Below, in pieces: positions 1 through 64,000 of a stretch of 64,000 bases of DNA (within the stretch, counting starts at the first letter, position 1; every line of letters begins with the position of its first letter). A model generated the notes under the pieces. That model made no database searches and had not been told where the DNA came from. It saw only the letters and a list, made by a program, of their open reading frames with translations. The DNA comes from Enterobacter sp. RHBSTW-00175. Lineage in GTDB: Bacteria > Pseudomonadota > Gammaproteobacteria > Enterobacterales > Enterobacteriaceae. The stretch spans positions 2,542,001 through 2,606,000 of the forward strand of contig NZ_CP055930.1 of the NCBI RefSeq assembly GCF_013927005.1, in the 5' to 3' direction. Position numbers and translations under genes: made by a program.

Positions 1-1
1 G

Positions 2-868
2 GCGGCACATGCCACGTATAAGGAAGGGCGGCAGATGCTGCCGTCTGACCTGCAGAAGGCGCTGTACGACATTGCCTCTGACAACGATGAGGGCGTCATC
101 AATGTCCGCAATGCCCAGCGCAAGGCGAAAGCGGCGGAAATGGCGGAATCCCTGGGCATGTTCACTCAGGCCGGGAGCTTTGAAGCGGAGCTGTTCAACC
201 GTGAAGGGGAGCTGTGGCCGGAAGCGGACGTGACGCTGGTCGACCTGGGGCATCTGGCGCGTGAGGGCTACGAGGCGCAGATGGCCCTGACCATGGTCTC
301 GATGACCAACATGATTAACAACATCGCGGAGCGTGACCAGTTCCTGGGCCGGGATATTGTCTTCACGGTGGATGAGGCGCATATCGTGACGGTTAATCCG
401 CTGCTGTCGCCGTACATGACCAAGGTGGTCAAGATGTGGCGTAAGCTCGGGGCCTGGTTGTGGCTGGCCACCCAGAATCTTAAGGATTACCCAGACATTG
501 CCGAAAAGATGCTTAACATGGCGGAATGGTGGATTTGTCTGACCATGCCTCCGGAAGAGGTCAAAGATATCAGCCGTTTTCGCGCGCTCACGCCGGAGCA
601 GGAATCGGTGCTGCTTTCCGCCAGTAAACTGTCGGGGTGTTATACGGAAGGCGTGGTGCTGGCGAAACGGATCGAAGCGCTGTTTCGTGCCGTGCCGCCC
701 AGTCTCTTCCTGGCACTGGGCATGACGGAAAAAGAAGAGAAAGCCGAACGCCGGGCGCTGATGAATGAATTTCACTGCAGCGAACTGGAGGCGGCAAAAC
801 GCGTCGCGCAGAATCTGGACCGTCTGCGCGGTCTGACGGAAAAACAACAGGAGCCTGCCACGGTATGA
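2..868 (+). CDS. Conjugative transfer ATPase, VirB4-like (TIGR03744/PFL_4706-type), C-terminal part
   Basis: The reading frame is open from the first bases of the window, so the gene starts upstream and only about 289 C-terminal residues are visible. The hydrophobic strand ending in VDEAH (about nt 355-380) is a Walker B motif, and WLATQNLKDY just after it fits the sensor region of VirB4/TraC ATPases. In SPI-7/PAPI-1-type ICEs this protein energises the conjugative type IV secretion channel at the inner membrane. Its stop codon overlaps the next start by 4 nt, so the two are translationally coupled. Family assignment rests on motif order and on the ICE genes further downstream (9.2-13.9 kb); no search was run. 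Confidence 0.82.
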   Translation, partial: AAHATYKEGRQMLPSDLQKALYDIASDNDEGVINVRNAQRKAKAAEMAESLGMFTQAGSFEAELFNREGELWPEADVTLVDLGHLAREGYEAQMALTMVSMTNMINNIAERDQFLGRDIVFTVDEAHIVTVNPLLSPYMTKVVKMWRKLGAWLWLATQNLKDYPDIAEKMLNMAEWWICLTMPPEEVKDISRFRALTPEQESVLLSASKLSGCYTEGVVLAKRIEALFRAVPPSLFLALGMTEKEEKAERRALMNEFHCSELEAAKRVAQNLDRLRGLTEKQQEPATV

Positions 869-1242
869 TGACACTGAAGTACCCTGAACCCACTATTCAT
901 GAGCACAGTGGCTCAGCCCTGTTCACCCTGTCGCCTCAGGGGGAGCCCGGTGTGCTCCCGGCGACCCATCAGCACCTGGTGAGGCTGCGGGCAATGCTCA
1001 GGCAGCGCCTGACCGGTCCGGTCAGAATGACCTGTCACCCGCACCGGGTGGGACTCAGCAGCAGCGTGGCCATCTATCTTGAGGGAAAGCTGAAGCAGGC
1101 GGTGAACATCCTTATCACCGTGACGGGACAGACGAGCTGGCCGCAGGAAGAGGAGTATGCGCATCCGCGCTGGTATATCACGGTGCCGGATTCGGCCGAC
1201 CTGGCGTATCTGATGCTGTGGATTAACGGGCTGGACGTTTAA
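865..1242 (+). CDS. Hypothetical ICE protein downstream of VirB4-like gene
   Basis: A 125-residue soluble protein that starts inside the stop of the ATPase gene (ATGA overlap), so it is the last gene of the transfer operon on this side. I see no signal peptide, membrane segment or catalytic motif; it is rich in His, Trp and Leu. It ends about 60 nt before a strong terminator. Position suggests a conserved accessory gene of the transfer module, but I do not recognise the family. Beyond the terminator the ICE backbone is interrupted by a Tn7-like element. Confidence 0.7.
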   Translation: MMTLKYPEPTIHEHSGSALFTLSPQGEPGVLPATHQHLVRLRAMLRQRLTGPVRMTCHPHRVGLSSSVAIYLEGKLKQAVNILITVTGQTSWPQEEEYAHPRWYITVPDSADLAYLMLWINGLDV

Positions 1243-1298
1243 AACGAAAACTTGTCTTCACCAGGAGCATGATAACAAAAAGAACAGAATGCTTTTTT

Positions 1299-1328
1299 GA
1301 TGCCGGCCGCTGGGGCCGGTTTTTTTAT
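1299..1328 (+). terminator. Rho-independent terminator of the VirB4-like operon
   Basis: A GC-rich stem (CCGGCC/GGCCGG around a short loop) is followed directly by seven T residues. It lies about 60 nt after the preceding stop codon, as expected for an operon terminator. Confidence 0.85.
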
Positions 1329-1364
1329 GACTGGCGAGTTTTAGTAAAACGGTAACGCGCGAGG

Positions 1365-1406
1365 TGTGGGATGAAAATAAAGTTTCCTCCTTGAAAATAG
1401 AGTTTC
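1365..1406 (+). repeat. Left end of the Tn7-like element (TIR plus second transposase-site repeat)
   Basis: Two copies of a GAAAATARAGTTTC-type sequence about 20 nt apart, the outer one in the terminal inverted repeat. The flanking CGAGG is at 1360-1364. Confidence 0.8.
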
Positions 1407-1411
1407 ACCCT

Positions 1412-1457
1412 AAGCCAACGTGCGCTATGTTGATGATATCAACTAGGACGTTGGCTT
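1412..1457 (+). promoter_or_regulatory. Nested inverted repeat upstream of the defence operon
   Basis: A perfect 10-bp repeat (AAGCCAACGT ... ACGTTGGCTT) encloses a second one (GTTGAT-GAT-ATCAAC). It has no T-run, lies just inside the element's left end and precedes the first gene of the defence operon. It could be an operator for the ribbon-helix-helix protein encoded at 1698, or an RNA hairpin. Confidence 0.5.
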
Positions 1458-1461
1458 TGTT

Positions 1462-1590
1462 ATGGCTGGCACATTAAGACTCGAGATACGTCGAAAATTG
1501 GATAAATGTATTGCTAAGCAGTCAGGATTCCCTATAGCTCGCCTTCGGAGTAGGAGAAACCATGAAGGATGCCGTCTGGTCCGCGAGTGA
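1462..1590 (+). CDS. Possible small basic peptide (42 aa)
   Basis: An ATG immediately after the nested inverted repeat opens a 42-codon frame rich in Arg and Lys. There is no clear Shine-Dalgarno sequence, and I do not recognise the product. It may be a leader peptide or simply transcribed leader of the operon. Confidence 0.2.
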   Translation: MAGTLRLEIRRKLDKCIAKQSGFPIARLRSRRNHEGCRLVRE

Positions 1591-1697
1591 AAAGTGCTGC
1601 ATTGTACGTAAGGTTAAGAATCGCTGTCATAGTGTATCTATTCAGTATGTGTGCATATACAATAACGCAATTGCACAGACATATGCGGGGCGTTTTC

Positions 1698-1937
1698 ATG
1701 CGATTCACTGACCTCAAAAGTGAGACCTTAAATCTAAGAGTTTCCAGAAAGTTCAAACAGGCCTTAAAGAAGGCAGCGGAGCATGAGCAGCGGAGCATGG
1801 TGAATATGCTTGAGGTACTCCTTTGTGACTATTGCGACCACAAAGGCATTGTGTTGCAAAGCCCAGAAGCCAGCCAAGAACTTGGTCAGGGTCGAGCAGT
1901 AACTGGCCGTAAAAAAAACGTAGGGGTTTCTATATGA
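1698..1937 (+). CDS. Ribbon-helix-helix (Arc/MetJ-like) transcriptional regulator
   Basis: Starting at ATG 1698 (GGGG precedes it), this 79-residue protein has a short beta strand (ETLNLRVS) followed by helix-turn-helix-like KFKQALKKAAEHEQRSMVNMLEVLL. That is the RHH fold of small DNA-binding repressors. A longer in-frame start at 1569 exists but would add a segment with no domain logic. Its stop overlaps the next methyltransferase start (ATGA), making it the first gene of the operon. It is a candidate controller of the restriction system, possibly through the inverted repeat at 1412-1457; that role is inferred from position. Confidence 0.65.
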   Translation: MRFTDLKSETLNLRVSRKFKQALKKAAEHEQRSMVNMLEVLLCDYCDHKGIVLQSPEASQELGQGRAVTGRKKNVGVSI

Positions 1938-3028
1938 CTTTTCGCTATATTGGCTCCAAATCTAGACTCGTCGACAAGATAGCATCCCACATTGGGCCGC
2001 CTAGAAAGGGCGCGTTTTTTGTGGATGCTTTTTGTGGAACTGGAGCTGTAGCTGAGGCTGCTGCGGAGCATGGTTGGAATGTGCGGATTAATGATAGCTT
2101 GCACTCAGCTGTTATCTCTGCTGGGGCACGTCTTATCAGCCATGATCAGGTGACCTTCAAAAAACTTGGTGGGTACTCTGGTGCTGTTAGCAAGCTAAAC
2201 GCAGTTAAGCCATTGCATGATTTTATGTGGCGCACTTATAGCCCCGCTTCGATCGATACGTGTGGAATTGAGCGTAGGTACTTCACCGAAGAAAATGCAG
2301 CTAAGATAGACGCTATGCGCTGCTTGATTGTTGAGTGGAAAGGTGCCGGATATATTGACGAAATTGAGGAGAGGCTATTGATTGCCGATCTCTTTAGTGC
2401 ACTGAACCGCGTTGCCAACATTGCGGGCACTTTTGGCTGCTTCCTCTCCAAATGGACAAGCCAATCTCAAAACAAGATTGCCATGCGTTGCCGTGATCTC
2501 AAAGAAACTGGAGTGTGTGTTGAGGCTAGCGTGGGTGATGTGTTCGACGTTCCGAATGTTGCACACGACCTCGTGTATTTGGACCCCCCGTACACCAAGC
2601 GTCAATACGCGAGCTATTACCACATCCTTGAAACGGTGGCTCTTGGCGATGAGCCTGTGGTGGAGGGGGTTGCGGGACTTCGTCCATGGAAGGCCTTGGC
2701 TTCTGACTTTTGCTACAAGAGCCGTGCTCTCAAAACACTCTCGCGTCTGGTTCATGGCTTGAAGGCTCAAAGGGTACTGCTCTCGTACAGTAGTGAAGGG
2801 CACATCTGCATGCAGGACATGAAGGCTGAGCTTTCTAAGATCGGCTCGTCCACAATGTACCCTTTGGGCGCCATTGGTCGATACCGGCCAAACAAGGCAG
2901 CCAGTAGCTCGGCGTCCGATGTGAATGAGTTTTTGGTGGTCGTGAAACGGTCCATGGCACAGCTTCCCCAAGCCCAGTCAAAAACAGTTAAAGCTATCAA
3001 ACCCGTTCTCGTGAGGAGCTATGCATGA
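1934..3028 (+). CDS. D12-class DNA N6-adenine methyltransferase
   Basis: A 364-residue protein opening with MTFRYIGSK, as in Dam/D12 enzymes. The S-adenosylmethionine motif DAFCGTGAV is near residues 31-39 and the catalytic DPPY motif (YLDPPYTKRQY) near 216. These features define adenine-N6 methylation of DNA. The start overlaps the RHH gene by 4 nt and the stop overlaps the next methyltransferase by 4 nt, indicating tight co-expression. In the operon it most likely protects host DNA from the McrBC-like nuclease encoded downstream; a second enzyme of another class would fit an asymmetric recognition site. The target sequence cannot be read from the DNA. Confidence 0.88.
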   Translation: MTFRYIGSKSRLVDKIASHIGPPRKGAFFVDAFCGTGAVAEAAAEHGWNVRINDSLHSAVISAGARLISHDQVTFKKLGGYSGAVSKLNAVKPLHDFMWRTYSPASIDTCGIERRYFTEENAAKIDAMRCLIVEWKGAGYIDEIEERLLIADLFSALNRVANIAGTFGCFLSKWTSQSQNKIAMRCRDLKETGVCVEASVGDVFDVPNVAHDLVYLDPPYTKRQYASYYHILETVALGDEPVVEGVAGLRPWKALASDFCYKSRALKTLSRLVHGLKAQRVLLSYSSEGHICMQDMKAELSKIGSSTMYPLGAIGRYRPNKAASSSASDVNEFLVVVKRSMAQLPQAQSKTVKAIKPVLVRSYA

Positions 3029-5244
3029 GTTCTCCTCGGCCTGTTGAATCAGAGTACCTGGCCCCAGCAGAAGCGGCACTCACTCAGGCTGTGGGAGGGG
3101 AAACCAGCTTTGAGCTTCGGCTTCAAGTTTTGGAGGCAGCATCAGCGCGTTTTGGCGGGTTTGACCTAACGGCGTTTCATGAGGCTTTTGGAGTCAAGAG
3201 CAAGCGCGCAGCATCAGATCTTTTGGAGCTTGCGGTACCTGTAGCAAGTGCCATCGAGCGTTCACCTATTCACCCTGCTTTGGCACTGAGTGTCTTGGCG
3301 CGTGAGGTCTTGCATGAGCAGGATCGAAAAAGCACGGGCGCCTACCATACGGATTTTCGCCTGGCTACACGACTGGCGCAGCTCGCAGCCCCCAAGCTCA
3401 CACACAAGAGCAAGGTGATTGATCCTGCCTGCGGTGCAGGAATTTTGCTAGCAGCGCTGACTCACGCAGTGTGTGGTATGGATAGAGCCAAGACGGCGCA
3501 TTGGTTGGCTCACGGTGTGTATGCAGCGGATCTTTCTGGCAACTCTTTGCGTGCGGCACTGCTTGCGCTTGCTTCGTTCACTGATGATGTATCGACTCTT
3601 AAGGCTATGCGTGCCCGTTGGTACTGTGGCGATAGCTTGATGGCTGATCGCAAGGTTTGGACTGCCATGGTCCCTGAGGGGTTTGATGCGGTGATCGGCA
3701 ATCCACCATGGGAAAAGGTCAAGCTCTCACGGCACGAATTCTTGAAGTCCTCAGGCACCAAGCGCCACTACGGGGCCCAAATTCATGGGCTTGATGAGGA
3801 TCTGTTTGCCCAGCAGCGCAATGAGGTAGCGAACTACTCTCGTCGCCTGTTGGCTCGCTATCCCGATTTGGGTAATGGAGAGCCAGACCTATACATTGCT
3901 TTCACGGACCTCTTTTTTGAACTCTGCAAAAAGCAGGGTGTGGTGGTTGCACTAATTCCGGGTGGGCTCATTCGCTCGCAAGGTACCCGCGCCATGCGGC
4001 AGAAAATCTTTGATGCGAGCCAAAGCGTGTCCATGTCGATCATCGATAACCGTGCACGGTTCTTTACGATCGACACACGCTTTAAGTTCCTGGCCGTGGC
4101 TCTCACTAAGGCTGGCTCTGAAAAGAGCAAGCGTGAGCCCATCACTCTCATGCATGAGCGGGGCACCCCTACGGGATTGGAGATTACGGGAACTGCCACT
4201 ATTGGGCGTGCAGCACTTGCGGGTGTTCGGGGCGATTTGAGCCTGCCCGAGGTTCGTAACGTGTCTGAGTGGAAGCTCTTCTCAAAGATCGGAGAAGCAG
4301 GTGTTTCGTGGGAAGAGCCTGGTTATGGCTGGACCCCGAAGTTTTGCCGTGAAGTTGATATGACCAAGGAGCGTCCTAAGTTCCTGGGGCGTGCCACGCC
4401 TGGCGCTTTGCCACTGGTGGAAGGTCGAATGGTGCAGGCGCATCGCTTTGGTGTAAAAGGCCACGTGTCAGGCACTGGTCGCCGTGCGTTGTGGGAGGCT
4501 TATGCCATCGGAGACTCACGCCTTGCCCCCCAGTTTTGGATTCGTCTCTCCGACATGCCCAGTGCTAACCAGCACCGTGCGGACGTGCTGCGTGTGGGCT
4601 TTTGCGACATTGCGGGTCAGACCAATGAGCGTTCGCTCATGGCCTCGTTAATTCCTGCTGGGGTGGTCTGTGGCAATAAGGTGCCCACGATCCTTTTCCC
4701 TGAAGACCCATCAGAAGAACGGCTGCTGGTGTGGGTGTCCATCGCTAACAGTTTTGCCTTTGACTGGATGCTTCGGCGTGTGCTCACTACGACGGTGAAT
4801 TACTTCCTGCTGCAAAGCGTGCCCATGCCAAAACTCGCCAAAGATGGTTTGCCATGGAAGAGGCTGGTGAGTGCTGCACGCGAATTGCGCACACTTGACA
4901 GTGCGGGGGCTACTCGTGAAACCTACGAGCGCATGGCGCAGCTTCGTGGGGAGATTGATGCGGAAGTGGCCGTGGCCTATGGGCTCGATTTGAAGGACAT
5001 GGAGTTAGTGCTCCAAGACTTCCCGCTTTTGGATCGGGGCCAAGTGGGCTTGCCAGGTGAGGCCAAGTCCACAATTACCCGAGATAATGTTTTGGCTGCA
5101 ATGGCAAAACGCACAGGAAGTCTGTCTACAGTTTGGTCGCACCGTGCGATGCAGGCACGCGCGCTGGGGGCGATTGCTTATGTACCCTCTGAGTTCGCTC
5201 TGGGGGGCGAAGAAATAGAAGAAGGATCCAAAATTCATGGCTAA
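3025..5244 (+). CDS. Eco57I-type adenine-specific DNA methyltransferase
   Basis: A 739-residue protein with motif I (DPACGAGILLAAL, near residue 133) and the NPPW catalytic motif (VIGNPPWEKV, near residues 225-232) of gamma-class N6-adenine methyltransferases. A long C-terminal half resembles the target-recognition part of Eco57I/type IIG enzymes. I see no PD-(D/E)XK nuclease motif in the N-terminal 120 residues, so it appears to be methylase-only, with cleavage supplied by the McrBC-like pair. It overlaps both neighbours. Target specificity is unknown. Confidence 0.85.
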   Translation: MSSPRPVESEYLAPAEAALTQAVGGETSFELRLQVLEAASARFGGFDLTAFHEAFGVKSKRAASDLLELAVPVASAIERSPIHPALALSVLAREVLHEQDRKSTGAYHTDFRLATRLAQLAAPKLTHKSKVIDPACGAGILLAALTHAVCGMDRAKTAHWLAHGVYAADLSGNSLRAALLALASFTDDVSTLKAMRARWYCGDSLMADRKVWTAMVPEGFDAVIGNPPWEKVKLSRHEFLKSSGTKRHYGAQIHGLDEDLFAQQRNEVANYSRRLLARYPDLGNGEPDLYIAFTDLFFELCKKQGVVVALIPGGLIRSQGTRAMRQKIFDASQSVSMSIIDNRARFFTIDTRFKFLAVALTKAGSEKSKREPITLMHERGTPTGLEITGTATIGRAALAGVRGDLSLPEVRNVSEWKLFSKIGEAGVSWEEPGYGWTPKFCREVDMTKERPKFLGRATPGALPLVEGRMVQAHRFGVKGHVSGTGRRALWEAYAIGDSRLAPQFWIRLSDMPSANQHRADVLRVGFCDIAGQTNERSLMASLIPAGVVCGNKVPTILFPEDPSEERLLVWVSIANSFAFDWMLRRVLTTTVNYFLLQSVPMPKLAKDGLPWKRLVSAARELRTLDSAGATRETYERMAQLRGEIDAEVAVAYGLDLKDMELVLQDFPLLDRGQVGLPGEAKSTITRDNVLAAMAKRTGSLSTVWSHRAMQARALGAIAYVPSEFALGGEEIEEGSKIHG

Positions 5245-5809
5245 TGGAGCGGGACAGGTTGCTCGAATTCTGTACAAGGAGATTGTTGAGGGAGATCGAC
5301 GGAAAGCTGATGCGGAGTCTAATGACTCTGATTCTGGAGGGGGGGCAAGAGACTTTCGATTTCCCTACGAGGCGGTGTTGCCAGCTGTTGAGTTGATATT
5401 TCCCAATAAAATTCTCCGGGGTGGAAAGGCAGTACATCAAGGTACCTTCTTTTGGAACGAGCCGGACTCAACACAGGTTGTATCAAGAGCAGCTGAGTTT
5501 ATGTCACCCACAAAGTCTCGGCCGAGAGAGGGATGGATTTCTCAGGTGCCGAAATTTTCATGTTTTGATTCGGACCGAATGCCATCAGGGGGAATTGGGA
5601 ATCGCGTTTTGTTGCTTCTGATTCAGCTTCATGACCAGTCGGTTTGGCCGCACTTCGCGGAAGAAGCAACTCTTCGTGTTAAAGGCGTTTGGGATCCTTC
5701 AGTTGCTCAAGAGCTATTGAGTTGTTTGGATGCACAGCGGGCTGCTAATCGAGCCGTAATTGGCTATATCGACTTCACGAACATGCGTAGGTTCTGTAAT
5801 GGTAAGTGA
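5237..5809 (+). CDS. Unknown protein of the methyltransferase-McrBC operon
   Basis: A 190-residue protein whose start overlaps the end of the methyltransferase gene by 8 nt and whose end overlaps the McrB-like start at 5799. It is locked into the operon and probably required stoichiometrically. It has a charged N-terminal region (residues 15-35 rich in D, S, G) and no motif I recognise. McrB proteins usually carry an N-terminal DNA-recognition domain, but the McrB-like protein here starts almost directly at its Walker A. This gene may therefore encode that recognition module as a separate polypeptide; that is speculation from layout. Confidence 0.6.
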   Translation: MANGAGQVARILYKEIVEGDRRKADAESNDSDSGGGARDFRFPYEAVLPAVELIFPNKILRGGKAVHQGTFFWNEPDSTQVVSRAAEFMSPTKSRPREGWISQVPKFSCFDSDRMPSGGIGNRVLLLLIQLHDQSVWPHFAEEATLRVKGVWDPSVAQELLSCLDAQRAANRAVIGYIDFTNMRRFCNGK

Positions 5810-6938
5810 AAACTGCAAACAGGTGTTAAAGCTACTCGCACGTTCGCGCAACGTGCTGGTGTCTGGTGCACCTGGCACGGGCAAGTCCAAGCTCTTGGCC
5901 GAAGTTGCTTTGGCCTTTGAAACAGCCTTTGGTCTTGCTCCTGCAGGTGGCCCACCGCAGCTCAATCCCATGGGCGGCATCCCTATTCCCCCTGCTGCTG
6001 GGGTTGTTAAAGACATTCCTGCACCCACCAAGATGGACCGCAAAGTCTTTCGGACGGTCTTCCACCAAAACTCCAAGTACCGCGATTTCTTATCGGGCAT
6101 CACGCCTGCGGTCAACAAGACAGCAGGAGACCCAGACTTCACCATCGTGAAGGGGACTCTGTACCGTGCCAGTGAGCATGCGAAGGGTGCCAATGGGGCT
6201 GCACTGTTGATCATTGATGAGATCAACCGAGGTCCTGCGGTGCAGGTGTTCGGTGGTGCCATTGTGGCCATTGAGTCCGATAAACGCTTGGCCTCTGATG
6301 GGGCCAAACTTGCTGAAACGCAGTTCTTTGAAATGCTCGATCCCGTCTCTGGTGATGTGATCGAATACGCACTGCCCCATGACCTCTATATCCTGGCTGC
6401 GATGAATCAGGCCGATGCGTCTGTGGAGCCCTTGGATGTCGCGTTCTTGCGTCGTTGGGAACCTATGCGCCTAGAGCCCGATGAGGCGGCTTTGCGGACG
6501 TTTTACGGTTTGGGTGCCAAGGGTGTCAATGCATTGCCTGATGTACCTGCCAGCGTGAACGATGCCTTGGAGGCTTCGGTGAGTGCCTGGATTGCTGTAA
6601 ACGCGCAAATTGCTCTGGGCCGTGGTCCCGAGTTTCAGATCGGGCATGGTGTACTGATGTCGGATGTGAAGCCGCAAACATTGGGCCTTAATGAAGCTTT
6701 GGGCACGCTGTGTGTAGGGTGGGCGAAGGTGCGGGCACACGTGGAAGAGGTATTCTTCGGGGACACACGAGGAATTGCAGCGGCTCTTAATGCGCTGGAT
6801 GGGCCAGCCTTTAATCCGTTCAAGCTCACCGAGACAACTTTTGCGGATGATTTACGCTTTCGTTTTGAAGGGCCCACGAATTTTGCTGAGAACAATATCT
6901 ACGCAGCTCTCAGGGCATTTGCCAATCCGAGGGGGTAG
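5799..6938 (+). CDS. McrB-like AAA+ ATPase/GTPase of a restriction system
   Basis: ATG 5799 gives 379 residues; an upstream ATG at 5760 would bury the start in the previous gene. Walker A is SGAPGTGKS at residues 22-30, Walker B is LLIIDEINRG near 136-145, and LAAMNQADAS (about 198) and FLRRWEP (about 214) fit the McrB/MoxR sensor and arginine-finger region. In McrBC systems this ring-forming motor translocates DNA and drives the McrC nuclease. Unlike E. coli McrB it has almost no N-terminal DNA-binding domain. The stop lies 3 nt before the McrC-like start. Confidence 0.85.
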   Translation: MVSENCKQVLKLLARSRNVLVSGAPGTGKSKLLAEVALAFETAFGLAPAGGPPQLNPMGGIPIPPAAGVVKDIPAPTKMDRKVFRTVFHQNSKYRDFLSGITPAVNKTAGDPDFTIVKGTLYRASEHAKGANGAALLIIDEINRGPAVQVFGGAIVAIESDKRLASDGAKLAETQFFEMLDPVSGDVIEYALPHDLYILAAMNQADASVEPLDVAFLRRWEPMRLEPDEAALRTFYGLGAKGVNALPDVPASVNDALEASVSAWIAVNAQIALGRGPEFQIGHGVLMSDVKPQTLGLNEALGTLCVGWAKVRAHVEEVFFGDTRGIAAALNALDGPAFNPFKLTETTFADDLRFRFEGPTNFAENNIYAALRAFANPRG

Positions 6939-6941
6939 CAC

Positions 6942-8246
6942 GTGGTGAACCCCCGAACACGGCTGTCCCTTATTGAGTACGGTACACCCGTTGACCTGAG
7001 CCGTGCGATTGCTGAAGCGATTGGGGTGGATCGCACGAAGGCCAACAGCCTTTTATTGGAGGCTGGGAGCCGGATTGCGTCGAGCTTAAGGCTTAGCTAC
7101 AACCCTATCAGTGTGGATGCCAAGGGCACACGTGCCATCGATTTTGCGGGCCTCATTCGCCTGGCACCTTCACTGGAACTGGAAGTTGCTCCCAAGTTTT
7201 TGGGACTCGACGACACAGATGCAGCGTGGCGCGAAGATTTCTTTTTCCTCTCCACGCTTTCACGTCATGGGCGGCTCTTGGCTTCCGAACGCTTATCGGC
7301 ATCAGGTGGTACCCCAAGGGATTTGTCTACGCTAGTAGCTCGTTCCATCACGAGCATGTACGAGGCCCGTAAACGTCGGCCACTGCGCAGTTATCGTAGT
7401 GTGCGTGAAGCAGACTTCTTCATCGATGGGGATCCTGATCCGGTGGATCTCATCTTTCCTTCACCTGATGGCTTTGAGCAAGAGCTCATTCGCTTTGATC
7501 GCAAGAACGGTTGGAACGGGGATATCGTGGCAGCGGCCAGGGAGTTACTCCCTGAAGTAAGTGACCCTTCAGCCGCAAGTTCGCTGGTGCGTTTGATTGA
7601 GGACCTTTCGCCTCAGAACGTTGCTGCTAACCGTCGAAACCCCATTCCTGCACGGCACCGAGCGTGGAAGCCACTGCATGAGCTGTCTATCGATGTGCTC
7701 GGAGGCCTGGGGCTTAACTACAAGCAGGGACAGGCCCATGCACCTGGTTACTTAGTGAATACCTGGCGCGTGTGGGAAGATCTGTTAACGGTGGCCGCAC
7801 GATTGGGCTTTGGTCGCAGTGCCGTAGTGCCCCAACAGGGCTATCCCTTAGGCACTAAGATCAGGATGATTACCGGTGCTGTGAGCAAGCTTTCAGTGTA
7901 CCCAGACTGTGTAATTGAGCTCGATGGAACAAGGCCCAGGATGCTGCTGGATGCCAAGTACAAGGGCCACGTGGAGAAGGGACAGCTTCGCATCAGTGAA
8001 GCTGACATCTACGAAGCCCTGGCCTTCTCCAAGGCTACTGGATGCAACCTAGTGGCACTAGCCTATCCTGCACAACCAAGCGATGCCCCGCAGCCCGTAG
8101 GGACGTGCACTGTCTTTGAAAAGGCTGTGGTGGATGCCGTGCAAATCGTGGGCATTCAGATCGAGAGCCGCCTGATTTCTAGGGCGGGAGCTCTCAGATT
8201 ATTTGCCGCAAACATGGCTGCTGGGGTTACAGCAGCCTTTGTGTGA
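6942..8246 (+). CDS. McrC-like PD-(D/E)XK nuclease subunit
   Basis: A 434-residue protein with GTG start (GAGGGGG about 10 nt upstream). Near residues 320-342 it has YPDCVIELDG followed by LLDAKYKGH, the D...(D/E)xK catalytic signature of McrC nucleases. The N-terminal 300 residues contain an McrC-like fold with IDFAGLIRL and LEVAPKFLG. It should dock on the McrB-like ring and cut DNA. With two adenine methyltransferases in the same operon the set resembles LlaJI-type restriction-modification more than modification-dependent McrBC. It is the last gene; about 320 nt further is the element's right end. Confidence 0.87.
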   Translation: MVNPRTRLSLIEYGTPVDLSRAIAEAIGVDRTKANSLLLEAGSRIASSLRLSYNPISVDAKGTRAIDFAGLIRLAPSLELEVAPKFLGLDDTDAAWREDFFFLSTLSRHGRLLASERLSASGGTPRDLSTLVARSITSMYEARKRRPLRSYRSVREADFFIDGDPDPVDLIFPSPDGFEQELIRFDRKNGWNGDIVAAARELLPEVSDPSAASSLVRLIEDLSPQNVAANRRNPIPARHRAWKPLHELSIDVLGGLGLNYKQGQAHAPGYLVNTWRVWEDLLTVAARLGFGRSAVVPQQGYPLGTKIRMITGAVSKLSVYPDCVIELDGTRPRMLLDAKYKGHVEKGQLRISEADIYEALAFSKATGCNLVALAYPAQPSDAPQPVGTCTVFEKAVVDAVQIVGIQIESRLISRAGALRLFAANMAAGVTAAFV

Positions 8247-8420
8247 TTGATTCAAGGGCTTCTTCCTAACAGATTTAGCGATGGTTGATTTTACATTTAG
8301 GGGCGGTCTGAAAACGTTTAACATTGTCGGCAGCCAGGAGCTTGACTGCGCCATAACAGCAGGTTAAGTAGTTCCAAGCGTTGGCGTACCAGTATGCCTT
8401 TAAGGCTTTCTAATCGCTAA
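8247..8420. other. Non-coding tail between the McrC-like gene and the transposon right end
   Basis: No credible gene. The stretch is unremarkable apart from its position inside the Tn7-like element. Confidence 0.5.
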
Positions 8421-8566
8421 GTATGAAACTTTATTTCTACGGATCCGACCGGCAGGTGCGCCCGGCCTCTGGTTTAGGATGATAACCCCTCCTTTTTCGA
8501 ACAAAAAAACACCGATCCAGGCGGCTTTTGCCGTTAGTTAGTATTAAACTTTATTTTCATCCCGCA
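8421..8566 (-). repeat. Right end of the Tn7-like element (TIR and internal repeat)
   Basis: In reverse complement this begins TGCGGGATGAAAATAAAGTT, and about 125 nt further inside is a second AGAAATAAAGTTTCAT. Widely spaced repeats at one end and close repeats at the other is the asymmetric layout of Tn7 ends. The duplicated CGAGG is at 8567-8571. Confidence 0.8.
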
Positions 8567-8571
8567 CGAGG

Positions 8572-9208
8572 CGCGGACATTTCATAAATGATTTGATGGG
8601 TATTACTTCACCGGGATTACGATCCTCTATCAGGTTAAACATATTATCCCTGCCATGAACTCTGCATCAGCCATCTGGTGTATGCTGCGTAAGTCAAAAA
8701 GGATGAATCGCCACGGGTTTAACAGTCACCTGGAAGGCGTCAGTCCGGAGGCCTTCGAAAAGGCCTCACCGTGAGGACAGATACTGTCTGCGGAAGCGGG
8801 GGCATTCCAAAGTGCCTGCTGCTGATCATCAAAACTTCAGCCACTGCCCGGTTTAGTCCGCCCCCGGATCCTCCTCAGACCGAGCCGTCAGTCCGACTGC
8901 GCTATGGGCCCTAACCCAAAACTGAAGTTCGCGCACCTACGCAAAATCTGTAATTACTCGACTGTTTAGCTGAGCCAAATTTTACGTATGAGCGTAGTTT
9001 TCAGCCCCGTTTTTCTCAGATTAAGCGACCAAAACAGTTTTCACACGGCTTGGGCACGCAGCGGTCAGTCAGAACAGGTAAAGCAGTGGGAAAGGAAAAT
9101 TCTAAACTTGCAGATTAATTTTTGAGTTCTGAAAATGAGTTTATTGCGGCTTTTATGAACGGCCGCGGGCACGCTGACAGACGATTCAGTCTGACGGAGT
9201 CCCGATTC
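8572..9208. other. ICE intergenic region with hairpins and a possible transposase remnant
   Basis: This 640-nt stretch resumes ICE sequence after the Tn7-like element. It holds a perfect 8-bp hairpin, GAGGCCTT-CGAA-AAGGCCTC (8748-8767), and a G-rich/C-rich pair (about 8797 and 8860). It should also contain the promoter of the transfer genes starting at 9209. I can support no intact gene. Confidence 0.5.
8655..8774 (+). pseudogene. Possible C-terminal remnant of an IS3-type transposase
   Basis: The last 24 codons read RHGFNSHLEGVSPEAFEKA followed by a stop, resembling the common IS3-family OrfB ending in which H...L.G.SP..FE precedes the C-terminus. No DDE residues or inverted repeats remain. 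It could be chance. Confidence 0.3.
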
Positions 9209-9607
9209 ATGAAACTGACCCCTCTTGTTTTCCTGCCGGCTCTGCTGCCGGCATTCGCACTGGCCGGCACGGTCTTCTTCACCGACAGTCAACATCTGCC
9301 GACAAATCTGCCGCCGGACGTGCCGGTGGTCCTTCTTGATGGTCCTGACCGGCTGCAGGCCGACATGTTCGGGGAATTGCCTGCAGACCCGCAGCAGGCC
9401 GAAGCACAGGTCAGGCAGATTATGACGTCTCCTGCCTGGCAACAAAAACAGCTGCAACTAAACGATTCTTATCGGCAGGTGGTCCGGGCCTGGGAGCTGG
9501 GCATCAAAAAAGTGCCGGCTGTGGTATTTGATGACCGCGATGTGGTGTACGGCACCACGGATGTGGCCGTGGCCACTTCCCTGCGTAACCGGGGAGGTGG
9601 TCAGTGA
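9209..9607 (+). CDS. ICE protein, TIGR03757 (PFL_4709)-like, periplasmic
   Basis: ATG 9209 has a GGAG about 10 nt upstream and gives 132 residues with a clear signal peptide (MKLTPLVFLPALLPAFALA, cleavage after ALA). The mature part contains KKVPAVVFDD, a cis-proline segment typical of thioredoxin-fold proteins, and matches the layout of the TIGR03757 integrating conjugative element family. It starts the downstream half of the transfer cluster; the next gene overlaps its stop. It probably helps assemble or fold secretion-channel or pilus components in the periplasm. Confidence 0.78.
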   Translation: MKLTPLVFLPALLPAFALAGTVFFTDSQHLPTNLPPDVPVVLLDGPDRLQADMFGELPADPQQAEAQVRQIMTSPAWQQKQLQLNDSYRQVVRAWELGIKKVPAVVFDDRDVVYGTTDVAVATSLRNRGGGQ

Positions 9608-10596
9608 ATACAAAACCTTCCCGCATCAGAACCACGGTGTGCTCGCTGGCGGTTGCCACGGTACTGGGTACGGCAACCGCGCCGGCAGCTATTGCAGCAC
9701 TTAACACCGCGCAGATTATTGCCAGCGCCGTGTCGCAAAACTGTATCAGCTGGCGTGTGAGTGGCATCTGTTACTGGCTGTTCTGCACCCCCTTTGGCTG
9801 CAAGGTGCGCACATCGGTCAAAGTCACCCACTTCATTCCTCAGACAGTCGTTTCGACCTATGTCGCTCCGGGCGGCAACCCGTGGCAGGAAATGGCGTTT
9901 GTCAGCCAGACCGCCGGCGGGTTAGAGAGTGCTGTGACCAGCGGGCTTTCCGGTGTTTCTGCCGGAGGAGCCAATCCGGCCGACATGAAAAATCCCGGCC
10001 AGCGCAAGTCTGCCGTCCGTTTCAAATATGCCGATGCGATTGGCCACCCGGCCACCTCCCTGATTGGCGGCAGTATTCCGGGCTATTCCTGTGATACCGC
10101 AGCCACCCCGTTAATGCCTTACTTCCTGAGTACGCTGGATTCGGCGGCCTGGCGCACGGGCGTGCCGGAGTCCCTCTATCCGGAGGCGCTTGTGCCCGGC
10201 CAGCGGGAAATCGGCAGTCAGGCCGCAGCAAATATGTGGGGCAACGTCTATCCCCGTTCGGGGTTTGTCAGCCAGACCGATGATGATAAAGCCTCTGCCG
10301 TGGTGGCACAGCGTGTCGCAGACATTATCACCCGCGCCGGGCAGCCGCATGTGTATCAGGTGCTCAAAGGCAACCGTCATGACGGGTACTGGCCACCGGG
10401 CGAGGTTAAGGAAAACACCGGCACACGCAATCACAAATGGCAGCGGCTGGCCCCCCACATGACACAGTCATGTGCCGTCTTCCCGGACGGGAGCCACACC
10501 GCCGCGAGCGACAACAACGAAGCCTTTGCGTTCTGGCAGCCCTACAGCTGCTGCAAACGACGCGGGCAGACATTTCTGGGCAGCACTGATATCTGA
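9604..10596 (+). CDS. ICE protein, TIGR03756 (PFL_4710)-like, TraU-like
   Basis: GTG start overlapping the previous stop; 330 residues with a cleavable signal (…APAAIAA). The cysteine-rich segment NCISWRVSGICYWLFC-TPFGC near residues 39-60 recalls TraU, the F-plasmid periplasmic protein needed for mating-pore function, and TIGR03756 is the ICE version. More cysteines occur through the mature protein, consistent with disulfide bonding and the thioredoxin-like neighbour. The stop overlaps the next start by one base. Confidence 0.82.
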   Translation: MNTKPSRIRTTVCSLAVATVLGTATAPAAIAALNTAQIIASAVSQNCISWRVSGICYWLFCTPFGCKVRTSVKVTHFIPQTVVSTYVAPGGNPWQEMAFVSQTAGGLESAVTSGLSGVSAGGANPADMKNPGQRKSAVRFKYADAIGHPATSLIGGSIPGYSCDTAATPLMPYFLSTLDSAAWRTGVPESLYPEALVPGQREIGSQAAANMWGNVYPRSGFVSQTDDDKASAVVAQRVADIITRAGQPHVYQVLKGNRHDGYWPPGEVKENTGTRNHKWQRLAPHMTQSCAVFPDGSHTAASDNNEAFAFWQPYSCCKRRGQTFLGSTDI

Positions 10597-12071
10597 TGAG
10601 GAAAACCGTGAAAAAAACACCTTCATTTTCAGCCGCTCGCGTAAGCCTGCTGCTGACCGGCTCCCTGCTGAACGTCCTCCCGGCCGCGCACGCAGCCGAT
10701 GATGACAATACCATCCTGGGCATGTCCCTGCCGCAGGTGAACAACAGCGCCATCGGTTACGGCAAGTCCGTGGATGGGGCGGTGTCAGACAAACTGTTCT
10801 ACACCCTCGGCGGCGGCTCGGTCATTTCCCAGCCGGCCACGCGCGGCAATATGCAGAAGCTGGGGCTGAATACCGGCTGGAGCAGTGACCTGATGTGCGG
10901 CAATTTTGACCTGAAAACCACCGTCGGCAACCAGCTCAACGGCGTCACATCAGGCTTTAAAAACCTGATGGGCGACGTGATTCAGGGGGCCACCGGCGCG
11001 GTGGCCAGTCTGCCGGCGATGGTCATTCAGCGGGCCAACCCCGGTCTGTATGACATGCTCACAAACGGCGTGCTTCAGGCCAATGTGTCATTCGACAAGG
11101 CGCAGCTCAACTGCCAGAACATGGCGAAAAAGATGATGGACTTCAGCGACAGCAGTAACTGGACGCAGCAGGCCATGATGGATGAATACAAGTCTGTTGT
11201 GAACAGCGGAGACACTGACGCGGTTCGTGCAGATGAGGCGGGGCGGAAAGTCACCGGCACGTCGGGCAATAACTGGATTGGCGGTCAGAAACGTGGGGGG
11301 GCGGGGCAGCCCGCCATCCGTGTCACCCATGACCTTGTTGCTGCCGGCTACAACATGATGAACGGTCTGCCTGTCACCGCTAATTCGACTGTCGGCGAAA
11401 GCAGCTGTAACGGTGGCGCATGCTCTAAATTCGGCAGCGCGGAAGAGGCGGCGGCCATGACCGTGAAGGTGCTGGGCGATCGTTCGATGCGCACCTGTGC
11501 CAACGCGAGCGAATGTACCAGCGGTGATGCGGATGACCAGCCCGGTACGACCGTTGCCGGCACCGGCTTTGCCCCACTGCTGGAAGAGGCAACCAAAGCC
11601 AACGCTGAGCAGCTGGTCAGGCTCGTCAACGGTACGGAAAAGCCCACGGCCGCGAATCTGGCGAAGCTGAAAACAGGCGGACTGCCGGTGACGGCCGGCG
11701 TGATTAAAGCCCTGCAGCGTGATCCGGATAACGCGGCCCTGACCGCCCGCCTTGCAGGCGAGCTGGCCATGTCTGACACGGTGGAAACGGCGCTGCTGAT
11801 GCGTCGCATGATGGTTACCGGTATGTCGGAGCCGAATGCTGCCGCTCAGCCAAAGGCCATTGATACCGCCGGCCAGCGTATTGAGGCGCTGGATCGGGAA
11901 ATCGCGGCGCTGAAAAACGAGATGGAGATGAAGCGTGAACTGTCACGTAATTCGGTGCTGACCATTATCGACAGGGAGAACCAGCGCGTCGAAACCAACC
12001 CGCAGACCCAGTCTGATGACAATACCGACAGTCGCTTCAACCAGATGGCAGCGCCGCAGTCGGCTGAATGA
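10596..12071 (+). CDS. ICE protein, TIGR03755 (PFL_4711)-like
   Basis: A 491-residue exported protein (signal ending AAHAA near residue 35) with TraH-like character: a cysteine pair around DLMCGNFD and a C-terminal coiled segment (IEALDREIAALKNEMEMKREL). In PAPI-1/SPI-7 ICEs the 03757-03756-03755 triplet always precedes TraG, as here. It likely belongs to the outer part of the mating channel. It overlaps the TraU-like gene and leads 10 nt later into a small membrane-protein gene. Confidence 0.8.
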   Translation: MRKTVKKTPSFSAARVSLLLTGSLLNVLPAAHAADDDNTILGMSLPQVNNSAIGYGKSVDGAVSDKLFYTLGGGSVISQPATRGNMQKLGLNTGWSSDLMCGNFDLKTTVGNQLNGVTSGFKNLMGDVIQGATGAVASLPAMVIQRANPGLYDMLTNGVLQANVSFDKAQLNCQNMAKKMMDFSDSSNWTQQAMMDEYKSVVNSGDTDAVRADEAGRKVTGTSGNNWIGGQKRGGAGQPAIRVTHDLVAAGYNMMNGLPVTANSTVGESSCNGGACSKFGSAEEAAAMTVKVLGDRSMRTCANASECTSGDADDQPGTTVAGTGFAPLLEEATKANAEQLVRLVNGTEKPTAANLAKLKTGGLPVTAGVIKALQRDPDNAALTARLAGELAMSDTVETALLMRRMMVTGMSEPNAAAQPKAIDTAGQRIEALDREIAALKNEMEMKRELSRNSVLTIIDRENQRVETNPQTQSDDNTDSRFNQMAAPQSAE

Positions 12072-12081
12072 GGGAATAAGG

Positions 12082-12420
12082 ATGCGTAAAAAAACGACTG
12101 TCAGGAAAGTCCTGACCCGTGCCGGCATTTTCCTCGCCTGCATGGCGCTGTTCATGGTGGTCTCACTGATGGTGGCTGACACCGCCATGAAACATCCGAC
12201 TGAAGCTGCTGCATTCCGGAGCTGGATGCAGTCGACGCGCTACGGCTGGCTGATATGGCGACTGGCGCTGTATGCGCTGGTTGCGTGGGGCCTCTTGAAA
12301 ATCCGGCATGCGCCGGGTTTGCAAGAGTCGTACAGGCGACCACTGCTGCGCATCAGTGTGGTCAGTGTACTTTTTATCGCGTTATGTGAGTACGCGATGT
12401 TTACCGGTCCGGGAGCCTGA
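12082..12420 (+). CDS. Small ICE inner-membrane protein
   Basis: ATG 12082 follows GGAATAAGG. The 112-residue product has a basic N-terminus and three hydrophobic stretches (residues about 14-32, 58-76 and 92-108). The family name is not recognised; the same position in related ICEs holds a small hypothetical membrane protein. It ends 2 nt before the TraG-like start. Confidence 0.7.
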   Translation: MRKKTTVRKVLTRAGIFLACMALFMVVSLMVADTAMKHPTEAAAFRSWMQSTRYGWLIWRLALYALVAWGLLKIRHAPGLQESYRRPLLRISVVSVLFIALCEYAMFTGPGA

Positions 12421-12422
12421 AG

Positions 12423-13931
12423 ATGACGACAAACAGCTATCTTGAGTATTTTCTCACGCTGCTCGGCTGGGTGATCAATAACGGCCTGTGGAATGTCCTG
12501 CTGAGTACCGGGCTTTTTGTCCTGCCGCTGGCGTTTAAGGTGGTGGGGGTTTGGCTCAGGGTCCGCGAAGAGGGGGAGGATGAAGGCAACAAGGGGATGC
12601 TGTCGTTGCCCCGTATCGAGAACGCGCTGTATGCCGGTTTCCTGGTGATGATTGCCTGCTGCGTACCGCTGATTAATGTCAGCCTCAGTACGATGCAGTA
12701 CGACACAACCCGGGCAAAGAGCTGTGGTGTGTGGACGCCAAAAGCGCCGGATGAAAGCGGCTATGCCGGCGTGGTCACCAGTCTCAACGGCCAGACGGCT
12801 GCAGCACCGGTATGGTGGGTGCTGATTCATAAACTCTCAAAAGGGGTAACCCAGGCAGCCGTGGCGACCATTCCCTGCCGCCCTGACATGCGCCAGATCC
12901 GCTTTGAAGTGCAGCATACGCGTATCGACAACAAAGCGCTGGCGCAGGAACTGCAGGACTTCACCAACGACTGCTATTCGGTTGCGTTGTATCTGTGGAA
13001 GCAACAGGATCAGGGCCAGACAAAGGACAAAACCACGCTGCGTGATATCGAATGGATTGGCAGCAGTACATTCCTGAGCCGGTATTATCCTTCGTTGCAG
13101 TCCAAACTGCCCCGGGCTGCGTTCCCGTGGACCGACAGCCGGGACAGCGGCCGGCCCAATACAGGAAGAGGAGGCTATCCCACCTGCAGCGAGTGGTGGA
13201 GCAGTACGGACACCGGACTGAAAGCACGGGTGAAGGACCAGGCCGACCCCGATATGTGGCTGCGTATCTCGGCCGCAATGAAAATGTCAGGCTTTAACGA
13301 CAGTGACTATCAGGAAGCCGTCATCCGTCGTCTGGTCAGCCCGGAAAGCCTGACGGTCTCACAGAATGGTCACGTGTATGCCGGCTATGGCGGCAACGCC
13401 GATTTTACCCTGGATAATGCCGCGGCGCGCGTGGCCTCCATTGGCGGTACGGCCCTCGGCAGTCTGGCCGCGTTCCCGGCGTTCGATGCGATGCGGCAGG
13501 CGCTGCCAATGGTGCAGGCCATCCTGCTGATGGCAATATATGTCATGCTGCCGCTGATCCTGGCATTTGCGGCCTACGAATTCAAAACCGTTATTACGCT
13601 GACCTTTGTGATATTTGCTCTTAACTTCCTGACATTCTGGTGGGAACTGGCGCGCTGGCTCGACAGCTGGTTGTTAACCGCGTTGTACAGTTCAGACACT
13701 CACAGCCGCTTTAATATGGCAGGGCTGCAGAACAGTACCGATGACCTTATTATGAATCTGGTTATGGGAGCGATGTTTATTGTACTGCCTGCCGTTTGGT
13801 TAGGAGCATTATCTTGGGCGGGAGTAAGAATAGGCGATGTAATCTCTGGGGCACTTAAAACTGGGGTTGCTAAACCTCAAGAAACCGGGGGAGCAGCTGT
13901 AGATTCAGTTAAAAAAAGTGTTCGTTTATAA
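12423..13931 (+). CDS. TraG-like (N-terminal domain) mating-pair protein
   Basis: A 502-residue integral membrane protein with hydrophobic segments near residues 15-40, 75-95, 365-395 and 440-470, and a long periplasmic loop between them. This is the arrangement of the TraG_N domain found in F-type and PFL-type ICE systems. TraG stabilises mating pairs and takes part in entry exclusion in F. It is the last gene of the transfer operon and converges on a DUF3742-like gene across a shared terminator. Codon and base use become more AT-rich in the last 60 codons. Confidence 0.8.
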   Translation: MTTNSYLEYFLTLLGWVINNGLWNVLLSTGLFVLPLAFKVVGVWLRVREEGEDEGNKGMLSLPRIENALYAGFLVMIACCVPLINVSLSTMQYDTTRAKSCGVWTPKAPDESGYAGVVTSLNGQTAAAPVWWVLIHKLSKGVTQAAVATIPCRPDMRQIRFEVQHTRIDNKALAQELQDFTNDCYSVALYLWKQQDQGQTKDKTTLRDIEWIGSSTFLSRYYPSLQSKLPRAAFPWTDSRDSGRPNTGRGGYPTCSEWWSSTDTGLKARVKDQADPDMWLRISAAMKMSGFNDSDYQEAVIRRLVSPESLTVSQNGHVYAGYGGNADFTLDNAAARVASIGGTALGSLAAFPAFDAMRQALPMVQAILLMAIYVMLPLILAFAAYEFKTVITLTFVIFALNFLTFWWELARWLDSWLLTALYSSDTHSRFNMAGLQNSTDDLIMNLVMGAMFIVLPAVWLGALSWAGVRIGDVISGALKTGVAKPQETGGAAVDSVKKSVRL

Positions 13932-13938
13932 TGGCATA

Positions 13939-13965
13939 TTAAGCGAGGCGTGAATGCCTCGCTTA
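13939..13965. terminator. Bidirectional terminator between TraG-like and DUF3742-like genes
   Basis: A perfect 11-bp stem (TTAAGCGAGGC/GCCTCGCTTAA) with a 5-nt loop lies between two convergent stop codons. A/T-rich flanks on each side suit termination in both directions. Confidence 0.8.
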
Positions 13966-14340
13966 ATCTAGTTTCTCAGACGTAATGTCATCAGAACCCG
14001 TATAATAACCATATCCATCTTTACCATATCTGTAACCGGGGCCTGTGCTTGAATCATCATCGTCAGGAGCTGACGAGCTGACATTTTTTGCAATGAAGGT
14101 GATACATAAAAGAAAGATCAGGCATGCGGAGATCACAAAACCCACTGTCAAAAGCCCTGCTAGAGTGCCGGCAAAAACCAGAATCAAGGGTATATGGCCA
14201 ATCCATGTAGGTATTCTATTTTTCTTTGCCAATGTTACGCAAATTTTATCAAGATTCAGGAGATTAACTTTCATTTGCTTATAAAGGATTGCAAGTCTTG
14301 CTCCACGATTCCAAGCTCGATTTTTTTGAGATTGAGGCAT
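13963..14340 (-). CDS. DUF3742-like ICE membrane protein
   Basis: Start chosen at 14340, with AGGA about 6 nt upstream on this strand; a longer frame to 14403 lacks a ribosome site. The 125-residue protein has a basic N-terminus (NRAWNRGAR), two adjacent hydrophobic segments (about 50-88) and an acidic Gly/Tyr-rich tail (DGYGYYTGSD). DUF3742 proteins look like this and lie opposite TraG in PAPI-1-type ICEs. Function unknown. Confidence 0.65.
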   Translation of the reverse strand: MPQSQKNRAWNRGARLAILYKQMKVNLLNLDKICVTLAKKNRIPTWIGHIPLILVFAGTLAGLLTVGFVISACLIFLLCITFIAKNVSSSAPDDDDSSTGPGYRYGKDGYGYYTGSDDITSEKLD

Positions 14341-14499
14341 TACATTCCTCCATACTAGGTAAGCCTTAAAGACCACTATAGCCATAGCCGATTTTTTGTG
14401 CAATTAACAAGGGCTATTAGTATCCTGTAATAGCCCCCGTTTAAACCGGACACTTCACCAGTAAGACATAGGCATAGAGCTATGTTTAAGGAGTGTCCT

Positions 14500-14595
14500 G
14501 TGCAAAGAATCGAAGTGATCACTGGCGAGCAAAAGCGCCGCCGTTATACTCCCGAAGAGAAAGCCCGTTTTGTAGCGCTCGCCATGCAGCCCTGA
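14500..14595 (+). pseudogene. Remnant of IS66-family tnpA (orfA)
   Basis: GTG 14500 begins a frame reading QRIEVITGEQKRRRYTPEEKARFV, the usual start of IS66-family TnpA, but it stops after 31 codons where another sequence (TGACCTGCTCCCC…, about 14593-14643) is joined. Only the 5' tip of the IS66 survives. Confidence 0.65.
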
Positions 14596-14691
14596 CCTGC
14601 TCCCCGTTGATTAATACACCGTGATGTTAGTAATGTCTTCATATGACCCTGACCCCGAATATGCTCCAGTCATAATCAGGAATAACCGGCT

Positions 14692-15501
14692 TCATGTTGG
14701 CTGCATATTCAGGCAACCGGCAGACTTTTCAGCAAATTCAGATGGCGTCATCCAGCCCAGCGCAGAATGGGGACGTCTCTGGTTATAGTGTATGCGCCAG
14801 GCCTCGATTTTGCACCGTGCATCCTCCAGGGACATGAACCAGTTTTCGTTCAGGCATTCCTGCCGTAACCTGCCGTTGAAGGACTCCACCGTCGCATTGT
14901 CCGTCGGTGTTCCCGGGCGTGAGAAGTCGATTCTGATGCCTCTTTCGTACACCCATCTGTCCAGCATTTTACCTGCAAATTCAGAACCATTATCGGTTTT
15001 CAGCAACTGAGGTAAAGGACGTCTGAGCGCTATGCTGTTCAGCATTTCTGCCACTTCTGTTGAACGCAAATTCTGCCCCACGCAGATCCCCAGGCATTCG
15101 CGGGTGTACAGGTCGATAACCGTCAGCAGGCGCAGTCGTCGCCCGTCAAACAACGCATCAGAGACAAAATCCATGCCCCAGACGTGATTCGGATACAGAC
15201 CCTGAGGCTGCGGTTGTCGGCGCTGGGCCGATTTATTGCGGCGTGGCCGTTTGAGACGCAGTGACAGCCCCTGTTCGCTGTAAAGCCGGTAGATCCGTTT
15301 GTGATTATCGCGCCAGCCTTCCCGCCTGAGCATCACGTGTACCCGGCGGTACCCGTAATGAACCCGGGTTTCGGTTATCTCACGGATGCGTAGCCGCAGT
15401 GCGCTGTCGTCGGCGGCCACAGAACGATATCGAAACGAGCTGCGGCTGACCCGCAGCGCAAAACAGACCTGTCTCTCACTGGCCCCGTAGCGGGCTTGCA
15501 A
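14692..15501 (-). CDS. IS3-family transposase OrfB
   Basis: A 269-residue integrase-core protein with the D-D-E triad visible as WGMDFV…, LLKTDNGSEF and ATVESFNGRLRQE. In IS3 elements OrfB is made as an OrfAB fusion by -1 frameshifting. An A6G run lies at the OrfA end (about 15540-15546 on this strand), the usual slippery site. Full-length and apparently intact. Confidence 0.88.
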   Translation of the reverse strand: MQARYGASERQVCFALRVSRSSFRYRSVAADDSALRLRIREITETRVHYGYRRVHVMLRREGWRDNHKRIYRLYSEQGLSLRLKRPRRNKSAQRRQPQPQGLYPNHVWGMDFVSDALFDGRRLRLLTVIDLYTRECLGICVGQNLRSTEVAEMLNSIALRRPLPQLLKTDNGSEFAGKMLDRWVYERGIRIDFSRPGTPTDNATVESFNGRLRQECLNENWFMSLEDARCKIEAWRIHYNQRRPHSALGWMTPSEFAEKSAGCLNMQPT

Positions 15502-15533
15502 ATCCCTGACCCATTCGCGCAGGTGTGCCAGCG

Positions 15534-15800
15534 TCAGCTCTTTTTTGCCAGCACGTCCTGCAGCATCGCCTTGTCGAGGCTCAGATCGGCAACCAGCCTC
15601 TTCAGCCGCAGATTTTCCTCTTCCAGTTGCCGCATATGCTTCAGCTCCGAAGGAGAAATACCACCGTATTTTTTACGCCACGTATAGAAAGTGGCATCCG
15701 AAATGCCCAGCTTGCGACAGACGTCCGGCACTGACGTACCCAGTTCAGCCTGCTTCAGGGCAAAAACAATCTGCTCTTCGGTGAATCGTGACTTTTTCAT
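15534..15800 (-). CDS. IS3-family transposase OrfA
   Basis: MKKSRFTEEQIV… is the classic OrfA N-terminus with a helix-turn-helix (VCRKLGISDATFYTWRKKYG) and a leucine-zipper tail (MRQLEEENLRLKRLVADLSL). Start set at 15800; an in-frame ATG 9 nt upstream is less typical. 88 residues, intact. Confidence 0.87.
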   Translation of the reverse strand: MKKSRFTEEQIVFALKQAELGTSVPDVCRKLGISDATFYTWRKKYGGISPSELKHMRQLEEENLRLKRLVADLSLDKAMLQDVLAKKS

Positions 15801-15880
15801 CGGCACCACCTCCGTTCAGGGGAGTGTTTATCATGCCGGAATTCTGTTTCTGAATGGAACAGGATTTTGGGTCAGGGTCA

Positions 15881-16743
15881 GTGGGGATAGGCCCAACGAA
15901 AACTCTGGTTAAACTGGCCCAATATGCAAGTAAACGCTGGCCAGCTACGCGAGGAGTAGTTGACCTGAGCAATATAGGGCGACAGCGAAAGTTAATGGCC
16001 TTGGTGCCAGTCGAAGAGGTCTGGGGTATTGGCCGTCGGCTCGGTAAAAAATTGCAGTTGATGGGGATTAACAATGCACTCCAGCTGTCTGAGCTGTCTC
16101 CTTCATTTATTCGTAAGCAATTTTCAGTGGTTGTTGAACGAACAGTAAGAGAACTCAACGGCATGCCCTGCCTGGGCCTTGAAGAGTTTACAGCTCCAAA
16201 GGAGCAAATCATATGCTCCCGCTCCTTTGGAGAAAAACCTACAGATGAATTCAGCATCCATCAGGCCGTCTGCGCTCATGCCGAACGTGCAGCGGAAAAG
16301 TTACGCGCAGAGCGCCAGTTTTGTAAACGAGTAGCGGTGTTCATCAGTACCAGTCCCTTTGCAGAGAATGAGTCGTTCTTTAAAATCAGGCTGTAACGGA
16401 GCTTGCTGTTCCGGCCCGTGATTCCCGGGATATCATCAAGGCGGCTGTAAGAGCTCTTGAAACAATATTCATCCCGGGGCATCGTTATCAACGCGCAGGT
16501 GTAATTCTCACCGATTTTCGCAGCGCGGCAGTATTACAACTTACCCTGTTCGATGACCTTCAGCCTCATCGTAATAGCGATGAATTAATGACACTCATAG
16601 ACAGCATTAACAGCTCTGGTAAGGGTTCAGTCTGGTTTGCAGGGCAGGGCATTAAAAGTGATGCCACAGGCTGAAAGATGCGAATAGAAAGACTTTCGCC
16701 CGCTTTTACAAACAGATTGGATGATATTGTCAGAGTAAGGTAA
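15881..16743 (+). pseudogene. umuC-like (MucB/SamB/ImpB) translesion polymerase, broken
   Basis: The sequence resumes at the IS edge in the middle of a UmuC-type protein (VGIGPTKTLVKLA…, then NIGRQRKL and VWGIGRRLGKKLQ, a helix-hairpin-helix). The N-terminal palm with its catalytic Asp residues is missing. A frameshift after FFKIRL (near 16390) moves the rest (DSRDIIKAAVRALE…, SSGKGSVWFAGQGI) to another frame, and a further TGA replaces Trp at 16672. SPI-7-type elements carry samAB at a comparable place, so this is likely the remains of an ICE-borne SOS polymerase operon. Confidence 0.85.
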
Positions 16744-16885
16744 TCTTTTTTATATTTGCTCAAAACCGCACCATTGACATTACAAACTCTATACGGCAGG
16801 GTTTACAGTCTGTTACATGGTGAATAAGTCAAGCGTACTTTTCATTGACCGCTTTTTTAGTAAATATGTTTGGAGGATATGGATC

Positions 16886-17434
16886 GTGAGGAGTCTTACC
16901 GCCATTTTAATAATTCCTGCTCTTGTCACAGCCTGTAGCATGCAGGAAATAGCAGATACAAATAATAAAATCAGTCATGGTGCTTCAGGTATAATGAACT
17001 CTTTGAGGGGAAACTCTAACCCATCAACTGATGTTACGACACCAATGCATTTACCTCAGTCATTAAAAAAAGAATCCAAGTCTAAAAATTATACTGTAGC
17101 TGTTGATGTAGATACTGCTGCTGCCAGAATAAAAAGACATTACAAGTTTATGTCAAGTCAGGAGCTGGATAGTTTACGGAATAGCTCTAATGACGGGGCA
17201 TGGAAAGCGGCCGCTGAAGATGATGCACATCCAGTTTGGGAGGCAATACCTGGTAGCTATTATAAAATGGGCTCTGACTGGAATGATAACGATCATTTAG
17301 ATGTAGAAATTGAAAAAAACGGGAGTGGAAGTAAACTCTATATAACATATTCATCGGCATCTGCAGAAAGGCTATCGGGATCTGGCGTACAGAAGTTGAT
17401 GAAGGAAATTCATTCCGTGGCTATAGGTGAGTGA
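16886..17434 (+). CDS. Putative lipoprotein of unknown function
   Basis: GTG 16886 sits 9 nt after GGAGG and gives 182 residues with a lipobox (ALVTAC, Cys17). An upstream ATG at 16817 would place an extra segment before the signal and has no ribosome site. The mature protein has a Ser/Thr/Lys-rich linker (about 45-65) followed by a folded domain containing YKFMSSQELDSLR and a Trp/Tyr-rich centre. A strong hairpin terminator follows at 17451-17483. The AT content is higher than in the ICE backbone. I do not recognise the family. Confidence 0.65.
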   Translation: MRSLTAILIIPALVTACSMQEIADTNNKISHGASGIMNSLRGNSNPSTDVTTPMHLPQSLKKESKSKNYTVAVDVDTAAARIKRHYKFMSSQELDSLRNSSNDGAWKAAAEDDAHPVWEAIPGSYYKMGSDWNDNDHLDVEIEKNGSGSKLYITYSSASAERLSGSGVQKLMKEIHSVAIGE

Positions 17435-17450
17435 TATTTTATCGGGAAAA

Positions 17451-17483
17451 GGTAGTTATCATTATGTGTTAATGATAACTACC
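17451..17483 (+). terminator. Hairpin terminator after the lipoprotein gene
   Basis: A perfect 14-bp stem (GGTAGTTATCATTA/TAATGATAACTACC) with a 5-nt loop. It lies 17 nt after the stop codon. Confidence 0.7.
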
Positions 17484-18162
17484 TGACTTTACCCGTGCCA
17501 CTGTGCAGTGCGCCGGCCAGATAGTATTTTTCGTTCTGCCCCGGCGTCACTACCCGTTTCTGCTGTCCGCGCAACTGCCAGTCCGCACCGATTTTAGGAT
17601 TAAGGTGGATATCCACTTCATCTTCATAAAATACCGGATGCTCTGCGCTGCATTCATCCAGCGCTTTGTGGATTACCGCCATCTTTTCATCTTTATGTGG
17701 GTCACGGATACGCAGAGTTGGCGCGGCCCTGCGCCATACAAGCCCCGCAGATGGCAACCAGCGGCGAACGGTTCCTGCATGTAACTGGCAACCGGTTATC
17801 TCATTGATTTTTAATGCCAGTAATTCGGTGCTCCAGCGTGAACGTTGATAACCAAAATCGCCGGGAGAATGCTTTATCAGCTCACGTAACAGGGTGCAGA
17901 TATGTTCAAAAGGCCAGCGTCGGGAGCGCCCTGCGGGTAAGGATTTCAGGCCTTCAATACCTGAGTGCGTAAACCAGTTAATCCAGCGACCAACGGATGA
18001 ACGGGCACAACAGAGAGTTCTGGCAACATCGCTGACCCGTTCACCCCGATGAAGCATCAGCATGGCCGTGAGTCTGCGGGCATGATTTTTATCGCGCGTT
18101 TTATGAATAGCTTTCTGCATCAGGCGTCGTTCGCCACGGGGTATTGGTGCTATGATCGGCAT
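17479..18162 (-). pseudogene. IS630 transposase, C-terminally truncated
   Basis: 227 residues matching the Shigella-type IS630 transposase from MPIIAPI… through VFYEDEVDIHLNP and YYLAGALHSGTGKV, then a stop within two codons. Full-length IS630 transposase is about 340 residues, so the C-terminal third with the last catalytic acidic residue is lost. The break coincides with the hairpin at 17451-17483. Sequence upstream of the start (to about 18270) is probably the rest of the IS end. Confidence 0.8.
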
Positions 18163-18478
18163 CGCTCAGTCCGGTTGGTGGTTTTGGTTGGTTTGGCGAT
18201 TGATCAGATCGCACAATCCGGGCTGAGTTCCCTTTCAGTGATCTACTATTCCGCGCATCTATTTAGTCATTAAGAATATATTTAGATCAATAGAGGTTAA
18301 TAATAAATAAAAGAATAAAAAGTTAGATAATCCGAAAATCAGAATCATAAGGCGTTGTTTTAAAATATCCATATCAACCACTTTCATCGGAGAAAACTAC
18401 ATATTACTCACCCAAAAAACGATGTCTACATCCATTTGACGTCGTATTTCCCTGTTGGTACTATCAAACTGTTGTACT

Positions 18479-18710
18479 GTCGCACTGGCGACCACCAATG
18501 CTCTTGTAGCCTGTGATGAGCGCCTTTGGGTGGCTACAGTCGCACTTAAGCTGCGACCACCAATGTTCCGGCAGTCTGTGAGGAGCGCCTTCGGGTGACT
18601 GCACAATAAAACTCTCTAAGCCTGAAAGGGAGTACATGAAAAATGTGGCAAATCTGCTCACCTTTGAAAGCAGATATCGTCTATGAAGGCGCACTATGAC
18701 GCGGCGATGA
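18479..18710 (+). ncRNA. STAXI-like structured RNA, two tandem modules plus conserved tail
   Basis: Two modules repeat with a 60-nt period (18479-18537 and 18539-18602). Each has hairpin A (GTCGC/GCGAC; GTCGCA/TGCGAC), an invariant CACCAATG, then hairpin B (GTAGCC/GGCTAC; GCAGTC/GACTGC) capped by a UUYG-type loop. A tail follows with ATCTGC/GCAGAT (18652-18675) and ATCGTC/GGCGAT (18676-18708). The same unit occurs once at 29020 with compensatory changes. Tandem tetraloop-capped repeats near recombinase and antirestriction genes are features of the STAXI motif known from comparative genomics. Structure is supported by covariation in this window; the STAXI name is from memory. Confidence 0.65.
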
Positions 18711-18829
18711 AGGTTTACTGTGTAGCAAATCTGCCAGTTTCAATTCACTTCCGTTCTGTGAACGGCATCAGTTCAACGTCTTCTCATTTGCAGTGATACG
18801 CCCTGAGTTTCGTACGACTTTTGCATCGA

Positions 18830-19330
18830 CGGATAAGGCCATTTGGTACATTTGGCCGCTTACGGAGTTGCATTAGGAGCACGAAGCTGCGCGGCGTCAC
18901 TTGTGAAGTGGCGAAGACACTACCAAGTGACGCGCGCAGCGCATAACGTCTCAACCCACGTAAGACGTGGTTTTCAACGTTTTACTACCATCTGACCAAC
19001 ATGTAGCCCGTGTCAGTGCGGTTTTAAAATCACTTTCACATCAACGTAAGCACGACGGGAGGCCGTCTGAACGTTCAACTATCAGTAAGGAGGAAATCGA
19101 CTCGGTATCGATGGCGACACTACGAGCAGTAGTGTTGGAGGCAGCTTGACGTAAGTCAGCTCTGCATAAGCAGCAAACAGATCAGAGATCTGGGGTGCCT
19201 CGCAAGAACTCAACAATTCGCCGCCCCGATGCACAGATACCAGTCGAGACGCAGGAAGCGCAACAGCAACCGTGTCGTCGGGGAATGAATTGCTGGTCTA
19301 CAGATCCGTCTGCTTCTTTACAAGCAGAGG
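18830..19330 (+). other. Hairpin-dense non-coding region (candidate large RNA or oriT-like region)
   Basis: About 500 nt without a credible gene, holding at least eight consecutive inverted repeats. The largest is a 16-bp stem with one bulge (18886-18902/18925-18940). Others are CCACGT/ACGTGG (18956-18970), GACGG/CCGTC (19054-19067), ATCGA/TCGAT (19096-19112), ACACTAC/GTAGTGT (19117-19135), a GUAA-capped stem (about 19145-19160), CAGATC/GATCTG (about 19178-19192) and TCTGCTT/AAGCAGA (19309-19328). The region ends just before a tyrosine recombinase gene. Confidence 0.5.
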
Positions 19331-19357
19331 GACGTGTATGCCTTTGGAGAGAGTGAA

Positions 19358-20257
19358 ATGTCCAGATTCAGTAAACAGCTGTGCAAACAACTCGTCACGC
19401 TTGCCCGTCAGGGGCGGGGAAGTTATAAAACGGTGGCTGACCGTTCAAGAATCGCAGAACGTTTTTCTGAACGACTGTCTGAACTGAATATTCAGATCAG
19501 GGACGTAAAACATATCAAAACTTCCCATATTGAAAAGTATATTGAGAGCAGGAAGGCAGATAGTTTATCTCTCAGGACGTTACAGAATGAGATGTCTGCT
19601 ATCCGTTCTGTTTTATTATCAGCAGGAAGAAATAAACTGGCCGATCCCAGTCACATTAACCTGAGTAATCAGGCGCTCGGGATTTCTGGTGCTAACCGGG
19701 ATGGAACTAAACTTCCCATTACAGACGAAAAACTTAATGCTGTGGTCAGTTTTGCCCAAAGAAAAGACGAGGGCGTTGCTCTTGCTGTGCAACTTTCCCG
19801 ATATCTTGGATTGAGAACAGAAGAAACCGTTCAGTCTGCAAAGTCTTTAAAGACATGGAGGCAGGCACTGATTAATAATCATGAGCGTGTCCGTGTTGTT
19901 TTCGGGACTAAAGGCGGACGTCCAAGGGAAACGACAGTTTTTAATCGCGAAAAAGTTTTATCAATTCTTGACAAGGCAATTAGTTATGTCAGTGAACATA
20001 ACGGAAAACTGATTGATAAACCCTCTCTGCATACCGCTATTGATCGCTACCGTAATATTGTAAGAGAGGCCGGAATGAATGGTAAAAATGCGCCGCACAG
20101 TTTACGTTACGCTTACTCCCGCGATGCTGTAAATCACCATATTAAAAATGGAATGAGTCGCGATGAATCCGAGGCATTAGTTTCAATGGACCTGGGCCAT
20201 GGAGATGGTCGGGGGCGTTATATTAAACAAGTTTATTTTCGTAAGGAAAAAGAATAG
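19358..20257 (+). CDS. Integrase-domain (tyrosine recombinase) protein of ICE
   Basis: ATG 19358 with GGAGAGAG upstream gives 299 residues. A core-binding-like N-terminal half (to about 125) is followed by a catalytic domain with LGLRTEET (Arg I), GTKGGRPRE (Lys), PHSLRYAY (HxxR) and LGHGDGRGRY…Y (His and candidate Tyr). This resembles the Integrase_1 family common in enterobacterial ICEs, distinct from the classical integrase at 42730. It probably acts in element maintenance or resolution rather than tRNA-site integration. It follows the STAXI-like and hairpin-dense region and ends at a terminator. Confidence 0.75.
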   Translation: MSRFSKQLCKQLVTLARQGRGSYKTVADRSRIAERFSERLSELNIQIRDVKHIKTSHIEKYIESRKADSLSLRTLQNEMSAIRSVLLSAGRNKLADPSHINLSNQALGISGANRDGTKLPITDEKLNAVVSFAQRKDEGVALAVQLSRYLGLRTEETVQSAKSLKTWRQALINNHERVRVVFGTKGGRPRETTVFNREKVLSILDKAISYVSEHNGKLIDKPSLHTAIDRYRNIVREAGMNGKNAPHSLRYAYSRDAVNHHIKNGMSRDESEALVSMDLGHGDGRGRYIKQVYFRKEKE

Positions 20258-20288
20258 ATTGTATCGCTACTGAATTTTCAGGATGTAC

Positions 20289-20320
20289 AGCCACAGCTCA
20301 TGCAGGGCTGTGGCTTCTTT
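20289..20320 (+). terminator. Terminator of the integrase-domain gene
   Basis: A 9-bp stem (AGCCACAGC/GCTGTGGCT) is followed by TCTTT, starting 32 nt after the stop codon. Confidence 0.8.
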
Positions 20321-20766
20321 AAATTATCAATCAGTAAATTTACATGTTCGAATAGCTTTAATGCTTGATGCGCCAGCAAGTCTTACTGTTTCATTTATTG
20401 ACTTTCCGTTTCTGAAAGGATTGATTGTCTCTTTTTTACTTGTTGGATTTATTTTTAATCTGATAATTGTTTTGACATGCAAAAAATATCGTTTCTTTAT
20501 TCCGGGTGTGTGAGTCATTCGCATTTTTCTTGACAAGATATCCGCAAGTACTGCTGCCAGTGGGGAGTCTGGAGTTGCTGTACATGATGATGGGTGAGTT
20601 TTACCCGACATGTACGGGTAACTCGCAGTTCCCCACCCATGATAGTTTATAAAGTTATTAATGAATCAAAAATAAAAACCTTCAGCATGTAATATTGATA
20701 TTAATATCTTTGACCGCGTCAATATCCATACCTGTAAAATCAGGGGGCAGTATTACCCCGAACTAT
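20321..20766. other. Non-coding region with a GTACATG/CATGTAC hairpin
   Basis: Two opposing frames of about 76 and 94 codons overlap here, but neither has a ribosome site or recognisable domain, so no gene is called. A stem GTACATG/CATGTAC (20580-20615) encloses a second GGGT/ACCC pair. Confidence 0.4.
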
Positions 20767-20973
20767 TTATTTCGGCAGGATTTCTGCTGTGATATGTACT
20801 TTATTTCCCATGCGGGCTTCGGTAATATTATAATACCTGTCACCCTGCTTGTCAGCCTGCTGGCGAATTTTTTCTTCCGTCTGCTCCAGTGTATCGCCTG
20901 TTGCCGTCACGGTTTGAGCACAGACTGAAAAAGGCAGGATTATAGAGAGGAATAACGTCATGATATTTTTCAT
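20767..20973 (-). CDS. DUF1471 (YhcN/BhsA-like) small periplasmic protein
   Basis: 68 residues with a signal peptide ending SVCA|QT. The mature part GDTLEQTEEKIRQQADKQG…YNITEARMGNKVHITAEIL follows the DUF1471 pattern of E. coli BhsA/McbA/YhcN stress proteins (short helix, then beta strands). AGGGATT lies just upstream of the ATG on this strand. Such proteins are involved in stress response and biofilm in E. coli; a role here is unknown. It is divergent from lacI and probably belongs to inserted cargo. Confidence 0.72.
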   Translation of the reverse strand: MKNIMTLFLSIILPFSVCAQTVTATGDTLEQTEEKIRQQADKQGDRYYNITEARMGNKVHITAEILPK

Positions 20974-21266
20974 TGATAATCCCTTGATTAATAATTAAAT
21001 GGATGACTTAAGCCAGGCTGCGATATTCTGGGTAATGCTGTCAACCTGTTGATGACTATTTTAATCTGTAGTCATTCAATCCTTGTAACATCAGGATGAT
21101 CCTGGTGTCAGTGAAAATACGAAATCAACACGTTGGTATCATTACCCACCTGTGAACTGACGTCGGCATTTTGAATCTCACTTCGGCGTGCCCCCTCCGA
21201 ATGGCGCAAAACATTTCGTGGTATGGCATGATAGCACCCGAAGAGAGTCAATTCAGGGTGGTAAAT

Positions 21267-22341
21267 GTGAAACCAGTAACGCTATACGATGTCGCAGAGT
21301 ATGCCGGTGTCTCTTATCAGACCGTTTCCCGCGTGATGAACCAGGCCAGCCACGTCTCTGCGAAAACGCGGGAAAAGGTGGAAGCGGCGATGGCGCAGCT
21401 GAACTACATTCCCAACCGCGTGGCACAACAACTGGCGGGCAAACAGTCGTTGCTGATTGGCGTTGCTACCTCCAGTCTGGCCCTGCACGCGCCGTCGCAA
21501 ATTGTCGCGGCGATTAAATCTCGCGCCGATCAACTGGGTGCCAGCGTGGTGGTGTCGATGGTAGAACGAAGCGGCGTCGAAGCCTGTAAAGCGGCGGTGC
21601 ACAATCTTCTCGCGCAACGCGTCAGTGGGCTGATCATTAACTATCCGCTGGATGACCAGGATGCCATTGCTGTGGAAGCTGCCTGCGCTAATGTTCCGGC
21701 GTTATTTCTTGATGTCTCTGACCAGACTCCCATCAACAGTATTATTTTCTCCCATGAAGACGGTACGCGACTGGGCGTGGAGCATCTGGTCGCATTGGGT
21801 CACCAGCAAATCGCGCTGTTAGCGGGCCCATTAAGTTCTGTCTCGGCGCGTCTGCGTCTGGCGGGCTGGCATAAATATCTCACTCGCAATCAAATTCAGC
21901 CGATAGCGGAACGGGAAGGCGACTGGAGTGCCATGTCCGGTTTTCAACAAACCATGCAAATGCTAAATGAGGGCATCGTTCCCACTGCGATGCTGGTTGC
22001 CAACGATCAGATGGCGCTGGGCGCAATGCGCGCCATTACCGAGTCCGGGTTGCGCGTTGGTGCGGATATCTCGGTAGTGGGATACGACGATACCGAAGAC
22101 AGCTCGTGTTATATCCCGCCGTTAACCACCATCAAACAGGATTTTCGCCTGCTGGGGCAAACCAGCGTGGACCGCTTGCTGCAACTCTCTCAGGGCCAGG
22201 CGGTGAAGGGCAATCAGCTTTTGCCCGTCTCTCTGGTGAAAAGAAAAACCACCCTGGCGCCCAAGACGCAAACCGCCTCTCCCCGCGCGTTGGCCGATTC
22301 ATTAATGCAGCTGGCACGACAAGTTTCCCGACTGGAAAGCG

Positions 22342-22349
<8 letters not shown>
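21267..22349 (+). CDS. lacI: Lactose operon repressor LacI
   Basis: 360 residues, almost identical to E. coli LacI as remembered. The GTG start is the K-12 one (GTGAAACCAGTAACG). The N-terminal helix-turn-helix (TLYDVAEYAGVSYQTVSRV), hinge and ligand-binding core are intact, and the C-terminal tetramerisation helix (LMQLARQVSRLESGQ) is present. Differences I can see from K-12 include Met for Val24, next to the recognition helix, and Gln for Glu44. The promoter region from CGAATGGCGCAAAAC on is E. coli-like, while sequence before about 21200 is not, marking the left edge of the transferred lac segment. Confidence 0.97.
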
Positions 22350-25546
<3,197 letters not shown>

Positions 25547-25552
25547 TAATAA

Positions 25553-26833
<1,281 letters not shown>

Positions 26834-26916
26834 GTGAATGAAGTCGCTTAAGAAATTAATGTCGGATACGGCGCGAGCGCCTTATCCGACCAACTTATCA
26901 GGACGGAATGTTAAAA

Positions 26917-27056
26917 ATGAACATGTCGATGACAGAAAAAATAAAAGCAGGCAAGCTATTTACCGATATGTGCGAAGGCTTACCTGAAAAAAGACTTCGT
27001 GGGAAAACATTAATGTATGAGTTCAATCACTCGCATCCATCAGAAGTTGAAAAAAG
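26917..27056 (+). pseudogene. lacA: lacA (galactoside acetyltransferase), truncated by IS1
   Basis: The frame matches LacA from its start (MNMSMTEKIKAGKLFTDMCEG…) for about 46 codons, to HPSEVEK, and is then cut by IS1 at 27057. The left-handed beta-helix catalytic domain is absent, so no enzyme is made. Lactose growth does not require LacA. Confidence 0.95.
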
Positions 27057-27071
27057 GGTAATGACTCCAAC

Positions 27072-27573
27072 TTATTGATAGTGTTTTATGTTCAGATAAT
27101 GCCCGATGACTTTGTCATGCAGCTCCACCGATTTTGAGAGCGACAGCGACTTCCGTCCCAGCCGTGCCAGGTGCTGCCTCAGATTCAGGTTATGCCGCTC
27201 AATTCGCTGCGTATATCGCTTGCTGATTACGTGCAGCTTTCCCTTCAGGCGGGATTCATACAGCGGCCAGCCATCCGTCATCCATATCACCACGTCAAAG
27301 GGTGACAGCAGGCTCATAAGACGCCCCAGCGTCGCCATAGTGCGTTCACCGAATACGTGCGCAAACCGTCTTCCGGAGCCTGTCATACGCGTAAAACAGC
27401 CAGCGCTGGCGCGATTTAGCCCCGACATAGCCCCACTGTTCGTCCATTTCCGCGCAGACGATGACGTCACTGCCCGGCTGTATGCGCGAGGTTACCGACT
27501 GCGGCCTGAGTTTTTTAAGTGACGTAAAATCGTGTTGAGGCCAACGCCCATAATGCGGGCGGTTGCCCGGCAT
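27072..27573 (-). pseudogene. insB: IS1 insB, frameshifted (copy 1)
   Basis: The N-terminal part ([13 protein letters not shown]…AYDRLRKTV) and C-terminal part ([16 protein letters not shown]…NIKHYQ) of the IS1 transposase lie in different frames. A 2-bp deletion within the codons for the V-V-A region separates them. No functional InsAB' fusion can be made from this copy. Confidence 0.9.
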
Positions 27574-27767
27574 CCAACACCATTCATGGCCATATCAATG
27601 ATTTTCTGGTGCGTACCGGGTTGAGAAGCGGTGTAAGTGAACTGCAGTTGCCATGTTTTACGGCAGTGAGAGCAGAGATAGCGCTGATGTCCGGCAGTGC
27701 TTTTGCCGTTACGCACCACCCCGTCAGTAGCTGAACAGGAGGGACAGCTGATAGAAACAGAAGCCAC
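27492..27767 (-). CDS. insA: IS1 InsA (copy 1)
   Basis: 91 residues, the standard length, with the CxxC…CxxC zinc finger ([19 protein letters not shown]…CSHC). InsA alone binds IS1 ends and represses transposition, so this copy may act as a repressor even though insB is broken. Confidence 0.92.
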
Positions 27768-27845
27768 TGGAGCACCTCAAAAACACCATCATACACTAAA
27801 TCAGTAAGTTGGCAGCATCACCGTGCATCGGGTAATGACTCCAAC

Positions 27846-28360
27846 TTACTGATAGTGTTTTATGTTCAGATAATGCCCGATGACCTTGTCATGCAGCTCC
27901 ACCGATTTTGAGAACGACAGTGACTTCCGTCCCAGCCTTGCCAGATGTTGTCTCAGATTCAGGTTATGTCGCTCAATGCGCTGAGTGTAACGCTTGCTGA
28001 TAACGTGCAGCTTTCCCTTCAGGCGGGATTCATACAGCGGCCAGCCATCCGTCAGCCATCCGTCATCCATACCACGACCTCAAAGGCCGACAGCAGGCTC
28101 AGAAGACGCTCCAGTGTGGCCAGAGTGCGTTCACCGAAGACGTGCGCCACAACCGTCCTCCGTATCCTGTCATACGCGTAAAACAGCCAGCGCTGACGTG
28201 ATTTAGCACCGACGTAGCCCCACTGTTCGTCCATTTCAGCGCAGACAATCACATCACTGCCCGGTTGTATGCGCGAGGTTACCGACTGCGGCCTGAGTTT
28301 TTTAAGTGACGTAAAACCGTGTTGAGGCCAACGCCCATAATGCGTGCACTGGCGCGACAT
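27846..28360 (-). pseudogene. insB: IS1 insB, frameshifted by an 11-bp duplication (copy 2)
   Basis: The N-terminal frame ends …VVVWMTDG then stops at the repeated ACGGATGGCTG. The remaining [14 protein letters not shown]…KHYQ is in another frame. The transposase is inactive. Confidence 0.9.
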
Positions 28361-28554
28361 CCGACGCCATTCATGGCCATATCAATGATTTTCTGGTGCG
28401 TACCGGGCTGAGAGGCGGTGTAAGTGAACTGTAGTTGCCATGTTTTACGGCAATGAGAGCAGAGATAGCGCTGATGTCCGGCAGTGCTTTTGCCGTTACG
28501 CACCACGCCTTCAGTAACGGAGCAGGAAGGACATCTGATGGAAATGGAAGCCAC
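28279..28554 (-). CDS. insA: IS1 InsA (copy 2)
   Basis: 91 residues, intact zinc finger and helix-turn-helix ([20 protein letters not shown]). A few substitutions relative to copy 1 ([12 protein letters not shown]) mark a separate isoform. Confidence 0.92.
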
Positions 28555-28609
28555 GCAAGCACCTTAAAATCACCATCATACACTAAATCAGTAAGTTGGC
28601 AGCATTACC

Positions 28610-28891
28610 TGGTTTTACGAATATCTCTGTTGGTACATGCGCCGGAGTAGTTCTCAGTATCGGGGCATACGTTTTCTGAAATTTATTAAGTTCTTTTAAG
28701 GCTTCCTCAGCGTTTTTACGAATATGTAATTCAATTTCTCTGCGTGTGATGTCAGTAACAAGGATACGCACTTTATCATGTGATGCAAAATTCTCCAGTT
28801 TTTCAAGAATGTATAAGCCAAACTGAAAATGCTTTCGTTCATAGGCAGATGTATCGATATAAACAAGGCGGGTAATGAGTTCCATGATCAT
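28610..28891 (-). pseudogene. PIN-domain (DUF4935-like) protein, cut by IS1
   Basis: Start set at 28891 (AGGAAG just upstream on this strand; M-I-M-E-L). The frame encodes VYIDTSAYERKHFQF…, a PIN-type first strand with its acidic metal ligand, then ILVTDITRREIELHIRKNAEEAL, a second acidic strand. It runs into IS1 at 28609 after about 94 residues, so the C-terminal half with the last acidic residues is lost. PIN proteins are usually RNases. No antitoxin-like partner is seen upstream. Confidence 0.6.
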
Positions 28892-29019
28892 CTTCCTGAG
28901 ATGGTTGGGGGGATGGTTCAGTATAAGTCTCATCCAATACTTGTTGTATGATTCAGTACACAAGGTTATCTGCGGCTTGACAGATCTGCGTTTTGTTTTG
29001 AAAATGAACAGGCTTATAC

Positions 29020-29180
29020 GTTGCTTTTGCAACCACCAATGATTCAGTAGCCTGTGAGAATCGCCTTCGGGTGGCTACAACAAAAGCTCCTGTAACCTGA
29101 AAAGGGGCAAAAAATTGGTAAATCTGCACACCTTTGAGAGCAGATATCGTCAATTTAAGCGCACTATGACGCGACGATAA
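29020..29180 (+). ncRNA. STAXI-like structured RNA, single module plus tail
   Basis: Hairpin A is GTTGC/GCAAC (29020-29033), then CACCAATG, then hairpin B GTAGCC/GGCTAC (29047-29078) with CGCC-UUCG-GGTG at its tip. The tail has ATCTGC/GCAGAT (29122-29145) and ATCGTC/GACGAT (29146-29178). Spacing of the tail is identical to the 18.6-kb copy (57 nt). Base changes in A and in the last stem keep pairing, which supports an RNA function. It precedes a run of ICE accessory genes. Confidence 0.65.
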
Positions 29181-29230
29181 AGGTTCCTTCTGTACTAACC
29201 AGACAGTCAGAATGTTGTTTTTTCTGACTC

Positions 29231-29288
29231 CCCGACGGGAAACACTTCCCGCTCGGGCAGGTGTTTCCTTTTTTTATGGAGAAACACA
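29231..29288 (+). promoter_or_regulatory. Leader with decoy/anti-SD/SD arrangement
   Basis: Decoy GGGAAACAC (29237-29245), anti-SD GTGTTTCC (29261-29268), seven T residues (29269-29275), then the real SD region GGAGAAACAC (29278-29287) just before the ATG. The middle segment can pair with either neighbour. Confidence 0.55.
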
Positions 29289-29657
29289 ATGTCTGTCATC
29301 TCTTCTGCGATTTTCCCTGAACATATCCTTACTCAGCTTCAGCAGTCTGCTGACGCAGCTGTCCGGAAATTGAAATCTTTCATTTATCTGCATCGCAACA
29401 GCAACTGGTATGTCAACGGCTCGGGCAATTATGCCGTCCGTGCTCATATCTCTTCTGTCAAAGACCAGGGCGTTAACGTCTTTCTTACCGTTCGTACAGG
29501 CTGCCACCGCGCCGAGTATGTTTTTCACCGCCTGCCGGTTTCCTTTCCTGAGGGAATAACAGGTCGTCGAAACGCATACCGCCATGCCTGCCGCCAGGCA
29601 CAGCATCTGGCACACCTGCGCTACCGTTTTCTTTCCGGAGGGCATTCTCATGACTGA
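29289..29657 (+). CDS. Hypothetical ICE accessory protein
   Basis: 122 residues beginning MSVISSAIFPEHILTQLQQSAD, rich in His, Arg and Tyr, with no signal peptide or membrane helix. The start is fixed by GGAGAAACAC and the preceding leader. The 3' end overlaps the next start by 8 nt. The family is not recognised; such proteins are typical of the variable module next to antirestriction genes in enterobacterial ICEs. Confidence 0.68.
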   Translation: MSVISSAIFPEHILTQLQQSADAAVRKLKSFIYLHRNSNWYVNGSGNYAVRAHISSVKDQGVNVFLTVRTGCHRAEYVFHRLPVSFPEGITGRRNAYRHACRQAQHLAHLRYRFLSGGHSHD

Positions 29658-30024
29658 AGCACTGCACGACGTCACTTTTCGTATTCTGTCGATGTCTGAG
29701 ACGCGACGGGATGTATGTCCCGCTCAGTATGGCCCCGTAAGTGGCGTTTTCATCAGGGGCGAAATCCTCAGAGATAACGTCTCCTGTGGCGAACAGGTTT
29801 TTGTCGCACCGCTCGGTGATTGTGATCCGGCTGACCCCGAACTTTGCGTCTGGTGTCAGTATTACGGATATTCTTCCCGGGTTAAGGCCGGCGACATACT
29901 GGATGGTGTGGCCGTTTCTGGCATAAATTTCGCTGATCCACTGTCGTTAGCTGTGCTGCAACGCCTCCGCTTTAATCCTGAATATGTGTATCAGGAGCAA
30001 TCTGATTCATATGCACTGCACTGA
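29650..30024 (+). CDS. Hypothetical ICE accessory protein
   Basis: ATG 29650 with GGAGGG about 9 nt upstream, inside the end of the previous gene; 124 residues. Cys-rich centre (VSCGEQVFVAPLGDCDPADPELCVWCQYY) suggests a metal site or disulfides. No known domain recognised. Confidence 0.65.
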   Translation: MTEALHDVTFRILSMSETRRDVCPAQYGPVSGVFIRGEILRDNVSCGEQVFVAPLGDCDPADPELCVWCQYYGYSSRVKAGDILDGVAVSGINFADPLSLAVLQRLRFNPEYVYQEQSDSYALH

Positions 30025-30102
30025 TCGGCTGATGAAGGCCGTGACCGTGAAATGTTGTGGACCCTGACGGGGATATCCCGTTATTTACCTGAGGATATAC
30101 CC

Positions 30103-30468
30103 ATGCACACAGACGTTTATACGCTTAAAACTCCACTGGACACGCTCAGCTGGCTTTGCCTGCTTGAGAGTGAACTCCTGAGCATCAGGGCATTTCAGCG
30201 TCTCGATCTTCATACGGACCGGGATGAAACGAATGAACTGACGTTTCTGGAAGATTCCATCATTGGGACCGGCACAGCTTATGGCTGGTTTGTCTTTTTA
30301 CTCGGGGAAGGCGATATTCCGCCTTTGCCTGATACGTCTAAAAATCTGCTCTTCACGCTGGACGAGCTGGGAAAAGAAATTAACCGGCCCTTCTGGGAGA
30401 AGGCCGTGGATGAAGGTATCCAGGATGCCCGGTGTGATCGGGCTATAGCGGCTCTCGAACGGATGTAA
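30103..30468 (+). CDS. Hypothetical acidic ICE protein
   Basis: ATG 30103 with GAGGATAT upstream; 121 acidic, largely helical residues (LDTLSWLCLLESELLSIRAFQRLD…). A longer frame from 30052 would begin inside the leader (CCTGACGGGGATATCCCG), which is shared in style with neighbouring genes, so the shorter start is preferred. Function unknown. Confidence 0.62.
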   Translation: MHTDVYTLKTPLDTLSWLCLLESELLSIRAFQRLDLHTDRDETNELTFLEDSIIGTGTAYGWFVFLLGEGDIPPLPDTSKNLLFTLDELGKEINRPFWEKAVDEGIQDARCDRAIAALERM

Positions 30469-30485
30469 TCAGCAGACAGAACACA

Positions 30486-30552
30486 CCCTGACGGGGATTT
30501 ACTCCCGTCCGGGGGATAAATCCCCCCTTTTTTATTCGCGGAGGATTTATCG
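30486..30552 (+). promoter_or_regulatory. Leader with decoy/anti-SD/SD arrangement
   Basis: Decoy GGGGATTTA (30493-30501), anti-SD TAAATCCCC (30517-30525), six T (30528-30533), real SD GGAGGATTTA (30540-30549), ATG at 30553. Pairing of the first two makes a terminator-like hairpin; pairing of the last two hides the ribosome site. Confidence 0.6.
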
Positions 30553-31200
30553 ATGAAAAACCAGTTTTCTTCGCCGGCTTCCATGTCGGTTGTCTACACC
30601 ATCGAGCATGTCAGCACGGTTCCGTTGCGACACTGGCATGCTTTCGTTCTGGCCGTCACAGAAACTTTCTGGCAACTGCCGGTGCGTCTGCGTCCGGGGA
30701 ATACGTATCTGCCGTCGCTTAATCGCGCGGCTGACCTGTTTCCGGTTGCTGATGTCATGGCGTTTCGTGGCGACACAGGCGGCAGTGTCTGGCCGGTCAA
30801 CATGACTATAGAGCGGGAGCGCAACCGCAATACGCTGAGTATCCAGGAGCTGGATTTTCAGCATCAGCCCTGCGATTTCTTTGCACGTATTGTGATGGTC
30901 CTGCTGCATAACCTGTGTCCGGACAGCTTCCGGATACATTCTTCAGACGAGGGTCGCAGCTGGGCGTTACCGTTACGCTGGATTGAACAACATCTCGGTC
31001 TGCCTGAGCAGCCGACGCTGACCGCGCCTCAGTCGGTACTGAAAACACCGGTAGGCGAGGGCGCGTTTGATTCCCTGCTGCTGCAGCTGCTCTCCGGTGG
31101 TGAGCGGGTGCTGAGCAATGAGGACTGGAATGCCTTCGTGCTGGCGGAATTCCATCTGTACGAACTGAAGCGGGTCGCGGAAAAATCTGACTCGTTTTAA
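30553..31200 (+). CDS. Hypothetical ICE accessory protein
   Basis: 215 residues, soluble, no recognised motif; start fixed by GGAGGATTTATCG. It has a central conserved-looking stretch (FFARIVMVLLHNLCPDSFRIHSSDEGRSWALPLRWIEQHL). It belongs to the run of single-gene units with similar leaders between 29.2 and 34.4 kb. Confidence 0.68.
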   Translation: MKNQFSSPASMSVVYTIEHVSTVPLRHWHAFVLAVTETFWQLPVRLRPGNTYLPSLNRAADLFPVADVMAFRGDTGGSVWPVNMTIERERNRNTLSIQELDFQHQPCDFFARIVMVLLHNLCPDSFRIHSSDEGRSWALPLRWIEQHLGLPEQPTLTAPQSVLKTPVGEGAFDSLLLQLLSGGERVLSNEDWNAFVLAEFHLYELKRVAEKSDSF

Positions 31201-31215
31201 ACAGTACTGACTTTA

Positions 31216-31275
31216 ACCCCGTCGGGAGAGATGACTCCGGACGGAGCGGCTCTCCCGTTTTTACAGGAGAGCCCC
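31216..31275 (+). promoter_or_regulatory. Leader with decoy/anti-SD/SD arrangement
   Basis: Decoy CGGGAGAG (31223-31230), anti-SD GGCTCTCCCG (31248-31257), five T, real SD GGAGAGCC (31266-31273), ATG at 31276. The anti-SD is an exact complement of the SD over 8 nt. Confidence 0.6.
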
Positions 31276-31878
31276 ATGCTTTTTTTCGACAATAAAGACC
31301 TGACTAACGTCCTGCTAACCGCCCGTATGCAGGGAGGCCAGCTTCACCTGGCAAAGGATGAGGGTGTTTATCTTATGCCGGCCACCGGTGCCTGGCAGGG
31401 CAACGATCCGGTGCCGCGTATTGCGTATGCCGCAGGGTGTCACCCTCAGAAAAATGAGGACTGGTACGACACGGCACGCCTGCTTGCCGGCGGCGATGAT
31501 TTCATTGAATCACTGTCGATAAGCGACGCGGTAGCCACCTCTGTACTGTCCGGCAGGACGGACCTGAGGCTCCTGATTACCGACACACAGATACAGGTGC
31601 TCACCGCTGCGACTGACCGGGTGAAAGTGGCGCAGTATCGCCAGAAGGCCGATCAGCTTTTGGCGAGTGCAGTCTGTCACTTCAGTGCCTGTGTCGGGCC
31701 TGATGAACTCTGCCGCTGGCGTGAAAACGCCGTGCGTCTGCTGACGCAGGCGGCCTTCATCAGCTGTAAGCGGGCGAAGCCTGAAGATCATCAAACTTTT
31801 CTGAACGCCTGTGGCAGGCTGCAGGCCAGGTTATCGCAGGTGACCCCGCAGGGGGCGCTGCGAATAACCGGACGTTAA
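31276..31878 (+). CDS. Hypothetical ICE accessory protein
   Basis: ATG 31276 immediately after GGAGAGCCCC; an upstream in-frame ATG at 31231 lies inside the leader hairpin and is rejected. 200 residues, soluble, with helical C-terminal half (FLNACGRLQARLSQV). No family recognised. Confidence 0.68.
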   Translation: MLFFDNKDLTNVLLTARMQGGQLHLAKDEGVYLMPATGAWQGNDPVPRIAYAAGCHPQKNEDWYDTARLLAGGDDFIESLSISDAVATSVLSGRTDLRLLITDTQIQVLTAATDRVKVAQYRQKADQLLASAVCHFSACVGPDELCRWRENAVRLLTQAAFISCKRAKPEDHQTFLNACGRLQARLSQVTPQGALRITGR

Positions 31879-31945
31879 TTCACCCCGGCAGGGACTTTTC
31901 CTGCCGGAAAGATTCCTGCCTCTTTCTGAACCGAAGGAGGCCCGT

Positions 31946-32293
31946 ATGGGACTGGATATTTTTCTCTACAGCCAGCACCGGCAGATCGTCGCAGTACCGG
32001 CACCGTATCATCCGGTGTGTGAACTGAGCCGCGATTTTTCACTGATTACCTGGCTGGATAAGCACGTCGGTGAGGTGGAAAACGCGACCTGTCTGGAACT
32101 GTCACGCGAGCATATTCAGCAACTGAAAGAGAGGCTGGACTGTGCGATTGCGACATTTACAGAGGGGAATGAGGATAATCCGCTTCTTCAGCGCCGGCTG
32201 CAGTACGTTTTCACCCTGCGTGACAGGCTGGAAAGCCTGCTCAGTGATTTTGACTTTGAACATGAATACCTGTGGTTTTATGCCGCATGGTAA
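31946..32293 (+). CDS. Hypothetical ICE accessory protein
   Basis: 115 residues starting MGLDIFLY, strong GAAGGAGG upstream. The N-terminus MGLDIFLYSQHR and C-terminal Trp/Tyr-rich YLWFYAAW are distinctive; the middle is helical and acidic. It resembles small proteins with MGLD starts found in many bacteria, but I cannot assign a family. The leader contains a CCGGCAGG/CCTGCCGG hairpin (31885-31907). Confidence 0.68.
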   Translation: MGLDIFLYSQHRQIVAVPAPYHPVCELSRDFSLITWLDKHVGEVENATCLELSREHIQQLKERLDCAIATFTEGNEDNPLLQRRLQYVFTLRDRLESLLSDFDFEHEYLWFYAAW

Positions 32294-32374
32294 CTGACCT
32301 CTGAATTTCCCGTCGACGGGCGTATCTCTGCGCTCGCCGGCGCAGGGGTATGCCTCTGATTAAAGGTATATCTC

Positions 32375-33361
32375 ATGAAAAAAACGACTTCACGCAAGGC
32401 GGCTCGCCGTCCGGCAAAACCGACTGACCTTTATCGCCAGATCACCGACCGCATTGTTGTCGCGCTGGAAAACGGCGTAGCGCCCTGGCGTAAGCCGTGG
32501 CGCGCGGCTGCCGGCAGCGGTCTGGCCGGTCTGCCCCTGAATGCCACAACCGGACGTCACTACAGCGGCGTGAATGTCCTGCTTCTCTGGATGTCAGCGG
32601 AAGAGCAGGGTTTTCGCAATAACCGCTGGATGACTTACCGGCAGGCGCAGCAGGCTGGCGGGCAGGTGCGTAAGGGTGAGAAAGCCACCCTGGCGGTGGT
32701 TTATAAGGACTGGACGAAGCAGGCAGAGGATCGCGAAGGCAACCGCCTTTATGACAGTGACGGTAAACCGCTGATGGAAACCGTGCCGATGCTCAAACCC
32801 CTGCAGCTGTTCAACGCTGAGCAGTGTGAGGGGTTGCCGGCAGAGGTTGCGGCTTCACCTGAGCAACCACCGACGGTGGATGAGGACGGCATACTCTGTC
32901 CGGACGTGATGAACAGGGTGATCCGGATGTTTAACGCCACTGGGGTTAAAAACCGGATGCTGCCTCAGAACCGGGCATATTACCGCCCGCTGACGGATGA
33001 AATTGTGATGCCGATGGCTGAGCAGTTTTTTACGGAAGCGGACTGCTGGTCCACGCTGTTGCATGAGCTTGTACACAGTACCGGTCATGCGAAGCGACTT
33101 AACCGGGAGGGGATAACCTCCTCATCCCGGCAGTTCGGGGACCCGGTGTATGCCTTTGAGGAGCTCATCGCCGAAATGGGCAGCGCGTTTTTGTGTGCTC
33201 AGCTCGGCGTGTTCGGTGAGGTTCAGCACGACAGCTATGTGGACCACTGGCTGAAGGTGCTGAAATCTGACAAAAAGGCCCTGTTCCGCGCCTGCCGGCA
33301 TGCCCGGGAAGCGTCGGAATATCTGCTGGCACTGCCTGAAAGTCAGGCTGTGGCGGCGTAA
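32375..33361 (+). CDS. ArdC-like antirestriction protein (ssDNA-binding domain plus zincin-like metallopeptidase)
   Basis: 328 residues. The N-terminal half has the ArdC-N fold sequence DLYRQITDRIVVALENGVAPWRKPW…LPLNATTGRHYSGVNVLLLW. The C-terminal half has a zinc protease site, HELVH near residues 230-234, with STGH after it and a downstream EELIAEMG for the third ligand. ArdC of plasmid pSa protects incoming single-stranded DNA and blocks restriction in the recipient. On an ICE that also carries two restriction-type systems, it probably eases entry into new hosts. Preceded by a long GC-rich hairpin leader. Confidence 0.85.
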   Translation: MKKTTSRKAARRPAKPTDLYRQITDRIVVALENGVAPWRKPWRAAAGSGLAGLPLNATTGRHYSGVNVLLLWMSAEEQGFRNNRWMTYRQAQQAGGQVRKGEKATLAVVYKDWTKQAEDREGNRLYDSDGKPLMETVPMLKPLQLFNAEQCEGLPAEVAASPEQPPTVDEDGILCPDVMNRVIRMFNATGVKNRMLPQNRAYYRPLTDEIVMPMAEQFFTEADCWSTLLHELVHSTGHAKRLNREGITSSSRQFGDPVYAFEELIAEMGSAFLCAQLGVFGEVQHDSYVDHWLKVLKSDKKALFRACRHAREASEYLLALPESQAVAA

Positions 33362-33401
33362 TTAACTTATCCGGTGACGGTTATTCCGTAACTGTCGCCG
33401 T

Positions 33402-33466
33402 CCCGTGAGGACACCGCTCCTCACGGGGCTGTGTCCTCTTTTTTTTATGAAAGAGGAGTATTCACT
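33402..33466 (+). promoter_or_regulatory. Leader with decoy/anti-SD/SD arrangement
   Basis: Decoy GAGGACAC (33407-33414, itself inside CCGTGAG/CTCACGG), anti-SD GTGTCCTC (33431-33438), eight T (33439-33446), SD GAGGAG (33453-33458), ATG at 33467. Confidence 0.55.
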
Positions 33467-34399
33467 ATGTCCGAATGGTGTCATAACCGCCTGGAAATCA
33501 CCGGTAAATCAGTCTGCATCGATGTCATGCTGCAGTGGATAAACGGCACTGACGTACCGCGTCACCGCCACGCAGTGCAGCAGAGCATACAGCTGTTTCT
33601 GGCTGGCGCGGCGGGGATACTCAAGCCGGTGCGGACCACGTCGTATCCGCCCTGTCAGGGGCTGGTCCGTGCAGGCACCGGGCTTTCCACTGCGGCCAAT
33701 CAGGCGTTTGAAAGCTGGCTGGCGCTCCTGCTGAAGGATGCCATCCTCGATGCGGAAACCATCAGAGCCGTGGACCGGCTTTATCACCAGTCAGGTCTGG
33801 GCGCGCTGAAATGGGAGAATATTCCCGACCCGGCACGTGAGGTTATGGCGGAGCTGATTGCCAGACAGTATACCGACTGGTTTGGTCTGGTCAGCGCCGG
33901 CGATGAGTCTCATGCTGCAACTGCCTGGGAGCGGCTCAGCCAGTATCCTGAACGCTCCCAGCCCTGCGATATGCTGGCCGTCATACCTACGCGGCTGGCA
34001 GCAGAGCTGAACGGCTCCGGGGGGCTGATGTCCGGTGTGTCGACCACAACCAGCCTCTACTGCCGGCAGTACGGCATGGAGTGGCCGGCCGGGCACAACG
34101 TCAACTGGCAGCGCCATACGCCTAACAGTCTTACGCTGCAGATGGATATGCCCTGGCTCCCGCCGTCAGGTGAGGTTGTCGGGGAAATCTCAGCGGTGTT
34201 TGACTGCGAGGTGCGTCACAGCTACAGCGAGCCCGTGAGCGGGCTCAGCGGTTACGACTGCTATGACGGCGGTGAGCATGTTGACGGACACAAAGGCGCG
34301 TCCGGCGCGCCTCAACCCGGACAGGTGCTTTATCTCGTCAGCGATGAGCCCGCTTCACCGGCTCAGGAACCTGCATCATATCGTGAGGTCCGGGGGTAA
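33467..34399 (+). CDS. Api92-like (DUF1281/ferredoxin-like fold) ICE protein
   Basis: ATG 33467 after AAGAGGAG; 310 residues. MSEWCHNRLEITG is the typical start of Api92-like proteins, found on ICEs, plasmids and the phage APSE. The C-terminal part (GEISAVFDCEVRHSYSEPVSG…YDGGEH) also fits this family. Function unknown. It closes the accessory run and is followed by a terminator, after which AT-rich inserted DNA begins. Confidence 0.75.
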   Translation: MSEWCHNRLEITGKSVCIDVMLQWINGTDVPRHRHAVQQSIQLFLAGAAGILKPVRTTSYPPCQGLVRAGTGLSTAANQAFESWLALLLKDAILDAETIRAVDRLYHQSGLGALKWENIPDPAREVMAELIARQYTDWFGLVSAGDESHAATAWERLSQYPERSQPCDMLAVIPTRLAAELNGSGGLMSGVSTTTSLYCRQYGMEWPAGHNVNWQRHTPNSLTLQMDMPWLPPSGEVVGEISAVFDCEVRHSYSEPVSGLSGYDCYDGGEHVDGHKGASGAPQPGQVLYLVSDEPASPAQEPASYREVRG

Positions 34400-34422
34400 A
34401 AGCCTGTTCCTCCGTTGACTCA

Positions 34423-34449
34423 GCCACGGCTCTGCCGTGGCATTTTTTT
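34423..34449 (+). terminator. Terminator after the Api92-like gene
   Basis: GCCACGGC-TCT-GCCGTGGC followed by a seven-T run. It is the last GC-rich backbone feature before the AT-rich defence insert. Confidence 0.88.
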
Positions 34450-34737
34450 CTCAGCCGACGGCCAGTTGACCAGGATATGTATTCCTTTTTATTGTGGCTT
34501 CAAACGGAATAATTAACCATTTGAATTTAATGATAATTCTTTTTGGCGAGCTAAGGAGTTCAAATCAATACCTGCCACTTACCAAAAACAAGAAGTTTTC
34601 AACTACCATCCATTGCTAAATGTTTCAAGTCGTTCTATAAGGAATGCTCATAATTAAGCTAATTCTTAATAATGATTTCAACATGTTAATAGTAGCATAT
34701 TAATATTAACGTTTCTTATGGTTTCGAATGAGGTTCT
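34450..34737. other. AT-rich leader region of the second McrBC-like system
   Basis: About 290 nt with no gene and abrupt AT-richness compared with the backbone, so the insertion boundary is here. It should hold the promoter of the following two-gene operon. I could not find paired terminal repeats with the region after 39164. Confidence 0.5.
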
Positions 34738-37296
34738 ATGAACAGGTTATTGGTTATAAAGGAAGAAAATCATACAGTTAACCCTGATATGGGGCTTGTG
34801 ATTCCTGTTGCTTATCTTGATGAAAATGGAAATTATGAAAAAATTGATCCTAGCGATTTTCCTAATGGAGGAATATTTATTTCCAAAGGATTTTTGAATA
34901 TAAGCCAGCAGTTTGGATATGATGAATTATTTATTCTTAATGAATATTACGAAAGCAATGATGATGACTGGAAAATTAATACAAGACATCAAAAGCATTT
35001 TGGACTTGGAAGTAAAGTAGAAAGGCTCGATAAAAGCTACTTTATTCCAATTATAAAATCTGCTCTCCCCGATATAAAAACAGGTTTCCTTGGTCATGAT
35101 ATTGACGCCCCTAGCGCTCAATTCTTTATTGAGAATGAGGGCTATGTATATGGACCGTTTAAAGCCTCCAAACAAGATAACAATTGGCAATTATCTCCTT
35201 TATCTACACCGTCACCCTTACAGCTTAAACAAGACCATATAGCAAGGTTTGATTTAAAGGAAATTATAGCTAATGATTTTTCTTATGAGTTAATTATTAA
35301 AGGTGAAGTTAGAAAATATATTAAAAATTTGAAAGACCTCTCCAGTTTATTGTTTGAGCAAAAAGATTACATTTCAGATACAAGGCTTGTTTCTTACTTC
35401 ACCAAAAATGGATTTGGAAATGGATTTTCGAAAAATAAATCTCCTTTAGGAAAAAGTGAAGCGCAAAAGTTGTCGCAAGGGATTGATGAGTATGTTAAGA
35501 AGAATAAAGTATTAGAGAATAGCGAGCGTCTTAAAAGACTTAAGGAGCTACTTGGAGAATTTTTAGATTCAAGTCCATTCGGCCAAGAGATTGTTCAAGA
35601 GTTTTTAGCAGAAAGTAGGGATGGCAGGCTTTATTTAGATGATTATTTCAGCAAAAATAAAGACCTGCTGGTTAAGCAAAAGTCTAAAGAACTAGAGGAA
35701 GTTACTCGAGTACAGAAGAGTAAATTAAATAAAGAGATAAGTGATTTAGAAAGGCTAATAACAAATAAAAAAGCAGAATTAGATTCTGAATTAAAAAATG
35801 TTGAATATGAAAAGGTCAGGGCTAGAGAAGAACTTGAGAGAATAAAAAAACAGTCTGCTGAAGATGCTCATGACCTTCTCCTTCAAAAACAGCAGGCTTT
35901 GACGGAAAAAAATGCTGAGTTAGAAGAAAACATTAAAAATGCAAGCATTAAGCTTGAACAATTCTACTCAATGGAGTCTAGGGTAAATGATTATAATTCT
36001 CTGAATGAAGAAATAAATTATCTGAAAAGGCTTAAAGAGGATATTGAAAAAGACAAAGAATCAGCTGAGAAAGCACTTAAACTTAAAAAAGCAACTTTGA
36101 ACTCTCCACAGCTTCTGGAAAAAACTGTAGAGATACAAACAATACAAAACCTCAAAACTCTCTTGAATGGTGGCAGGGCAAGAGAAAGCACGCCGAAAAT
36201 ATATAAAACAAAGATAAATCCATCAACTATCGAACTGAATAAAGAAAACAGAAAAGAATACATTAATTACTTAGTTGATTCATTTAGCAACGATAATGGA
36301 AGGAATTTTTCATTTGATGAAATGGCGAATTTAATTATATGCTTGAATCAATCATTCATGACAATTTTATCAGGCCCTCCGGGAACAGGAAAAACCTCCA
36401 CGGCTATTAGATTAGCTCAAAATATGGGCTTGACTAATGGTGAGAATACATACAATACTAGTAACTTTATTAATATTCCAGTCGGAAGAGCTTGGGTATC
36501 AAGCCGAGACATCTTAGGATTTTATAATTCCTTAAAAGACGTTTACCAGCCAGCCCGTACAGGTCTTTATGAGTTTTTGAAGAGTGATCATAATCCAGAT
36601 TATTTGAAAATAATTCTACTTGATGAGGCCAACCTGTCTAGCGTCGAACACTATTGGTCAGACTTTCTAGGTATGTGTGATCCCGAAGGAAGAAATAGAA
36701 AAATTGATTCTGGCATTCCATCTGAAGACGAAAGATATATTACCGTGGCTGATGGTGTGCGTTTTATAGCAACTATTAACAATGATGCGTCAACTGAACG
36801 TTTATCGCCAAGGTTAATCGACCGGGTACCCGTAATAGGTTTAAATCACAACGCAGAATTTAAATCGAACGTTATAAGATCTTTAGCATTTGAAGGCGCT
36901 GTGAAAAACGAATGGTTGGAAAGTTGTTTTGATGTGAGCTTATATGAGTCTTCTTTTACGACGGAAGAGGAGAACTTACTTGATGAAATAATAGAAATAT
37001 TAAAAGCTCCTCTTACCAGAACTACTTCTGTTAGAGTCAGTCAAAGAAAATATAATGCAATGAAGAGGTATTGCTATATTGCTAATGAAATCGAAGGGTT
37101 ACAAGTTCAGCCTCTAGATTTTGCAATAAATCAGCACGTTTTGCCATTGATTGAGGGGTACGGTGCAGGTTTCAAAGAAAGATTGCACAATCTTGAGCAA
37201 AAGCTTGTGGAGTTTGATCTTCATATTTCTAAAGCAACACTTAGAAATATAATAAATAATGGTGATATTTATAGCGAATCTTACTCTTATTTTTAG
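34738..37296 (+). CDS. Coiled-coil McrB-like AAA+ ATPase (CoCoNuT-like)
   Basis: 852 residues. An N-terminal region of about 310 residues without a motif I recognise is followed by a long heptad-rich coiled coil (about 315-475, many E/K/L). Then comes an AAA+ domain: Walker A SGPPGTGKTS near 544-553, Walker B IILLDEANLS near 625-634, sensor FIATINNDAS near 675. This N-domain/coiled-coil/McrB layout is that of CoCoNuT-type McrB proteins, proposed to sense and restrict foreign nucleic acid, possibly RNA. Strongly AT-rich, unlike the backbone. The partner nuclease starts 11 nt after its stop. Subtype cannot be settled by eye. Confidence 0.75.
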   Translation: MNRLLVIKEENHTVNPDMGLVIPVAYLDENGNYEKIDPSDFPNGGIFISKGFLNISQQFGYDELFILNEYYESNDDDWKINTRHQKHFGLGSKVERLDKSYFIPIIKSALPDIKTGFLGHDIDAPSAQFFIENEGYVYGPFKASKQDNNWQLSPLSTPSPLQLKQDHIARFDLKEIIANDFSYELIIKGEVRKYIKNLKDLSSLLFEQKDYISDTRLVSYFTKNGFGNGFSKNKSPLGKSEAQKLSQGIDEYVKKNKVLENSERLKRLKELLGEFLDSSPFGQEIVQEFLAESRDGRLYLDDYFSKNKDLLVKQKSKELEEVTRVQKSKLNKEISDLERLITNKKAELDSELKNVEYEKVRAREELERIKKQSAEDAHDLLLQKQQALTEKNAELEENIKNASIKLEQFYSMESRVNDYNSLNEEINYLKRLKEDIEKDKESAEKALKLKKATLNSPQLLEKTVEIQTIQNLKTLLNGGRARESTPKIYKTKINPSTIELNKENRKEYINYLVDSFSNDNGRNFSFDEMANLIICLNQSFMTILSGPPGTGKTSTAIRLAQNMGLTNGENTYNTSNFINIPVGRAWVSSRDILGFYNSLKDVYQPARTGLYEFLKSDHNPDYLKIILLDEANLSSVEHYWSDFLGMCDPEGRNRKIDSGIPSEDERYITVADGVRFIATINNDASTERLSPRLIDRVPVIGLNHNAEFKSNVIRSLAFEGAVKNEWLESCFDVSLYESSFTTEEENLLDEIIEILKAPLTRTTSVRVSQRKYNAMKRYCYIANEIEGLQVQPLDFAINQHVLPLIEGYGAGFKERLHNLEQKLVEFDLHISKATLRNIINNGDIYSESYSYF

Positions 37297-37307
37297 GATT
37301 GTTGATT

Positions 37308-39164
37308 ATGAAAATTAAGGTTTCAATTTTAGGGGGGAAGCGTCAGGGAGATGCTTTTGAACTGAAGTTAATCGATGAAAAAATCAACTCATCATTATTC
37401 ATTCTTGAAGATGAAGCTATAGAAATAGCCTTTACGAGTGAAAACTATTACGAAAAGATTTCTTTGTTATTATACGAAAATGAAGTGGAACCTACTTTAA
37501 TCGAACGTGTAGGCGAGCTTTGGACTTACAGATGGCTTCCCAAAAGGCTAGGGCGTTTTTCATATGAATGTTTTTTCCATAATTACTATGGAATAGCCGA
37601 ATTAGTACTTGAAGCTCAATACGGTGAAAGGACTGAACTTTTTAGTTTTCAATCGATAGAAGTTCTGGCAAAAAAGTTAAATGCAGAGCGAGTTGATAAG
37701 ATGCTGAACTATATAGCAAAAATCGATAGTAATGCTCTTTGTGCTTTTTTCAGAGTAACTCGGCGGAAAGCAGGTTTCAAAAATGGGGATACTCCTGCTG
37801 AAATTTTACTAGAACAAATTGAAAGCATTGTCGAAATAACGACAACCCTGATAAGAAAAATAATACAAAGACCTATTTCTAAATTAACAAGTCGGGAGAA
37901 ATATGTTTATCCGAGTGACAACACAAATATTGATGATTTGACGCTGTCATGGCTATGTAGCAACACTGATGAGCTATTTGAAACAGATTCATATGAAAGT
38001 GCAATTTTGGAGTTTAACGATGAGCTTTATGGGGCGAGAAAGCTTATTGAGCACCAGGCAGTAGAAGATTCTGACGTTTATGAAAATCAAGTTTTGCATG
38101 GTTTTGTTATGACTTTAATTCAAACCACTTCTTCTCTTCTTTCAGGCTTCAAAAACCCTGATAAGTATCCAAATAGAATAAATGGAAGCCCTTTAGGGTA
38201 TGTTAGTTTTTTCTCTCAAATACAAAAATTTCAGAAGAGTATTAATGGGCGAAAAATTTTAAAATGCAAATCAATATTATCAGATTTACATTCTCTTAAA
38301 AGGATAATGGCAGAGGTGATGCCTGCAAAAAAACATATAATCGGAGTGCCCACGTTTACAATGAAAGCCAAAAAGGATCCTTTATACCTTTCTGTTTTCA
38401 AAAAGATCGTTGACTGGTACCGATTTGGGAAACCTGATTGGAGTGTTCAAGAAGAGTTATTATCCATACAAAGCATTCCAAAATTGTTTGAATACTATTC
38501 TCTTTTCTATATAAGAGAGATATTAGGACAGCATATAGGCTCTAAATCCGCGCCCGAACCAGTTAATGAATCAATATCATTTGTTTTTAATCTTAGAAAA
38601 GGGGCTACTCTAAAATTACTATATGAGCCAAAATATTGGATGGCCACCCATCCCATGGCAGACCTAAGAGGTTTGGTTAACAGTGAAGGATGGACAACTT
38701 ACAATGGTATGGTGACTCATCGTTCTTCCTCAGGGAGATTTTCTAATCGATCTCCCGACTTTGTAATACATATTAGCAATGGGAATGGTATTGACAAGTA
38801 TCTCATTCTTGATGCGAAGTATACTTCTACTGATAAAGCCTTTTTACATTATTTACCTGAGTTAACGCTTAAATATCTTCATGGACTTCATTCTATTTCA
38901 GATGCAAATAGTTCCATCATTGGTTTGATTATTTTAAATCCTGATGAGAAACTACTCATTAGAGATTTCCATAATTCATCATTTGATATTTATTCGGATA
39001 GGCCAGCTATGCCATTTTTATTATGCGCTACCATTTCTCCTGGGGAAGAGTATATAAGTAATAATTGTTTCCAACATTCTCTTTTAAAGATGGTAACTCT
39101 TATGGAGCAACGTGTTAACACAGAAGGTCAAGGTCGCTACTTAATGAACGTTTTAAGTGCTTAG
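37308..39164 (+). CDS. DUF2357/McrC-like PD-(D/E)XK nuclease
   Basis: ATG 37308 gives 618 residues; a TTG at 37299 is possible. The C-terminal region has RSPDFVIHI (near 480) and YLILDAKYTS (near 498-505), the D…DxK nuclease signature of McrC partners. The N-terminal part is beta-rich, as in DUF2357 proteins. With the upstream AAA+ protein it forms a two-gene McrBC-like system. No helicase or CARF-like gene sits beside it, so it would be a minimal version. No methyltransferase is linked, in contrast to the system at 1.9-8.2 kb. Confidence 0.78.
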   Translation: MKIKVSILGGKRQGDAFELKLIDEKINSSLFILEDEAIEIAFTSENYYEKISLLLYENEVEPTLIERVGELWTYRWLPKRLGRFSYECFFHNYYGIAELVLEAQYGERTELFSFQSIEVLAKKLNAERVDKMLNYIAKIDSNALCAFFRVTRRKAGFKNGDTPAEILLEQIESIVEITTTLIRKIIQRPISKLTSREKYVYPSDNTNIDDLTLSWLCSNTDELFETDSYESAILEFNDELYGARKLIEHQAVEDSDVYENQVLHGFVMTLIQTTSSLLSGFKNPDKYPNRINGSPLGYVSFFSQIQKFQKSINGRKILKCKSILSDLHSLKRIMAEVMPAKKHIIGVPTFTMKAKKDPLYLSVFKKIVDWYRFGKPDWSVQEELLSIQSIPKLFEYYSLFYIREILGQHIGSKSAPEPVNESISFVFNLRKGATLKLLYEPKYWMATHPMADLRGLVNSEGWTTYNGMVTHRSSSGRFSNRSPDFVIHISNGNGIDKYLILDAKYTSTDKAFLHYLPELTLKYLHGLHSISDANSSIIGLIILNPDEKLLIRDFHNSSFDIYSDRPAMPFLLCATISPGEEYISNNCFQHSLLKMVTLMEQRVNTEGQGRYLMNVLSA

Positions 39165-39474
39165 GGGGATTGTAAAGTTTTACATTAAATATCTCCTGAA
39201 GAATTCTATAGATAAAAATAGTGCGTGAATAGCGGAGAGAGTGAATGAAAGACCAATTAAGATAATTGATAGCGATTATTGTTAACGTCAGCGCAAGTTT
39301 GTGGATGTTGCTAACTTGTCATGTATACGTAGTATAAAAAAATAAGATCATCATTTTTACGCTCCCGCTCGGGGGCGTTTTTTATCTTTGAAAAAAGGGA
39401 TCTGGTTTTTTCTCGAAGTGCACGCTTCCCGCTGTCAGGCTGTTTTTTTACATCTGCTGCTGCGGGAGAACACA
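39165..39474. other. Intergenic region ending the AT-rich insert
   Basis: AT-rich to about 39355, then GC-rich ICE sequence resumes with a hairpin CGCTCCC/GGGGGCG plus T-run (39360-39383), a terminator or leader element before the helicase gene. No gene seen. Confidence 0.5.
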
Positions 39475-40983
39475 GTGACCTGGAAAACAACAGCCGAACA
39501 AAACGCCATCATCGAGTGGAAGGGCAATCATCTCGTGGTGAATGCCTTTGCCGGTACAGGTAAAACCTCCACTTTAGTGAGTTACGCTGAAGCCAACCCG
39601 GAAAGTAAAATGCTTTACCTCGCCTATAATCGCGCTGTGCGGGATGAGGCTGAACGCAAATTCCCCTATAACGTAGAGTGTAAAACGTCGCATCAGCTTG
39701 CATGGGCCCGTTTCGGCAAACATTTCCGTGACCGGCTGACAGCCAGTCTGCGCATTACGGATGTGGCCAGAAAGCTCAATACCCGCCACTGGGCGCTGGC
39801 GCGGCTGGCGCTCAGCGGGCTGAACATGTTCCTCTGCAGTGCTGACCCCGAGCCGGGGCTGATACATCTGCCGTCTGAGGATGATCGCCACGGTCTCGAT
39901 GCCGGTAAAATTCTGGGGGCAATACAAATCCTCTGGTATGAAATGAGCCGTACTGATTCAGTCTTTCCCGTCACGCACGACACCTACCTTAAACTGTTCC
40001 AGCTCTCTCATCCTGACCTGTCAAAACGCTGGGACACCATCCTCTTCGACGAGGCACAGGACGCCAATCCGGTGACCAGTGCATTTGTACTGAATCAGCC
40101 CTGCCGGGTCATTCTGGTCGGCGACCGTTACCAGCAGATATACCGGTTTCGGGGGGCAGATAATGCACTGAGAGCCCCGCAGCTGGTGCAGGCAGACCGG
40201 TTGTGGCTGACAGCGAGTTTTCGGTTTGGCCCTGAGGTCGCGCGGATGGCCAACATCCTGCTTGAACGTGCCGGAGAGGAAAAGCGCGTGACAGGTAACG
40301 GGGGGCAGGATGCTGTCGTCAGCAGCCTTCCGGCAGGGGCTGAGCATATTGCTGTACTGAGCCGGACGGTATCCGGCGTGATCGGCAGTGCCCTGACGGC
40401 GAGCCTTATGGAGAAAAATGTCTTCTGGGTCGGGGGGATTGAAGGCTACAAAACAGAGGAGCTGGAAAACCTGTACTGGTTCTCCGCCGATATGCCTGAA
40501 AAGATGCAGTCCCCGCGCCTCAGCCGGGACTACCGGGATTTTGATGAATACTGCTCAATAGCAAAAGCCACACAGGACGTGGAGATGAACCAGGCCATTC
40601 GTCTTCTCGATGACTTTTTCCCACTACCGCAAAAGCTGGCCATCATGCGCCGTCAGGTGGTAACCCATGAGAAAGACGCTCAGGTCACGGTTTCAACCGC
40701 ACACCGCAGCAAAGGGCTGGAATGGCCGGTGGTAATGCTGAGTGAGGATTTTACTGACATTACCGACCCGCTTCTTTCGCAGGATGAGCGGCAGGATGAG
40801 ACTAACCTGCTGTACGTGGCTGTCACCCGGGCCAGAAGAACGCTTGTGCTTAACGAACTGATGCGCTGGCTGAGTGATGAAGGCGGGAAAAACCGCGAGA
40901 CGACGCACGAAACCGTACCGTCCGGAAATGGAGAGAGCGCCGACAGGCACGAAGAAACGGGAAAAACTTCTGAGAGTGAGTAA
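39475..40983 (+). CDS. UvrD-like superfamily 1 DNA helicase of the ICE
   Basis: GTG 39475 follows GCGGGAGAA; an upstream in-frame start at 39388 would read through leader sequence. The 502-residue protein has motif I AFAGTGKTS (residues 24-32), motif II LFDEAQDANP (about 190), motif III DRYQQIYRFRGA, motif V STAHRSKGLEW and motif VI LYVAVTRAR of SF1A helicases. It lacks the large 1B/2B domains of UvrD. It lies directly before the TraI_2 gene, suggesting a role in strand unwinding during transfer or excision. Confidence 0.82.
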   Translation: MTWKTTAEQNAIIEWKGNHLVVNAFAGTGKTSTLVSYAEANPESKMLYLAYNRAVRDEAERKFPYNVECKTSHQLAWARFGKHFRDRLTASLRITDVARKLNTRHWALARLALSGLNMFLCSADPEPGLIHLPSEDDRHGLDAGKILGAIQILWYEMSRTDSVFPVTHDTYLKLFQLSHPDLSKRWDTILFDEAQDANPVTSAFVLNQPCRVILVGDRYQQIYRFRGADNALRAPQLVQADRLWLTASFRFGPEVARMANILLERAGEEKRVTGNGGQDAVVSSLPAGAEHIAVLSRTVSGVIGSALTASLMEKNVFWVGGIEGYKTEELENLYWFSADMPEKMQSPRLSRDYRDFDEYCSIAKATQDVEMNQAIRLLDDFFPLPQKLAIMRRQVVTHEKDAQVTVSTAHRSKGLEWPVVMLSEDFTDITDPLLSQDERQDETNLLYVAVTRARRTLVLNELMRWLSDEGGKNRETTHETVPSGNGESADRHEETGKTSESE

Positions 40984-41049
40984 CTGGTTTTTTATGGTGA
41001 AGCGCGGGGAGTGTCACAACACTGGGCAGCCCTATACCAGGAGAAAATC

Positions 41050-42669
41050 ATGCGCGACAGAATCAGGACCCTTAGGTTTCTGTTTTCAAAAGGTGAACCG
41101 GAACCAGCACATCATGTATCCGCTGTCACACCTGCCGGCTACCACACTCCGCGTACGGTCGATACGCTGTGCTGTAGTCCGTTGAGAAAAACCTGCCTGC
41201 AACAAATATGGGAAAACAGCTCACTTCCGGCGGATGTTTATCACCGGTTTTATATAACGCCACTGCATGGCTTACTGGCCAGGGTACAGAATGTGCCGGC
41301 AACACAGCAGGGAAGGTGGTCGCAGTCAGACGGCTTCGGGGACCTTACGCTGCAGTTCACAACCTGTGCGGTCAGACTGGCCAAAGGATACATGTTTCCA
41401 CCCGGAGCTGCGCCAGAAGAGCAGGCAGAGCAAAACGTGATGTGGAATGCAGTCATTTTCTGGTCTGCACTGTTCTGGCATTTGCCGCTCCTGGCGTCTC
41501 TGGAGGGTGAGCTGCTTGATGGTAAAAGCTGGCTTCCGGGAATAACCGTTCCGGACTCACCTTATCGATTTCGCTTCCGGGAAGCTGACAACTCCTCAGC
41601 TTTTGCAGCGCTGGCAGCAGGACAACTTGTGCCAGCAGAGGCGACAGGATGGCTGGCAGAAAATCCCGAAGCTCTGGGCAATCTTACCGGGGCCTTATGG
41701 AACCAGCATCCGGCGATGCCACTTATTAGAAGCTTAATGAAGCAAGCTGCTGAAAAGGTGGAATCGCCTTCGCTGGAGGTATCCGGGGCAAATGAGAAAG
41801 TTAACACCCTCATAGAGCCGGCCCTTTCAGTTACGCAAACGCCGTCTGATCAAGAGATTGAATCAGAACCGTCAGTAGAAGCAAAACTTAAAACTGCATC
41901 GCCAGAAGTTCCAGATTTGCAGGGTATTCAACTCGCATCTTCTATTGCACCGGTGCCGATGGCTGATGACAGCAATCTCGTCAGCAATGAAAAGGCAGGC
42001 GAGATTACGGAATGTGATCCAAACGAAACAGAGAAGGCTGATACAGAGATGCTGCTAAGTCTGTTCAGTGCAATTGCAGAGCCTGATATGACCGGGACTG
42101 AAGCATGTGATGAAGAGCCTTCAATCAGTACGAGAGCAGAAAGTGTGCCAGAATTTTCCCCCCTTAATGAACTAAGTCCCGAAGCTGATAAGCCTGAGAT
42201 AAATCAGACAGTAGCAGAAGACTCTTTCCCTGAACGCGCTGTAGAGGATAACATCCCTTTACACAGCATTAACATTGACGCACAAAAAACAGTGATAAAA
42301 AAACAGACTGGCACTGAATTTGTCAGGTGGCTTTCTGAAGGACTTAAGAGCAAGCGAATTGATATTAATCAGCCTGATTCGAGGGCGCATGCAGTTGCAG
42401 GGTTCATCTTTCTCAGGGTTCCGGACATATTTTATCTTTACATCAGAGAAAGCGGAGCAGAGCTAAGCAGGGATTCCATACAAATTGAATTTGAGAAGCT
42501 GCATATTCACAGGGTGCGCAGGGGAGAGCGTTTTATTAAAGCAAAACTGTACCACTCGCCTGGCAAAGAAGGCACGTTTAAACCTGTAAGTGGATATCTT
42601 GTCAAGACTACACACCTTTTCAGAGGGGCGTCTTCCCCTGAAGACAGCGGACTTCTGTCTTTCCTGTGA
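41050..42669 (+). CDS. TraI_2-type (MOBH) relaxase homologue, apparently lacking metal-site residues
   Basis: ATG 41050 has AGGAGA upstream; 539 residues. The N-terminal 230 residues align by eye with TraI_2 (QQIWENSSL…PPGAAPEEQAEQNVMWNAV…LLDGKSWLPG…YRFRF). The C-terminal 120 (FVRWLSEGLKSKRIDINQ…KPVSGYLVKTTHLF) match the TraI_2 C-terminal domain. The HHH motif expected near residues 88-100 reads GRWSQSDGFGD, and the usual HD-containing LLHDxGK segment reads LFWHLPLL (about 141-148). The linker (250-410) is acidic and repetitive. It could be a degenerate relaxase or a structural paralogue. It precedes the integrase, as in related ICEs. Confidence 0.75.
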   Translation: MRDRIRTLRFLFSKGEPEPAHHVSAVTPAGYHTPRTVDTLCCSPLRKTCLQQIWENSSLPADVYHRFYITPLHGLLARVQNVPATQQGRWSQSDGFGDLTLQFTTCAVRLAKGYMFPPGAAPEEQAEQNVMWNAVIFWSALFWHLPLLASLEGELLDGKSWLPGITVPDSPYRFRFREADNSSAFAALAAGQLVPAEATGWLAENPEALGNLTGALWNQHPAMPLIRSLMKQAAEKVESPSLEVSGANEKVNTLIEPALSVTQTPSDQEIESEPSVEAKLKTASPEVPDLQGIQLASSIAPVPMADDSNLVSNEKAGEITECDPNETEKADTEMLLSLFSAIAEPDMTGTEACDEEPSISTRAESVPEFSPLNELSPEADKPEINQTVAEDSFPERAVEDNIPLHSINIDAQKTVIKKQTGTEFVRWLSEGLKSKRIDINQPDSRAHAVAGFIFLRVPDIFYLYIRESGAELSRDSIQIEFEKLHIHRVRRGERFIKAKLYHSPGKEGTFKPVSGYLVKTTHLFRGASSPEDSGLLSFL

Positions 42670-42729
42670 AGGAGGGGCAGTCCATGAGGGCCCTTAAGGG
42701 CAGCTTGATTTAGAAAAAGGAAATGCTGT

Positions 42730-43761
42730 ATGTCTGACAAAAACCATTATACGACATGGGAAGAATTGCTTGAGGAGTACTTCTTCGCCCGAAACCTGCG
42801 AGCTGCAACAGAATGGAGCTACGCAAAGGTTGTAAAGGGATTCCTGAAATTTACGGGGGCAGACATAACCCCATCAATGGTTACACATCATGAAGTACTC
42901 AGATGGCGGCGACATGTACTCAGAGAAAAGCAACAATCGGCGCAGACCTGGAACAATAAAATTGCACATCTCAGGGCCCTCTATAACTATGCTATGGAAA
43001 GTGGTTTATTGCCTGCGGGCAAAAACCCTTTTAACAATTGCACTGTACAGCGGGACAGAAAGAAAAAGCGGACTTTAAACCGCTCTCAGCTAACCCGCCT
43101 TTATCTGATAATGCAGCAGGCTGAAATTGAATCCAACCGGAAAATTTTCGCACGTGGCGGTCGGAGTGCGCTTTACCCGGCCTGGTTCTGGATAACCGTC
43201 CTGGATACGCTCAGATATACGGGAATGAGGCAAAATCAACTGCTGCATATTCAGCTCAGGGACGTCAATCTGACAGAAGGTTATATAGATCTGCGCCTTG
43301 AGGGGAGTAAAACGCACAGGGAATGGCGCGTTCCCGTTGTTAAGCAGCTGCGTTTGCGGCTACAGCTTCTTCTTACACGGGCAACGGAGGCTGGAGCCGG
43401 GCCAAAAGATAACCTCTTCGATGTCAGTTTTTACATTGCCGGGAAAAAGGCAAAATTTGATAGGAATGATGTGACAGTGATGCATCAAAAGATCCGCTCC
43501 TTTTTTCGCCGTCTGTCAAAGGAATGTGGTTTTGCCGTTTCGCCGCACCGTTTCAGACATACCCTGGCTACAGAACTGATGAAAGCACCGGAAAGGAATC
43601 TTCAGTTGGTTAAAGATTTACTGGGTCATCGTAGCGTAAGCACAACAATGGAATATGTGGAACTCAATATGGACATTGTGGGAAAAACACTGGAAGAAGA
43701 ATTGTCGCTGCACACAGATCTCTGTGTAGAAAGGGAATTACAACTATTGACACAAAACTGA
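42730..43761 (+). CDS. int: ICE tyrosine integrase (tRNA-Phe site)
   Basis: 343 residues with a SAM-like core-binding domain (to about 100) and a catalytic domain: RYTGMRQNQL (Arg I), GSKTHREWRVPV (Lys), SPHRFRHTLATEL (HxxR), LLGHRSVSTTMEYVEL (His and nucleophile Tyr near 309). It lies about 195 nt from the tRNA-Phe 3' end, the usual place for the integrase of an element using that tRNA as its attachment site. It should drive integration and, with an excisionase outside this window, excision. Confidence 0.9.
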   Translation: MSDKNHYTTWEELLEEYFFARNLRAATEWSYAKVVKGFLKFTGADITPSMVTHHEVLRWRRHVLREKQQSAQTWNNKIAHLRALYNYAMESGLLPAGKNPFNNCTVQRDRKKKRTLNRSQLTRLYLIMQQAEIESNRKIFARGGRSALYPAWFWITVLDTLRYTGMRQNQLLHIQLRDVNLTEGYIDLRLEGSKTHREWRVPVVKQLRLRLQLLLTRATEAGAGPKDNLFDVSFYIAGKKAKFDRNDVTVMHQKIRSFFRRLSKECGFAVSPHRFRHTLATELMKAPERNLQLVKDLLGHRSVSTTMEYVELNMDIVGKTLEEELSLHTDLCVERELQLLTQN

Positions 43762-43792
43762 TTGACTGGGATTATTGCCAGTGATCGAGAAC

Positions 43793-43818
43793 AGGGAGCC
43801 TGCGGACACAGGCTCCCT
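43793..43818 (+). repeat. Inverted repeat after the integrase gene
   Basis: AGGGAGCCTG/CAGGCTCCCT, a perfect 10-bp stem with a 6-nt loop and no T-run. It may terminate int transcription or form part of the attachment-site architecture. Confidence 0.5.
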
Positions 43819-43956
43819 GACTTGAGGGACTGATTCAGAAACGTTAACCAGTGCAGATACGCCTACACCGGAGGACATTCCGTAATGACCGGCCCCTGTA
43901 TTAACCGCCCGTTAAGGTTCTCATCTCTTAACCAGCGTGCTTTGATGCAAAATTAG

Positions 43957-44032
43957 TGGTGCCCGGACTCGGAATCGAACCAAGGACACGGGGATTTTCA
44001 ATCCCCTGCTCTACCGACTGAGCTATCCGGGC
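43957..44032 (-). tRNA. pheU: tRNA-Phe (GAA), ICE attachment site
   Basis: Read on the minus strand it is GCCCGGATAGCTCAGTCGGT…, with anticodon loop around GAA and a 3' end GTCCGGGCACCA; 76 nt including encoded CCA. All four arms pair. Its 3' end faces the integrase, so the right-hand attachment core lies within the last bases of this gene and the tRNA is kept intact. The gene context (yjdC, dsbD beyond) matches E. coli pheU. Confidence 0.95.
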
Positions 44033-44138
44033 AACGGGGCGCATTAAACCGCAATCACGCACGGTCGTCAACACTATTTCGGGAAAAGCTGTTCAACTGC
44101 TTAACTTTGCGGCAGTCTGTCGGTTTGCGCGGCGAAAT

Positions 44139-44156
44139 TGCACAAATCTTCCAGAC
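44139..44156 (+). repeat. 18-bp direct repeat, copy 1 (candidate AraC-family operator)
   Basis: TGCACAAATCTTCCAGAC occurs here, upstream of the AraC-type gene, and again at 45015-45032 upstream of the exporter gene. Same orientation, 100% identical. Confidence 0.65.
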
Positions 44157-44201
44157 AGGTTTGGCGCAGTGTGACAATGCTGATGAGAAGAGGAGGGCAG
44201 T

Positions 44202-45047
44202 ATGGCGAACGACTGGCTTGAGCTGCGTCAGCATTCAGACACGGGCATTGAAACGATTAAAGCGCACTTTGAAGGTCATGCGTTTGATCCGCACTGGCAC
44301 GATAGCTACCTGGTTGGAATTACCCTTGCCGGTACTCAGCAGTTTCACTGCCGACGAGAGCGCCATCGTAGCCGTCCCGGCGATGCATTTTTACTGGAGC
44401 CTGGTGAGATCCACGACGGGGATGCGCCGATAGAAGGCGGGTTTACCTATCTGACGTTTTATCTGGACGAACAGTGGCTGACGAACACGCTGCATGGGCT
44501 GTATGACACCGTACCTGGCAGCTATTCGCTGCACTTTGCTCAAACGCTGACGCGAGAGCCGCAGCTGGTGCGTTCGATTGGCGAGACGTTTACCGCGCTT
44601 CACAGCGATGAGATGAAAATTGTTCAACAGAGCACGATGGACGGTTTGCTGGCGCAAATTACCTCACACTGCCACTGGCGTAAAAGATTGCCCTCGCAGC
44701 TACAGAGCGCGGCGGTGGCCCATCGTGCACGCGACTACCTGTACGCCCATATTGGCGATAACATCGGGCTGTCCGACCTTGCGCGTGAAACCGGGACGGA
44801 CAGGTTTACCCTGACGCGCTGTTTTAAACGCGAATTTCACCTTGCCCCGCACGCCTGGCTTATCCAGCTGCGGCTGGCAAAAGCACGACAGTGTCTGGCG
44901 CGCGGAGAACAGCCAGTCGACGTTGCCGCAGCTCTGGGTTTCGCGGACCAAAGCCACCTGGGGCGCTGGTTCCAGCGGGCATACCGTATTTCGCCAGCCC
45001 ATTACCGTCGGTTGTGCACAAATCTTCCAGACGTTTCCAGAAAATAG
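44202..45047 (+). CDS. AraC-family transcriptional regulator
   Basis: 281 residues; AGGAGG precedes the ATG. The N-terminal cupin-like sensor (FDPHWHDSYLVGITLAGTQQFHC…PGDAFLLEPGEIHDG) is followed by a C-terminal double helix-turn-helix (GLSDLARETGTDRFTLTRCFKREF… and VDVAAALGFADQSHLGRWFQRAYRISPAHYR). It lies 36 nt before a LysE-family exporter gene in the same direction. Two identical 18-bp repeats flank it, so it probably regulates itself and the exporter. The ligand is unknown, perhaps an amino acid. Confidence 0.88.
   Translation: MANDWLELRQHSDTGIETIKAHFEGHAFDPHWHDSYLVGITLAGTQQFHCRRERHRSRPGDAFLLEPGEIHDGDAPIEGGFTYLTFYLDEQWLTNTLHGLYDTVPGSYSLHFAQTLTREPQLVRSIGETFTALHSDEMKIVQQSTMDGLLAQITSHCHWRKRLPSQLQSAAVAHRARDYLYAHIGDNIGLSDLARETGTDRFTLTRCFKREFHLAPHAWLIQLRLAKARQCLARGEQPVDVAAALGFADQSHLGRWFQRAYRISPAHYRRLCTNLPDVSRK
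45015..45032 (+). repeat. 18-bp direct repeat, copy 2 (candidate operator before lysE-type gene)
   Basis: Identical to 44139-44156. It lies inside the last codons of the AraC-type gene, 52 nt before the exporter start, so it is constrained both as coding sequence and as a probable binding site. Confidence 0.65.
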
Positions 45048-45083
45048 CGTCACATTCATGGCTCTTATAATAAGGAGCCACCT

Positions 45084-45674
45084 GTGAGTCTGATCCCCTT
45101 CCTGCTGTTTGCTTTTGTTGCCTCGATAACGCCGGGGCCAACCAATATTCTGGTGCTGACCAACAGCCAGCATTTTGGTGTGAAAAATACTGTGCCTGCC
45201 ATTCTGGGCGGCTGTATTGCCGCGAGTGCCATTGTGTTGATTTCAGGGGCGGGCGCAGGGGAAGTGTTGCGTCAGTATCCGTTGATCCGTCAGGTAATGA
45301 GCTGGGCGGGTGTGCTGTGGTTAAGCTGGATGAGCTGGCAGTTGTTTAGCGCGCCCGCGGCGAATCTGTCGTCGAAAAGCCCTAACCGCTTTACCGCCCA
45401 GGCAGCGGCGCTGTTGCAGGTTGTTAACCCGAAAACCTGGATGATGGCGCTGGCGGTTGTCAGCCTGTTTTCCCCGGCAAGCGATAATGCACTGCGGGAT
45501 ATTGCTCTGATGGCGCTGTGGTTTTTGATTATCTCGATTGCGTGTCTGTTGTGCTGGGCATGGCTTGGCAAGGCGGTGAACAGAATTTTTCGCACCACCG
45601 TGGCGATGGTGCGTTTTCAGCGGCTGATGGCGGTGTGCCTGTTTGTTTCCGCCTGGGCCGGGATACTGGCTTAG
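45084..45674 (+). CDS. LysE/RhtB-family amino-acid exporter
   Basis: GTG start with AAGGAG 9 nt upstream; 196 residues with five or six membrane helices. The family N-terminus [22 protein letters not shown] and the central [16 protein letters not shown] are clear. These proteins export amino acids such as lysine, threonine or homoserine. The linked AraC regulator suggests induction by the substrate. Its stop overlaps the convergent yjdC stop. Confidence 0.88.
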
Positions 45675-46246
45675 GTTAACGCACCACCTGAGCGGCACTG
45701 GGCAAAACGCAGAATATCTTCTGCAAGACGGTGCGCCGTATCCACGTCGACCTGGCTACGGTTCACCAGCATTCGGCTCAGACACCCTTCGAGTACCAGC
45801 TCCATCTGCCTGGCGACCATGGCAGGATCGTCCACTTCAAGCGTGGTGAGCAGCTCGTGGGTAAAGTCATGCGCCGCCCGTTTTTGCTGATTGGCCAACT
45901 GGTGAATCGGATGCTCAGGGTCGGGATAGAACGTACAGGCAGCGATAAACAGGCAGCCAGGGTAACGGTTGTTGCTCACGCATTCGGTCAGTGCGGTATA
46001 GCGCGCCAGCAATTTTTGTTCGGCCGTCAGCTCTTCATTTAACATGAGCTGCCGACGCCAGATATCGACCTGCTGGCTCAGATAGCGCAGGGCGTCATAA
46101 TGCAGCGCCTCTTTGTCGGGCCAGAAACGCTTAAGTTCATCCAGAGGGTAATCGATACGGTCGGCTACCATCTCAAGCGTGGTGCTGGCTATCCCTTGAA
46201 TCTCAAGCAATTGCAGGGCTTGTCCCAGTACGTCTTCGCGTTGCAC
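45671..46246 (-). CDS. yjdC: TetR-family regulator YjdC
   Basis: GTG at 46246 with GGAGGA upstream gives 191 residues ([33 protein letters not shown]…) matching E. coli YjdC from its annotated start; a longer frame would intrude on dsbD. It has an N-terminal TetR helix-turn-helix, with the C-terminal ligand domain conserved ([21 protein letters not shown]). The E. coli gene likewise follows dsbD. The ligand is not known. Confidence 0.92.
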
Positions 46247-46295
46247 GGTTTTCTCCTCCGTTTTTCCCAACGGTTTGTTCCGTCTAAAGTGTCGT

Positions 46296-47993
46296 TTACG
46301 GTTGGCGATCGCGCAAATGTGCGCTAAATGCCGCGGCATTCATAAACCCGGTCACGCGAGCCGCGGGCTGCTCCTCGCCCTGTTTATTGAAAAACAGGAT
46401 GGTGGGCAGGCCGAGCACGTTAAGCTGTTTCAGTAACGCCTTATCCTGCGCGTTGTTCGCGGTGACATTCACCTGAAGCAGCACGGTTTCTTTCAGCGCG
46501 CTTTGCACCTGCGGGTCGCTAAAGGTGTATTTCTCGAACTCTTTGCAGGCTACACACCAGTCGGCATACAGATCAAGCATAACGGGCCGGCCATTCGCCT
46601 GGGCCAGGGCAGTGTTCAGTTCATCAACGTTCTTAATCTGCGTGAAGTTCAGGTGCGCCTGCGTTTGTGCTGCGGGGGTGCCAAATGCCCAGTCCTGCAA
46701 TGGACGTACGCTTATCAGTGCGGCGGCCAGCAACAGGATCTGCACCAGGCGCATCCAGGGCTTTGTCGCGCCCAGGCTGGTAATAAACGCCCAGCCAAAG
46801 AAAGCCACGCCCAGCATTGCCCACAGGCGCAGGCCCCAAATGTCACCGATGATGCGTTCCAGCAGGAACACCGGCAGCGCCAGGATCACAAAACCAAACG
46901 CTGTTTTTACGGTTTCCATCCACGGGCCGCTCTTCGGCAGCAGTCGGTTGCCGAACACCGTCACCAGGATCAGCGGTAAACCCATGCCGAGTGCGTACAG
47001 GTAAAGCGTGCCGCCACCCAGCCACAAATTGCCGCTCTGCGCGATGTACAGCAGGATAGCGCTCAGTGGTGCCGTGGTACACGGAGAACAAATCAGCCCG
47101 GCAATCGCCCCCATCGCAAACACGCCGCCTGCGGAGCCGCCCTGCTGACGGTTGCTCATCAGCGTTAAGCGGGTTTGCAGCGATGACGGCAGTTGCAGCG
47201 TAAACAGGCCAAACATCGACAGTGCCAGCAGGGTAAAGACAACCGACAAGCCGATGAGCACATATGGATGTTGCAGCGCCGCCTGGAACTGGAGCCCGGC
47301 GGCGGCGACCACAAGGCCGAGCGCAGTGTAGGTGAGCGCCATTCCCTGCACGTAGATAAAGGCCAGCAGCAGCGCCCGGGCGGTGGACAGACGTTGTTTA
47401 CCGCCCAGTACAATGCCGGAAATCAGCGGGTACATCGGCAGCACACACGGCGTGAAGGCAATGCCGATACCAATCAGTAAGGCCCAGAGTGCGGAGAACG
47501 GAAGCGCAGACCCCGGTTCACTCCCGACGCTCTTCCCGGAAGGTTGAGGAGGAGTGTCTGCGGCCATTTTGACTTCGCTCAGCGGAACGACTTTTGTTTC
47601 CGGCGGATAGCAGAAACCGGCGTCCGCGCAGCCCTGATAAGTGACGGTCAATGTGGCGCCTTTATCGGCCTGGTTCACCGTCACCGGCACACTCAGGCGC
47701 TGGCGATAAATTTCACTTTTGCCGTAAAACTCGTCTTCGTGCCACTCGCCTTTAGGTAACTGAAGCTGGCCAACGTTCGCCTGTGCAGGGGTAATGCTGA
47801 CCTGCTTGCGATAGAGGTAATAACCGTCCTTGACCTGCCAGGTCAGATTCAGGTCGTGTTGGTTTTGCTGGAAATCGAAGACGAACGCCTGATCGGCGGG
47901 AATAAAGTTAGAGCGGCCGGGTGCATCAAATAACCCGGCAAAAGCTGATGTGCTGCACAGCAGCAGGATCAGCGTAAGGACGCGTTGAGCCAT
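46296..47993 (-). CDS. dsbD: Thiol:disulfide interchange protein DsbD
   Basis: 565 residues. A signal peptide and N-terminal DsbD-alpha domain ([11 protein letters not shown]) are followed by eight membrane helices carrying the transmembrane cysteines ([10 protein letters not shown] and [10 protein letters not shown]) and a C-terminal thioredoxin domain ([16 protein letters not shown]). It passes electrons from cytoplasmic thioredoxin to periplasmic DsbC and DsbG and to the CcmG pathway. It overlaps cutA by 25 nt, an operon as in E. coli. Confidence 0.97.
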
Positions 47994-48292
47994 GAGAGAT
48001 AATCGTTATCGCCGTGTACCACCGGGAGTACCAGCAGTTCCGGGGTTTGGTAAGGATGATGAGACTTGAGACAATCGAGGAGCGCCTGCTGATTCACCGT
48101 GTTGGTTTTCAGCAGCATTTGTACTTCGTACTCCTGTTCCAGTTTACCTTCCCAGTAATACAGGGAGGTGGCGCCGGGGAGGAGGGTGACGCAGGCTGCC
48201 AGTTTTTCTGCCAGCACTTTGGCGGCAAGATCCTGGGCAGAAGCTTCATCTGGAGCGGTACAAAGCACAACAACAGCGTCTGGTGTATTCAC
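47969..48292 (-). CDS. cutA: Divalent-cation tolerance protein CutA
   Basis: 107 residues with the CutA trimer signature ([35 protein letters not shown]). It is linked to copper tolerance and metal binding in E. coli. The 3' end overlaps dsbD by 25 nt, so the two are co-expressed. Confidence 0.96.
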
Positions 48293-48405
48293 AGGTCGAC
48301 CTCGTTATCGCGAAAAAAAACACTATACCATGCGAGGGCGCTGCTCATTAATGAATCGGGCCGCATAGCGACCCGATTTTAACTATTTTTACAACCACAA
48401 TGGGT

Positions 48406-49707
48406 TTACAGCACGATACCGCCGATGATAAAGCCGAGGATGACGCAAAGCGAAATCGCGACTACGCCCGGGATCAGGAACGCGTGGTTAAACACATATT
48501 TACCGATACGGGTAGAGCCGGTGTCGTCCATTTCAACCGCCGCCAGCAGGGTTGGGTAAGTCGGCAGTACGAACAGCGCAGACACCGCCGCAAAAGAGGC
48601 AATTGCCGTCAGCGGGGTTACGCCAAGCATCAGTGCCGCCGGCATCAGCGCTTTGGTAGTCGCCGCCTGGGAGTACAGCAGCGTTGCAGCGAAGAACAGC
48701 ACCACAGCCAGCAGCCACGGGTAGTTATGCAGCAGGTCACCGGCAACGGTCTGGATATCCGAGATATGCGCTTTCACGAAAGTATCACCAAGCCAGGCGA
48801 CGCCCAGTACGCACACACAGGCGCTCATACCGGACTTAAAGGTGCTGGCGTTCAGCACTTCGCTAGTGTCGATTTTACAGGTGATGCTAATCAGTGCGGC
48901 GATGGTCAACATGAACACCACAATCGCTTCGTTACGTGGCAGAACTGGGTTTTGAATCAGCCCTACGGTATCGCTGATGGCGGTAGCGTAGAACATGACT
49001 GCCACAATGCCGATCAGGAACAGCAGCACAGAGCGTTTCGCGTGGGGTTTCAGCTCGAAGACCTGGCTGCCGCGCAGTTTCACTTCTCCTTTTGCCAGCC
49101 GCTCCTGGTAGACCGGATCGTCTTTCAGGTCAGCACCGAGGAAGTTACACAGCACGGCGGTGATCATCACCGCAATCAGCGTGACCGGAATACAGATCCC
49201 CAGCAGTGTCAGGTAGCTCACGCCCATTGGCTCCAGGATGCCCGCAAAGAAGACCACGGCAGCGGAAATCGGTGAAGCGGTGATGGCAATCTGGGACGCC
49301 ACCACAGCGATGGAGAGCGGACGAGACGGGCGAATGCCTTGCTCTTTCGCCACTTCAGTAATGACCGGCAGCGTGGAGAACGCCGTGTGGCCAGTCCCGG
49401 CGAGAATGGTCATAAACCATGTCACCAGTGGTGCAAGGAAGGTAATGTATTTTGGATGGCGGCGCAGCATACGCTCCGCCAGGCTCACCAGGTAGTCCAT
49501 ACCACCCGCCACCTGCATGGCAGCGATAGCGGCAATAACGGCCATGATGATTTCGATAACGTCAAAAGGGATTGCGCCGGGTTTGATCTGAAAGATAAGG
49601 GTAAGAACGAGCACCCCGAGACCACCGGCAAAACCGATGCCGATACCCCCGAGTCGTGCGCCCAAATAAATCGCCAACAAGACGATAACGAGTTCTGCTC
49701 CAAACAT
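48406..49707 (-). CDS. dcuA: Anaerobic C4-dicarboxylate transporter DcuA
   Basis: 433 residues, all hydrophobic helices, with DcuA's start MFGAELVIVLLAIYLGARLGGIG. It exchanges fumarate, aspartate and succinate across the inner membrane. It lies downstream of aspA behind a strong terminator; partial read-through from aspA and its own SD (AAGGAAGG) would allow coupled expression. It works with AspA and the Frd complex for anaerobic fumarate respiration. Confidence 0.97.
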   Translation of the reverse strand: MFGAELVIVLLAIYLGARLGGIGIGFAGGLGVLVLTLIFQIKPGAIPFDVIEIIMAVIAAIAAMQVAGGMDYLVSLAERMLRRHPKYITFLAPLVTWFMTILAGTGHTAFSTLPVITEVAKEQGIRPSRPLSIAVVASQIAITASPISAAVVFFAGILEPMGVSYLTLLGICIPVTLIAVMITAVLCNFLGADLKDDPVYQERLAKGEVKLRGSQVFELKPHAKRSVLLFLIGIVAVMFYATAISDTVGLIQNPVLPRNEAIVVFMLTIAALISITCKIDTSEVLNASTFKSGMSACVCVLGVAWLGDTFVKAHISDIQTVAGDLLHNYPWLLAVVLFFAATLLYSQAATTKALMPAALMLGVTPLTAIASFAAVSALFVLPTYPTLLAAVEMDDTGSTRIGKYVFNHAFLIPGVVAISLCVILGFIIGGIVL

Positions 49708-49776
49708 AAGTGCCTTCCTTGTTTATTAACAAGTTGATATTAAATTGTTGTGTAATTGGTAACGCTTAAAAAGAAA

Positions 49777-49804
49777 AAAGGCACGTCACAAGTGACGTGC
49801 CTTT
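49777..49804 (-). terminator. aspA terminator
   Basis: A perfect 13-bp stem (AAAGGCACGTCAC/GTGACGTGCCTTT), with a run of T residues on the minus strand. It sits between aspA and dcuA. Confidence 0.9.
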
Positions 49805-49824
49805 CGCAAGCTTAGCCTGAACTG

Positions 49825-51261
49825 CTACTGTTCGCTTTCATCGGTATAACGTTTCGCTTTATACGCTGGGTGCATCAGGTTTTGCGCAGAGAAAATGTCG
49901 TCCAGCTCCGCTTCGGTCAACAGACCGCGCTCCAGCACAACTTCACGCACGCTCTTACCGGTTTCAGCACAAATCTTACCGACGATGTCGCCGTTATGGT
50001 GGCCGATGAACGGGTTGAGGTAGGTGACGATGCCGATGGAGTTATACACATAGCCTTCACACACTTCTTTATTCGCGGTGATACCGTTAATGCATTTTTC
50101 CAGCAGGTTGTAGCATGCGTTGGTCAGGATGTGGATGGATTCAAACATCGCCTGGCCAATCACCGGCTCCATCACGTTCAGCTGCAACTGACCCGCTTCA
50201 GAGGCCATGGTCACGGTGGTGTCGTTACCAATGACTTTGAAGCAGACCTGGTTCACCACTTCTGGCACCACCGGGTTGACTTTGGCTGGCATGATAGAGG
50301 AACCCGCCTGGAGTTCCGGCAGGTTGATTTCATTCAGGCCAGCGCGCGGGCCGGAAGAGAGCAGGCGCAGGTCGTTACAGATTTTGGACAGTTTCACTGC
50401 CAGACGTTTCAGCGCGCTGTGTACCATCACATATGCGCCGCAGTCGGAGGTGGCTTCAATCAGGTCTTCAGCCGGGACAACCGGCAGGTTAGATACTTCG
50501 GCCAGTTTCTGCACCGCCAGCTGCTGATAGCCGTCCGGGGTGTTCAGACGTGTACCGATGGCGGTTGCGCCCAGGTTCACTTCCAGCAGCAGTTCAGAGG
50601 TGCGCAGCAGGTTTTTGGTTTCTTCATTCAGCAGCACGTTAAACGCGTGGAATTCCTGACCGAGGGTCATTGGAACCGCGTCCTGCAACTGGGTACGCCC
50701 CATTTTCAGGATGTCCTGGAACTCAACGGCTTTACGCTGGAAGCCATCTCCCAACTGGTTGATAGCGTCGACCAGTTTCACCACGGAGGCATACACTGCG
50801 ATGCGGAAACCGGTAGGGTAGGCATCGTTGGTGGACTGGCATTTATTCACGTGGTCGTTAGGGTTGAGGTACTGGTATTCACCTTTTTGATGACCCATCA
50901 GCTCCAGGGCGATGTTTGCCAGCACTTCGTTGGTATTCATGTTGACGGAGGTACCCGCGCCGCCCTGATAGACGTCAACCGGGAACTGATCCATGCATTT
51001 GCCGTTGTTCAGCACTTCATCGCACGCGGCGATTATCGCATTTGCAGCGCTTTTCGGAATGGTTTGCAGCTCTTTGTTTGCCAGTGCTGCGGCTTTCTTT
51101 ACCATCACCATGCCACGCACAAACTCAGGGATGTCGCTGATTTTGCTGTTGCTGATGTAGAAGTTTTCAATCGCTCTCAGAGTGTGAACACCGTAGTAGG
51201 CATCCGCTGGAACTTCCCTGGTACCCAACAAATCTTCTTCGATACGAATGTTGTTTAACAT
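49825..51261 (-). CDS. aspA: Aspartate ammonia-lyase
   Basis: 478 residues, the E. coli length, from [30 protein letters not shown]; an upstream start at 51303 is rejected on this basis. The fumarase/aspartase signature [11 protein letters not shown] is intact. It converts aspartate to fumarate and ammonia, feeding DcuA exchange and fumarate reductase. A CRP-like site lies upstream at 51448-51463. Residues around 215-270 ([20 protein letters not shown]) differ somewhat from the K-12 protein as remembered. Confidence 0.97.
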
Positions 51262-51447
51262 GTGAACCTTCTTTTCAAGCTGCCGATGGATTGTACTAAA
51301 CACACAGTATTTATGTGGTTTTGAATATTTTATGACCGACGATTATTCCCTCAATCGGCCACATGCTCGAGATCATATGCTGATAATAGCGAATTGCCGT
51401 AATCTGGATCACTTATTATCGACCCGATAACATGATAATTATTAATC

Positions 51448-51463
51448 TGTGAAATGAGTCACC
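51448..51463. promoter_or_regulatory. Probable CRP site between aspA and fxsA
   Basis: TGTGA-AATGAG-TCACC, one mismatch from the consensus palindrome, about 185 nt upstream of the aspA start. aspA is CRP-activated in E. coli. Confidence 0.6.
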
Positions 51464-51595
51464 GCTTTAATATTTCCAAAAAAAATATCCGTGCAAACTG
51501 ATTGAATTTTGGCTAACCGCCTCCATCTGTTCTACACGCGAGTTGCGAACACATTCAGACAGAGGCCAGGCGCCTCTGCCACACAGGAGATGCCA

Positions 51596-52060
51596 GTGCG
51601 CTGGATACCGTTTATTGCTTTTTTTCTCTATGTTTACATTGAGATTTCGATTTTTATCCAGGTCGCCCATGTGCTTGGCGTCCTGCTGACGTTGATCCTG
51701 GTTATCTTCACGTCGGTGATTGGGATGTCGCTGGTGCGTAATCAGGGTTTCAAAAATTTCCTGTTAATGCAGCAGAAGATGGCCGCAGGTGAAAGCCCGG
51801 CCGCTGAGATGATCAAAAGCGTGTCGCTGATTATTGCGGGCTTGATGCTGATCCTGCCGGGGTTCTTTACCGACTTCCTGGGGCTGTTGTTGCTGTTACC
51901 GCCGGTGCAAAAGCACCTGACCATGAAGTTAATGCCCCACCTGAGCTTTGGCCGAATGCCGGGCGGTGGTTTCAGTGCCGGACCTGGCAATACGTTTGAT
52001 GGCGAATACCAGCGTAAAGACGAGCAGCACGACCGGTTAGATAATAAAGACGATCGTTGA
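51596..52060 (+). CDS. fxsA: FxsA membrane protein
   Basis: GTG 51596 (CAGGAGATG upstream) gives 154 residues, R-W-I-P-F-I…, the E. coli start; the longer frame from 51509 has no family support. It has two or three membrane helices and the Gly-rich tail GRMPGGGFSAGPGNTFDGEY. In E. coli, overproduction suppresses F-plasmid exclusion of phage T7. The cellular role is otherwise unclear. Confidence 0.94.
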   Translation: MRWIPFIAFFLYVYIEISIFIQVAHVLGVLLTLILVIFTSVIGMSLVRNQGFKNFLLMQQKMAAGESPAAEMIKSVSLIIAGLMLILPGFFTDFLGLLLLLPPVQKHLTMKLMPHLSFGRMPGGGFSAGPGNTFDGEYQRKDEQHDRLDNKDDR

Positions 52061-52066
52061 TGTCAT

Positions 52067-52091
52067 GCCCGGTGGTTTAGCGCCACCGGGC
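52067..52091. terminator. Terminator between convergent fxsA and yjeH
   Basis: GCCCGGTGG/CCACCGGGC with a 7-nt loop, between the two stop codons. Confidence 0.75.
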
Positions 52092-52096
52092 GTTAT

Positions 52097-53335
52097 TCAG
52101 AGTGAACTTCGCGTCGGCAAAAACAGCCAAAGCCCCGCCAGCATTACAATGGCGTACAAACTCTTCCAGCCCACCATCGCCAGCAGCAGCAAACAGAGCA
52201 CCCCACCGATAATGGCCAGCGCTTTAAAGCGACCTTTCAGCAGTCGACAACCCGCCAGCATACACAGCAGATAAATCATGATGAAAATGCCGTTGGCATA
52301 GACGATCAACGCATCAAGATTGATATTCAGCCAGTAAATACCCAGGGTACTCAGCACGCAGCAACCCAGTACCGTGTTCAGCGCATTCAGTGGAAGCTGG
52401 CGTTTTGACAGCTGCGCGAGGCGGCTTTCCGGCTTGTACAGCGCTTGCGACCACACCAGACGGGCGAAGCTCTGTATGTAAATATTGAGGCTAGCGAAGC
52501 AGGCGAGATAACCAATCACGCAGGCCACCCACAGGGCTTTGACGCCGAAAAGTGTCACCACAATACCAGGCAGCGACGCCGCTGCGGCTTTATCTTCACC
52601 AAAGGCATTAAAGTGCAGTACCAGCACGGTACAGGCCCAGTAGACAGTGCCTGCCAGCAGCAGACCAATCATCAGCGCGCGCGGGAAATCGCGCTCGGGT
52701 TGTTTAAATTCCGATGCCAGATGCGCGAACGCCTCAAGACCCACGAAACACCAGAACATTACCGAAAGTGCAGCGAAAAGCTGTGAATGGTCGACATCGC
52801 TCACCACCGGGAAGGGGATTTCCGCCACGGTGATGTTGCCTGCCCACCAGATAGCGGCAATCAGGGCGACAATAAGCACCGCGACCAGCGTTTGCAGATT
52901 GGCGCTGGAGCTGGCCCCACGCGAGCCGACCCACCAGACAATCGCCAGCGTACCCAGCTCGGCAAACAGCAGCTGTTCGTCATGCCAGCCAAACAGCGCC
53001 TGCCCGAAGCCCGTAGCGATATGCAGCGCGGCAGGTAGCCCAACAGGGATCACCGATAGAAAAAGCCAGCCAGTCACACGCTCCAGGCGTGGGCCAAAGG
53101 CCATACCGACAAAGTGAGCGACACCGCCTGCGCTGGGAAAGTGCCGCCCGAGTACAGCAAAGACAATCGCTACCGGAAAAACCAGCACAATCAATACCGG
53201 CCACGCCCACAGGCTGTTATTCCCGGCGACCAGCGCCGCGAGCGCGGGAACAGCGAAAACCCCCGTGCCTAACAAGGAAGTTGAGAGTAAGCCCACGCCC
53301 TGCGCGAGTCCCAACTCCTGTTTCAGTCCACTCAT
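52097..53335 (-). CDS. yjeH: L-methionine/branched-chain amino-acid exporter YjeH
   Basis: 412 residues with twelve hydrophobic segments and the APC-superfamily start LAQGVGLLSTSLLGTGVFAVPALAAL. E. coli YjeH exports methionine, leucine, isoleucine and valine. Divergent from groS, with which it shares the intergenic region. Confidence 0.94.
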   Translation of the reverse strand: MSGLKQELGLAQGVGLLSTSLLGTGVFAVPALAALVAGNNSLWAWPVLIVLVFPVAIVFAVLGRHFPSAGGVAHFVGMAFGPRLERVTGWLFLSVIPVGLPAALHIATGFGQALFGWHDEQLLFAELGTLAIVWWVGSRGASSSANLQTLVAVLIVALIAAIWWAGNITVAEIPFPVVSDVDHSQLFAALSVMFWCFVGLEAFAHLASEFKQPERDFPRALMIGLLLAGTVYWACTVLVLHFNAFGEDKAAAASLPGIVVTLFGVKALWVACVIGYLACFASLNIYIQSFARLVWSQALYKPESRLAQLSKRQLPLNALNTVLGCCVLSTLGIYWLNINLDALIVYANGIFIMIYLLCMLAGCRLLKGRFKALAIIGGVLCLLLLAMVGWKSLYAIVMLAGLWLFLPTRSSL

Positions 53336-53402
53336 TTACATCGTCCTGCCACCATCCAAAGAGAGGCGATGGTAACACTTTCGCAAATTTTTTTTCGACT
53401 AC

Positions 53403-53807
<405 letters not shown>

Positions 53808-53825
53808 TTACGCACGAGAATTTGA

Positions 53826-55481
<1,656 letters not shown>

Positions 55482-55507
55482 TCGTGCGCTATACAGCTTA
55501 GATTGTG

Positions 55508-55546
55508 AAAAACCCCCGGGCAGAAATGCTCGGGGGTTTTTCTTTT
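55508..55546 (+). terminator. groSL terminator
   Basis: AAAAACCCCCG/CGGGGGTTTTT stem followed by T-rich sequence, 27 nt after groL. Confidence 0.95.
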
Positions 55547-55615
55547 GGTCATCTTTTTAGTATAAGGTTTAGACACGGACAACTACTGTCCAGCTTATTG
55601 AAAACGAGGAATAAC

Positions 55616-55969
55616 ATGCGCGTAAAAGTCTGTGCAGGGATCGTGGGAGCAGCATTGCTGCTGGCAGGTTGTAGTTCCAGCAATGAGCTGTCAGCAGCGG
55701 GCCAGGGTGTTCGCTTTGTGGAAGATAAGCCGGGTAGCGAGTGCCAGTTATTAGGTACGGCAAGCGGTGAGCAAAGCAACTGGATGTCGGGCCAGCATGG
55801 TGAAGAAGGCGGCTCTATGCGTGGTGCGGCGAATGCCCTGCGTAACCAGGCTGCGGCGATGGGCGGTAACGTGATTTATGGCGTGAGCAGCCCGTCGCAG
55901 GGGATGTTGTCGAGCTTTGTGCCGACAGCCAGCCAGATGAATGGCCAGGTTTATAAGTGCCCGAACTGA
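55616..55969 (+). CDS. yjeI: Lipoprotein YjeI (DUF4156)
   Basis: ATG 55616 (AACGAGGA upstream) gives 117 residues with lipobox LLAGC. The mature domain (GVRFVEDKPGSECQLLGTASGEQSN…QVYKCPN) matches E. coli YjeI in length and pattern. The longer frame from 55505 starts inside the groL terminator. Function unknown. Confidence 0.9.
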   Translation: MRVKVCAGIVGAALLLAGCSSSNELSAAGQGVRFVEDKPGSECQLLGTASGEQSNWMSGQHGEEGGSMRGAANALRNQAAAMGGNVIYGVSSPSQGMLSSFVPTASQMNGQVYKCPN

Positions 55970-56005
55970 TTGCCTTTTTCCCTCTCCCTTGAGGGAGAGG
56001 GGAAA

Positions 56006-57034
56006 CTAGCTCTGCCGTAGCTGCAAATCCAGTGGCGTCTTGCTTGGTTCGCCGCCAATCTCACGCGCCAGTTTAGGTACCATATAGCCTGATACCAGTG
56101 TCAGCAATTCACGCATAATCGCTCTTGCTTCCTCATCTGACACCATGAAATGTGCAGCGCCCTGGACTTTATCCAGCACGTGAATGTAGTAGGGCATTAC
56201 CCCTGCATCAAATAGCGCATTGCTCAGATTCGCCAGCGCGCGGGCATTATCGTTTACTCCACGCAGTAGCACGCTCTGGTTCAGCAGTGTGACGCCAGCC
56301 TTGCGCAATCTCGCCATCGCCATACGAAAATCCTGATCTATTTCGTTGGCATGGTTAATGTGATTCACCAGCAGAATTTGCAGGGAAGAGCGCTCAAACC
56401 GGGCGGCCAGTTCGTCCGTAATGCGGGTCGGGATAACAATCGGCAAACGGCTATGGATCCGCAGACGTTTGATATGAGGAATACTCTCGAGCTGGGTTAT
56501 CAGCCAGTCCAGCTCATGATCTTTTGCCATCAGCGGATCGCCACCGGAAAAGATAATCTCATCCAGCTCAGGATGCGCGGCAATGTAGTCCAGCGCGACC
56601 TGCCAGTTACGCTTGTTCCCTTGATTTTCGGCATACGGGAAGTGTCGGCGGAAGCAATAGCGACAATTTACGGCGCAGCCGCCTTTTACCAGCAGTAATG
56701 CGCGGTTCAAATACTTATGCAGCAAACCGGGCACAACGCTGTTCTGTTCTTCCAGTGGATCGGTACTGAAACCCGGCGCCGTCACAAACTCATCCTGAAC
56801 AGTAAGCGTCTGTTTTAGCAGTGGATCGTCAGGATTGCCTTTCTCCATGCGCGCCACAAATGCGCGAGGAACACGCAGGGGAAATAGGCGTTTGGCCTCA
56901 CGGCCGGCGAGCAAGTTCTCATGGGTTTCCAGGTCTAAAAGACGCAGTAATTCATCAGGACTGGTGATTACATCGGCAAGTTGCGATAACCAATCTTCTC
57001 TGGACGGGGTGTTTAGGGTTACAATATGCGCCAT
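56006..57034 (-). CDS. epmB: EF-P-(R)-beta-lysylation enzyme EpmB (lysine 2,3-aminomutase)
   Basis: 342 residues with the radical-SAM cluster motif [11 protein letters not shown]-binding [12 protein letters not shown] and a PLP-binding C-terminal region. It converts L-lysine to (R)-beta-lysine, which EpmA attaches to EF-P. It is divergent from efp, its eventual target, with 40 nt between start codons. Confidence 0.96.
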
Positions 57035-57074
57035 TTTGTGGCTTAGCTACCAGTTAACAAATTTAGAGGGCCTT

Positions 57075-57641
57075 ATGGCAACGTACTATAGCAACGATTT
57101 TCGTGCTGGTCTTAAAATCATGATGGACGGCGAACCGTATGCGGTTGAAGCCAGCGAATTCGTTAAACCAGGTAAAGGCCAGGCATTTGCGCGTGTTAAG
57201 CTGCGCCGCCTGCTGACCGGTACCCGTGTAGAAAAAACCTTCAAGTCTACTGACTCTGCTGAAGGTGCCGATGTTGTCGATATGAACCTGACTTACCTCT
57301 ACAACGACGGTGAGTTCTATCACTTCATGAACAACTCTACTTTCGAACAGCTGTCTGCTGACGAGAAAGCAGTAGGTGACAGCGCTAAATGGCTGCTGGA
57401 TCAGGCTGAGTGCATCGTGACCCTGTGGAACGGCCAGCCTATCTCTGTGACCCCACCAAACTTCGTAGAGCTGGAAATCGTTGAAACCGATCCAGGTCTG
57501 AAGGGTGACACCGCAGGTACTGGCGGCAAGCCAGCTAAACTGTCTACTGGTGCAGTGGTTAAAGTTCCACTGTTCGTACAGACTGGCGAAGTGATCAAAG
57601 TGGATACCCGCTCCGGCGAATACGTATCCCGCGTGAAGTAA
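57075..57641 (+). CDS. efp: Elongation factor P
   Basis: 188 residues, start [12 protein letters not shown] after AGAGGG. Lys34 in VKPGKGQA is the residue modified with beta-lysine by EpmA/EpmB and is present. It relieves ribosome stalling at polyproline. Strongly biased codons. Confidence 0.98.
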
Positions 57642-57659
57642 TTCATGTAAATGATTAAT

Positions 57660-57686
57660 GGCGCAGCGCCCGCTGCGCCTGTTTTT
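57660..57686 (+). terminator. efp terminator
   Basis: GGCGCAGCG/CGCTGCGCC hairpin followed by TGTTTTTG, 18 nt after efp and just before ecnA. Confidence 0.85.
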
Positions 57687-57696
57687 GCAGGCAGGG

Positions 57697-57831
57697 ATGA
57701 TGAAACGTACCGTTAAAATTCTGCTTCTGTTGGCGCTGTCCGGCGCGTTCCTTTCCGGGTGTAATACTGCACGCGGTGTCGGCGAAGATATCAAAGATCT
57801 TGGCCATGTGATTTCTCACGCAGCCAGCTAA
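57697..57831 (+). CDS. ecnA: Entericidin A lipoprotein
   Basis: 44 residues starting M-M-K-R with lipobox LSGC (Cys22) and the short amphipathic GCNTARGVGEDIKDLGHVIS that characterises entericidins. In E. coli EcnA is the antidote partner of the bacteriolytic EcnB. Confidence 0.92.
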   Translation: MMKRTVKILLLLALSGAFLSGCNTARGVGEDIKDLGHVISHAAS

Positions 57832-57939
57832 TTTCGTCTAATTCTCCTAAAATCGCTTCCCGGGCCGTCAAATGACGGGATCTTGTCTATCCTTAAGTTG
57901 CTATCAACAAAATAACTTTGGCTATAAAAGGAAGATATT

Positions 57940-58086
57940 ATGGTTAAGAAGACAATTGCAGCGATCTTTTCTGTCCTGGTACTTTCTTCAGTTTTAACCG
58001 CCTGTAATACCACGCGTGGCGTCGGTCAGGATATTTCTGAAGGTGGTAGCGCAATTTCTGGTGCAGCAACAAAAGCGCAGAACTAA
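57940..58086 (+). CDS. ecnB: Entericidin B lipoprotein
   Basis: 48 residues, [22 protein letters not shown] then [21 protein letters not shown], nearly identical to E. coli EcnB. A membrane lipoprotein toxin produced in stationary phase under osmotic stress in E. coli. AAGGAAG precedes the start. Confidence 0.93.
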
Positions 58087-58096
58087 TGATATTAAG

Positions 58097-58128
58097 ACGG
58101 TACGTCGTGTAGATCTCCTCGTACCGTC
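58097..58128. terminator. Hairpin between ecnB and ecnR
   Basis: GACGGTAC/GTACCGTC stem with a 16-nt loop between convergent genes; the T-run is poor, so termination efficiency is uncertain. Confidence 0.5.
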
Positions 58129-58726
58129 AATTCTCCACTTCTTGCAGGGATAAAAACGGCGAAAAACGTGTATCCATATGCAGTTTCATACGGATGTTGC
58201 GTTTGTAGGTATAAACCGTTTTCCCGTTGATACTCAAATGGCTGGCAATCTTCTGATTGCTTGCGCCATCCATCCACAGCGTAAGCACTTTCTCTTCCTG
58301 GCGGGTTAACAACGGTGCTGCGATTTGCGGTATTTCAATGCTGGCGCAGGATGTCAGTGCATCGTTAATCACCGTGGCCAGCTGTTCGAGTCCGGCATTT
58401 TTCAACAGACAGGACCAGACCGGGAACTGCTCCAGGTAATTTGCCATCTCTTGTTCTTCGCCCGACTGCAACAAAATAAAGGGCAGCGTTTCGCAGGATT
58501 TCAGCAAAGAAGAGAGCTGCTGGAAATGGTGAATATCCTGTTTGAAGCCGTGTAAATCAGCAATCACCAACGTTGGCTTCCACTGTAGGATGTGCTCCCG
58601 GGCCAGGAAAAGATTATTCAAACCGGTCACAACATAGTTGCCCGGGAACAGGCCAGAATGATTGAGCCATGCTTCAAACCCAGCGCGGGTGAAGTGACAA
58701 CGGTCAATCAAAAGAATTTTGAACAT
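58127..58726 (-). CDS. ecnR: LuxR-type regulator EcnR
   Basis: 199 residues with a receiver-like N-terminal half (FKILLIDRCHFTRAGFEAWL…LVIADLHGF) and a C-terminal LuxR helix-turn-helix (LLTRQEEKVLTLWMDGASNQKIASHLSINGKTVYTYKRNIRMKL). The usual phospho-acceptor Asp is in ADLHGF, but flanking acidic residues are reduced, so it may not be phosphorylated normally. EcnR occurs in Citrobacter and Enterobacter beside ecnAB. Confidence 0.87.
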   Translation of the reverse strand: MFKILLIDRCHFTRAGFEAWLNHSGLFPGNYVVTGLNNLFLAREHILQWKPTLVIADLHGFKQDIHHFQQLSSLLKSCETLPFILLQSGEEQEMANYLEQFPVWSCLLKNAGLEQLATVINDALTSCASIEIPQIAAPLLTRQEEKVLTLWMDGASNQKIASHLSINGKTVYTYKRNIRMKLHMDTRFSPFLSLQEVEN

Positions 58727-58917
58727 ATTTTTTTCGCAGTCGGCTAGTGGTTTGGCTTCCTGCCATCAGAAAGCACATCATCATAGAGAAGTCGGATGAG
58801 TGATAAATGCCTGAACTACGCGCCATACTGCGGCTATTTCTTGCCTTAACAAGTTCAGCATAAATGGATTGAAAAAAAATCGGTCGTTAACCAAAATATA
58901 CCGCCTAATCTCTGCCT

Positions 58918-58962
58918 TGCGGGACGACCCGTAAGCGCATCTGTTCATCGGGGACGGCCCCA
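58918..58962 (+). promoter_or_regulatory. Guanidine-II riboswitch (mini-ykkC) upstream of gdx
   Basis: Two short hairpins, CGGG-ACGA-CCCG (58920-58931) and GGGG-ACGG-CCCC (58950-58961), with ACGR loops about 20 nt apart, 28 nt before the start codon. This is the two-hairpin class II guanidine aptamer, and the gene it precedes exports guanidinium. Ligand binding should expose the SD AAGGAG at 58978-58983. Confidence 0.93.
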
Positions 58963-58989
58963 ACTTGCATTTAAGTTAAGGAGCCAGAT

Positions 58990-59307
58990 ATGTCCTGGAT
59001 TATTCTTGTCATTGCCGGTTTGCTTGAGGTTGTTTGGGCAATCGGTCTGAAGTACACCCACGGCTTTACCCGTCTGATGCCCAGCCTGATTACCGTTACT
59101 GCGATGGTTGTCAGTATTGCGCTGCTGTCGTGGGCGATGCGCACGCTGCCGGTAGGCACGGCTTATGCCGTCTGGACGGGGATTGGCGCTGTCGGGGCGG
59201 CAATTACGGGGATTTTGCTGCTGGGTGAATCGGCGAGTCTGGCACGTATCGCCAGCCTCGCCTTGATTGTCGCCGGAATTATTGGTTTAAAACTCAGCGC
59301 ACATTAA
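58990..59307 (+). CDS. gdx: Guanidinium exporter Gdx (SugE)
   Basis: 105 residues with four membrane helices and the SMR motifs [18 protein letters not shown] and [13 protein letters not shown]. The essential Glu in helix 1 (LLEVVW) is present. It exports guanidinium in exchange for protons, consistent with the riboswitch in front. Its last codons overlap the convergent blc stop. Confidence 0.95.
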
Positions 59308-59834
59308 TGGGGTTGTTCCACCCAGATTAATTTCGTCACATCAAATCCCTGCCGGGTCGCGACGTCCAGCATCTGCTGTTTCATTTCACTTGAGATGGTT
59401 GGCGTGCGGGAGAGTATCCAGAGGTAGTCGCGATCCGGCCCACAGACCAGCGCATGACGGTATTCTCTGTCCAGGGCTATCACGTTATACCCGCCATAGA
59501 AGGGACCAAAGAAAGAGACTTTAAGCGCCGCCCGATTTGGGCTGCCGGTAAAGTAGGCTTGTCCAATCGCCTGTTGCCACATGCCGCGGTCAGGGTTATA
59601 GCCGCGATTAATCACCTGAATCCCGCCATCATCCATCGAGCTGTAGTTCGCGGTGACTTTCTGCAAACCCCGCTCAAAACGGTGATCAAAACGGGCAATT
59701 TCATACCACGTTCCGAGGAATCGCTGTGCATCGAAATTGTTGACGACGGTGACACCCGCTGGTGGGGTCGGAGAGCTACAGGCAACCACTAAAAACGCGG
59801 CTGTCACTGCGGCGATAACAGGCAGAATGCGCAT
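59304..59834 (-). CDS. blc: Outer-membrane lipocalin Blc
   Basis: 176 residues, lipobox VVAC, lipocalin motif [18 protein letters not shown] and C-terminal LIWVEQPH. It binds lysophospholipids at the outer membrane in E. coli. Normal length. Confidence 0.95.
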
Positions 59835-59908
59835 AAGTGTTTCCTTACCGGTTTTTTGTTAAGTGTAGATGAGGGCAAGGAAAATGTGGGTTTACCGTGG
59901 TGTGTTTT

Positions 59909-59934
59909 GCCGGGTAGCGCTAACGCCACCCGGC
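59909..59934 (-). terminator. ampC terminator
   Basis: GCCGGGT/ACCCGGC hairpin just after the ampC stop, with AAAACA on its 3' side in ampC orientation; comparable to the ampC terminator of relatives. Confidence 0.65.
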
Positions 59935-59940
59935 ACTGTT

Positions 59941-61192
<1,252 letters not shown>

Positions 61193-61215
61193 TAATTTTT
61201 CTAACGGACAAGACC

Positions 61216-62091
61216 ATGACGCGCAGCTATATTCCCCTTAATTCGCTTCGTGCATTCGAAGCCGCCGCCAGGCACCTCAGCTTTACTCATGCGGCGATTG
61301 AGCTGAATGTCACCCATTCCGCCATTAGCCAGCAGGTGAAAGCACTGGAGCAGCACCTTAACTGCCAGCTGTTCGTGCGCGTCTCTCGTGGCCTGATGCT
61401 GACCACGGAAGGTGAGAATTTATTGCCGGTGCTGAACGACTCTTTTGATCGCATTGCCGGAATGCTGGACCGCTTTAGCCGTCATCGGGCGCAGGAAAAA
61501 CTCAAAATTGGCGTTGTCGGGACCTTCGCTACCGGTTGTTTATTTCCGCTGCTTGAGGATTTTCGCCGCAGTTACCCGCATATTGACCTCCAGCTTTCCA
61601 CGCATAACAACCGGGTCGATCCGGCCGCCGAAGGGCTGGATTACACGATCCGCTACGGTGGAGGTGCATGGCATGGCACTGAGGCCATTTTTCTTTGCGC
61701 AGCGCCGCTGGCTCCTCTTTGCTCGCCGGAGTTCGCCGACAGGCTGCACGCGCCCGCTGATATTCTGAAATTTACCCTTCTGCGTTCCTATCGACGTGAT
61801 GAATGGTCGGCATGGATGCAGGCCGCAGGTGAACCACCACCTTCACCGACACATCGGGTTATGGTGTTTGATTCATCCGTTACCATGCTGGAAGCCGCGC
61901 AGGCGGGCGTGGGGATTGCCATCGCACCGGTCGACATGTTTGCCCATCTGCTGAATAGCGAGCGTATCGTGCAGCCGTTTGCCACGCAGATCGATCTTGG
62001 CAGTTACTGGCTAACGCGATTGCAGTCACGGACTGAAACCCCTGCAATGCACGAGTTTGCGCTGTGGCTGGTGGGGAAGATGCAGAAATAA
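61216..62091 (+). CDS. ampR: LysR-type regulator AmpR
   Basis: 291 residues with N-terminal HTH (FTHAAIELNVTHSAISQQVKALE) and effector domain (DYTIRYGGGAWHGTEA, FDSSVTMLEAAQAG). AmpR represses ampC when bound by UDP-MurNAc-pentapeptide and activates it with anhydro-muropeptides. Divergent from ampC. Resistance-associated residues in the effector pocket look wild-type, but I cannot verify each one. Confidence 0.96.
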   Translation: MTRSYIPLNSLRAFEAAARHLSFTHAAIELNVTHSAISQQVKALEQHLNCQLFVRVSRGLMLTTEGENLLPVLNDSFDRIAGMLDRFSRHRAQEKLKIGVVGTFATGCLFPLLEDFRRSYPHIDLQLSTHNNRVDPAAEGLDYTIRYGGGAWHGTEAIFLCAAPLAPLCSPEFADRLHAPADILKFTLLRSYRRDEWSAWMQAAGEPPPSPTHRVMVFDSSVTMLEAAQAGVGIAIAPVDMFAHLLNSERIVQPFATQIDLGSYWLTRLQSRTETPAMHEFALWLVGKMQK

Positions 62092-62118
62092 AAAGGCCCG
62101 CCGGATGGCGGGCCTTTT
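62091..62118. terminator. Bidirectional terminator between ampR and frdD
   Basis: AAAAGGCCCGCC/GGCGGGCCTTTT perfect 12-bp stem overlapping the ampR stop; serves both convergent genes. Confidence 0.93.
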
Positions 62119-62121
62119 CAG

Positions 62122-62481
62122 TCAGATGGTGACCACGGCAATCAGCGTGACCACGGTCAGAATGGTTGCCAGACCGTAGAATACCCATTTGCCGCTCGGG
62201 ACATGGATTTTCAGGTCATGCATCGCATGGTGAATACGATGCAGACCACACCACAGCGGCAGGACAATCATCAGGAAGATGAATACGCGGCCAATAAAGC
62301 TGCCCGCAAACGCCAGCACGCGATCGTAGCCAAGCGCATCGCCCGGGAACAGCCCCAGCGGCAGCATAATGCCAACCAGCAGGATGATAACCGGCGCGAT
62401 GATGGCGCTCCACATGCCGCCTGCGCCAAACAGACCCCAGAAGACCGGCTCGTCTGAACGTTTTGGATTTGGATTGATCAC
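62122..62481 (-). CDS. frdD: Fumarate reductase membrane subunit FrdD
   Basis: GTG at 62481 (GGAGACT upstream) gives 119 residues beginning [21 protein letters not shown], the E. coli length; the longer frame to 62511 overlaps frdC. Three helices. With FrdC it anchors the complex and binds menaquinol. Confidence 0.96.
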
Positions 62482-62491
62482 AGTAGTCTCC

Positions 62492-62887
62492 TTACCAGAA
62501 CAGTGCGACAAACAGAATGACCACAGTGACTATCGCCGTCACTGCCCACAGCCCTTTAATGACCGGCTCTGGCCCCATTTTCTCGCCTTTTACGATGATA
62601 TTCGCCGCTTTTGGTGCCAGTTCAAACCAGGTTTTAGTATGAAGCAGCGCCGCTGCAAGCACGAGAAGGTTCAGGATCACCACAATCGGGTTTTGCAGGA
62701 AGCCCACAAAATTCGCCCAGGTTTCCGGGCCATGTTTGAGGGCAAACACTCCGTACATCAGTTCAATGCTAAACCAGACCGCCGGTACAGCCGTGCCTTC
62801 ACGCAGCATATAGAAGCGATAAAACGGCAGATTTTTCCACCAGGTGGACGGCATTGGCCGCACGTAGGCTTTGCGTTTAGTCGTCAT
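62492..62887 (-). CDS. frdC: Fumarate reductase membrane subunit FrdC
   Basis: 131 residues from the second of two adjacent ATGs, better spaced from [37 protein letters not shown] is the E. coli pattern and includes Glu29, involved in quinol chemistry. Confidence 0.96.
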
Positions 62888-62897
62888 CATGCACTCC

Positions 62898-63632
62898 TTA
62901 GCGTGGTTTCAGGGTAGCGATAAGAAAGTCTTTCGAGCTTTCAACTTTACCCTGCTGAATGGCGGCGGCCGGATCGACATGCTTCGGACAGACTTCGGAG
63001 CAGTAACCGACAAAAGTACAGCTCCAGACGCCGTTCTGGCTGTTAAGCTGCGCCATACGTTCTTTTTTACCGTGGTCGCGGCTGTCTTCGTTATAGCGAT
63101 GCGCCAGGGTAATGGCCGCCGGGCCGATGAACTCTTTATTCAGACCGAACTGCGGACAGGCGGCATAGCACAGGCCGCAGTTGATGCAGCCGGAGAACTG
63201 ATGGTATTTCGCCATCTGCGCCGGGGTCTGGGTGTTTGGCCCCTGATCCGGTGTGCGCGGGTTGCCGATGATGTACGGCTTAATTGCTTCCAGGCTTTCG
63301 ATAAAGTGGGTCATATCGACCACCAGATCGCGCTCGATCGGGAAGTTGCCCAGCGCTTCAACCTTGATACCTTTGGTGTATTCGCGCAGGAAGGTCTTAC
63401 AAGCCAGCTTTGGCACCTTGTTGACCATCATGCCGCAGGAGCCGCAAATTGCCATACGGCAGGACCAGCGGTAGCTCAGGTCTGGTGCCAGGTTGTCTTT
63501 AATGTAGCCGAGCGCATCCAGCAGGGAGGTTTGCTCGTCGTAAGGCACTTCGTAGAAAGCGCTGTGCGGGGCGGAGTCCACTTCCGGGTTGTAGCGCACC
63601 ACTTCAACTTTCAGTTTTTGCATCTCAGCCAT
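62898..63632 (-). CDS. frdB: Fumarate reductase iron-sulfur subunit FrdB
   Basis: 244 residues; start [17 protein letters not shown] overlaps frdA by 8 nt. The [2Fe-2S] motif ([10 protein letters not shown]…C) and the two C-terminal clusters ([23 protein letters not shown]) are intact. It passes electrons from menaquinol to FrdA. Confidence 0.97.
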
Positions 63633-64000
63633 TCGCCTTCTCCTTCTTCTCGGCGGCTTCTGCTTCTGCACCGTAAACGCGTTTCGCCGGCGGCAATGTG
63701 GTGATCTTCACGTCGCTGTAGTCCAGACGCGTGGTCCCATCCGCATCGCGCCAGGCGAGGGTGTGTTTCAGGAAGTTGACATCGTCACGTTCGGTGCAGC
63801 CTTCATCCAGACGCTGATGGGCGCCGCGTGACTCTTTACGGGCCAGCGCAGAGTGCGCCATACATTCGGCCACGTTCAGGCCGTGTCCCAGTTCAATGGT
63901 GTACAGCAGGTCGGTATTGAACACGCTGGAGGTATCGGTGATACGCACACGCTTGAAGCGCTCCTGCAACTCCGCCAGCTTATCGACGGTTTTTTGCATC
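63625..64000 (-). CDS. frdA: Fumarate reductase flavoprotein FrdA, C-terminal part
   Basis: The last about 125 residues of FrdA ([41 protein letters not shown]…LPPAKRVYG…KEKANG); the gene continues beyond the window. The frdABCD operon enables anaerobic fumarate respiration. The linker before KKEKANG is shorter than in K-12. Confidence 0.96.

Follow-up and report, generated by a model that had tools for sequence, protein, structure and literature searches.

In a 64,000-nucleotide stretch of the Enterobacter sp. RHBSTW-00175 contig NZ_CP055930.1 (hereafter the window), genes for an McrBC-like motor and nuclease lie in one operon with two adenine methyltransferases. The locus raises the question of what an McrBC-like pair does in the company of such methylases, and of which protein directs it to DNA.

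Operon layout and gene assignment

The first-pass annotation had described six overlapping or nearly touching genes, and this description stands: each of the six is an uninterrupted frame of the + strand, between positions 1698 and 8246 of the window. Successive genes overlap by 4, 4, 8 and 11 bp, and a gap of 3 bp separates the last two, the McrB-like and McrC-like genes.

1698 to 1937, + strand: RHH-like protein, 79 aa, probable operon regulator (sub-threshold TacA1/RHH_5; present in 14 of 19 loci)
1934 to 3028, + strand: D12-class (DPPY) adenine methyltransferase, 364 aa (PF02086, E = 1.7e-27; motifs)
3025 to 5244, + strand: Eco57I/Alw26I-type (NPPW) adenine methyltransferase, 739 aa (PF07669, NCBIfam, motifs)
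5237 to 5809, + strand: ORF4, 190 aa, stand-alone protein with a predicted B3-type fold, probable reader, exchanged as a cassette (AlphaFold, VIA-align, exchange data)
5799 to 6938, + strand: McrB-like AAA+ motor, 379 aa, without an N-terminal reader domain (profiles, motifs, structure match)
6942 to 8246, + strand: McrC-like protein with a PD...DAK nuclease motif, 434 aa (PF10117, motifs)

The RHH label is weak, TacA1 scoring 17.3 bits against a cut-off of 21. The Eco57I-type methylase matches PF07669 in Pfam (E = 8.5e-10) and the NCBIfam model of the Alw26I/Eco31I/Esp3I methylases at E = 4.5e-31, which lies below the cut-off of that model. No cytosine-5 methylase profile is listed for either methylase in Pfam; both belong to adenine classes (D12 and Eco57I/N6_Mtase). 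For the McrB-like protein we preferred the ATG at 5799 to the TTG at 5760, where the mechanically called frame begins, and counted from this ATG the Walker A motif occupies residues 23-30. The protein matches AAA_5 (E = 7.1e-10), the NCBIfam McrB model (E = 1.4e-13, below cut-off) and the McrB structure 6hz4 (E = 1.9e-12), and it carries the NxxD signature of McrB GTPases. It begins at the motor, with no DUF3578 methyl-cytosine reader in Pfam at E values up to 1. The McrC-like protein is a PD-(D/E)xK nuclease that matches PF10117 at E = 1e-11.

ORF4 has no family in Pfam, PADLOC or NCBIfam, and an alignment of 42 of its relatives yielded no convincing Pfam family (best E = 0.0011). Because the McrC-like protein has no PADLOC or NCBIfam match, defence annotation would not assemble the system. 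With both proteins unmatched in these two collections, current annotation breaks the operon into unrelated pieces.

Conservation of the operon

Loci were sampled by a scan for McrC in one genome per species, which gave 14 loci. The whole five-gene set was present in 13 of these, the other (L015) being truncated by a contig end. Together with the window and five further loci, taken from plasmids and E. coli, the set examined came to 19. In all 19 loci the D12 methylase, the Eco57I-type methylase, ORF4, McrB and McrC stand together in identical order, and in 14 the RHH gene leads the operon. Four phyla are represented: many loci are from Pseudomonadota, and others from Bacillota (L013, 30-49% identical depending on the gene), Actinomycetota (L025) and Eremiobacterota (L014, a MAG). 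Some loci are near-copies of each other (the window, L002 and L012; also the Sphingobium baderi and Sphingomonas plasmids, with equal identities for both methylases and McrB), and independent lineages are therefore fewer than 19. One order in 19 of 19 loci is far beyond chance.

These results bear out the earlier proposal that the methylases are joined to the McrBC-like pair, since linkage of five genes throughout the 19 loci marks one inherited unit. Trees of the methylases and of McrB plus McrC agree on the close groups, the window with L030 and L003 with L011; this comparison covered 13 of the 19 loci, and not every deeper branch agrees. Searched separately against 72,556 plasmids, the five proteins returned the same six best records, two of them near-identical Pimelobacter records. 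The linkage is independent of the McrC query, because searches with ORF4, the Eco57I-type methylase, D12 and McrB lead to the same six plasmids. The six operon records make up all matches to McrC (6/6) and ORF4 (6/6), the first six of 8 to the Eco57I-type methylase, the first six of 59 to D12 and the first six of 63 to McrB. Past them identity drops from 50 to 35% for D12, from 42 to 31% for the Eco57I-type methylase and from 39 to 31% for McrB.

The DPPY, NPPW, SAM-motif, Walker A/B, NxxD and PD...DAK residues are kept in all 19 loci, small variants aside: Walker B reads DEMN for DEIN in L026x and L027, the McrB-like NxxD motif reads NEAD for NQAD in L025, and motif I of D12 is altered in L013.

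Among complete E. coli genomes the operon is rare (5 of 5,426); its carriers include E. coli CFSAN051542 and VG888-46E9 as well as Citrobacter RHBSTW-00903. ORF4 had no match in 50,697 phage records, its eight pattern matches in viral contigs yielded none that was confirmed, and among 398 Pseudomonadota genomes it was found in the window's own genome only. Eleven of 60 related genomes had any match to McrB; the window's own genome and one congener have the operon's form, and the remaining nine have other McrB proteins at 30-39% identity. A Pfam screen of the window's own genome for the McrBC family gave no match. Since the same model does match the McrC protein at 1e-11, this screen is lossy.

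The methylase pair

The first-pass annotation had set the two methylases against the cytosine methylases of LlaJI, and this contrast is correct (PMC1459862, excerpt): those found here are of the D12 and Eco57I adenine classes. Two unlike methylases of this kind would fit an arrangement of one methylase per strand of an asymmetric site. BfiI has two methylases, one for each strand of its asymmetric site (PMC4267653, excerpt), and by analogy an asymmetric site would also fit the combination of two unlike methylases with a B3-type reader.

Beyond the operon family, the nearest full-length relatives of D12 on plasmids are about 35% identical. One such relative, in Paracoccus, adjoins an N-6 methylase and an HNH endonuclease, and another, in Roseobacter, adjoins an unnamed third protein. 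Of the more distant relatives, one in Psychrobacter adjoins a second Dam-family methylase; others take the form of a single 617-residue protein next to an HNH or putative restriction endonuclease. These surroundings were inspected in five of 53 plasmid records. The second methylase has two outside relatives on plasmids, one in a record that carries no annotation and the other, a distant one in Roseomonas, next to two helicase genes. Given the neighbours of the D12 relatives in the five records (HNH, second methylase), it seems that an ordinary adenine methylase pair of Type II kind has here been coupled to an McrBC-type restriction side.

ORF4 as the predicted reader

ORF4, whose role the first-pass annotation missed, is probably the DNA reader of the operon. 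Both of its AlphaFold models predict a B3-type DNA-recognition fold, and the B3 domains of BfiI, UbaLAI and EcoRII-N are among the best structural matches of both models in VIA-align. LlaJI.R1 is absent from the matches of the first model and present among those of the second. Foldseek E-values for ORF4 were not significant. The B3 domain is one of several that occupy the reader position of McrB proteins (PMC7680126, excerpt). ORF4 is a separate gene in all 19 loci, and no fusion of ORF4 to McrB occurs among the 120 matches listed. Residues 26-43 and 90-101 belong to its more conserved segments. From their ranges in the alignment, and from the arm positions of BfiI, these two segments may be the DNA-reading arms, the two loops through which a B3 domain would bind DNA sequence-specifically.

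Exchange of ORF4 between related operons

Along the operon, the DNA of L003 and L011 is mostly 89-99% identical, yet identity is 46-69% at 5200-5999, with shoulders of 76-88% over 4700-5199 and at 6000. As a point against our reading, the divergence in this pair is not confined to ORF4 but takes in the last part of the second methylase and the first part of McrB. The proteins of this pair are 97% (D12), 90% (Eco57I), 91% (McrB) and 96% (McrC) identical, compared with 57% for ORF4. L004 and L010 are mostly 80-96% identical and fall to 36-64% at 5300-5799. The window and L003 share 89-97% at 3400-4999 and 88-97% at 6200-7999, 37-69% at 5300-5799, and 58-88% in the first genes.

The window and L004 have a common form of ORF4 (form A), which has 100/100 support in the ORF4 tree. 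A clade of these two is rejected on the McrB plus McrC tree (p = 2.65e-5, for 13 of the 19 loci and a group picked after the trees had been seen). Against the exchange reading, L003 and L011 as sisters in ORF4 were not rejected (p = 0.067). Columns that distinguish form A (window and L004) from ten others number 38 of 190 in ORF4, 1 of 364 in D12, 0 of 739 in the second methylase and none in McrB or McrC; the four in the RHH protein lie in an over-extended start of the frame, where most rows are gapped. We rejected mere fast evolution of ORF4, because DNA identity falls sharply at the gene within backbones that are mostly 80-99% identical, and because one ORF4 group is rejected on the McrB plus McrC tree. 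Judged from the aligned DNA, ORF4 has evidently been swapped as a cassette between conserved, closely related backbones.

Differences between ORF4 forms are low at residues 26-43 (mean 0.15) and 90-101 (mean 0.19) and highest at residues 44-89 (0.49-0.54). When loop conservation was tested, only the pairs that include L011 gave a significant contrast (p 0.0005-0.002); against our reading, L004/L010 (0.11), the window with L003 (0.22), the window with L030 (0.22) and the form-A columns (0.46) did not. Form A has changes within and adjoining the second loop. As significance was reached only in L011 pairs, and as form A differs around the second loop, an altered target is conceivable. A swap that leaves the methylases unchanged is most readily understood if every form of ORF4 recognizes one and the same site and the differences lie on surfaces that something else sees, for example phage inhibitors; changed specificity is the bolder alternative.

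It is conceivable, though less likely than not, that ORF4 is a swappable recognition module acting in trans, in the manner of HsdS in Type I systems; its various forms would fit one methylase-McrBC backbone, and their exchange would either change restriction (possibly also guiding the methylases) or allow escape from phage inhibitors that bind ORF4. To our knowledge, an exchangeable trans-acting reader in an McrBC system would be the first. A parallel may be seen in Campylobacter jejuni, two strains of which have different N-terminal parts of McrB and a conserved far C-terminal part (PMC8713573, excerpt).

Mobile element context

The operon of the window lies between the ends of a transposon-like element:

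1365 to 8566, no strand: Tn7-like element of 7,202 bp that lacks tns genes, with ends TGTGGGATGAAAATAAAGTTT and AAACTTTATTTTCATCCCGCA, flanked by the 5-bp direct repeat CGAGG
1375 to 1405, no strand: two AAATRRAGTTT repeats of the left end, at 1375 and 1395 (sequence)

Close to the right end, the opposite strand carries partners of the two repeats (at 8426 and 8546), and the repeats are likely to be transposase-binding sites. The restriction operon is the only cargo and fills the element, and the 5-bp CGAGG target duplication is perfect. Transposition genes are missing, apart from the opening codons of tnsA, which can still be recognised. In a Shewanella plasmid (L029) with annotated tnsA, tnsB-like, tnsC-like, TnsD and TnsE genes, the same left end stands immediately before tnsA. 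This end also precedes the operon in Pseudomonas L011, for which no right end was found. The element of the window has probably either been mobilized in trans or shed its tns genes. Tn7-like elements are known to carry defence cargo (PMC8649781, excerpt).

From the surrounding genes, the Tn7-like element can be placed in a conjugative element: the window contains a gene for a TraI-type relaxase/helicase and an integrase beside tRNA-Phe, and the matching E. coli region has annotated conjugation genes. The integrase is of phage type (42730-44032) and marks the probable end of an integrative conjugative element. We did not find a clean site lacking the Tn7-like insertion, which counts against our reading. 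In the single related E. coli conjugative element that we compared (L032, 7071-10868), the corresponding place between conjugation genes is taken by another gene, for a P-loop NTPase of the YobI family, which suggests a cargo hot spot.

Several other genes of the window deserve mention. Positions 21171-26833, between the restriction operon and the integrase, hold a lac operon (LacI-LacZ-LacY), and an ArdC-type antirestriction protein is encoded not far from the restriction operon (32375-33361). At 34738-39164, an 852-aa protein matching the PADLOC candidate PDC-M26A (2.3e-22) is followed by a 621-aa protein with DUF2357 (1.3e-6), which is the N-terminal domain of McrC homologs (PMC11090510, excerpt). 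These two genes are possibly a second McrBC-related pair; a UvrD-type helicase follows at 39388-40983. In the Sphingobium baderi plasmid (L031, 472-9413), an IS66 element between the second methylase and ORF4 splits the operon, and two genes of transposition type, for a Mu transposase C-terminal domain protein and an ATP-binding protein, lie upstream of the operon.

Discussion

We believe that the operon is probably a complete restriction-modification system, like LlaJI in its action though not in its construction, in which adenine methylation protects the host and the reader acts in trans. This reading is founded on gene content, linkage across phyla, kept catalytic motifs and an McrB-like protein that lacks a reader domain, all established at the level of sequence, and on the predicted B3 fold of ORF4 and its exchange between conserved backbones. 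It points to a Type II-style system composed of an McrBC motor nuclease, two adenine methylases and a reader that is probably a separate protein. The operon occurs in at least four phyla, on Tn7-like and plasmid elements.

We propose that the D12 and Eco57I-type enzymes each methylate adenine on one strand of the same short asymmetric site and would thus protect the host. ORF4, a subunit of its own, would read the unmethylated site in incoming DNA through its B3-type fold and recruit the McrB-like AAA+ ring. Nucleotide hydrolysis by this ring would lead to movement along the DNA, and McrC would cut the unmodified DNA. The RHH protein probably sets expression of the operon. The nucleotide could be either GTP or ATP: the McrB-like protein carries the GTPase signature NxxD, but no intrinsic GTPase was seen in LlaJI.R1 (PMC1459862, excerpt).

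Three other readings were weighed against this one. McrBC is classed as Type IV, and that of E. coli reads modified DNA (PMC11090510, PMC7680126 and PMC1459862, excerpts); B3 is also among the domains described in the reader position of McrB. The operon might then be a modification-dependent McrBC travelling with methylases that serve another role, with ORF4 reading modified DNA. The B3 domain of LlaJI, however, reads an unmodified site (PMC12707154, excerpt). This reading is also opposed by the five-gene linkage in 19/19 loci and the agreement of the methylase and McrBC trees on close groups, and a reader that recognized the mark set by the operon itself would be lethal to the host. Unmodified sites are also what BfiI and EcoRII read. 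We regard a Type IV system as very unlikely, and an McrBC system with accidental methylase neighbours was rejected because the linkage is too strict.

A system of the BREX, DISARM or MADS kind, in which the methylases mark self and the McrBC-like proteins block phage replication without simple site cutting, also seems to us highly improbable. Methylases of this class do belong to systems of that kind: in PADLOC the second methylase matches MAD2 (5.9e-14), and there are weak matches of this methylase to PglX and DrmMI (E 0.01-0.02) and of the motor to mad8 (4.5e-4). The Roseomonas relative with its two helicase genes points the same way, as does an McrB branch with a DISARM-like association described by Bell et al. 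(PMC11090510, excerpt). On the other hand, the PD...DAK nuclease residues are kept in 19/19 loci, and a second methylase of the D12 class suits an asymmetric site better. The core genes of BREX and DISARM, namely PglZ, BrxC or DrmA/B/C with a helicase, are absent among the six gene products in Pfam, PADLOC and NCBIfam. Finally, within a restriction-modification system, ORF4 could be an accessory protein or sensor, and the site could be recognized elsewhere, such as by McrC or via the methylases. Exchange of ORF4 forms without a matching change in the methylases favours this, as do the Foldseek E-values; we hold it to be unlikely.

If ORF4 is the reader, as we prefer, it is the accessible part of the system for asking whether an McrB ring can be aimed in trans, and why the reader is exchanged while the methylases are not. 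Bacillus subtilis BsuMI is possibly a precedent for a third restriction gene; our search of a control genome failed to show BsuMI.

Methylase-associated McrB branches are already known. Bell et al. (2024) reported McrB proteins of the NxxD type next to predicted DNA methyltransferases and announced a separate paper; the section of theirs on McrB branches contains no description of an operon with D12, Eco57I and a stand-alone reader (PMC11090510, excerpt). In the open-licence literature searched, we found neither that follow-up nor a description of an adenine-methylase McrBC operon with a separate B3 reader.

The operon shares an McrB-like AAA+ motor and McrC-like nuclease with E. coli McrBC. 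That system has no associated methylase (PMC1459862, excerpt), whereas two are linked here in 19/19 loci, and its McrB has a fused DUF3578 reader that binds methyl-cytosine (PMC7680126, excerpt), which the McrB-like protein of the operon lacks. BfiI, UbaLAI and EcoRII-N have B3 recognition domains resembling both ORF4 models, and BfiI likewise has two methylases and an asymmetric site. In BfiI, however, the reader is fused to a PLD nuclease without a motor (PMC4267653, excerpt), in contrast to the McrB motor and McrC nuclease found here. CglI and NgoAVII are like the operon in that restriction is NTP-driven and the B3 reader and motor are on different polypeptides (PMC4267653, excerpt). They differ in using an SF2 helicase motor, a PLD-B3 nuclease and one C5 methylase, where the operon has an AAA_5 motor and a PF10117 PD...DAK nuclease.

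The closest described system is LlaJI (Lactococcus pNP40 and Helicobacter LlaJI), in which an McrB-like NTPase and an McrC-like nuclease are likewise in an operon with methylases. The two methylases of LlaJI are 5mC enzymes, whereas those of the operon are of the D12 and Eco57I adenine classes. LlaJI cuts unmodified DNA at an asymmetric site, and the operon would do likewise. In LlaJI the B3 domain is fused to R1, at the N-terminus of this McrB-like subunit; here it is predicted in a separate, exchanged gene, ORF4, and the McrB-like protein begins at its AAA+ module. The RHH-like leading gene of 14 loci also sets the operon apart. Because 5mC methylases and a fused reader are both absent, we classify the operon as LlaJI-like and not as LlaJI.
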